A program made the translations under genes and the position numbers. The notes beneath the pieces were generated by a model that made no database searches, was not told the origin of the DNA, and saw only the letters and a list, made by a program, of their open reading frames with translations. Positions 1-32,622 of a DNA stretch of 32,622 bases are shown here, one piece after another. Location of the stretch: positions 1-32,622 of the forward strand of contig JACPSE010000179.1 in assembly GCA_016193465.1 (NCBI GenBank), read 5' to 3'. The first letter of the stretch is position 1; every line of letters starts with the position of its first letter. This stretch comes from Deltaproteobacteria bacterium. GTDB taxonomy: Bacteria; Desulfobacterota; Binatia; UBA9968.

Positions 1-270
1 ATCGTTTTCCAGTTGTTGCTTGACCGTGGGGCCAACCATGATCTTGTCATAACCGGAAAGGTTTGGTGTCCCTTCCAGAAAAAGGATCCGGTCGATCACG
101 AGCTCTGCATGCTTCATCTCGTCAAGAGATTCCTTCCGGCTGACCTCGTACAGCGCCTCATAGCCCCAGTTCTCGCACATCTTGGCGTGCACGAAATACT
201 GGTTTATTCCCGTCAATTCTTTTCGGAGCACATCGTTCAATACCTTAATCACCTGGGGATTCCCTTTCAT
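1..270 (-). CDS. bfr: Bacterioferritin (partial, C-terminus beyond left edge)
   Basis: Iron-storage ferritin-like protein; the 24-mer oxidises Fe(II) at a di-iron site and stores it as mineral in the cytoplasm. Only the first 90 residues are in the window. The reading frame starts at ATG 268-270 behind a strong AGGAGG ribosome site (spacing about 4 nt). Visible ligand positions match the family: Glu18, Tyr25, and EMKH at 51-54 (ferroxidase Glu51 and His54, haem-ligand Met52). The helix A sequence around NQYFVHAKMCENWGYE is typical of bacterioferritin rather than of ferritin or Dps. It is separated from tatD by 108 nt containing a possible promoter, so it is probably transcribed independently. 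Family assignment is very secure; haem binding is inferred from Met52. Confidence 0.95.
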   Translation of the reverse strand, partial: MKGNPQVIKVLNDVLRKELTGINQYFVHAKMCENWGYEALYEVSRKESLDEMKHAELVIDRILFLEGTPNLSGYDKIMVGPTVKQQLEND

Positions 271-312
271 GATCTCCTCCTTTGTCTAGCGATCCCACCT
301 CCGCATCTTTAG

Positions 313-359
313 CCTAAATTAGGATTGTGCAAGAATACCACAAGAGCAAAAAGGAACAA
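313..359 (-). promoter_or_regulatory. Possible bfr promoter with palindromic operator
   Basis: On the minus strand TTGTTC (354-359) and TATTCT (332-337) are separated by 16 nt, a fair sigma-70 arrangement. About 9 nt downstream of the -10 lies CCTAATTTAGG (313-323), an 11-nt palindrome with one central base, close to the expected start point. A repressor site there would suit iron-responsive control, but the regulator cannot be named from sequence. Confidence 0.35.
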
Positions 360-378
360 GTTCTGGCTTCAAACGTGA

Positions 379-1161
379 TCAAAACCCAAATAGCGCCTTA
401 GCATTGCGGCTCGTGGCCTCGGCCACTTCATCCAAGCTGAGTCCCTTTATTTCGGACAGGGCCTCGGCTACGAAACGGACGAAGGCTGGCTCGTTGCGCT
501 TCCCTCGATGGGGAACCGGCGTGAGGTACGGCGAGTCCGTCTCGATCAAAATTCTATGCAACGGCAATTTGCGCACCACGTCTCTGAGAGAGTCTGCGTT
601 CTTAAAGGTAATGATCCCGGTAAAAGAGAGGTAAAATCCCAATTCCAGAATCTCTCTGGCAGCCTCGTAGTCTCCGGTGAAACAGTGGACAACCCCCTGG
701 AGATCGCCCTTTCCCTCGCGCCGAAGAAATTCGACTACCTCCCGCTGTGCCTCTCGGTTGTGAACCACCAAGGGAAGTCTGGTCTGGCGCGCCATTTGGA
801 TGAACCTGCAGAAGAGTTCGATTTGGACATGCCGGGGAGAGTGGTTGTAATAAAAGTCAAGTCCGGTTTCCCCGACTGCGACGACTTTAGGACTTTTAGC
901 TAAAGCCTCGAGCTTCTGCAGAGCCTCCTCGCTCACTTCTTTGGCGTCGTGAGGATGCATGCCGACGGTGGCGTAGAGCCCGGGGTAGGACTGAGCCAGT
1001 TCCAGCGCGGTGTCATTGGTGGAGAGGTCGCCGGCGCCGCCCACGACGATGATGTTTTCTACCCCAGCCTCTTTCGCCCGCCGGATGACCTCGTCTAGGT
1101 CGTGAGAAAACTCTGCTCCCTGGATGTGGGCGTGGCTGTCGATGAGGAGGAAGTCTGGCAC
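379..1161 (-). CDS. tatD: TatD family metal-dependent deoxyribonuclease
   Basis: Cytoplasmic TIM-barrel hydrolase of the TatD/YcfH/YabD family (metal-dependent DNase, linked to 3'-exonuclease repair and D-aminoacyl-tRNA processing in relatives). Length 260 aa is normal. Metal ligands are visible: DSHAH with His10 and His12, GETGLD with Glu98, VVHNRE with His134, HCFTG with His159 and ETDSPYL with Asp209, followed by the family PHRGKRNEP motif. The start is GTG (1159-1161), sharing one base with the TAG stop of the upstream protease gene, so the two are translationally coupled. A tatD gene just downstream of metG is a common arrangement in many bacteria. Function as a nuclease is secure at family level; the biological substrate is not known. 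Confidence 0.93.
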   Translation of the reverse strand: MPDFLLIDSHAHIQGAEFSHDLDEVIRRAKEAGVENIIVVGGAGDLSTNDTALELAQSYPGLYATVGMHPHDAKEVSEEALQKLEALAKSPKVVAVGETGLDFYYNHSPRHVQIELFCRFIQMARQTRLPLVVHNREAQREVVEFLRREGKGDLQGVVHCFTGDYEAAREILELGFYLSFTGIITFKNADSLRDVVRKLPLHRILIETDSPYLTPVPHRGKRNEPAFVRFVAEALSEIKGLSLDEVAEATSRNAKALFGF

Positions 1162-1523
1162 TAGAGCAGGAGCATTTCGGTGGGCTTTAGTTTCCGCGTC
1201 CTTGGGTCTATGGTAAAGCCAAGTATTTCGAGAGCGGTCACCCCGAGCAGAGGAGCGTCCGTCGCCTCGCCGAAAATTACTGGCACGGTCCTTTCCTTGC
1301 CGTCGATCTTTAGAAGGACATCTCCCAGCCTGCGGCTAATCCGTCGTCCGTCTGCAACCCGGAATTCTTCTTCTGAGTACGCCGAGATGCCGAGATGCCG
1401 AAGCAAGGACTTTGGAAATACGGTGAAAATAGCTCCTGTGTCAGCAATAACCTTCAGTCGCTGCCATCTCTTTTTTCGTCGTCGGGGATTGGCAATCTCT
1501 ACTGTCACCTCGGTCATTCCCAT
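1161..1523 (-). CDS. Small retropepsin-like aspartic protease (clan AA)
   Basis: A 120-residue single-domain protein with the half-site of a retroviral-type aspartyl protease: LKVIADTGAIFTVFP carries the D-T-G-A catalytic triad (Asp28), followed by a beta-rich body and the second hydrophobic motif PLLGVTALEILG near residue 90. Such proteins would act as homodimers, each chain giving one catalytic aspartate. There is no signal peptide or membrane segment, so it is probably cytoplasmic. It lies 13 nt after metG and shares one base with the tatD start, so it is part of the housekeeping operon. Start could be ATG 1523 or the ATG two codons later. Similar clan AA proteins are widespread but mostly uncharacterised; no substrate can be proposed. 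Confidence 0.8.
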   Translation of the reverse strand: MGMTEVTVEIANPRRRKKRWQRLKVIADTGAIFTVFPKSLLRHLGISAYSEEEFRVADGRRISRRLGDVLLKIDGKERTVPVIFGEATDAPLLGVTALEILGFTIDPRTRKLKPTEMLLL

Positions 1524-1536
1524 ACTTAGCTTTGTA

Positions 1537-3075
1537 TCACTTTCCCCCTTTCAGCTCAATGCGGGGAAACAGGACCTTGGGAGGTTTGACGACATGTCCC
1601 TCCGCAAAGCATTCGCCCCAAGCGGCATCAGGCTTGGCCGTGGCTGCCGTAAGATTGAGAAGGTCGTGCAGTTGGTCCGCCGTGTCCGGCAGAAACGGCG
1701 CAAGCAAACGAGCGAGAGTTCTCAGAACTTCAAGCATGTGGTGCAACACTTCACCCACCCGAAATAGTTTGTCGGGATATTTAATCAGTGTAAACGGCGC
1801 TGTTCGAACGACATAGCGATTAGCATCATCGAGAGCTGACCAAAGGGACTCCAACGCGCGATGAAACTGGAGCTCCGCCATGTAGCCCTCGAGCTCGGTT
1901 TCCGCTTGTTCGAACTTCTTGCGCAGCTCCGTATCTTCCAGCGCCGGTTTCACGCCTAAGCGCTGCACCTTGCCATGAAAGTATTTCTCCTGCATTGCGA
2001 GGACCCGACTCACAAGGTTTCCCAGATTATTCGCCAGATCAGCATTGTAGCGCGCTGTAAGGCTTTCTCCCCGAAAGTCTGCGTCCTGTCCGAACACGCT
2101 CTCGCGCAACACAAAGTAGCGGAACGCGTCCATGCCGATCTTCTCTTTCATCACCAACGGAGATATGACGTTACCCAGGCTTTTGGACATCTTTTGGCCT
2201 TCCACGGTCCAGAAGCCGTGCACGTTGAGATGTCTGTACAGCGGTAGGCCGGCGGCCATGAGCATGGTCGGCCAGAACACACCGTGCGGCTTGAGTATAT
2301 CCTTGCCAATGAAGTGTTGCGCCTCGGGCCAGAATTTCTTAAAGGCCGCCTCGCCCTTGTATTTGAGCGCGCTTACATAATTGATAAGCGCATCGAACCA
2401 TACATAAGTCACGTAGCGCTGATCAAAAGGAATCTCGATGCCCCAGGTCAGACGGCTCTTGGGGCGAGAGATGCACAGATCGCCGATAGGCTCGCGTAGC
2501 ATCGCCACTACTTCGTTTCTGAATCCCTCCGGCCGGATAAAGTCCGGATGCGCCTCGATATGGCGCAGCAGCGCTTCCTGATATTTGCCCATGCGGAAGA
2601 AGTAGTTGTCTTCTTCGATCAACTTGGGCTCGGTCAAGTGATCCGGGCAGTTGCCGCCAACCAGTTCTTTCTCGGTATAGAAGCGTTCGCAGCCAAAGCA
2701 GTAGAGCCCGCTGTATCGGTCGAAGTAGATATCCCCAGCGTCGTAGACTTTCGTCAGGAACTCCTGGACGTAGCGGACATGATACACATCGGTCGTGCGG
2801 ATAAAGTGGTCATAGGTAATCCCACATTTATCCCAGATGTCACGAAAGGCGGCGCTTATCCGGTCCGTAAACTCCTTCGGTGGAATTCCTGCCCCCGCTG
2901 ATACTTCGAAGACCTTGTCCCCATGCTCGTCTGTCCCGGTGAGATAGAACGTTTCCCGGCCGTTCGCCCGATAATAGCGTGCCAGCGTGTCGGTAATAAT
3001 CATTGTGTAGGCGCTGCCCAAGTGGGGCTCCGCGTTGACGTAATAAAGGGGAGTAGTAAGATAGATCCGTTCCAT
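1537..3075 (-). CDS. metG: Methionyl-tRNA synthetase
   Basis: Class I aminoacyl-tRNA synthetase charging tRNA-Met and initiator tRNA. The HIGH-type motif is HLGS (18-21) and the KMSKS loop is intact (295-299). The connective peptide has one zinc knuckle, Cys126, Cys129, Cys143 and His146 (CxxC...CxxH). The protein is 512 aa and ends after the anticodon-binding helical domain; the C-terminal tRNA-binding dimerisation domain of longer MetG forms is absent. The ATG at 3073-3075 is preferred: it overlaps the holB stop as TGATG. A TTG one codon upstream would be an alternative. Position between holB and tatD is conserved in several phyla. Assignment is very secure. Confidence 0.97.
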   Translation of the reverse strand: MERIYLTTPLYYVNAEPHLGSAYTMIITDTLARYYRANGRETFYLTGTDEHGDKVFEVSAGAGIPPKEFTDRISAAFRDIWDKCGITYDHFIRTTDVYHVRYVQEFLTKVYDAGDIYFDRYSGLYCFGCERFYTEKELVGGNCPDHLTEPKLIEEDNYFFRMGKYQEALLRHIEAHPDFIRPEGFRNEVVAMLREPIGDLCISRPKSRLTWGIEIPFDQRYVTYVWFDALINYVSALKYKGEAAFKKFWPEAQHFIGKDILKPHGVFWPTMLMAAGLPLYRHLNVHGFWTVEGQKMSKSLGNVISPLVMKEKIGMDAFRYFVLRESVFGQDADFRGESLTARYNADLANNLGNLVSRVLAMQEKYFHGKVQRLGVKPALEDTELRKKFEQAETELEGYMAELQFHRALESLWSALDDANRYVVRTAPFTLIKYPDKLFRVGEVLHHMLEVLRTLARLLAPFLPDTADQLHDLLNLTAATAKPDAAWGECFAEGHVVKPPKVLFPRIELKGGK

Positions 3076-4061
3076 CAATGCACCCCAACCATATGAGCGA
3101 AGAAGTTTTCCAGGGCCATCCTACGGTTGACATTTCTGCGGATGGTCGCCGCGGTCAGAACGGCCTGGGATAAGAGGAAAAGAACCCGCTCCCGGCCATT
3201 TTTATCCGCCTGTTGCTTGATATTTTCCTCCAACTCGAGATTTGAAAGTCCGCGGCTATTTCCCGTAACACAATAAATCAAGATATCGCGATACCACGTC
3301 TCCACCCATTCAAGAAACTTCAAGGATTCCTCGCGCTCGCCTGCAAGGTCCTCGGCCAACTTCATCCATCCCCGGCAATCCTGTGGAGTGAGGGAATGTA
3401 TCCTCTCCGCCCACACCTTCCTTTTCTGCACCAGCTCTCCCATCTCCTGGCTGATCGCCTTGCCCAGGCTCCCCATGCTCACCGCCGCCAGAATTTCCGC
3501 TTCCTCCGGCGCCGCTTTCTTCTGAGTGACCAAAAAATTCGCTACAATTTCAGGAGGGAGCGGAGCAAAAGAGAGACGGAGACAACGCGACGCCAATGTA
3601 GGAAGGAGCCCGCCGGTATTAGTGGAAATCAGTATCAGGAGAGAGTTTTTGGGGGGCTCTTCGAGGGTTTTCAATATGGCATTTTGCGCGGGGTAATTCA
3701 TGAGCGAGGCCGGGTCCACGACCACTATTTTTTTCCTACCGGTAAAGGCGCGGTAGTTTAATTCCCTTTCTAGCTCCCGGACCTGCTGGATGGTGATCTC
3801 TTTTTTGCCCACAAGGGGTCCGACGAAGCGAACATCGGGGTGATTACCACTTTGAATCCGCACACAATCGGCGCAGCCGCCGCAGAAATCATAATCTTGC
3901 TCCCGGCACTGGATCGCCATCGCTAAAGACCGGGCGACCGCCTTCTTCCCCACACCTTCAGGTCCGAGGAAAAGATAGGCATGATGCAGTCGCTCCTTTT
4001 CCAAAGCCCATCTGAGAGATTCTAGCTGCTTCGCGTGGCCTACAATGTCGGAAAAAGGCAT
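3075..4061 (-). CDS. holB: DNA polymerase III subunit delta'
   Basis: Clamp-loader AAA+ subunit, 328 aa, that helps open and load the beta clamp on primed DNA. The Walker A-like loop GPEGVGKK (33-40) is intact, unlike in E. coli delta', where it is degenerate. A zinc module CGGCADC (Cys60, Cys63, Cys66, with Cys52 a likely fourth ligand), KTLEEPP (131-137) and the sensor/arginine-finger motif SRC (158-160) follow in the usual order. It overlaps metG by one base (TGATG). The stretch just upstream of ATG 4059-4061 is A/T-rich with no recognisable ribosome site, and the heptamer array at 4071-4140 lies between it and tmk. DnaX is the main alternative, but length and the tmk/metG context favour HolB. 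Confidence 0.93.
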   Translation of the reverse strand: MPFSDIVGHAKQLESLRWALEKERLHHAYLFLGPEGVGKKAVARSLAMAIQCREQDYDFCGGCADCVRIQSGNHPDVRFVGPLVGKKEITIQQVRELERELNYRAFTGRKKIVVVDPASLMNYPAQNAILKTLEEPPKNSLLILISTNTGGLLPTLASRCLRLSFAPLPPEIVANFLVTQKKAAPEEAEILAAVSMGSLGKAISQEMGELVQKRKVWAERIHSLTPQDCRGWMKLAEDLAGEREESLKFLEWVETWYRDILIYCVTGNSRGLSNLELEENIKQQADKNGRERVLFLLSQAVLTAATIRRNVNRRMALENFFAHMVGVH

Positions 4062-4070
4062 TTTTAAAAA

Positions 4071-4140
4071 GCGAACGGTGAATAGTAAATAGCGAATAGT
4101 CCTATCCTCCTACCATTCGCTATTTGCCATTTGCTATTGG
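4071..4140. repeat. Heptamer-periodic inverted repeat between tmk and holB
   Basis: Left units GCGAACG, GTGAATA, GTAAATA, GCGAATA (4071-4098) face right units CCATTCG, CTATTTG, CCATTTG, CTATTGG (4113-4140). An 11-nt perfect stem pairs 4087-4097 with 4115-4125 around a 17-nt loop, extendable with G-U pairs. The tmk stop codon (4134-4136) lies inside the right arm, and the left arm ends 10 nt before the holB start codon. Confidence 0.85.
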
Positions 4141-4826
4141 CCATCTTTCAGTCTTTCGTCAACGATCTTTCTGATCTTTTCGTGGACCTCCGACACGGGG
4201 CATGTGGCATCAAGGATAAGGATCCGTTCCGGTTCAGCCCGAGCCAACTCCAGAAAACCCATCCTCACCCTTTGGTGAAACTCGGACTTCTCCCGCTCAA
4301 ATCTATCCGGGCCTTCTAGCCTTCCAGCCTGCCCGCTTCCCGGCCCTCCAGCTAGGAGGCCAGGAGGCTTGGAGCCTTGGAGCCTTTGCCTAGTCCGTGA
4401 CAGACCAACTTCCACCGGGCAATCCAAGAGAAAGGTCAAATCCGGTGTGATGCCATCACTGGCAACCCGATTGAGACGCCGGAGCATATCGAGATCGACT
4501 CCGCGCCCATAGCCCTGGTACGCCAGAGTGGAATCCGTGAAACGGTCGCATAGGACTGGCGTGCCGCTTGCAAGGGCGGGGCGAATCACTTCCCGGACAT
4601 GCTGTGCCCGGTCTGCCAGATAAAGAAAGAGCTCCGTAGGGGAAGAGATTTCTACCTTACCTGCCTCAAGGAGGACCTGCCGGATCATCTCCCCCAAGGC
4701 TGTCCCCCCGGGTTCTCGTGTGGTCAAACAGAGCTTACCGCGGCTGGTGAGATACTTCTCCAATAGTTGGAGCTGTGTGGTCTTACCCGATCCGTCACCG
4801 CCTTCGAAAGAGATCAAACGAATCAT
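4134..4826 (-). CDS. tmk: Thymidylate kinase with a repeat-derived LID insertion
   Basis: Phosphorylates dTMP to dTDP. P-loop GGDGSGKT (9-16), TREPGGT (36-42), the DRF motif (94-96) and the GRGVDLDML segment are intact. At 230 aa it is longer than the usual 205-215. The excess is residues 149-172, a Gly/Pro-rich stretch between the RTRQR LID segment and DRFEREKSEFH. These 24 codons coincide exactly with nine 8-nt repeats (4311-4382), so the reading frame is kept. The final residues and stop codon come from the heptamer array at 4071-4140. No clear ribosome site precedes ATG 4824-4826. Its catalytic residues appear complete, so the enzyme is probably active; the effect of the insertion on LID movement is unknown. 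Confidence 0.94.
   Translation of the reverse strand: MIRLISFEGGDGSGKTTQLQLLEKYLTSRGKLCLTTREPGGTALGEMIRQVLLEAGKVEISSPTELFLYLADRAQHVREVIRPALASGTPVLCDRFTDSTLAYQGYGRGVDLDMLRRLNRVASDGITPDLTFLLDCPVEVGLSRTRQRLQGSKPPGLLAGGPGSGQAGRLEGPDRFEREKSEFHQRVRMGFLELARAEPERILILDATCPVSEVHEKIRKIVDERLKDGQ
4311..4382. repeat. Octamer-periodic repeat inside tmk
   Basis: Nine 8-nt units: GCCTTCTA, GCCTTCCA, GCCTGCCC, GCTTCCCG, GCCCTCCA, then the reversed-sense GCTAGGAG, GCCAGGAG, GCTTGGAG, CCTTGGAG. The first five and last four are roughly reverse complements, giving a G/C-rich hairpin. It corresponds exactly to codons 149-172 of tmk. A related array is at 16960-17023. Confidence 0.85.
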
Positions 4827-4845
4827 GGAGGCAGGTCAATGCGGA

Positions 4846-4908
4846 GTGAAAAATGAAAAATGCAAACTGCAAAATTTAAATTTTTCATTTTGCAATTTGC
4901 ACTTTGCC
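4846..4908. repeat. A/T-rich heptamer-periodic inverted repeat upstream of tmk
   Basis: Nine consecutive 7-nt units from GTGAAAA through ATGCAAA, CTGCAAA, ATTTAAA to TTTTGCA, ATTTGCA, CTTTGCC. A 14-bp stem with one mismatch pairs 4861-4874 with 4888-4901 around a 13-nt loop. Read on the minus strand the stem is followed by T-rich sequence, so it might also act as a weak terminator after the receiver gene and before tmk. Confidence 0.8.
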
Positions 4909-4929
4909 TTGTGTTAGGACGCGAGTTGT

Positions 4930-5313
4930 TTACGCCTTTCCCTCTCCCAAGAGGAGATTGATCCCGTTAAGCAGTTGAGTGCTGGTAAAAGGCTTCGTGA
5001 TATAGTAGTCGGCGCCTAATTTGTAGCCTCCTAAGACATCCTCGTACTGAACCTTCGCAGTGAGAAGAATCACGGGAATGGACGAAGTATCGGGGGCGCC
5101 TTTGAGCCGCGTCAGCACCTCCAGGCCATCCATCTGCGGCATCATAATATCAAGCACAATAAGGTCTGGTTTCTCCTCTTCCAAACGCGTCAAGAGCTCC
5201 GGCCCGCTGTAAGCGGACATCACGTTGTATCCTTTGCCCTCCAGAATGGTCCTGACGATCGTGATGATGTCCGGATTATCGTCAACTACCATAATGGTAT
5301 TCTTTGTATCCAT
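4930..5313 (-). CDS. CheY-like single-domain response regulator
   Basis: A 127-aa protein that is only a receiver domain. The acidic pocket is Asp11-Asp12, the phosphoacceptor is Asp55 in LIVLDIMMP, followed by LLTA (switch Thr) and the conserved lysine in ITKPF. There is no DNA-binding or enzymatic output domain, so it would act by protein-protein contact or as a phosphate shuttle. It begins 9 nt after the histidine kinase gene stop and is surely cotranscribed with it, making that kinase the likely phosphodonor. The adjacent pilus genes make motility or pilus control a reasonable guess, but nothing in the protein shows it. Family assignment is firm; output is unknown. Confidence 0.93.
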   Translation of the reverse strand: MDTKNTIMVVDDNPDIITIVRTILEGKGYNVMSAYSGPELLTRLEEEKPDLIVLDIMMPQMDGLEVLTRLKGAPDTSSIPVILLTAKVQYEDVLGGYKLGADYYITKPFTSTQLLNGINLLLGEGKA

Positions 5314-5322
5314 GTTTTCCCC

Positions 5323-7128
5323 CTAGTTGTTGGTGGCTGGTATAGTCACCTTAAATGTAGAGCCCTTGCCCACTTCACTTTCGACCTCAATCTTTCCCCC
5401 AATGAGCTCGACGAGATTCTTGCTGATGGTCAATCCCAGACCCGTACCCTCGTAGCTCCTTGCTGGGGAACCATCCAGTTGGCGGAATTTATCGAAGATC
5501 AGAGGGACCAGATCCTTCGGGATGCCAATTCCTGTGTCGGAGACCACAAAGGAAACGTTTCCATTGGCAGCTTTCACCACGGAGAGCCTGACCTCCCCGC
5601 GATCGGTAAACTTAACGGCGTTATTGAGAATGCTCATGAGAACGTTTTTCAACTTCCCCCAATCGGTTTCAATCAGAGGAATGTCATCCCCGACTTCGTA
5701 CTGGACCTTGAAGGGCTTCTTGCTCTCAAGGGGTGCAAGCTCCTGCTGCAACTGATCGAGCAGAGGTCTGACGTCACCTCGCTTCACGAATAGCCCGGTC
5801 TCCCCTCTCTCTATCTTCGAATAATCCAGAAGCGCGTCCACGATTCCAAGGAGCCCCCGCGCATTTTCCATTAACCGCCCCATAGCCTTTTTCTGCTCCT
5901 GCGTCAATGGACCACAGGCCCCGTCACTCAGCAAATGACCATAGCCCATAATCGTGGCAATAGGGGTCCTCAGCTCGTGGGAGGTGCTGGCAAGGTACTC
6001 GGATTTGAGCCGGTTTGCGTCCGCTAGCTGCTCGGCAATAATCTGACGCCTTCTGGCCTCAGCTTGAAGCTCCTCATACTTCTTCGCATTACTTAACGCT
6101 ATGGCCGTAGCGAAGCCGACAATCTGACAGAACTGGATCTCCCTGGAACTGAGAACCCGGTCGGCTTCAAGGAAGCATAGAAGGATGACGCCATGGCCCT
6201 CCCCACGAAACGCCATCGGGACAGCCATGAGCATGGGAAAGGGAAAAACTTGGGACTCGGTGGTAGGGGATTTGGCGGATAGGAGCTTGGGACTAACGTT
6301 GCTCATGATGACTGGATTTTGCGTCCTGATGCACTCCTGGACGGCTGGGTATTCGCGTAGATTGACCTCATCCGTGGCAAAATTCTCTCCCCCGCCTCTG
6401 CCGAAGATAAGCGCACGAGACGACCCTTGGGGGTCCTGCTCGATAAAGATATAAATTCTTGCAGCGTGAATGACGTCGTCGAGTCTTTCGCTCACAGTCT
6501 CCAGGACCTGTCGATAATCGAGGGAAGAGGGCAGTAATTGGGACAGGGTCTGAATCATGGCCATGTCTTTGGCTTCCTGCTCCGCCTGCTCTTTCAAGAC
6601 CTTTTCGGCGCGCACCACCTGGGCGAAGTAACCGTAAAAGAGCGAGATTACAAAGAGGAAGGGAATGCGCAGATAAATACTCGGGTCGTGCGCCTGAGTG
6701 GTTTTAAACAGGAAATAGCCGTAGAGGAGAGTGGCCAATACCGCGACCACCAGCAAACCGCGAAAGTCCTGCCAGATCGTGCAGAGAATGACAACCAGGA
6801 AGTAGGCCAGATAAAAATCGGTCTCTACCTGCCCGCTCAAGACCAGCGAGGCGGTGACAAACAGGGTGTCAAAAACCACTAAGGGGGAATAAAAATAGGA
6901 AGAGTCAAAGAGGCTGTCCTCGACCCAATAGAGCACCATATTGCTCAAGACGTAGATGAAGATAAAACCGTGAACAGACGTCGGCGAAAGCCAGGTCCCT
7001 TCGGAGGAGAGAAGCAAATAGGAACAGATGATGACCACCAGCCATCTCAGTCGGATGACCGTTATCTTTTTTGGCACATCAAAAAGTCCCGCTGTGCCCG
7101 GAAGGGCTATGGATGGGCTACTTGCCAT
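5323..7128 (-). CDS. Membrane sensor histidine kinase (multi-TM, GAF, HisKA, HATPase)
   Basis: A 601-aa inner-membrane kinase. About six hydrophobic segments lie between residues 27 and 171 with very short loops, so there is no large periplasmic sensor. A GAF-like domain follows (about 205-345), then a coiled linker, HisKA with phosphorylated His384 in STSHELRTP, and a HATPase domain with N box (LNNAVKF), G1 (SDTGIGIPKD), F box and G2 (EGTGLGLTISK). It is followed 9 nt later by a single-domain receiver. The topology recalls PilS (six TM segments), and the pilus genes lie just upstream, but PilS has PAS rather than GAF and normally pairs with an NtrC-type PilR, which is absent. There is no obvious ribosome site before ATG 7126-7128. 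Confidence 0.92.
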   Translation of the reverse strand: MASSPSIALPGTAGLFDVPKKITVIRLRWLVVIICSYLLLSSEGTWLSPTSVHGFIFIYVLSNMVLYWVEDSLFDSSYFYSPLVVFDTLFVTASLVLSGQVETDFYLAYFLVVILCTIWQDFRGLLVVAVLATLLYGYFLFKTTQAHDPSIYLRIPFLFVISLFYGYFAQVVRAEKVLKEQAEQEAKDMAMIQTLSQLLPSSLDYRQVLETVSERLDDVIHAARIYIFIEQDPQGSSRALIFGRGGGENFATDEVNLREYPAVQECIRTQNPVIMSNVSPKLLSAKSPTTESQVFPFPMLMAVPMAFRGEGHGVILLCFLEADRVLSSREIQFCQIVGFATAIALSNAKKYEELQAEARRRQIIAEQLADANRLKSEYLASTSHELRTPIATIMGYGHLLSDGACGPLTQEQKKAMGRLMENARGLLGIVDALLDYSKIERGETGLFVKRGDVRPLLDQLQQELAPLESKKPFKVQYEVGDDIPLIETDWGKLKNVLMSILNNAVKFTDRGEVRLSVVKAANGNVSFVVSDTGIGIPKDLVPLIFDKFRQLDGSPARSYEGTGLGLTISKNLVELIGGKIEVESEVGKGSTFKVTIPATNN

Positions 7129-7143
7129 TTTAATATTGAAGTT

Positions 7144-7172
7144 ACTTTAACATCTCCCTTTTTCTATGTAAA
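7144..7172 (-). promoter_or_regulatory. Possible sigma-70 promoter for the kinase-receiver pair
   Basis: Minus-strand TTTACA (7167-7172) and TAAAGT (7144-7149) are separated by exactly 17 nt. The -10 ends only 15 nt before the kinase ATG, so the transcript would be nearly leaderless, which fits the missing ribosome site. The surrounding 154-nt gap after pilB shows no strong terminator. Confidence 0.35.
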
Positions 7173-7282
7173 GTCACAAGCTTGTGTAGCCCAGCGGGGA
7201 TTGCAAGGGAGAACCCCGAGAGCAAAAAAGATCTCTCTTTTCTAATGTTGTGGATCCTCTGGAAAAGCCGCCCGGGGAAAAA

Positions 7283-9055
7283 CTAACCTTTTTCTTTCAC
7301 CTTAAGCAGGGAGACCTTCTTTTTCTCCTCTGGGGCGGGGGCCTGCGGCGGGGCAACGACACGGATCACTTCCTCAAAAGTGGTTAAACCCTGAAGGATC
7401 CTGTCTATGCCGTCTTCAAAAATCGTTCTCATCCCACCTTGCCGAGCTACATTCGTGATCTCCCGGTCAGATCTCCCTTTCAGGATAAAATCCCTGATGG
7501 TGTCGCTGGGCACGAGAACCTCGACAATAGGGAAGCGGCCCAAAAAGCCTGTTTCGCGACAGGCCTTGCAACCCTTGGGACCGAAGAGTTGATGGGGCAT
7601 CTCCTTGGCACCTGGGGGCAACCATTGAACAAATTTCTCGTTCATGGAAGTCGGAACTTTGCAGTGAGAACAGAGCTGGCGCACAAGTCTCTGAGACATG
7701 ATGCCCAAAACCGACGAGGCGATAAGGTAAGGGTCTATCCCCATCGACAAGAGTCGGGTCACCGTCGAAGCAGCGTCATTGGTATGCAAGGTACTGAGGA
7801 CAAGGTGCCCCGTCTGAGCAGCGTGGAATGCGATCTCAGCGGTTTCATGGTCGCGCATCTCCCCGACCAAAATAACATCAGGGTCCTGCCGCAGGATCGA
7901 TCGCAAACCGCTGGCAAAGGTCATCCCGGCTCTCACGTTAATCTGCACCTGGTTGATACCGGGAACCTGATACTCGACAGGATCCTCCACGGTGACGATG
8001 TTGGTAGTCCCATCGTTTAGGCTGGAAAGGGCTGAATAAAGGGTCGTGGTCTTGCCGCTCCCCGTCGGGCCGGTAACTAAGATCATCCCCTGAGGATGGC
8101 TCAACAGGTCGTCTAAGATCTGACGGATAGGCGGTGGATAACCCACATCCCCTACAGAAATGACTCCTTTTTTCTGTTCCAATAGGCGCAGGACAATCTT
8201 TTCTCCGAACATAGTGGGGAGACTGGATATTCTGAGGTCGACTATCTTCTTTCCCACCTTGATTTTGGAGCGGCCGTCCTGAGGTTTGCGCTTATCGCTG
8301 ATATCCATGCTCCCCATGATCTTAAGCCGGGAGAGCATGGGACCCTGGACGTATTTTGGCACATCCAAGATATCTCGCAGAACACCATCAATCCGGTAAC
8401 GCACGTGGACATTACCCCGAGCAGGCTCAATATGGATATCGGTCGCCCTCGCTCGAACGGCATCCTGGATGACCCGATCCACCAGGCGAATGATCGGGGC
8501 CTCGGGCTCGACACCCTCCGGGAATTCCTCTTCCTCGTCCTCGGGAGCCTGAGCAAGAACTTCGATATCAGGATTGCCTACATCCTGGAGCACCGCATCC
8601 AGGTCGACCTCAACACGGGCTGTCTGTGTACCAAGACTACTGTCAGCCATCGCCGCCAGCTCGGTTTCAGAGACTACTGCCACCCTGATATTTAGCCCGG
8701 TCTTAAACCTTATGTCTTTAATGATTTCAATATTGAAAGGATCGACCGTCCCCAGAGTCAAAGTGTTCTCCACTCTCTCTAAAGGCATAATCCCGTGCTT
8801 CTGGATCCAACTTTCAGGGATTAGCCCCATCACATCCGGCTCCACCTTGCGGTCCTTGAGAACAACTTCAGGGAGTTTCAGGCGCAGGGCCAACGCCTGC
8901 CGGATCACCTCTGCATCTACGCCGAGTGTGACCAAAACCTCGGTCAGCCGGCGGCCGCTCTTTTTTTGCTGCAGTTCCGCATTCTTCAAGAGGTCCGGAT
9001 CCACCAGACCGGCCTTGAGGAGCGTCCGCGCTACCTTTTGTCCGCTTTCTTCCAT
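7283..9055 (-). CDS. pilB: Type IV pilus assembly ATPase PilB
   Basis: Cytoplasmic hexameric ATPase that powers pilus extension. The 590-aa protein has an N-terminal MshEN/GspE-type domain (about 1-130), an acidic linker (172-180), then the secretion ATPase core: Walker A GPTGSGKT (329-336), Asp box around VEDPVEYQ (357-363), Walker B DVILVGEMRD (393-402) and His box STLHTND (421-427). A tetracysteine zinc site, Cys462, Cys465, Cys496, Cys499, is typical of PilB/GspE and absent from the retraction ATPase PilT. It starts 23 nt after a pilX-type gene and both may be driven by the sigma-54-like promoter at 10399. GspE is the alternative; the pilX/pilV/pilW neighbours favour PilB. No pilT or pilC is in the window. 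Confidence 0.95.
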   Translation of the reverse strand: MEESGQKVARTLLKAGLVDPDLLKNAELQQKKSGRRLTEVLVTLGVDAEVIRQALALRLKLPEVVLKDRKVEPDVMGLIPESWIQKHGIMPLERVENTLTLGTVDPFNIEIIKDIRFKTGLNIRVAVVSETELAAMADSSLGTQTARVEVDLDAVLQDVGNPDIEVLAQAPEDEEEEFPEGVEPEAPIIRLVDRVIQDAVRARATDIHIEPARGNVHVRYRIDGVLRDILDVPKYVQGPMLSRLKIMGSMDISDKRKPQDGRSKIKVGKKIVDLRISSLPTMFGEKIVLRLLEQKKGVISVGDVGYPPPIRQILDDLLSHPQGMILVTGPTGSGKTTTLYSALSSLNDGTTNIVTVEDPVEYQVPGINQVQINVRAGMTFASGLRSILRQDPDVILVGEMRDHETAEIAFHAAQTGHLVLSTLHTNDAASTVTRLLSMGIDPYLIASSVLGIMSQRLVRQLCSHCKVPTSMNEKFVQWLPPGAKEMPHQLFGPKGCKACRETGFLGRFPIVEVLVPSDTIRDFILKGRSDREITNVARQGGMRTIFEDGIDRILQGLTTFEEVIRVVAPPQAPAPEEKKKVSLLKVKEKG

Positions 9056-9078
9056 GAGAAGATGGGTGCTATTTTATA

Positions 9079-10356
9079 TTACTGATCGAGCCAGGCAAAG
9101 ACCCTGGGAGGCTTCGGCAGGAGGGAGCCCCATTTGCTTTCCACCATGCCAAGGGCTTCGCTGCTGTAAAATAGCCGAGAAAAGTCTTCTATTCTGAAGC
9201 GAGCCTTTTTTCCTTTTCCATCGCCCTCATCAAATGAACCGAGAAGGACACCTCCGTAAATCCAGGAATTGTCCTCAACGGAAATGTAATGGCTGGAAGC
9301 CGATCTCTTATGAATGACAAGCCCATAAAATCTAAAACTGTCTCCAATCGTAGTCCGGCCTTCAACCACGAGCACACCATAGCCCGTCACATTCCCCTTG
9401 ATGATGGTTGGCTGAATGGGATGCTTGTCCCTGATATAAGTCACTTGCGGGGTAGAACTAGTGCCAAGAATACACGGGTCAGGAGTGGGCCGCGGGAGTG
9501 TAAGAGGGTTGGGACAGGTGGCTGAATCGGTCTGAAAGCCATTGTCATCCTCAAACTTCACCGCGCCGGGCTGGTTATAGAAATTAACGGCTATTTGATC
9601 TATGTCCAAGACGTCACCCACAGTCCCAATGCTCGGCTCAGATCCCACTCCGATGACATCGTGCTTCACGATGCCGTCATACGCTGTGGTGTATTCGTTT
9701 CTGAGGGCCGTTGTGATTGTATTACTCGTAGTCGCTATGGCCAGCAGAGAAGACTTGGGACCTGCTGTGTCATCGAGCCCATTTGTAAGATTGTTTGGAT
9801 TTGTATCGTTCCCGATAACCTTCATGGAGTCATCATCGTCAAAGTAGTAGCTGCCAAGTGCAGGGGCTGAAGAGACGGCGTTGATGTAGAGGGCTGCCGG
9901 TGGAGTGAAAGGAGCTACCGATCGTCTGACATAAGCCTCTACGATCTTTTTCGTGCTTCTCGGCCCGTCAGCCCGCGACGTGAGTAGAATGGTATTGTTC
10001 GTGTCATCAGTGGGGACACCTTCCCCGGGGTCATTCTTGGCTGTAACGGTATAAGTAAAACCAGCAACAGATGGAAACGAAGTCTGGTTAATCAAACTGC
10101 ACGGAGGCGTGCCGCAATTTAGCTGAGAGTCGAAATCCCACACCCATGGGACCAGTGCCAACCCATGTTGCAAACCGGCGTCCGCCACCTCCACCGCCTG
10201 CGTGGCGAGCTTCAAATTGTTCGCCACCTTGAGATTGAGCTGGGCAAAGAAAAGCCCTCCAGTGACAAAGACCAGGAAGAAGGCCATGACAAAGAGGACC
10301 ATGAAGAGCGTTAGCCCTTCTGACCCTCTCAAAATCTTAGAAAATGAAGCTCGCAC
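9079..10356 (-). CDS. PilX-type pilus assembly protein (paralogue next to pilB)
   Basis: A 425-aa protein with a short basic N-terminus, a Gly followed by one hydrophobic helix (GLTLFMVLFVMAFFLVFVTG) and a long beta-rich exported region, as in the PilX N-terminal family. It shares with the paralogues at 14486 and 15757 the motif VTGYGVLVVEG, a following SFRFYGLVI strand and a closing LPKPPRVFAW element. It lacks the Glu5 of true pilins. The open frame extends to a TTG at 10392, but GTG 10354-10356 is preferred: it has AGGG eight nt upstream and lies about 32 nt after the start predicted by the sigma-54 site at 10399-10415. An Asp run (FDDDDS) occurs near residue 193. The role would be minor-pilin complex assembly at the pilus tip; family level only. 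Confidence 0.82.
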   Translation of the reverse strand: MRASFSKILRGSEGLTLFMVLFVMAFFLVFVTGGLFFAQLNLKVANNLKLATQAVEVADAGLQHGLALVPWVWDFDSQLNCGTPPCSLINQTSFPSVAGFTYTVTAKNDPGEGVPTDDTNNTILLTSRADGPRSTKKIVEAYVRRSVAPFTPPAALYINAVSSAPALGSYYFDDDDSMKVIGNDTNPNNLTNGLDDTAGPKSSLLAIATTSNTITTALRNEYTTAYDGIVKHDVIGVGSEPSIGTVGDVLDIDQIAVNFYNQPGAVKFEDDNGFQTDSATCPNPLTLPRPTPDPCILGTSSTPQVTYIRDKHPIQPTIIKGNVTGYGVLVVEGRTTIGDSFRFYGLVIHKRSASSHYISVEDNSWIYGGVLLGSFDEGDGKGKKARFRIEDFSRLFYSSEALGMVESKWGSLLPKPPRVFAWLDQ

Positions 10357-10398
10357 TGTAAAAACCCTATTAAGAAGCTTTCCCTGAGTCAATAGACT

Positions 10399-10415
10399 AG
10401 CAAAATTTGTTCCAA
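10399..10415 (-). promoter_or_regulatory. Sigma-54-type promoter upstream of pilX-pilB
   Basis: Minus-strand TTGGAACA-AATT-TTGCT fits the RpoN consensus TTGGCACG-N4-TTGCW, with GG (10412-10413) and GC (10400-10401) ten nt apart. Predicted start is near 10388, about 32 nt before the GTG at 10356. RpoN control of pilus genes is known in Pseudomonas and Geobacter. Confidence 0.6.
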
Positions 10416-10560
10416 ATTTGAACTTTCACTCTTTGGCCAACACAAATTCTGCCGAGAGCCTCTGCTACAGATTATCTCTCAGCGAACATTCGGTCTTCGA
10501 ATAAGGCTCCTTATCACCACCGACTAGAACAGGTCTCTATATCATTGTCCCTTGGTGATG

Positions 10561-10923
10561 TCAATTTGCCTGGTAGTTTAGCGCCCTCCGGTTCAAGCCG
10601 TGTTTAACTAGCACCAGCCTAACAGCTTCTTCACTCACTTTGAGTCCCAACAGACTACGGATAAGACGGGCAGATCGCTGAGGCCGAGCCAGCTTATACG
10701 CGATAATAGCCGCCTCTTCCGCGTCGGTTAGCTTACGGTGATTACCCTTACGACGGTCCTTCAGCCCCTCTGAGCCATGCTCTATGAAGCGCTGGAAGTA
10801 ATTGTAAATGGTTCTAGGAGTAACTCCCAGCTCCCGGGCAGCTTCGCTAAACTTTAGCCTTCTGGTGAGGAGCCCCTTAATGACTTTTTCCCTTACAACC
10901 ATACTTTCCAGCTCCATAGCCAT
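10561..10923 (-). CDS. Orphan two-HTH protein, transposase-like DNA-binding region only
   Basis: A 120-aa basic protein. Residues 24-46 (KFSEAARELGVTPRTIYNYF) form a clear helix-turn-helix, followed by EGLKDRRKGNHRKLT and a second winged-HTH-like unit ending in VSEEAVRLVLVKHGL. This is the layout of the N-terminal DNA-binding half of IS481/IS630-type transposases, but the protein stops right after the second unit and no DDE catalytic domain follows in the next 168 nt. ATG 10921-10923 has AGGA five nt upstream, and a TATAAT lies 45 nt upstream. It sits alone between a terminator and the pilX-pilB sigma-54 site. It may be a transposase relic or a domesticated regulator of the pilus genes; I cannot tell which. 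Confidence 0.65.
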   Translation of the reverse strand: MAMELESMVVREKVIKGLLTRRLKFSEAARELGVTPRTIYNYFQRFIEHGSEGLKDRRKGNHRKLTDAEEAAIIAYKLARPQRSARLIRSLLGLKVSEEAVRLVLVKHGLNRRALNYQAN

Positions 10924-10967
10924 CCCAATCCTAGCTCTTAGTAAAGCAAGGGCTATGCCAGAGCCGA

Positions 10968-10994
10968 ATTATAAGCTAACCTAGTGAGTTTTAA
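10968..10994 (-). promoter_or_regulatory. Possible promoter for the two-HTH gene
   Basis: A perfect -10 TATAAT on the minus strand (10968-10973) is preceded after 15 nt by TTAAAA (10989-10994), a weak -35. It lies 45 nt upstream of the gene start and just after the terminator at 10999-11032, which suggests a separate transcript. Confidence 0.3.
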
Positions 10995-10998
10995 GGGA

Positions 10999-11032
10999 AA
11001 TAATAAAATCTGGGCCTATTTTAGAAGGCCCA
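10999..11032 (-). terminator. Rho-independent terminator of the second minor-pilin cassette
   Basis: Minus-strand stem TGGGCCT / AGGCCCA (11026-11032 with 11011-11017), a perfect 7 bp with an 8-nt loop, is followed by GATTTTATTATT. It lies 70 nt after the stop codon of the last pilX gene of the cassette. Confidence 0.7.
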
Positions 11033-11101
11033 AGGCAAGTGATGAAAAATGACAAATTTTGACAGAAATGACGATTTTTGGGAGAAGATGTGACATTTTC
11101 G

Positions 11102-12370
11102 TTAAAAGTCCTGCCTCCAAGAAACCATACCAACCTCGCCATCGCTGGTGTCTTCCAGCTTCTTGTCATAGTGCAAAGATGCGCCGCCAGTCATGGAGAC
11201 TGTCTTTCCTACTACCGAACCGTAAAAAGCACTGTTTCCTGTAAGATTGATATTGGCCAAAGGGGCATAGACCACCATATATGCCTGTGTACCTGCCGCG
11301 GTCACAGTTAGGCCTGATGCACTGCTAGTCGACGTAAAGCTTGAGTATATCTTGAGATTGTCTGGGACGCCGGTCGTGTTGGCAATGCCATTACCACCAA
11401 AGCTGCTAATATCGGTTACGGATATTGTTACAGCGCCATTAACGGTAATTTCGCCTAGACTGTTGACACTTTTGAAACAGTAACTGCCAGGAGCAAGGGT
11501 GAGAGTCTCCTTAGCCGACAGAGTTAATTCACCGTACTGCTTGCTTGTAGGATCCGAGATATACTTGTAGCCGGACCCAGTCATTCCGCTCCCGTTGTGA
11601 TAGGGCGGACCACAAGGAGTAACCGGGGAAAATTCAATAGGAGCTATGGAGTTAGTGGTTGTTCCGGTTACTGCTCCGGCAGGGGCGGTCACAGTACCCC
11701 CTGCACCGGCATCACCATTGATCTCGGTCCCGCTTCCCGATACATTGACATTCCCGTTAGTTCCTAGATCTCCATCGCTTCCCTTATTGAAGTTACCGCC
11801 ACCAAGCGGGGCATTGTAGGCGCCCGCCCTTGAATCATAGCTATCTGTATTGGAACCCCCTGCCATCGCGATATCACCGTCGGCGCAGACAGCGCAATTG
11901 AAGAGCGACAGGCGCCTGAACTGGGCCACCAGGACAACTTTAGCGTTGCCGGTTGGACAAGAACCCGATGTCACTGCCGGGTAGCACCCTGTGGAGGTCA
12001 CTCTTACCCGCTTCGGGATCGGGTTGTTTACATTGGTCGATCCAGCGTGTTCAACTAACGTCTCAACCGTGTAGCTTCCGCCATTATAGGCCAAGTTGGT
12101 AAGGCCAAGATAGTTAGCGGGGCTGGTGGTAGAAATAGAGTTAAATTGCGCTTGATTACTTGCATCCAGATCCTTCCACGCGCGATTTATTCCAGCGTCT
12201 CCAATATAAAAGGCCTGCTTCCCCGTTTTAAGGTTACTACTGGTCCTAAGGTCCGTCTGCATTGATACAATAGCTCCGACACCGGCCCCTAATAGCAGCG
12301 ACAGAATCATGAGGGATATCACCAGAATCATCCCTTGCTTATTAGCCAACAATTTCCTGAATGTCTTCAT
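11102..12370 (-). CDS. PilX-type protein with long Gly/Ser/Thr-rich exported region
   Basis: A 422-aa protein with basic N-terminus MKTFRKLLANKQG, then a hydrophobic helix (MILVISLMILSLLLGAGVGA) and the PilX-type continuation with Arg-Thr-Ser and the AFYIGDAGINRA segment typical of PilX N-terminal proteins. The rest is rich in Gly, Ser, Thr and Asn (for example residues 180-250) and looks like a beta-solenoid or stacked-sheet domain ending in FYGSVVGKTVSMTGGASLHYD. Six cysteines in pairs (CYPAVTSGSC, CAVC, and one pair around 262-300) suggest disulfides after export. It is the last gene of the pilX-fimT-fimT-pilV-pilW-pilX cassette, 11 nt after pilW and followed by a terminator. It differs from the other three PilX paralogues in its C-terminal region. 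The ligand or role is unknown. Confidence 0.8.
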   Translation of the reverse strand: MKTFRKLLANKQGMILVISLMILSLLLGAGVGAIVSMQTDLRTSSNLKTGKQAFYIGDAGINRAWKDLDASNQAQFNSISTTSPANYLGLTNLAYNGGSYTVETLVEHAGSTNVNNPIPKRVRVTSTGCYPAVTSGSCPTGNAKVVLVAQFRRLSLFNCAVCADGDIAMAGGSNTDSYDSRAGAYNAPLGGGNFNKGSDGDLGTNGNVNVSGSGTEINGDAGAGGTVTAPAGAVTGTTTNSIAPIEFSPVTPCGPPYHNGSGMTGSGYKYISDPTSKQYGELTLSAKETLTLAPGSYCFKSVNSLGEITVNGAVTISVTDISSFGGNGIANTTGVPDNLKIYSSFTSTSSASGLTVTAAGTQAYMVVYAPLANINLTGNSAFYGSVVGKTVSMTGGASLHYDKKLEDTSDGEVGMVSWRQDF

Positions 12371-12381
12371 AGCTCGTTCAG

Positions 12382-13008
12382 CTAACTTCTAAAATCGACA
12401 TCGGAGTAAAGAGTTGAAGTGATGTTCCTTGCGGCGGCCTTTCCCTCAGGGGTCGGGTCGGGGAGCTGGACTGCAAAGCTAATGTGAACCCTCTTGATAG
12501 CGTTGATATTCGTAGAGCTAGGAGTCACGGCAGTTGTGCTCCCCGCAACATAGTAGGTTAAAAAATTGCTTGCTACTACGTTGCTCACCAGCGGGCTGGT
12601 ACTACTGTTTCGTCGAATAGTGCCGGAGCTGTAGGTATAGGTGATATCCTCGTTGTCGTCAGCGCAATCCCCATCCCCGTTGAGATCCGCCTGGATTCGA
12701 ATAGAAGTAGCACTTGTGTTGTCCAAAACAAGCCTGTCACAATTATTTCCATCGTCGTCGCCAGCCGGACGGGTCGTAGGGTAACCAATAGGCAGCGGAA
12801 AAGATCCTGCATTGCTCAGCTCACGGACCATCAGATCGAGGGCCCCGCGCGCATCTTCTAAAGTCGCCGTCTTGGTTTCCTGCGCAAGAAGGTTAAACAT
12901 CTGCTCGCGAAAAAAACCGTAAAGCGTAGCTACAACTATCATTCCAAAAAGCGCAGCCACGAGAAGCTCAGCCACGGTAAAACCCTTCTTGTCCTGAAAA
13001 ATCCCCAT
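12382..13008 (-). CDS. pilW: PilW-type minor pilin
   Basis: Prepilin with leader MGIFQDKKG cleaved before FTVAELL; Glu5 of the mature helix is present, followed by a 20-residue hydrophobic segment. About 209 aa. The open frame reaches back to 13086 but would overlap pilV by 61 nt; ATG 13006-13008 is preferred because GGGGAGG precedes it by 11 nt and it gives a normal short leader. The middle has an Asp-rich loop (GDGDCADDNEDITYTY), which resembles the loop in the other PilW (17115) and may bind calcium. The C-terminus ends in a beta strand with NITSTLYSDVDFRS, similar to NATMTSNADLRNRG in the paralogue. Role: component of the tip-located minor-pilin complex that primes pilus assembly. Confidence 0.87.
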   Translation of the reverse strand: MGIFQDKKGFTVAELLVAALFGMIVVATLYGFFREQMFNLLAQETKTATLEDARGALDLMVRELSNAGSFPLPIGYPTTRPAGDDDGNNCDRLVLDNTSATSIRIQADLNGDGDCADDNEDITYTYSSGTIRRNSSTSPLVSNVVASNFLTYYVAGSTTAVTPSSTNINAIKRVHISFAVQLPDPTPEGKAAARNITSTLYSDVDFRS

Positions 13009-13025
13009 AGAGAGGTTTGCCTCCC

Positions 13026-13430
13026 CTATCCGATGTAAATAAGAGTCTTTAGAGTCAATTGGTGGGATATTAAGTATGCCGTCCAAGAGACTCTAACCTC
13101 AACCTCCTTTAAATCGGTCCCAGAAAAATCGCTTATAATGCAGGTCCGGGTAAAGGTAATTCCCGACGCGCCCGTGACGCTGTCGGTAACAGTGTCGTTG
13201 CTGAAGGAAGTCCGGGCCTTTACCTCCTCCATCTTCTCCTGCGCCAGATTGGTAGCAATGGTGAAGTTGCTGCTTATATAATTACCCTGGATAACGCCGA
13301 TCGTATTGACTGAGAAGCCCAAAACCCCGATCCCGATAAGGGCGACAGAGATAAGGATCTCGTTAAGGGTGAATCCGTCTTTGCGCTTAATCAGAGAGAG
13401 ACGGAATCTTTTGGCTTCAGCAGCTAGCAT
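13026..13430 (-). CDS. pilV: PilV-type minor pilin / pilus modification protein
   Basis: A 134-aa prepilin. The leader is MLAAEAKRFRLSLIKRKDG, cleaved before FTLNEILISVALIGIGVLGF (Glu5 present). The segment NLAQEKMEEVKA after the helix is typical of PilV. The end, VEVRVSWTAYLISHQLTLKTLI, matches the VKVAWTDYTSHSMTVSS end of the second PilV at 17863, so the two are paralogues. The start overlaps the end of the upstream fimT gene by 14 nt, indicating translational coupling. It lies between fimT and pilW in the usual fimT-pilV-pilW-pilX order of minor-pilin operons. Confidence 0.86.
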   Translation of the reverse strand: MLAAEAKRFRLSLIKRKDGFTLNEILISVALIGIGVLGFSVNTIGVIQGNYISSNFTIATNLAQEKMEEVKARTSFSNDTVTDSVTGASGITFTRTCIISDFSGTDLKEVEVRVSWTAYLISHQLTLKTLIYIG

Positions 13431-13917
13431 CGTCGATTCGTACTCGCCCTAGTTCGCTGAGAACAACATTCTTGCCGCCCTTCTTAATATTGCAGAGCCT
13501 TACGGTCTTTTCACTACCGGAGTCAAGGGACATGCCCCTAGAGTTAAAGCCTAATATCGTGTCGCTCGTGCTTGCAAGAGTTATCCCCTCAGGTAGGGGT
13601 TTGTTCTCGCCCGTTGCCTGGTAGCTGCCGCCGCTGTACCTTTCAGTAGTATAGCTGGTGCTCGTAGTGTCCGCAAATTTCAGGCGGAAATTGGTATTCT
13701 CCGCTACTGCCCGCGATTTAATCCTGTGCACCTCAGACTGCACCTGACGGGCGGCGCTCTTAAGGGCGTAATTCGGCAAAAGGGTGTTCCAATTGGGGAT
13801 CGCGATGCCTGCCAAGATGCTGATGATCCCCAAGACTACGATGATCTCTGTAAAAGTAAAACCGTCCCGTCGCATGACTAAGACCGATTGCAACATCCAA
13901 CTTTTAGCACGTGCCAT
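13417..13917 (-). CDS. FimT/GspH-family pseudopilin (second tandem copy)
   Basis: A 166-aa prepilin with leader ending RRDG before FTFTEIIVVLGIISILAGIA (Glu5 present) and the family continuation IPNWNTLLPNYALKSAARQV, then the GspH beta domain with GFNSRGMS and VRLCN and a C-terminal VLSELGRVRIDDASC. It is a clear paralogue of the preceding gene (13904-14425). Both end in a conserved C-terminal segment finishing with Cys, and both overlap the next gene by exactly 14 nt. The ATG at 13917 gives a 19-residue leader; ATG at codon 15 (MRRDG) would give a more usual short one. FimT proteins are minor pilins; some bind DNA during transformation, but that cannot be read here. Confidence 0.85.
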   Translation of the reverse strand: MARAKSWMLQSVLVMRRDGFTFTEIIVVLGIISILAGIAIPNWNTLLPNYALKSAARQVQSEVHRIKSRAVAENTNFRLKFADTTSTSYTTERYSGGSYQATGENKPLPEGITLASTSDTILGFNSRGMSLDSGSEKTVRLCNIKKGGKNVVLSELGRVRIDDASC

Positions 13918-14425
13918 TACAAATGCTAGTCCTGCAAACGCGCACTCTCCCCGTCGAGCTCAGAACTACGTTCGTTCCCGCGCCTTGAGAGTTGCATAAC
14001 CTCACTGTTCCACCACCCCCCGGGCTTGCCGTGCCCCGAGAGGTAAAGCCAAGTGTAATCGTGCGCTTGACATCAATACCGCCGGGCAGGGGCTTGGTCC
14101 CTTGCTGGGTCGTGGTAGCTTCAACACGCTCGATAGTGTAACTACCGGACGTGTTCGAGAAGGTAAGCTGAAAAGTGACATTCCCGGCTATTGCCTGCAT
14201 CTTGACCCTGTGCAGCTCCGATTGGACTTGCCGGGCAGCGCTGTTAAGCGAGTAAGTCGGCAGGAGAATAATCCCAGTGGGAACAGCGATTGCTGCCAGG
14301 ACGCTAACGATGGCCATTGCTACTATCACCTCTATCAGGGTAAAACCGTGGCCGAAAAACGGCGCCGGCAATATGTACCCCCTGAACATGGAGGGAAGAT
14401 ACCTTCTCTGCAAACGCTCTGTCAA
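13904..14425 (-). CDS. FimT/GspH-family pseudopilin (first tandem copy)
   Basis: A 173-aa prepilin with mature helix FTLIEVIVAMAIVSVLAAIA after FFGHG, Glu5 present, then VPTGIILLPTYSLNSAARQV and a GspH-type beta domain with LGFTSRGTASPGGGGTVRLCN. The leader is long (27 residues) if the TTG at 14423-14425 is used; AGGAGG lies 11 nt upstream of it. An ATG at codon 13 (14387-14389) lacks a ribosome site. The best-spaced start after the AGGAGG is an ATG in another frame that does not give a pilin, so initiation here is uncertain. It is the tandem partner of the gene at 13417 (same domain, 14-nt overlap at the junction), so a local duplication is likely. Confidence 0.83.
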   Translation of the reverse strand: MTERLQRRYLPSMFRGYILPAPFFGHGFTLIEVIVAMAIVSVLAAIAVPTGIILLPTYSLNSAARQVQSELHRVKMQAIAGNVTFQLTFSNTSGSYTIERVEATTTQQGTKPLPGGIDVKRTITLGFTSRGTASPGGGGTVRLCNSQGAGTNVVLSSTGRVRVCRTSICNGTC

Positions 14426-14485
14426 GGCACATCTTGCCTCCTACCCGGCGATGGGGAGTTTTCTCAAGCACCCCTCTGAACGAGA

Positions 14486-15601
14486 CTAATTCGTGAGCCT
14501 CTCCTGCCACGCCAAAAGCCTGGCCTTTTTTGGCAGCGAGACCCAACTATCTGCCGGGGACAATGCGCAACTGTCGAACCGGATATGGGCGTTCCCGCGC
14601 ACATCCAGCTCATAGCCTGCGTCAGCATCCTCGTCTGTGCTCTCGCCGATCAGCAACGACCCGTAGATGCCGGCATTGCCGTTTACCTGAACCTGCACGT
14701 CGCCGCGGGCTATGACCAGACCATGAAAGGTGAAACTACCCGTTACCTCAAGAGGTCCGTCCACGATGAGAACGCCGTAGCCGGTAATGTTGCCGCTGAT
14801 GGTAGCGCCGGCATTTTCCTCGGTCGGCTTGATCCAGGTAATCCTAGGGGTATCGGTCGTGCCCCAATTATCGTTGCCACCGTAATTCGCTGGAGGAAGC
14901 TCAACATGGCTAAGGGACAAATATCTGTCGGCAATCTGTGAAACCGACTGACCAAGCGGCTTTATGGTCGCAACGCTGGGGGCGGAGCCAGCGCCAGTGA
15001 CAAGAGTCGTTTGGTTTGCCGCCAAGCCTCCGTCGGAGGTGGTACTGTTAGTAATCTCTGCAGCTAATGCCGAATCCGTTACGACTATGCCCGGGACAGG
15101 GGGAGCCGCGTTACAATTGTCATTGCCATCAATGCTGAATGAGGTCCCGGAAAAGTTAGTTTCCGCGCCCTGCGCAGTTGAACCAGGCAGGCTAGTGGCG
15201 CCAAGCCCAAACCCCCCCCGACCAATATAGGCCACAACAACCTTTGTCGTATCATTGGGACCACGAGCAGTCGAAGTAAGGATGGCTTGCGTCTCCCCGG
15301 CAGTATTGACTGCCGTAACCGAATAGCTAAAGCCAGCTATAGCAGGATGAGGAGTTGATGGCACAACTTCCGTTGTTGAGCTGTAGGGAAATGTAGTACC
15401 GGCTGGAATCACCGCCAACGCGTGCTGTATCCCGCTATCAGCAACTTGAAAAGCAATAGTCCCTACCTTGAGAGCGCCAGTTATCTTAAGATCTAACCCG
15501 CTAAAAAGTAGGCTCGCCCCCGTGAGCGTGAGAAGGATCGCTACGACAAAGATCACTACCGTTAAAGCTATCCCGCGAAAGCCTATTAATAGATTTTTCA
15601 T
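14486..15601 (-). CDS. PilX-type pilus assembly protein (first gene of second cassette)
   Basis: A 371-aa protein: short N-terminus MKNLLIGFRG, hydrophobic helix IALTVVIFVVAILLTLTGAS, then LDLKITGALKVGTIAFQVADSGIQHALAV, the PilX N-terminal signature. The exported part includes GNITGYGVLIVDG, SFTFHGLVIARGDV and the closing LPKKARLLAWQE, all shared with the PilX genes at 15757 and 9079. It is closest to the 15757 copy. ATG 15599-15601 has GGAG five nt upstream, and the best sigma-54-type site of the window lies at 15638-15654. This gene therefore heads its own transcript, with two fimT genes, pilV, pilW and another pilX downstream. Confidence 0.84.
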   Translation of the reverse strand: MKNLLIGFRGIALTVVIFVVAILLTLTGASLLFSGLDLKITGALKVGTIAFQVADSGIQHALAVIPAGTTFPYSSTTEVVPSTPHPAIAGFSYSVTAVNTAGETQAILTSTARGPNDTTKVVVAYIGRGGFGLGATSLPGSTAQGAETNFSGTSFSIDGNDNCNAAPPVPGIVVTDSALAAEITNSTTSDGGLAANQTTLVTGAGSAPSVATIKPLGQSVSQIADRYLSLSHVELPPANYGGNDNWGTTDTPRITWIKPTEENAGATISGNITGYGVLIVDGPLEVTGSFTFHGLVIARGDVQVQVNGNAGIYGSLLIGESTDEDADAGYELDVRGNAHIRFDSCALSPADSWVSLPKKARLLAWQERLTN

Positions 15602-15637
15602 TAATGCTCCGTGTGAAGACTTTTTAAGGGGAATTAA

Positions 15638-15654
15638 AGCGAAAAACGTGCCAG
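15638..15654 (-). promoter_or_regulatory. Sigma-54-type promoter of the second minor-pilin cassette
   Basis: Minus-strand CTGGCACG-TTTT-TCGCT has a perfect -24 element and GG (15651-15652) ten nt from GC (15639-15640). Predicted start is near 15627, about 26 nt before the pilX ATG at 15601. Of the three sites found this has the best -24 box. Confidence 0.68.
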
Positions 15655-15756
15655 GAAGAAATTAAAGTAAAATCAAGAAGTTAGACGTTCTATCCAAAGG
15701 GCACAATTACGTAAGCTGGATCGAGTGACAATAAATGTAATCTAAACAGCGAGAGA

Positions 15757-16935
15757 TTACTGCAAGACCTCCTGCCAGGCGGTGAGCCTGGCTGATTTGG
15801 GAAGGTTGTTGCCCCAGTTGCTGTTAACAACGGACAAAGTTTGGCTGCTATAGTAGATCTTAGCTGACCCGCCGATCTCGAATTCCATTCCGGGATCGCT
15901 CGCGCTTTCCTTAACGAAGACGGCGCCCCAGACAGTAGCTGTGCCGGCATCCCCCGAGCCTTTAAAGTCTATGTCGCCGAGCCCGATAACGATGCCTTTG
16001 AATGAGAAGCTACCTCTAACGCTAATATTCCCATCTACGATTAAGACGCCGTAGCCTGTTAGAGTTCCGGTCAGCGTAGCGTTCCCCGTAATATGCGTTA
16101 TTTTTGGTATCAAGTCGGTCCCCCATGTCCCGCTGGAGTAACTTCCAGGGTTGAGAGTCTGCATCGTTACCCCTTCTACCCCCGATGCAATGATGTCTTG
16201 AGCCAACTGGTTCACGTCGAAATTATAAAGCGACGAGGTCGTATTGACACTGGGAGTCCCTCCCTGACCCTGAACGTTGGGATACTGGCTACTGCTTAAG
16301 GTGCCTGAAGCGCCGCTAATTGAGTCTGTCGTAGTGGTGACGCTTGCGGCGATCCCCGGAATAGGGCTGGTAGAACCCGAGCCAGGGGATCCGCCAGCAA
16401 TGGCATCGTTACCGTTAATCTCGAAAGAAGTTCCAGTGAATCGTGTGTCGGCGTTCTGGCCTGGGAGGTAGATAGGCCCCGGCGGGACATATACAGAGGA
16501 CCTCCCAACGTAGGCTTTAATCTTTCTCTGGGAGCCATTGGGTCCAGTCGCCGTAGAGGTGAAAATAATAATGCTATTGGCATCGTTTGTCGTAGTCTCT
16601 CCTGTCACAGTCGTATCGTTCTCGGCCACAACGGTATAAGTGTATCCTGAAAGCGAACCTGTGAGCGTGGGCTTACCGCTAACGAGGGGAAAGCCAGAGA
16701 CAGAGCCTGCGAGGAGAGTATCGAAGTCTGTGCCCACAGGGATGATAGCCAGGGCGTGTTGGATGCCGGCATCGGCAGCGTGGATAGCTACATTTCCGCT
16801 CTTTAGATTGGCTGCGCTTTTAAGGCTTAGGCCGCTAAAGAGAAGGGCTGCTCCGGTGATGGACAAGAGAATGACCATCATCGCAATGACCACAACCATT
16901 GCGATGCCCTGGTCGTTTTTTAAAGTTGTTGTCAT
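15757..16935 (-). CDS. PilX-type pilus assembly protein (last gene of first cassette)
   Basis: A 392-aa protein from ATG 16933-16935, which has GGAAGG four nt upstream. The frame stays open to 17043, but that extra 36-codon stretch runs through the octamer repeat and gives a low-complexity leader, so it is rejected as coding. N-terminus MTTTLKNDQG, hydrophobic helix IAMVVVIAMMVILLSITGAA, then LSLKSAANLKSGNVAIHAADAGIQHALAI. The beta-rich part carries GTLTGYGVLIVDG, SFSFKGIVIGLGDI and a closing LPKSARLTAWQE, as in the 14486 gene. It follows pilW after the repeat-filled gap 16936-17114. The 155-nt gap after it holds the sigma-54-type site of the next cassette. Confidence 0.84.
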   Translation of the reverse strand: MTTTLKNDQGIAMVVVIAMMVILLSITGAALLFSGLSLKSAANLKSGNVAIHAADAGIQHALAIIPVGTDFDTLLAGSVSGFPLVSGKPTLTGSLSGYTYTVVAENDTTVTGETTTNDANSIIIFTSTATGPNGSQRKIKAYVGRSSVYVPPGPIYLPGQNADTRFTGTSFEINGNDAIAGGSPGSGSTSPIPGIAASVTTTTDSISGASGTLSSSQYPNVQGQGGTPSVNTTSSLYNFDVNQLAQDIIASGVEGVTMQTLNPGSYSSGTWGTDLIPKITHITGNATLTGTLTGYGVLIVDGNISVRGSFSFKGIVIGLGDIDFKGSGDAGTATVWGAVFVKESASDPGMEFEIGGSAKIYYSSQTLSVVNSNWGNNLPKSARLTAWQEVLQ

Positions 16936-16959
16936 CAAACCTTCCGCATTATCGTTAAA

Positions 16960-17023
16960 GGCTGGAAAGCTAGGATGCCAGGACGCTGGAAGGCTCGCTA
17001 GCTTCCAGGCTTTATAGCTTCCT
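16960..17023. repeat. Octamer-periodic repeat upstream of pilX
   Basis: Eight 8-nt units: GGCTGGAA, AGCTAGGA, TGCCAGGA, CGCTGGAA, GGCTCGCT, AGCTTCCA, GGCTTTAT, AGCTTCCT. The two halves are partly complementary, with a 7-bp stem CTGGAAG / CTTCCAG (16986-16992 with 17002-17008). It is related in unit and layout to the array inside tmk and lies 9 nt before a heptamer array. Confidence 0.75.
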
Positions 17024-17032
17024 CGCCGCCTA

Positions 17033-17115
17033 CCATTTGCCATTCGCTATTCACCATTGACGATTGCTGTTGACCATTGACTATTCGCCATTCGCCATTT
17101 GCTATTCGCCGTTCT
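17033..17115. repeat. Heptamer-periodic array after pilW
   Basis: Twelve units of consensus CYATTSR, eleven of 7 nt and one of 6: CCATTTG, CCATTCG, CTATTCA, CCATTGA, CGATTG, CTGTTGA, CCATTGA, CTATTCG, CCATTCG, CCATTTG, CTATTCG, CCGTTCT. This is the longest array in the window and, unlike the one at 4071, runs in one orientation. It ends at the pilW stop codon (17115-17117). Confidence 0.88.
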
Positions 17116-17837
17116 TACGATGGCAACCCTCGATTGCGCAGATCAGCGTTAGAGGTCATCGTGGCATTCAACTGACCGCCAAATTCAGTATCTGGATGCA
17201 GAGATTGCACAGTTAATGTGATCTGCACCCTCTGGATTGCAGACAGGTCAGCCAAAGCAACCGGTCGAGAAAGCTCCGTGCCGTCCTGCTTAAAGTATCT
17301 GATGTCAAGACGCTGGCCACTAACATCGGGAACATTACAGCTCGTCAAAGACTCCGCCGCGCCGGTACCAACTTTTCTGGTAATATTGCCAAAACCAGCG
17401 GTACAGCCCGTCGTATCATAAGCGTAGGTGATGTCCTCGTCGGAGTCGTTGCAATCCTGGTCCGGACCGCCGCCGGCGCCGTCATGAAAATCGTAGGTGA
17501 AGCTAATCGAAGTGGCAGTAGCAGTATTAACCCCGGGGGTCCCTATCACAATCCCTCCACCGCAGCTAGCTCCCGTACCGGCTATACCGCGAGGATTATA
17601 TGCCGCGTTCCTGATTTCACGCACCATCATATCGAGCGTCGAACGGGCATACTCCTGAGCCTCCAGGCGGTTCTCCTGGACCTTCGCGGAATGGGTCTGG
17701 ACACGATAGACACTGTAGATCGCCCCCATGATGATGAAGGTGAGCAACATAGAGACCAGAAGCTCTACAATAGTGAAACCCTTTTCCCTTTCCACGGCCA
17801 TCCTTGGCCCGGCAACTACTGTAAAAAACTGACTCAT
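17115..17837 (-). CDS. pilW: PilW-type minor pilin (first cassette)
   Basis: A 240-aa prepilin. The leader MSQFFTVVAGPRMAVEREKG precedes FTIVELLVSMLLTFIIMGAIYSVY (Glu5 present), followed by ENRLEAQEYARSTLDMMVREIRNAAYNP, a PilW hallmark also seen in the 12382 paralogue (LDLMVRELSNAG). An Asp-rich loop (DQDCNDSDEDITYAYD) and several cysteines occur mid-protein. ATG 17835-17837 has no clear ribosome site; an ATG at codon 13 (MAVEREKG) gives a shorter, more typical leader. It starts 25 nt after the pilV stop. Role: minor pilin of the tip complex. Confidence 0.87.
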   Translation of the reverse strand: MSQFFTVVAGPRMAVEREKGFTIVELLVSMLLTFIIMGAIYSVYRVQTHSAKVQENRLEAQEYARSTLDMMVREIRNAAYNPRGIAGTGASCGGGIVIGTPGVNTATATSISFTYDFHDGAGGGPDQDCNDSDEDITYAYDTTGCTAGFGNITRKVGTGAAESLTSCNVPDVSGQRLDIRYFKQDGTELSRPVALADLSAIQRVQITLTVQSLHPDTEFGGQLNATMTSNADLRNRGLPS

Positions 17838-17862
17838 GAATATTTTACACCAAGACGACAGA

Positions 17863-18279
17863 CTACTGTTTCACCGCCGAGGAGACTGTCATGCTGTGGC
17901 TAGTATAATCCGTCCAAGCCACTTTAACGTCAATACGGTTGACACCCGTAACGGGAGAATTCGATATAATCTGCCAGCTCCGGTTGAAATTCACACCAGA
18001 AGAAGGCTTGGTATCGGAGCAACCGGCGGTCGCATAGGTAGGGCAGTTCGGCAACGCGGAAACGGTCTTCGCTTTTAGCTCCTCCAATTTGTCCTGTGCC
18101 CAGTTGGTCGCCATGGTGGTGTACAAACTTGTCTGGTTAGCGCGCATCACTGAAGTCGCGCCAATCGCCAGCCCTAAGACGGCAATGGCAAATATACACA
18201 TCGCCACTAAAACCTCTATCAGCGTAAAACCGCCGCACGACCTTGAACTTTGAACTGTGAACATTTTTCTATTCGCCAT
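17863..18279 (-). CDS. pilV: PilV-type minor pilin whose start lies in a repeat array
   Basis: A 138-aa prepilin with mature helix FTLIEVLVAMCIFAIAVLGLAIG after SCGG (Glu5 present), then TTMATNWAQDKLEELKAKTV and a C-terminal VKVAWTDYTSHSMTVSS shared with the PilV at 13026. Leader residues 1-13 are encoded by the heptamer array 18241-18303: the repeated TTCACAG-TTCAAAG-TTCAAGG units give FTVQSSR. Neither ATG 18279 nor the ATG at codon 6 (18264) has a recognisable ribosome site, so translation may depend on coupling to fimT, which ends 20 nt upstream. The mature pilin itself looks normal. Confidence 0.84.
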   Translation of the reverse strand: MANRKMFTVQSSRSCGGFTLIEVLVAMCIFAIAVLGLAIGATSVMRANQTSLYTTMATNWAQDKLEELKAKTVSALPNCPTYATAGCSDTKPSSGVNFNRSWQIISNSPVTGVNRIDVKVAWTDYTSHSMTVSSAVKQ

Positions 18280-18303
18280 TCGCTATTGACTATATGCCAT
18301 TAG
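18241..18303. repeat. Heptamer array bridging fimT stop and pilV start
   Basis: Nine units of 7 nt: CCTTGAA, CTTTGAA, CTGTGAA, CATTTTT, CTATTCG, CCATTCG, CTATTGA, CTATATG, CCATTAG. The fimT stop codon (18300-18302), both candidate pilV start codons and the first 13 pilV codons lie within it. Confidence 0.85.
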
Positions 18304-18737
18304 GCGCAACTGGAGTCTGCTATGTTCACACGACCCACGGTCTTCACGCACACGAGCTTCTGCCCGCTGCCATTGCTGAGCGTAATGGTGACGGCGGCAC
18401 TGGCCGTACCGCGCGGAGTAAAGACAGGATTTGAAGGGGAGACGGACTGTATACTGATCCCCGGATATTCCTGATCGATATCACGCGAATCGCTTCCATA
18501 GGTGTAAACCCCGGTCGTTGTGTTAAAGGCAATCGTGTAGGAGGCGTTTTGGGATATGGCCTTCATCCGGGCAACCTGTAAATCCGTAGCAACTTGCCGT
18601 GCCGCTGACGACAGCCTAAGCGTAGGGAGCCAACTTAGAAAGCTGGGGACCGCGATGCCCAAAACAACCATTGCTATTGCCATCGCGACCATCAGTTCTA
18701 AGACAGTAAATCCTTGGGCCTGCTTGGTTATTCTCAT
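18300..18737 (-). CDS. FimT/GspH-family pseudopilin (first gene of first cassette)
   Basis: A 145-aa prepilin from ATG 18735-18737, chosen because AAGAGG lies five nt upstream; seven more codons upstream are open but unlikely. Leader MRITKQAQG, then FTVLELMVAMAIAMVVLGIA (Glu5 present), VPSFLSWLPTLRLSSAARQV and a short GspH beta domain with VFTPRGTASAAVTITL and a C-terminal KTVGRVNIADSSCA. The ending resembles the two FimT copies at 13417 and 13904. It is the first gene of the fimT-pilV-pilW-pilX cassette and would be transcribed from the sigma-54-type site at 18840-18857 with a leader of about 90 nt that contains an 18-nt palindrome. Confidence 0.86.
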   Translation of the reverse strand: MRITKQAQGFTVLELMVAMAIAMVVLGIAVPSFLSWLPTLRLSSAARQVATDLQVARMKAISQNASYTIAFNTTTGVYTYGSDSRDIDQEYPGISIQSVSPSNPVFTPRGTASAAVTITLSNGSGQKLVCVKTVGRVNIADSSCA

Positions 18738-18820
18738 GAAAACCTCTTTTCCTACCACGCAAATCCTTCGTCTTTCACTGAGCTGGGCCTCTGTGGTAAA
18801 CCAAACAACCTGACAAAGGA

Positions 18821-18838
18821 AGCTCTAGGCCTAGAGCT
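18821..18838. repeat. Perfect 18-nt palindrome at predicted transcription start
   Basis: AGCTCTAGGCCTAGAGCT reads the same on both strands. Its centre (18829/18830) coincides with the start predicted from the sigma-54-type site, twelve nt downstream of the -12 GC. It could be an operator or form a 5'-end structure in the leader RNA. Confidence 0.7.
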
Positions 18839-18839
18839 A

Positions 18840-18857
18840 AGCCAAAAACATGCCAAG
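18840..18857 (-). promoter_or_regulatory. Sigma-54-type promoter of the first minor-pilin cassette
   Basis: Minus-strand CTTGGCATG-TTTT-TGGCT matches RpoN spacing: GG (18853-18854) and GC (18841-18842) ten nt apart, with a near-perfect -24 element. Predicted start is near 18829, about 92 nt before the fimT ATG. Confidence 0.62.
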
Positions 18858-19037
18858 CCTTCTCAATATGTTTTAACTGAGAAATCCAAAATAAATCAGT
18901 ACGTTACAAGTTATACGCCAGTTGTTCCGGTTAGCCAGAGAGAGAGGCAGGATGACAAAAAACGTAATCATACGCACAAAAAAGGCCACAGTTTTTCATT
19001 TATTTTAACGGAGCCCACCCAATCTTCAAGGATCACC

Positions 19038-19847
19038 TCAACCAAGGAGGGGGTAAATTGCAATAAGCAAATTGCCGAAAAAGAGGTAAAAGAGGGCACC
19101 CAGGCACAAAAAAGGGGCAAAAGGGAGCGCGTATTTACTGCCCACTCCTCTGGCAAGCATGAAAATCAGTCCTACTGCCGACCCGCTTAGAGAGGCGATG
19201 AAGAGCGTCACAGGGATAGAGGGCCAGCCCAAAAAGGCTCCAATCATAGCCAGCAGTTTGATGTCTCCGCCCCCCATCCCCTCTATGCCGGTGAAAAACT
19301 GGTACGTCCAGGCCACCAGCAGTAGAGAACCACCCCCTATGATAATCCCAAGGAAAGAGCTGGTCGGCGATGGCAGGTTCGACAGGCGCTCAATCGGCCA
19401 TTGGTACTGGATTACTGATAAGAGAACACCCAGGCCGATGCCGGGAAGGCTAATGACGTCCGGGACGATCCTCACGTCCACATCAATAAAAGTGATGACG
19501 ATAAGCGCAGCGACAAGGACAAAGTTCACAAAAAAGGTGAGACCGAGACCGAAGCGATTGAGCAGAAGCACGGCGAACACTGCCATCAAAAACTCTACAA
19601 TAAAATAGCGCGGGGAGATCCTTTCCCCGCAAAAGCGGCAACGCCCACGAAGGAAAATATAGCTGATCAGGGGAATATTATCGTAAAAAGGGATGGGGGT
19701 ATTACAGCAGGGACAGTGAGAGGGGGGTGAAACGATAGATTCTTCCTTTGGCAACCTTGCAATACAGACATTGAGAAAGCTGCCGACGATGGCGCCGAAG
19801 ATAAAGACTAAAAGAGAAAGCAGAAAAGACAAAGAAGAAAGGACCAT
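19038..19847 (-). CDS. pilD: Prepilin peptidase / leader methylase
   Basis: Inner-membrane aspartic protease that cleaves prepilin leaders after Gly and N-methylates the new N-terminus. The 269-aa protein starts with a hydrophobic helix and FGAIVGSFLNVCIARLP, has the cytoplasmic zinc domain CPCC (45-48) and CRFC (70-73), and about seven further membrane segments. Both catalytic aspartates are visible: Asp122 in FIDVDVRIVPD and Asp195 in MGGGDIK. ATG 19845-19847 is chosen; GTG one codon upstream, seven nt after GAGGG, is equally plausible, while the TTG at 19856 is too close to that site. It lies 30 nt after the heptose-kinase-like gene and may share its transcript, so it is not clearly part of the minor-pilin operon it serves. 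Confidence 0.94.
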   Translation of the reverse strand: MVLSSLSFLLSLLVFIFGAIVGSFLNVCIARLPKEESIVSPPSHCPCCNTPIPFYDNIPLISYIFLRGRCRFCGERISPRYFIVEFLMAVFAVLLLNRFGLGLTFFVNFVLVAALIVITFIDVDVRIVPDVISLPGIGLGVLLSVIQYQWPIERLSNLPSPTSSFLGIIIGGGSLLLVAWTYQFFTGIEGMGGGDIKLLAMIGAFLGWPSIPVTLFIASLSGSAVGLIFMLARGVGSKYALPFAPFLCLGALFYLFFGNLLIAIYPLLG

Positions 19848-19877
19848 CACTAACAATCCCTCAGCCCGTTTTTCTTT

Positions 19878-20867
19878 CTAAAAGTTTGGTTCGTTGAAAA
19901 TGATCTGACTCCCATGGGTCTCAAACTTAAAAGGCACCTGTAGAAGATCTCCCAGCGCTTTTTCGACTTTGCGCTGATTTGCTGGTTCTACAAAAAGGAG
20001 CAAAAAACCGCCGCCGCCGGCTCCCAGCAATTTTCCGCCTATGCTACCGGACTTTCTAGCCCGATCATAAATCCCATCTATGAAAGGAGTTGAGATCTTG
20101 TCCGTAAGGCTCTTTTTCAGAAGCCAACTTTCATGCAAAAGCTTTCCGAACGCAGCCAAACTTCCCTTCCCGTTCAGAATGCTGATCGCTTCATCAACCA
20201 TTTGTTGCATCTCGCTCAACTCTATATGTTTTTGCCTAGCTACCCTGATCTGCTCCCCGGCGATATCCGAGGCGGTCCTGGCAAATCCAGTAAAGAAAAG
20301 CATCAAGTGATCCTGCAACTTTGCCAACCTCTCAGGCCTCAGAATAATCGGAGATACCTGAAAATCGTCCTCGCCAGAAAAGCTGACTCGGTTGAAGCCG
20401 CCGAATGCTGCCATGACCTGGTCCTGTGAGCCGACGTTCTCTTTGAGCCTCTTCTGCTCGATATGGATGGCGCCTAAGGCCAACTGCATTTTAGTCGGCA
20501 TCATGCCTTTCATACCATAAAGCGCATGCAACAAGCCTACGGTAAATGCCGAGCTCGAGCCCAGACCTGCACGGGCCGGTAAATCACCATCGTGGTGAAG
20601 CTCCACGCCCTCAGTAATACCCATATGAGCCAGAGTTTCCCGCACTGCGGGATGCTTGATTTCCGGTACGTCCTTAACAAGTTCGATCATCGACCACACA
20701 ATCCTGCTTTTATGGTTAAAAAACGGCGGCAAATATCTACAGGAGATGTAGCAGTGCTTGTTAATGGTTGCCGCCAAAACCGCTCCACCGTTCTCACTAA
20801 ACCACACCGGGTAATCTGTGCCTCCACCAAAGAACGATATGCGGAAAGGTGTCCGACTAATAATCAT
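19878..20867 (-). CDS. hddA: GHMP kinase, D-glycero-D-manno-heptose-7-phosphate kinase type
   Basis: A 329-aa small-molecule kinase of the GHMP superfamily. It starts MIISRTPFRISFFGGGTDYP, the signature of the HddA branch, has the phosphate-binding loop PARAGLGSSSAFTVGLLHA (about 97-115), the ENVGSQDQ segment and the C-terminal GGKLLGAGGGGFLLLF loop. HddA phosphorylates heptose-7-phosphate at the anomeric carbon in the route to GDP-D-glycero-alpha-D-manno-heptose. A matching nucleotidyltransferase lies at 27558, but GmhA and GmhB are not in the window. ATG 20865-20867 is fixed by a TAG three codons upstream; no ribosome site is evident. Fucokinase-like GHMP kinases share this opening, so the exact sugar is not certain. 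Confidence 0.82.
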   Translation of the reverse strand: MIISRTPFRISFFGGGTDYPVWFSENGGAVLAATINKHCYISCRYLPPFFNHKSRIVWSMIELVKDVPEIKHPAVRETLAHMGITEGVELHHDGDLPARAGLGSSSAFTVGLLHALYGMKGMMPTKMQLALGAIHIEQKRLKENVGSQDQVMAAFGGFNRVSFSGEDDFQVSPIILRPERLAKLQDHLMLFFTGFARTASDIAGEQIRVARQKHIELSEMQQMVDEAISILNGKGSLAAFGKLLHESWLLKKSLTDKISTPFIDGIYDRARKSGSIGGKLLGAGGGGFLLLFVEPANQRKVEKALGDLLQVPFKFETHGSQIIFNEPNF

Positions 20868-20934
20868 CGTAAGCTAGAAGAGACCAAAAGATACATCCGG
20901 GCCATATCAAAATCGCCGATTTACCTTGCGAGAT

Positions 20935-22446
20935 TTAAGCATATCTCCTTTCGAGCCGATGCGCGGTCATGAGCTCAATGTCATGGATTGTTTCTGGACC
21001 AAACTTTCGCTTGACCATGTCCAAGTATCTAGGCCCGCTAAAGTAAATCTGAAAAGCCTGATCTCGAAACCGCAGCACCTCCGCCGCGGAGACATACTTT
21101 GTGGGTAGGGGTAGGGCGTCCACCGAATGCTGGGAGTAACTAGACCACTTTTCCGGCAGAGCCCAACCTTCCTGGATCGCCAGGTTGTATAAATGGGAGC
21201 CGGGATAGGCCATTGTACAGTAAAAATTGGCGAATTCGCAATTGAGCTCGATGGCAAGTTCAAGCGTTGCCGTCATAGTTTTCAGGTCGTCCTCCGGCAA
21301 TCCGAAAATGAAATTTCCGATAACATTAATGCCTGCCGCACGGACTCTCTCTACCGTATGGAAGATCTTATCCTGGTCAAACCCTTTTTCTACGTCATCC
21401 CGCACACGCTCGCTTGCAGACTCAATACCAAAGGCGAGCCAGCTAAATCCAGCTCGCTTTAATTTGTCCACCATTCTCTCCTGGACAGTGTCTACTCGAG
21501 CGTAGGCCCAGATGTTGAGGTCATAGCCACGCTCTATAATGGCATTGCAAATTCCGAGCACATGACGGGGATTAAGAACGAACATCTCGTCTGCAATTTT
21601 GATGTTCCGAACACCATATTCATTTACGAGCCGGTCAACCTGCGCGACGACGGACTCAACACTCCAGAAACGATAACTGTTCACGCTATCTCGATAAGCC
21701 ATCTCCTTCTCGCCGCTCTTGAAGGGCGCCTGGATACAGCAGAAGCTACAATGATAAGGGCAACCTAGCGTTGTGTAGAGGGCCGCGTACGGCTCACGGC
21801 GCAGATGACCATAGCAGTGCCAATTGTGGGCCTTATATTTTTTCATAGGTAGGAGGTCCCACGCAATGCCGGGCATATCCCGATCGAGCTCTTTGACCAA
21901 AGGCGCAGCGGGCGTCGACTTTACTCCGCCACCGCTTCGATACCACAGGCCACGCACCCTGTCATAATCATGAGGCTGACCGGATTTGAGAACAGATAGG
22001 AGATCTAGGAGCGTATAGGGTCCTTCCCCACCACAGACAAAATCGGCATCCTCTTCCCGCAGGGTGCGCTCTGGCAACGCAGCCACATGACCGCCCACCA
22101 GGACAGTCTTGAGCTCCGGGGCCATCCGCTTTAGGACCGTGCAGAGCGCGCCCGCTGCTGTCATATTCTGCGTGGAAGCAGACGGTTGGTGCCCGTAGAC
22201 CACCACCGCTACTAAGCGCGGGGCCATCTCCATCGCTCGTTCTGCGGTCTTGCCTGCGGTTAGATCTTCGGCCTCGGCATCAATAATTTGGACCGAGAAG
22301 CCATGGTTCCGAATAAACGTAGCCATCAAACCAACCCATACGGGAGGCTCAATGGCGCTTAAGCTAGAACCGAGAGATTGGTAAACTTGGTGGCGAGCAG
22401 CCGGGTTGACCAGTACCAAGTCCACGGGCTTCATTGCCGGCCTCAT
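20935..22446 (-). CDS. B12-binding-domain radical SAM protein
   Basis: A 503-aa class B radical SAM enzyme. Residues 1-160 form a Rossmann-like cobalamin-binding domain (DLVLVNPAA at the N-terminus, KTVLVGGH, VCGGEGP), without the base-on DxHxxG motif. The radical SAM domain has the cluster motif CPYHCSFC (Cys229, Cys233, Cys236) in TTLGCPYHCSFCCIQ, followed by KIADEMF and GNFIFGLPED, as in this family. ATG 22444-22446 follows AGGTGG by four nt. Relatives carry out radical methylation or other rearrangements on unactivated carbons. Within a polysaccharide locus a sugar or lipid-carrier substrate is possible, but none can be assigned. It lies 58 nt after the SDR gene and 67 nt before hddA. Confidence 0.88.
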   Translation of the reverse strand: MRPAMKPVDLVLVNPAARHQVYQSLGSSLSAIEPPVWVGLMATFIRNHGFSVQIIDAEAEDLTAGKTAERAMEMAPRLVAVVVYGHQPSASTQNMTAAGALCTVLKRMAPELKTVLVGGHVAALPERTLREEDADFVCGGEGPYTLLDLLSVLKSGQPHDYDRVRGLWYRSGGGVKSTPAAPLVKELDRDMPGIAWDLLPMKKYKAHNWHCYGHLRREPYAALYTTLGCPYHCSFCCIQAPFKSGEKEMAYRDSVNSYRFWSVESVVAQVDRLVNEYGVRNIKIADEMFVLNPRHVLGICNAIIERGYDLNIWAYARVDTVQERMVDKLKRAGFSWLAFGIESASERVRDDVEKGFDQDKIFHTVERVRAAGINVIGNFIFGLPEDDLKTMTATLELAIELNCEFANFYCTMAYPGSHLYNLAIQEGWALPEKWSSYSQHSVDALPLPTKYVSAAEVLRFRDQAFQIYFSGPRYLDMVKRKFGPETIHDIELMTAHRLERRYA

Positions 22447-22504
22447 TCTGCCACCTACCTACCGGCGGCACGCGGCCTGACTCTGGGTTCTGCGCAGAGC
22501 AGTC

Positions 22505-23443
22505 TCAGACATTGGAATAACCCCCTTTCCGAATCACCTGGTATCCTTTAATCAATTCCGCGATACCAGCTTGTATCGAGACGGACGTTTTAAAACCGGT
22601 CCTCTCAATTTTTTGGTTGCTTACAATATAATTCCGCTGGTCAGGATCCCGGCCGATCTCGGACTCTCGAAAATAGAAGTTCGGCACCTGCCTCTTAATC
22701 TCCTCGCAAAGTTCCCGTTTGGAGAGATTGGCATCGCTTAAGCCGACGTTGTACGGCGCTCCCTTCATCTGCTCAAAACGGTCCAAACAGTGGATAAAGG
22801 CATGCGCCACGTCGCGAACATGGATATAATTTCTCTTAAAATGGGACTCAAACAGAACAACGAACCCATCCGTGACCGCCCGATAGGTGAAATCGTTCAC
22901 CAAAAGGTCAAGGCGCATCCGCGGGCTAATTCCAAACGCCGTCGCGAGCCTCAGGGAAAGCGTATTTTCCTCCTCCAGGAGGATCTTCTCGATCTCGACT
23001 TTCAAGCGTCCATAAAGCGAGATAGGCGCCAGTGGCGTCTCTTCCGTACAAAAAATATCCTTTTGACCGACCCCGTAACCACTATTGGTCGTGGGAAAAA
23101 TTACCCGTTGATGCTTGCTGCGCGAATCTAGCAACATCTTCACGGCATCAAAATTTACTGTCCTGGCACCGATAGGATCCTTGTCGCATAACCAAGCTCC
23201 GGTGAAACAAGCTAGTGGAAAAATGGCATCCGCTTCTTTGAGATGCTCCGCAACTAATTGACCGTTTCTCGCATCCCCGCGGGCAATTTTAAGCTTTGGA
23301 TCAAAGCAGCAATCGAGCAGTGACGTCTGGTCGTACATGAAGTTGTCAATGACGGTAACTTGATGGCCATTGGCGAGAAGTTGGGGCACCAAGACAGATC
23401 CAAGATAGCCCGCACCTCCGGTTACAAGGATATTCACTGCCAT
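22505..23443 (-). CDS. NAD-dependent epimerase/dehydratase (extended SDR)
   Basis: A 312-aa nucleotide-sugar SDR. The cofactor loop GGAGYLG (9-15) is followed by VIDNFMYDQTSL, DARN (adenine pocket) and the active-site residues NSGYG around 120-124 and Tyr144-x3-Lys148 (YGRLK). It resembles GalE-like enzymes, but the sequence does not reveal whether it epimerises, reduces or dehydrates its substrate. It is 6 nt after the GDP-fucose-synthase-like gene and reads as part of one operon with the E1 pair and the ColD-like enzyme. A role as 4-ketoreductase or epimerase on the modified nucleotide sugar is inferred from that position only. Confidence 0.85.
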   Translation of the reverse strand: MAVNILVTGGAGYLGSVLVPQLLANGHQVTVIDNFMYDQTSLLDCCFDPKLKIARGDARNGQLVAEHLKEADAIFPLACFTGAWLCDKDPIGARTVNFDAVKMLLDSRSKHQRVIFPTTNSGYGVGQKDIFCTEETPLAPISLYGRLKVEIEKILLEEENTLSLRLATAFGISPRMRLDLLVNDFTYRAVTDGFVVLFESHFKRNYIHVRDVAHAFIHCLDRFEQMKGAPYNVGLSDANLSKRELCEEIKRQVPNFYFRESEIGRDPDQRNYIVSNQKIERTGFKTSVSIQAGIAELIKGYQVIRKGGYSNV

Positions 23444-23449
23444 CTCTCC

Positions 23450-24388
23450 TCAGACCTTACAGTTTTCCCGAAACCACCTATAGGTCTGTTCTAAGCCGGT
23501 TTTTAGACCTGTGGAAGGAAACCACCCCAGGCCCCTTAGCTCACTGGAATCCAGCAGCTTTTCCCGAGCGCCTTCAGGTCCGGAAGGGTCCCAATCCATC
23601 TCTCCCTGAAAACCAACCACTTCAGCAACCACCTTCGCAATCTCTCGTATCGTATGCGACTCACCCGATCCGATGTTCACGGGATCTTGTCCTTCGTAGC
23701 ACCGAAGCAACAGTTCGCATGCCCCCGCCAGGTCCTCTACATAGAGGAGCTCTCGCCTCGCACTCCCGTCTCCCCAGAGGGTCACGCTTTCTGCCTTTTC
23801 CATACGTGCCTTGAAGAATTTTCCCATTAAGGCAGGAATGACGTGTGCATCAGCAGGGTCAAACGAGTCTCCGGGACCGTAGAGGTTACAGGGAATGGCT
23901 GTAACGTAAGAAGTACCATATTGCCGATTGTACGACGAGCATAGGGATTGCCCGGCCAGCTTGGCAATGGCGTAAGGCTCACTCGTGGGCTCCATCTTGC
24001 CTGTCATCAGAGCATCGGGTCTCATGGGCTGGTGACACTCTTTCGGGTACATGCAGGCACTGCCGAAATTTAACAGTCGCTTCACCCCGGCATTCCAGGA
24101 GCAATGGATGAGATTGGCCTGGATGGCGAGGTTTTCGTATATGAACTCTGCAGGATAAAGAGAATTTGCCAGAATGCCCCCGACTTTGCCTGCGGCTATG
24201 ATGACAATATCGGGCCTAATCCTATAGAGAAATTTTTCCACGGCATTCGCATCGGTAAGATCGATCTCCGATCTCGTTGCCTTGATGAGTTCCACCCCCG
24301 CTAGGCGAGAGAAACGCCTGCATAACGCCGAACCCACCAGGCCTGTATGACCCGCTAAATAGATTCTAAGATTTTCCAAAGGGGGCAT
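23450..24388 (-). CDS. fcl: GDP-L-fucose synthase-like epimerase/reductase
   Basis: A 312-aa SDR close to GDP-4-keto-6-deoxymannose 3,5-epimerase/4-reductase (Fcl, WcaG). NADP loop GHTGLVG (13-19), AAGKVGGI (65-72), catalytic Ser110 and Cys112 in NFGSACMYPK, Tyr139 and Lys143 in EPYAIAKLAG, and PCNLYGPGD are all family hallmarks. WcaG-like enzymes also act on GDP-6-deoxy-heptose intermediates in Campylobacter, which fits the HddA-like kinase here. GDP-mannose 4,6-dehydratase (Gmd), which would supply its usual substrate, is not in the window. It follows the E1 beta gene by 9 nt. Family assignment is strong; the substrate (hexose or heptose) is open. Confidence 0.88.
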   Translation of the reverse strand: MPPLENLRIYLAGHTGLVGSALCRRFSRLAGVELIKATRSEIDLTDANAVEKFLYRIRPDIVIIAAGKVGGILANSLYPAEFIYENLAIQANLIHCSWNAGVKRLLNFGSACMYPKECHQPMRPDALMTGKMEPTSEPYAIAKLAGQSLCSSYNRQYGTSYVTAIPCNLYGPGDSFDPADAHVIPALMGKFFKARMEKAESVTLWGDGSARRELLYVEDLAGACELLLRCYEGQDPVNIGSGESHTIREIAKVVAEVVGFQGEMDWDPSGPEGAREKLLDSSELRGLGWFPSTGLKTGLEQTYRWFRENCKV

Positions 24389-24397
24389 TCTGGCAGC

Positions 24398-25438
24398 CTA
24401 AAACGGCCCCTTGAAACGCTGCTCGTAACTATAAAAAGGCTCCCCGTTCAAATCGGCTTCCTCAAGCCCAAAAAGCCTTTCCACTGCCCGGATGATAGTT
24501 AGCGCCGAAGGGTAAAAAAGATTCTCCAAGGGCCGGGTCGTGGGACAGGGAACTGGAGCAAACCCCAACCTCTCGACCGGTCGCTCCAGGCATCCAAAGC
24601 ACCTTTGACTAATGAGCGCCGCAAGCTCGGCCCCAAAGCCGCAGAAGATCCAGTCGTAGTCCGCTACGATACAGTTTCTGGTCTTTTTGACGGACCCGAC
24701 AATTGTCTGCTCATCCAGCGGCGACACCGTCCGCACATCAACAACTTCCACCGCCAGACCTCTTCTAGCCAAGACCTTGGCGGCCTTCAGCGCCTCCACA
24801 TTCATCCACGAAGAACAAACTAGGGTCATGGCATCTCCTTCATGGAGCACGGCGGCTTGTCCCAAGGGGACAACTCTTTCATCGTCTACGTCTCCCACAA
24901 TGTCATACAGCCACCGATGCTCAAGAAAGATCACCGGGTTATTGTCACGAATCGAAGAACGCAAAAGGCTGTAACCATCTTGAGGGGTCGTTGGCAGGAC
25001 AACTTTAAGGCCGGGAAAATGGGCAAAGACGCCGTGCAGAGACTTGCTGTGCTGGGCGGATTGCCCCCAGCCTCGACCAATGACAGCCCGGACGACAAGC
25101 GGGATCGTGAGCTTTCCGCCGCTCATATAACGGAGATTGGACATCATGTTGCCAATTTGATTCATAGCGAGGAGAATAAAGTCGGCTCGAATGTGGACAT
25201 GGATCGGTCTTAAGCCCGACATGGCCGCGCCCAAAGCGACCCCAGTCATGGCATCCTCGGACAGCGGTGTGCCAAAACATCGCTCACCCCCGAACTTTTC
25301 GACCAGGCCATCGGTACTGCCAAAAATACTCTTATGGTCATCGACATCAAGACCAAACACGAATACCGAGGGATCGCTCTCCATCTCCTTGACTAGCGCA
25401 AGATTCAGGGCCTCTCTAAACGAAATGAGGGATTTCAT
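24398..25438 (-). CDS. TPP-dependent dehydrogenase-like E1 component, beta subunit
   Basis: A 346-aa protein of the transketolase pyrimidine-binding plus C-terminal domain type, as in E1 beta of 2-oxoacid dehydrogenases. The N-terminus MKSLISFREALNLALVKEMESDPSVFVFGLDV carries the conserved opening, followed by FGTPLSEDAMTGVALGAAMSGLRPIHVHIRADF (cofactor-contact segment) and a C-terminal domain with VEVVDVRTVSPLDEQTI. It overlaps the alpha gene by 4 nt (ATGA), as expected for a heterotetramer made in equal amounts. No lipoyl E2 or E3 gene is nearby, so a complete oxoacid dehydrogenase complex is unlikely. A role in making or attaching a two-carbon unit in sugar biosynthesis is proposed in the findings. 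Confidence 0.87.
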   Translation of the reverse strand: MKSLISFREALNLALVKEMESDPSVFVFGLDVDDHKSIFGSTDGLVEKFGGERCFGTPLSEDAMTGVALGAAMSGLRPIHVHIRADFILLAMNQIGNMMSNLRYMSGGKLTIPLVVRAVIGRGWGQSAQHSKSLHGVFAHFPGLKVVLPTTPQDGYSLLRSSIRDNNPVIFLEHRWLYDIVGDVDDERVVPLGQAAVLHEGDAMTLVCSSWMNVEALKAAKVLARRGLAVEVVDVRTVSPLDEQTIVGSVKKTRNCIVADYDWIFCGFGAELAALISQRCFGCLERPVERLGFAPVPCPTTRPLENLFYPSALTIIRAVERLFGLEEADLNGEPFYSYEQRFKGPF

Positions 25439-26412
25439 GCAAGGACGTCTGTGTACAGCTCCATTGGCGAAGCGAAGGGGGCATTCTGCGCTGCTTCAAC
25501 GCCATGTCGGACTTGCTCCTTTACCGCGGTCCTGACTGCCTCCAGGTCATCGAGGGTACAGCCGATTCGCAGCAACTCCTTCTCAAAACGCAACACGGGA
25601 TCAAGTCTGGCAGACTCCTCCCGACTCGGTCTGCGGCGATAGCCAACGTCAAAATCCTCCTTCGGGCCCACGTGTTCCAGGAAACGGAGGTAGCTGAAGT
25701 GAAGAAAAGCGGGCTTCGGCTGCTCGGACATCCGGTGAAGTACCCGACGAGTGCACCGAATAACAGCCGGCACATCACTCCCGTCCCCGCCAGCGTGATA
25801 GCAATCAAAAGCCGCTACTGCTTCTAGTATGGAGCGAAATCCTCGGCGCCCACCGGCATGCGCATGGATTGCCAGGCCGTTATCCTCGCAAACAAATAAA
25901 ACCCGCAAGTGCTTGAGACACGCAAAATTGAGGCTTTCCCAAAACACGCCCTCTTCCATGGCGCCGTCGCCGAAGAAAACCACCACAGTGCCTGAGGTCC
26001 CCTTGTAGGCCTCCGCAAGCGCAGCGCCAACAGCTACAGGAATCGTGGTGCCAACTACAGCAGAAGTAGCCATGAGCCCGCATTCCGGAGCGGATAGATG
26101 CATCGATCCTGCTTTTCCTTTGCCGGGCCCAAGAAGTTTTCCGTAGAGTTCCGCAAAAAACCCGTCAACGTCGCCGGTCACCGTCAGATACAGGGCGTGA
26201 TTTCGATAGGTGCCAAAGGTCCTCGAACCCGCCGGGAGACAATGGCACACACCAACGGAGATCCCCTCGGCGCCGATTCCTAAATGAACAGGTGTTTTCA
26301 TTTCGTCCTTCAAATATTCCTGGCGAATCTTTTCCTCGGCCTGGCGAATCAGGACCAACTTGCGGTACAGAGAAAGCGCTTCTTCCTTTTTCATCTTGTC
26401 CTGACTCCGCAT
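25435..26412 (-). CDS. TPP-dependent dehydrogenase-like E1 component, alpha subunit
   Basis: A 325-aa E1 alpha-type protein. The thiamine diphosphate motif begins FFGDG (148-150) and ends EDN (176-178); usual E1 alpha proteins have ENN, so one Asn is Asp while the metal-binding Asn is kept. MHLSAPECGLMATSAVVGTTIPVAVGAALA is the conserved channel segment. Start is ATG 26410-26412, or ATG at codon 7 after AGGA; both are plausible. It sits 21 nt after the ColD-like gene and overlaps the beta gene by 4 nt. Acetoin dehydrogenase or pyruvate dehydrogenase E1 would be the database label, but the surroundings are nucleotide-sugar genes and E2/E3 are missing. Confidence 0.87.
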   Translation of the reverse strand: MRSQDKMKKEEALSLYRKLVLIRQAEEKIRQEYLKDEMKTPVHLGIGAEGISVGVCHCLPAGSRTFGTYRNHALYLTVTGDVDGFFAELYGKLLGPGKGKAGSMHLSAPECGLMATSAVVGTTIPVAVGAALAEAYKGTSGTVVVFFGDGAMEEGVFWESLNFACLKHLRVLFVCEDNGLAIHAHAGGRRGFRSILEAVAAFDCYHAGGDGSDVPAVIRCTRRVLHRMSEQPKPAFLHFSYLRFLEHVGPKEDFDVGYRRRPSREESARLDPVLRFEKELLRIGCTLDDLEAVRTAVKEQVRHGVEAAQNAPFASPMELYTDVLA

Positions 26413-26433
26413 GAAACCTGGCCGGGCACCGAA

Positions 26434-27561
26434 CTACGCGAAATAAGCGCGAATGCTTTCCGCGGCATAATCAATATCTTCATCGGTAAGATATTGATGG
26501 ATCCCAAAATGGAGTCCCGTCTGGCCGATCCTCTCCGCCACGGGAAAATCACCCTCTTTATAGCCCAAAAAAACGAACGCCTTATGCTGCGTAGGAAGAG
26601 ATCCGAAAAGGGTCTTGCACTGAATTCCCCGGTCTTCAAGATAACGGTACAATCCCTCCACAGAATTGTTCTTATCTCTTATAACAAGGGCGAACGCATG
26701 GGGAGAAATCACCTCATCGCGGCCGTCGCTGTACAGTATGAGATGCCCTTGTAAAGGGGAAAGCATATCGAGTAAGCGCAGCAAGTGCCGCCTCCGGGTG
26801 TTAAAAGTCCAGTCGAACATCTCCAAGCCTTCTCTCCCAATGGCAGCCTCCAAGTCATTCATTTTAGAGTTGAACCCCACGCGGTCAAAGTGGAAATACA
26901 GGTGTCCCCCGCGCCGACCATGAGTGCGGATCGACCGACAAAGAGTAGCAAGGTGCTCATCGCTCGTGACAATCATCCCGCCTTCACCACTGCAAATGAG
27001 ATGTGCAGCGTAAAAGCTGAACAATCCCAGACTGCCAAACGATCCCACAATCCTGCCACCTAACGACGCGCCGTGGGCCTCACAACAGTCCTCAATAACA
27101 GGCAGGTTATGGCGCCGGGCGATTTCCAGGATCTCATGCATCTTGCAGGGTTTCCCCATAGTGTGAACCACCTGGATGGCTCTCGTTTTAGACGTAATGG
27201 CAGATTCAACCAGGGAGGGATCAATATTGAGTGTTTCCAACTCTACATCAACAAATTTTGGCACCAGCCCAGCAGCGAGGATACAGTTGGCCGTCGCGGT
27301 AAAAGCAAGCGCAGGCGTAATCACCTCGTCACCTCGCCGGGCTCCGAGCTCAAGCAGCGAGCAATAGGCTACGATACCAGCGTCCGTTCCTGAGCTGGTG
27401 GCGATGGCCTGGCCGTAGCCGAAGCGCCCGGCAAACCCGGCCTCGAAAGCCTTTACGTTGGGACCTTCTGAAACCCAATTGCGATTCAGCGCCTCATCCA
27501 GATACGTCCGTCCCAATTCGCCTACCTGGATGTGGCCAAAAGTGATACGATACTGCTTCAT
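26434..27561 (-). CDS. DegT/StrS-fold PLP enzyme with Lys-to-His change, ColD/RfbH-like 3-dehydratase
   Basis: A 375-aa fold-type I PLP protein of the DegT/DnrJ/EryC1/StrS family. The cofactor-binding lysine in the usual SFxxxK....GEGG motif is replaced by His187 (SFYAAHLICSGEGG). This is the diagnostic change of GDP-4-keto-6-deoxymannose 3-dehydratase ColD (His188) and CDP-sugar 3-dehydratase RfbH; the VHTMGKP segment (132-138) also parallels their AHTLGNP. Asp158 in IEDCCEAHGAS, which pairs with the PLP nitrogen, is retained. No ferredoxin domain is attached, as in ColD. It should therefore remove the C3 hydroxyl of a 4-keto nucleotide sugar using PLP or PMP rather than transaminate it. It overlaps the nucleotidyltransferase gene by 4 nt (ATGA). 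Substrate is inferred from family, not shown. Confidence 0.83.
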   Translation of the reverse strand: MKQYRITFGHIQVGELGRTYLDEALNRNWVSEGPNVKAFEAGFAGRFGYGQAIATSSGTDAGIVAYCSLLELGARRGDEVITPALAFTATANCILAAGLVPKFVDVELETLNIDPSLVESAITSKTRAIQVVHTMGKPCKMHEILEIARRHNLPVIEDCCEAHGASLGGRIVGSFGSLGLFSFYAAHLICSGEGGMIVTSDEHLATLCRSIRTHGRRGGHLYFHFDRVGFNSKMNDLEAAIGREGLEMFDWTFNTRRRHLLRLLDMLSPLQGHLILYSDGRDEVISPHAFALVIRDKNNSVEGLYRYLEDRGIQCKTLFGSLPTQHKAFVFLGYKEGDFPVAERIGQTGLHFGIHQYLTDEDIDYAAESIRAYFA

Positions 27562-28301
27562 GAAGGGTTCTTTAAATCAAACAGGCCTGGATCTTGATTG
27601 GCCATCGCATAGCATTCGGGTGTACCGATATCAACGAGACGTCCCTCGGAGCGGAAAATGTACCCTTCGCCAGGGCCTAAAAGGGACATCAGGTTGCTCT
27701 CGAGGCTGTAGGGTCCCGACGGCCAGGATAATACCATGACCCTATCTAGAACATAAATACCCGCGTTGATCCAACCGTGTGCGCGCCCCCCAGGAGCGAA
27801 CCCTACAATCTTATCCTGCGCGCCAATACTCAACGCGCCTTTGTTTGTTGTTCCGCCAGAAACCTTCTCGGCTCTCACTGCAACCATAGTGAAATAATTC
27901 CCCATCCGGGCATGGAAGTCGAGGACAGGCATGAGGGGCTGGGATATATAAGAGTCTCCATTCATTGCTACGAAGGTTGACGACTGAACATACAAGGCGG
28001 CGTTCTTCAGCGCCCCCCCCGTTCCCAGCGGTTCCTGTTCAGATACCTGAATCGTATCCCCGAGAAGCTCCGCGTACTTCGATAAAAAGCCCTGGAACTT
28101 TTCTGCTAGATAATGAGTGGTTAAGAGGAAGCGACCAAAGCCTTCTCTTCTCATTCTACAGAGCAGGTGCAGCAAGAAAGGGTGTTCCCCTATCGGAAGC
28201 AAGGGCTTTGGAGTATCCTTAGTGAGCCCTCCCAATCGACTCCCTTTCCCCCCGCATAATACAACGGCATCCGTCGCCGCAGGTTTTAACTCCGAAGCCA
28301 A
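27558..28301 (-). CDS. Sugar-1-phosphate nucleotidyltransferase, HddC/RmlA-like
   Basis: A 247-aa nucleotidyltransferase with the signature LCGGKGSRLGGLTKDTPKPLLPI (about 15-37), EPLGTGGAL, and MNGDSYI metal-binding segments. Length and the PLGTGGA motif fit the small HddC-type guanylyltransferases that form GDP-D-glycero-alpha-D-manno-heptose, consistent with the HddA-like kinase at 19878. RmlA or glucose-1-phosphate cytidylyltransferase relatives are alternatives, and the nucleotide (GTP, CTP, UTP) cannot be decided by eye. The start is TTG 28299-28301 with GGGAG eight nt upstream. It is the first gene of the minus-strand operon that runs through the ColD-like enzyme, E1 pair and SDRs, and it has a good promoter. 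Confidence 0.86.
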   Translation of the reverse strand: MASELKPAATDAVVLCGGKGSRLGGLTKDTPKPLLPIGEHPFLLHLLCRMRREGFGRFLLTTHYLAEKFQGFLSKYAELLGDTIQVSEQEPLGTGGALKNAALYVQSSTFVAMNGDSYISQPLMPVLDFHARMGNYFTMVAVRAEKVSGGTTNKGALSIGAQDKIVGFAPGGRAHGWINAGIYVLDRVMVLSWPSGPYSLESNLMSLLGPGEGYIFRSEGRLVDIGTPECYAMANQDPGLFDLKNPS

Positions 28302-28329
28302 CGAAAAATCTCCCAGACAACAAAAAACC

Positions 28330-28358
28330 TTTACGAATCAGGAAAAACGTCATATTCT
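28330..28358 (+). promoter_or_regulatory. Probable promoter of the GT4 gene
   Basis: TTTACG (28330-28335), a 17-nt spacer and TATTCT (28353-28358). Its -10 overlaps that of the divergent minus-strand promoter by five bases. Predicted leader is about 68 nt. Confidence 0.5.
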
Positions 28359-28382
28359 ACCCGAACGATTAGGCCCCGACAA
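28354..28382 (-). promoter_or_regulatory. Probable promoter of the sugar-biosynthesis operon
   Basis: Minus-strand TTGTCG (28377-28382), a 17-nt spacer and TAGAAT (28354-28359), a good sigma-70 match. Start would be near 28347, about 46 nt before the TTG start of the nucleotidyltransferase. Its -10 shares bases 28354-28358 with the plus-strand -10. Confidence 0.55.
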
Positions 28383-28432
28383 GCTCTTTACCGAATTCTG
28401 CTCCCTGCCGTAGTGGAAAAGAGGCTCGCCGA

Positions 28433-29695
28433 ATGGAAAAACGTAGACCCCTAAAGGTGCTCATGCTCACCTCGAGCTATCCGCGCAGCAAAGAGGACCC
28501 TGCTGGCATCTTCGTGCGCTATCTGGCGGAGAACCTTACGCAGCGCGGCCTCGAGGTTCACGTGCTGGCGCCAGCTTATCGCGGGGTAGGCACCAACCTG
28601 GAAGGCGATGTTCATGTCCATCGCTTCCAATATTTCCCTGCCCTGTTGCAGAAATTGGCGTATGGCTCTGGAATACTCCACAACCTGAGGCGCCACCCTT
28701 TACTTTGGATTGAAGTTCCCTTCTTTCTAGCCATGATGACCTTCTCTCTCCTCCGTCTGCTCCAGAAGGAAAATCCAGACCTAATCCATGCCCACTGGGT
28801 CCTTCCCCAGGGTCTGATCGCCGTCTTCGCCAAGCTCTTTTACAAAATTCCCGTGATTACCACCGCGCACGGGAGCGACGTCTTCACCCTTAAGGGAAAA
28901 ATCTTCGACTGGCTGAAGGCGCTGGTGCTGCGCAGCAGCGATGCCTGGACCTCCAACAGCCGCGCCACCGCCGATGCCATCGCAGAGCAAGCCTCGCTAC
29001 CTGAACCCCGGATCCTCCCTATGGGAGTCGATGTGAACCGCTTCCAAGGCGGACAGAGAACAAGACTGCGCCCATCCCTGCCCGAGGATGAACTCTTGCT
29101 TCTCTTCGTGGGTCGCCTGGTCAAAGAAAAAGGGCTCGATGACCTACTGGAGGCCCTTGCACTCCTGCAGCCAGATCTCCGCGGTCACACAAGCCTCTGG
29201 GTGGTAGGCGACGGTCAGGAGCGAAGCCGGCTGGAACGATACGCTCAAGCCCTCGGGATCAACGGAAAGGTTCGTTTCTGGGGATTTATAAGCAATGATC
29301 TTCTACCGAATTTCTATGCCGCCGCCGATTTATTTGTCTTCCCCTCAATGGAAACGGAATCGCAAGGCGCTGAAGGCCAAGGCGTGGTCCTACTGGAAGC
29401 CTTTGCTGCCCGGTTATGCGTAGTCGCGACTAGAGCAGGAGGAATCCGTGAAGTGGTCGAGGACGGCTATACGGGAATCTTGGTGGAACCTCGAAATCCC
29501 CAGCAGCTCGCCATCGCCGTGGAAAAACTATTGGACAACGAGCAGTTACGTGCAGAGATGGCGGAAAATGCCTTCGCCAGGGTAAAAAAATATTACGGCT
29601 GGGAGAAAATAGCGACAGCTTTTGAGAGCCTTTACCACAACTTACTTAAAAACAAAAACGGAGGTCATCTTAAGAGCCATAATACAGGTGCCTGA
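28433..29695 (+). CDS. Glycosyltransferase family 4
   Basis: A 420-aa GT-B retaining glycosyltransferase, the only clear plus-strand gene. The acceptor half begins LKVLMLTSSYPRSKEDPAGIFV, with IHAHWVLPQGL and TTAHGSDVF; the donor half has LLFVGRLVKEKGLDDLLEAL, WVVGDGQER, and the E-x7-E motif in ESQGAEGQGVVLLEAFA followed by ATRAGGIREVVEDG. These are GT4 hallmarks. Start ATG 28433-28435 follows AGAGG by eight nt. It would add one sugar to a lipid-linked glycan at the inner face of the membrane; neither donor nor acceptor can be named. The C-terminal 15 residues (after YHNLLKN) are low-complexity and unlike the family end. Confidence 0.92.
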   Translation: MEKRRPLKVLMLTSSYPRSKEDPAGIFVRYLAENLTQRGLEVHVLAPAYRGVGTNLEGDVHVHRFQYFPALLQKLAYGSGILHNLRRHPLLWIEVPFFLAMMTFSLLRLLQKENPDLIHAHWVLPQGLIAVFAKLFYKIPVITTAHGSDVFTLKGKIFDWLKALVLRSSDAWTSNSRATADAIAEQASLPEPRILPMGVDVNRFQGGQRTRLRPSLPEDELLLLFVGRLVKEKGLDDLLEALALLQPDLRGHTSLWVVGDGQERSRLERYAQALGINGKVRFWGFISNDLLPNFYAAADLFVFPSMETESQGAEGQGVVLLEAFAARLCVVATRAGGIREVVEDGYTGILVEPRNPQQLAIAVEKLLDNEQLRAEMAENAFARVKKYYGWEKIATAFESLYHNLLKNKNGGHLKSHNTGA

Positions 29696-29829
29696 TAATT
29701 TACGCTGTAAAGGCAATTATATCCAAATGCACGCGATCATGGATATGACTTACGAGCAGCCGTCGCGGCAGTTCACCGGTCCGTGTGTGTCACTTGAGCG
29801 CGCGCGGATACCACAGGAGGCTGCGGTCA

Positions 29830-31209
29830 CTAGGCTCCCCTGACTTTAGGTGACCCTACAGACTCGGCTGCCGCTTTGCGGATTCGGGCAATAAGGCCAG
29901 CGTAGGTGTCCTCCACCATCACGTTCGGGATGATGGACAGGTCCATCTTGTCAACCTCCAACCGACCGGCAGCCCGTGGCACGCCAATATACCGATCGGC
30001 GTATGCCACAATGTTGTACTCTCCCTCCGAGCCTACGAGGCGAGGAGGCCTCGGTGCGATTTTCGCGCGGACCATCCCAGTCTCAAAGTCGATATCGCGC
30101 AAATAGGGACCCAGCTCTCCAGAGAAGTAATTCTCGATCCGATCGGCATCGAGCTTGTGGAATGCGATTCCGAATCTGAAACAATCACACGCCGCACAAT
30201 CCGTTGGCGCACCAATGATCTGTTGCCGGACACGATGAGCTGCCTTGCTAAACCAGATCTCTTCAAACGTGTTCTGGCCAAGATTGCCGACCGAGTACTT
30301 GTAACAGAGTTGGACGTCTCCATTTGCCAGAACGGTTGCAGTCGTGAACGCCGCGCGACAGTCATAGAAGCGCATGAGCGGATGCTCCCCCAACTGGAAT
30401 CGCTCCCTTAGACTAAGCACGTTTCGCGCCTTCGGGTTGTTAGACCACACGTAGAGGCCATGGCAATTGCCTGGAAACCGTCGGCGAACGTCTGATGCGT
30501 AGAGGAATGGCAATAGCATGACTGCCTTCAGATTGTTCTGGATCACATGCAAGGCCGCCTCATCGAAGACGCGCTGCGCATGATCTCGGATCGGATACAG
30601 ACTCTCGTGGATCAAGTCCCGATCCGGATAGCGCACTACCATCGGGAGAAACCGCACGACATCGAAGTCGTGACGGTCCCAGAAATCAAGGATCTCAACA
30701 GACTCCTCAAGGTTGGATCTCATCGTCGTCGAATTTACGAGAAAAGAGGTACCTTTGCCCTTAAACGCCTCTCTCGTCGACAACATGTTATCCAGAGTCT
30801 GCTTATAATCGGCCCCTCGCCGGATATACTCGAAGGTCTCCTTGCGAATGCCATCAAATGAAAAATTAATTATTTCCATGTTGGAAGCCAGCAGGACAGC
30901 AATCTTCGCCCTATTTAGTAGCGTGCCATTGGTGATGATCTGCATTTGCATATCCAGGTCGGTGAGGCCGCGCATCAATCTGTCGAAGTCTCGATACATC
31001 AGAGGCTCAAAACCAGATGCCACAGAGACGAAGGCTCCCCTCAAGGCTTTGAGCCTGGGTAACAGGGTAACGTCAAAGACAGGTCGTTTCTCTGCCGACA
31101 TGAAACTTACGTGGCACATCCGGCACCGGAGATTACACGTTTCTACCGGATCGATTTCGATCATCTTGGGCAACGTGAGCACACCGTTCATATCGTAGTA
31201 CTTGCTCAT
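29830..31209 (-). CDS. Radical SAM protein with SPASM-type C-terminus
   Basis: A 459-aa radical SAM enzyme from ATG 31207-31209, chosen for GGGAG five nt upstream (the frame is open a further 24 codons). The cluster motif is CNLRCRMC (Cys25, Cys29, Cys32) in EIDPVETCNLRCRMCH, followed by IITNGTLL and NFSFDGIRKETFEYIRRG. C-terminal cysteines in DCRAAFTTATVLANGDVQLCYKYSVGN and TDCAACDCF fit a SPASM or twitch auxiliary iron-sulfur domain. The last 80 residues are extra. It lies downstream of the Wzt gene with a 241-nt gap that holds a possible 58-aa ORF, and is convergent with the GT4 gene. SPASM proteins often modify peptides, but many in polysaccharide loci have unknown substrates. Confidence 0.87.
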   Translation of the reverse strand: MSKYYDMNGVLTLPKMIEIDPVETCNLRCRMCHVSFMSAEKRPVFDVTLLPRLKALRGAFVSVASGFEPLMYRDFDRLMRGLTDLDMQMQIITNGTLLNRAKIAVLLASNMEIINFSFDGIRKETFEYIRRGADYKQTLDNMLSTREAFKGKGTSFLVNSTTMRSNLEESVEILDFWDRHDFDVVRFLPMVVRYPDRDLIHESLYPIRDHAQRVFDEAALHVIQNNLKAVMLLPFLYASDVRRRFPGNCHGLYVWSNNPKARNVLSLRERFQLGEHPLMRFYDCRAAFTTATVLANGDVQLCYKYSVGNLGQNTFEEIWFSKAAHRVRQQIIGAPTDCAACDCFRFGIAFHKLDADRIENYFSGELGPYLRDIDFETGMVRAKIAPRPPRLVGSEGEYNIVAYADRYIGVPRAAGRLEVDKMDLSIIPNVMVEDTYAGLIARIRKAAAESVGSPKVRGA

Positions 31210-31240
31210 ATAGGCTCCCTGGGAGTTCCTGGCTAACTTT

Positions 31241-31417
31241 CTAGCTTGGCCTGGCGCAGCCAAAACGGCCCTGTACGGCACCCTCCCTTGTGGCCAGAAT
31301 CGTTTTTGTCGCGTCCGCTTCCATGCTTGCAGAATGTTCCATTACGGCCTGACTGCGAGATAACCAGGTTGTTGGTTGAGAGACCCGAATGAGAAAAGAA
31401 TCATCTGCAAAAAGCAT
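31241..31417 (-). CDS. Hypothetical 58-aa ORF upstream of the radical SAM gene
   Basis: Unrecognised. ATG 31415-31417 lies three nt after AGAGG, 33 nt downstream of the Wzt stop codon, and the frame ends 31 nt before the radical SAM gene. The product starts MLFADDSFLIRVSQPTTWLS and ends RFGCARPS; it has no membrane segment, one Cys and many Ser/Thr. The position would suit a substrate peptide of the SPASM protein, but the sequence shows no leader-core organisation, and it could equally be a chance frame or a gene remnant. Confidence 0.3.
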   Translation of the reverse strand: MLFADDSFLIRVSQPTTWLSRSQAVMEHSASMEADATKTILATREGAVQGRFGCARPS

Positions 31418-31450
31418 ATGCCTCTTACCGCTCTGGATATCTGTCTTTGC

Positions 31451-32622
31451 TCACTTCGGCAACTCCCTGGGATCAAGCCGTTTATAGGAGAAAGTCGATT
31501 TTACACCTCGGACGAGACCCGGATCAGCTGCCGGGGGCACTGACCCTTGCTCGGTAAAGCCCAAAACCTCTATATTGACTGCATCCACAGCAAAAAAATT
31601 CTTTAATGCTATGTATCGCTGGTATGCGCCCACGTGCAGTGTATATAAACCGGGCTTGAGATTGTTTTGCAAGGTAAAGTCCACGCTGTATAGGCCGGGT
31701 TCTAAATTCCACCGGGGCTGTCCCCCGTCGTCGTTGTATACTAGAAAAACAAATGCGCCGTCAGCCATCCGAATGGCTGCGCCGAAACTCACATCCTCGA
31801 CGGGTTCAAAAACCTCCAACTCTAACGACACCGTGATGGGTTGTTGCCAGTATACGCTAAAGCTGTTCATGACCCGATTGAGCAGTTTAATGCGTCTTAC
31901 GCGCATCGCAGAACCTCCACCGGCTTGGTGGTCCCGGTCAGTCAGAACCTTCTCGGCCGCGTCCACTTTCGCGCTCAAGTACTCTGCAACTACATTGTCG
32001 ACAGCCCCCAAGGCTTGGATCCTGCCGTCGCGCAAAAGCAGTGCCTTGGAGCAAAGGGCTTTTACCGTGCTCATGCTATGGCTCACCATGACGACGGTCC
32101 TCCCTTCACGGGCAACTTCTTCCATTCTCCCTATACACTTCCTTTGAAACTCTATATCCCCTACTGTCAAAACCTCGTCGACCAACAAAATTTCTGGCTG
32201 TAAATGCGCGGCCACGGAAAAAGCGAGCCGCAAATACATGCCGCTTGAATAGTGCTTCACCGGAGTGTCGATGAATTTCTCCACCTCAGCGAAGGCTACG
32301 ATCTCATCGAATTTCCGCTCGATTTCTTTCGTCTTCATCCCCAGGATGGCGCCATTAAAGTAAACATTTTCGCGGCCGGTAAGCTCCGGATGGAAGCCCG
32401 TGCCCACTTCCAGGAGGGACCCGACCCGGCCAAAGACTTCAGCCTCACCCTCGGTCGGAGCTGTAATCCGCGACAGGATCCTCAGCAGCGTGCTCTTGCC
32501 AGCCCCGTTTCGGCCGATGATCCCCACGACCTCTCCCCTTTTCACCTCAAAGGAGACATCTTTGAGCGCCCAGAGGTAATTATCCGAGGACTGACTGGTG
32601 ACTGCTGACCGTTGACCGTTGA
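31451..32622 (-). CDS. wzt: Wzt-like O-antigen ABC transporter ATPase (N-terminus beyond right edge)
   Basis: ATP-binding subunit of a Wzm/Wzt polysaccharide exporter; 390 codons are in the window and the frame stays open to the edge, so the start lies outside. Walker A GIIGRNGAGKST is followed by the signature HYSSGMYLRLAFSVA, Walker B ILLVDEVLTVGD and the switch His in VSHSM. After the ATPase (about 220 residues) comes a C-terminal beta-sandwich typical of Wzt, which binds the glycan end: LELEVFEPVEDVSFGAAIRMADGAFVF and LKPGLYTLHVGAYQ. An internal GTG at 32545 could be mistaken for the start, but the preceding codons (SSDNYLWALKDVSFEVKRGE) are standard Wzt sequence. The heptamer array 32588-32622 is read in frame just before them. 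Confirms export of the glycan by the ABC route. Confidence 0.93.
   Translation of the reverse strand, partial: NGQRSAVTSQSSDNYLWALKDVSFEVKRGEVVGIIGRNGAGKSTLLRILSRITAPTEGEAEVFGRVGSLLEVGTGFHPELTGRENVYFNGAILGMKTKEIERKFDEIVAFAEVEKFIDTPVKHYSSGMYLRLAFSVAAHLQPEILLVDEVLTVGDIEFQRKCIGRMEEVAREGRTVVMVSHSMSTVKALCSKALLLRDGRIQALGAVDNVVAEYLSAKVDAAEKVLTDRDHQAGGGSAMRVRRIKLLNRVMNSFSVYWQQPITVSLELEVFEPVEDVSFGAAIRMADGAFVFLVYNDDGGQPRWNLEPGLYSVDFTLQNNLKPGLYTLHVGAYQRYIALKNFFAVDAVNIEVLGFTEQGSVPPAADPGLVRGVKSTFSYKRLDPRELPK
32588..32622. repeat. Heptamer array in the N-terminal coding part of wzt
   Basis: Five units: GGACTGA, CTGGTGA, CTGCTGA, CCGTTGA, CCGTTGA, reaching the window edge and probably continuing. It is open in the wzt frame (NGQRSAVTSQS on the minus strand), in the variable loop before WALKDVSFEV. 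Confidence 0.75.

Follow-up and report, generated by a model that had tools for sequence, protein, structure and literature searches.

The window analysed here comprises 32,622 nucleotides from the draft metagenome assembly of an uncultured bacterium whose closest named relatives are the 'Deltaproteobacteria' RIFCSPLOWO2 metagenome assemblies. The minus strand carries tmk (4134-4826), coding for a thymidylate kinase of 230 amino acids, an essential enzyme of DNA synthesis. This identification, already made in the preliminary description, is borne out by a match to PF02223 at 2.6e-53, by sequence matches to PDB thymidylate kinases and by an AF2 model with a TMPK-like fold (Z ~30 against solved enzymes), the P-loop, DR(Y/F) motif and LID arginines all being present. 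Within the gene, nine 8-nt units form residues 149-172 exactly, as had been proposed, tiling positions 4311-4382 of the minus-strand gene as GCCTTCTA GCCTTCCA GCCTGCCC GCTTCCCG GCCCTCCA GCTAGGAG GCCAGGAG GCTTGGAG CCTTGGAG, with the array detectable to 4388. Lag-8 identity is 0.69 compared with 0.28 in shuffles, a value that 20,000 base shuffles never reached; codon shuffling of tmk (3,000 genes) likewise yielded no comparable window.

The array is detected by both TRF and an independent period scan, TRF splitting it in two at a switch in orientation. On the plus strand, unit classification assigns five octamers to a pyrimidine-type arm (4311-4350) and the following four to an opposed purine-type arm (4351-4382). 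Since the units reverse orientation midway, the array is inverted and not a simple direct repeat, a correction to the preliminary description, whose octamer units otherwise stand. The tmk copy folds into a hairpin no more stable than in shuffles (z ~0 to -0.8), while copies in a xanthine-dehydrogenase-like (XDH-like) gene and in recJ gave z values of -4.2 and -5.6, respectively. One stretch that was folded, L005, covered the LID array only in part, and its statistics derive from the period and inverted-repeat analysis. An Rfam scan of the whole window found no family.

Further arrays are present in the window. An inverted heptamer array (4073-4150) overlaps the 3' end of tmk and contains its stop codon, and an inverted pair of the same type of array is likewise located at the tmk 3' end in sister genome G002. 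Just upstream of the tmk start, the period scan detects an inverted AATGAAA/TTTGCAA-type heptamer array (4845-4913). A second element of the tmk octamer family lies at 16958-17031, ahead of the position at which the next gene probably starts; the similar octamer array noted previously at 16960-17023 is therefore real, with a lag-8 identity of 0.57. It abuts an ATTBRCY heptamer array detected by TRF and the period scan (17031-17114), indicating that different families can be direct neighbours. ATTBRCY-type units also form an array at 18240-18293.

The LID loop of thymidylate kinase

In E. coli TMPK, Arg153 is the catalytic arginine of the LID (PMC3169407). By alignment, Arg148 is the probable counterpart of this residue and Arg175 that of E. 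coli Arg158, which would place the array at the tip of the LID, between the two arginines. AF2 confidence falls below a pLDDT of 50 around residues 154-171 while the remainder of the enzyme is modelled confidently, and the thymidylate kinase carrying the array is probably still active.

Alignment with close relatives, the check proposed in the preliminary description, reveals tmk genes without the octamer array. The loop consists of 12 residues in the nearest species (80% tmk identity) compared with 26 here, and the SRT..DRFE spacing is 14 codons longer than in the nearest species and six codons longer than in two other congeners. The gene is therefore not simply 72 nt longer than its relatives. 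The net gain of 42 nt relative to the nearest species indicates that part of the loop was replaced by the array, so that of the insertion originally envisaged, the in-frame position at the LID tip is retained but the clean addition of 72 nt is not.

Distribution of the octamer family

A strict pattern of four units gave 16 matches at nine loci in this genome and none with the reversed pattern used as control. The period scan added five further loci, so that the family occupies at least 14. In 14 relatives, matches to the strict pattern were at or below the control level, and with a narrower pattern applied to 148 genomes of the class, this genome alone within the bacterial family exceeded chance. 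The octamer thus recurs in this genome but not above chance in the sisters, and neither of the two findings that would have refuted the preliminary reading was obtained. Perfect octamer arrays do occur in distant class members, AGCCTCCT at G131:C364:31347-31430 and GGCTTGGG at G122:C26:46401-46476; these are apparently ordinary direct tandem repeats.

Every classifiable octamer element contains both arms, in either order. Purine-type units read RGCTRGRA; those of the other arm are complementary to this, down to the location of the variable positions, although arms were classified by the purine content of four positions and the composition at those four is partly a matter of construction. Units are degenerate, with core positions near-fixed. 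The arrays extend over 50-80 bp and, being read in different frames and on different strands, encode different peptides. Six copies lie in frame within open reading frames: in tmk, the XDH-like gene, a PMT-like membrane protein, a YfiO/BamD-like lipoprotein (two copies, with 32 identical nt in common) and an epimerase-like ORF. The 3' end of rnhB comes from a further copy. Between elements, identical runs reach 32 nt; none of the pairs compared was identical along its entire length, and no target-site duplication was identified at the elements.

Arrays of 7-, 8- and 9-nt units

The scan for all periods covered 863 kb, about a fifth (~19%) of the genome, and the densities obtained are biased because the stretches scanned were enriched for contigs with octamer matches. 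After removal by hand of masked-N rows, period 7 was represented by 106 arrays and period 8 by 28, compared with 0-2 at periods 4, 5, 10 and 11. Merging gave 103 elements, half of which score higher for inverted repeats than the 99th percentile of random segments. Around a dozen genuinely lie within genes, the hosts including tmk, rnhB, recJ, ileS, a lytic transglycosylase gene and the XDH-like gene. Reading frames stay open across these dozen or so arrays, and Pfam domains of the host ORFs are intact on either side; the IleRS heptamer array entails almost no net change in length. The epimerase-like ORF (L220), which aligns with its family over the C-terminal half alone, is possibly a damaged gene. 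A test for position-specific constraint across all arrays, which is blurred by merged arms, gave no significant result (5798 observed, 5673 +/- 79 expected). The ATTBRCY, ATYCTC and TTGAACGNT families are shared patchily across the bacterial family.

For three arrays first counted within ORFs (L113 6922, L116 361 and L252 4396), the true start of the ORF proved to lie downstream of the array, and a match in RpoC (L246) was rejected as a charged low-complexity stretch. The PMT-like gene (L216 9561-11465; G000:C210) carries three separate in-frame arrays: a heptamer array, an inverted heptamer array and an octamer plus heptamer array. Arrays with periods of 9 and 10 nt are present in L354 (323-395 and 625-666; G000:C83), the 9-nt array directly following the octamer array in the epimerase-like ORF. 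Two DUF7948-type paralogues (L234 13716-14591 and L118 1-200) carry the same AATCCAAAATC heptamer array in the same place.

Different families in the same loops of sister species

The same loops are held by different families in different sister species, as observed, with period and inverted-repeat statistics, for the tmk LID, RNase HII and the XDH-like protein. In G001 and G002, the two other congeners, the tmk LID loop comprises 20 residues and carries an inverted ATYCTC-type heptamer array, with p ~0.01 for the period and 0.0025-0.0075 for the inverted repeat; the p values for the loops are uncorrected for the choice of the loops and are taken relative to random segments of relatives, arrays included, which renders them conservative in one respect because the reference segments themselves contain arrays. 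This array is weaker, and strict ATYCTC copies are few or absent in both genomes. Most simply, its occurrence in G001 and G002 reflects one shared event.

In RNase HII, the loop preceding KAIKKGD contains AGGCAACAGGC/GCCTCACGCC arrays here and in G016, GTTCAAAA/TTTGAAC in G003 and G001, GGATGGA/CCTCTAT in G005, AGGCAACAGG in G006 and GTGCTGA/CTCAGTC in G009, and is short in several sisters. The XDH-like loop following WGK contains the octamer here, a AAGAGTTC-type octamer in G006 and a AATCCAAA-type heptamer in G016; inspection of the other eight orthologs by eye revealed none.

Discussion

The octamer family is present in multiple copies, is two-armed, is absent from the sampled sisters and occurs in frame in tmk and other ORFs. 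We consider it likely that the tmk segment belongs to a set of dispersed palindromic two-arm octamer arrays specific to this genome, among many families of 7-9 nt units. The mobile or expanding repeat in a tolerated coding loop suggested in the preliminary description fits these observations: close relatives lack the array, and many other copies exist in this genome but not in the sisters. This reading is strengthened because other families occupy the same LID, RNase HII and XDH-like loops in sister species.

Both this bacterium and its sister species appear to have seen a proliferation of short-unit array families, with units of 7, 8 or 9 nt. New arrays would arise repeatedly, short stretches of existing arrays being copied to new sites, supplemented at the hairpin by local slippage or fold-back. 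Purifying selection would then eliminate copies that break genes, so that those surviving within genes are in frame and situated in surface loops that are disordered. For tmk, the LID tip just behind Arg148 would have been replaced after the split from the nearest sampled species.

Several known systems resemble these arrays in part. Rickettsia palindromic elements (RPEs) are dispersed, comprise several families per genome and lie in frame in unrelated housekeeping genes (PMC10969869); the arrays described here are similarly palindromic and in frame in protein-coding genes. RPEs, however, are ~100-150 bp in length with a conserved encoded peptide, whereas these arrays are 50-150 bp, consist of 7-9 nt units and encode no conserved peptide. 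A REP is a single palindrome of 20-40 bp with a GTAG or CGTC tag, and RAYT genes are flanked by such elements; REPs are mostly intergenic but sometimes lie in coding genes, and often supply the stop codon at gene 3' ends (PMC3733652). REP/REPIN sequences and the present arrays have in common that they are small palindromes, mostly intergenic, with some in coding genes or at gene 3' ends, but here the arms consist of tandem 7/8-nt units and the RAYT-like genes are not flanked by arrays.

In Geobacter metallireducens, degenerate tandem octamers and heptamers paired on opposite strands, together with a heptamer family within and between genes, have been described as regulator sites, binding of a global regulator being predicted only (PMC2700814). 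The tandem, degenerate 7/8-nt units and their pairing on opposite strands are alike; the unit sequences differ, and re-use of loops across species was not reported there. STRR-type heptamers of cyanobacteria, and TAACTGA of marine Beggiatoaceae, are likewise dispersed short units with many copies per genome, and other families here are also of 7 nt. The Beggiatoaceae sets are intergenic except for 25, and one is inverted. In contrast to STRR sequences, which are mostly direct and chiefly intergenic, the tmk array has 8-nt units and two arms and lies within a gene, and arrays here recur in coding loops. A literature search for the exact two-arm short-unit architecture returned nothing beyond the RPE, REP, Geobacter and STRR papers. 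The arrays act like RPEs or intragenic REPs but differ in architecture: they are dispersed palindromic repeats that differ from these in size, encoded peptide, single-palindrome form and RAYT flanks.

The Geobacter layout, tandem, paired on opposite strands and in part intragenic (PMC2700814), is so similar that the arrays could be binding sites for a regulator or nucleoid protein, intragenic copies being selected at the DNA level; degenerate octamers with near-fixed core positions would suit such a function. We regard this as an unlikely explanation since families differ between sisters and take one another's place in the same loops, unlike conserved regulons, and no significant position-specific constraint emerged when all arrays were tested together. 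Regulatory binding by the intergenic copies is possible.

Mobilisation of the arrays as non-autonomous hairpins by a RAYT (Y1 transposase), in the manner of REPINs, is quite unlikely. Y1_Tnp genes are unusually numerous here, with 18 matches compared with 1-10 in the sisters, the layout of the arrays is palindromic and REPs enter genes too, including approximately the same recB site in two Xanthomonas species (PMC3733652). Yet 7/8-nt arrays lie within ~500 bp of only one of the 18 Y1 genes, on a contig which is itself array-rich, REPs are not tandem 7/8-mers and common element ends were not found. Several of the 18 Y1_Tnp (RAYT-like) loci (G000; L347-L364) encode, by eye, a DnaA-like C-terminal helix-turn-helix.

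Expansion of LID codons in place by local slippage, unconnected with the other copies, is very unlikely. Tandem arrays with variable unit numbers are what slippage would leave, and the loop that AF2 models as disordered would tolerate expansion, but slippage alone yields direct repeats and not opposed arms, and this degenerate octamer, with its two-arm layout, recurs at 14 or more loci here and at none above chance in the sisters. Although repeats can mis-assemble in a draft metagenome assembly, an artefact or chance is hardly credible given the shuffle results (0/20,000 and 0/3,000), the ORFs open through about a dozen arrays and the equivalent arrays at homologous positions in independent sister assemblies.

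Beyond the dispersed genome-specific arrays favoured above, the two-arm short-unit array could represent a distinct class of element, with its own copying process, which repeatedly and independently colonises the same tolerated loops of housekeeping enzymes across the bacterial family; we advance this tentatively and consider it rather doubtful at present. If true, two-arm arrays would continually supply proteins with new segments. Previously, palindromic inserts in frame had been recorded mainly from Rickettsia and some REP-rich genomes, and the uncultured lineage described here has many families of arrays with very short units, some in coding genes. The different repeats found by sister species in the same loops of tmk and other enzymes suggest that short repeats of this type continue to settle at harmless sites in proteins. 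As different families occupy the same loops of sister species, each loop constitutes a natural replicate experiment, informative both on the tolerance of proteins for new sequence and on the spread of repeats.
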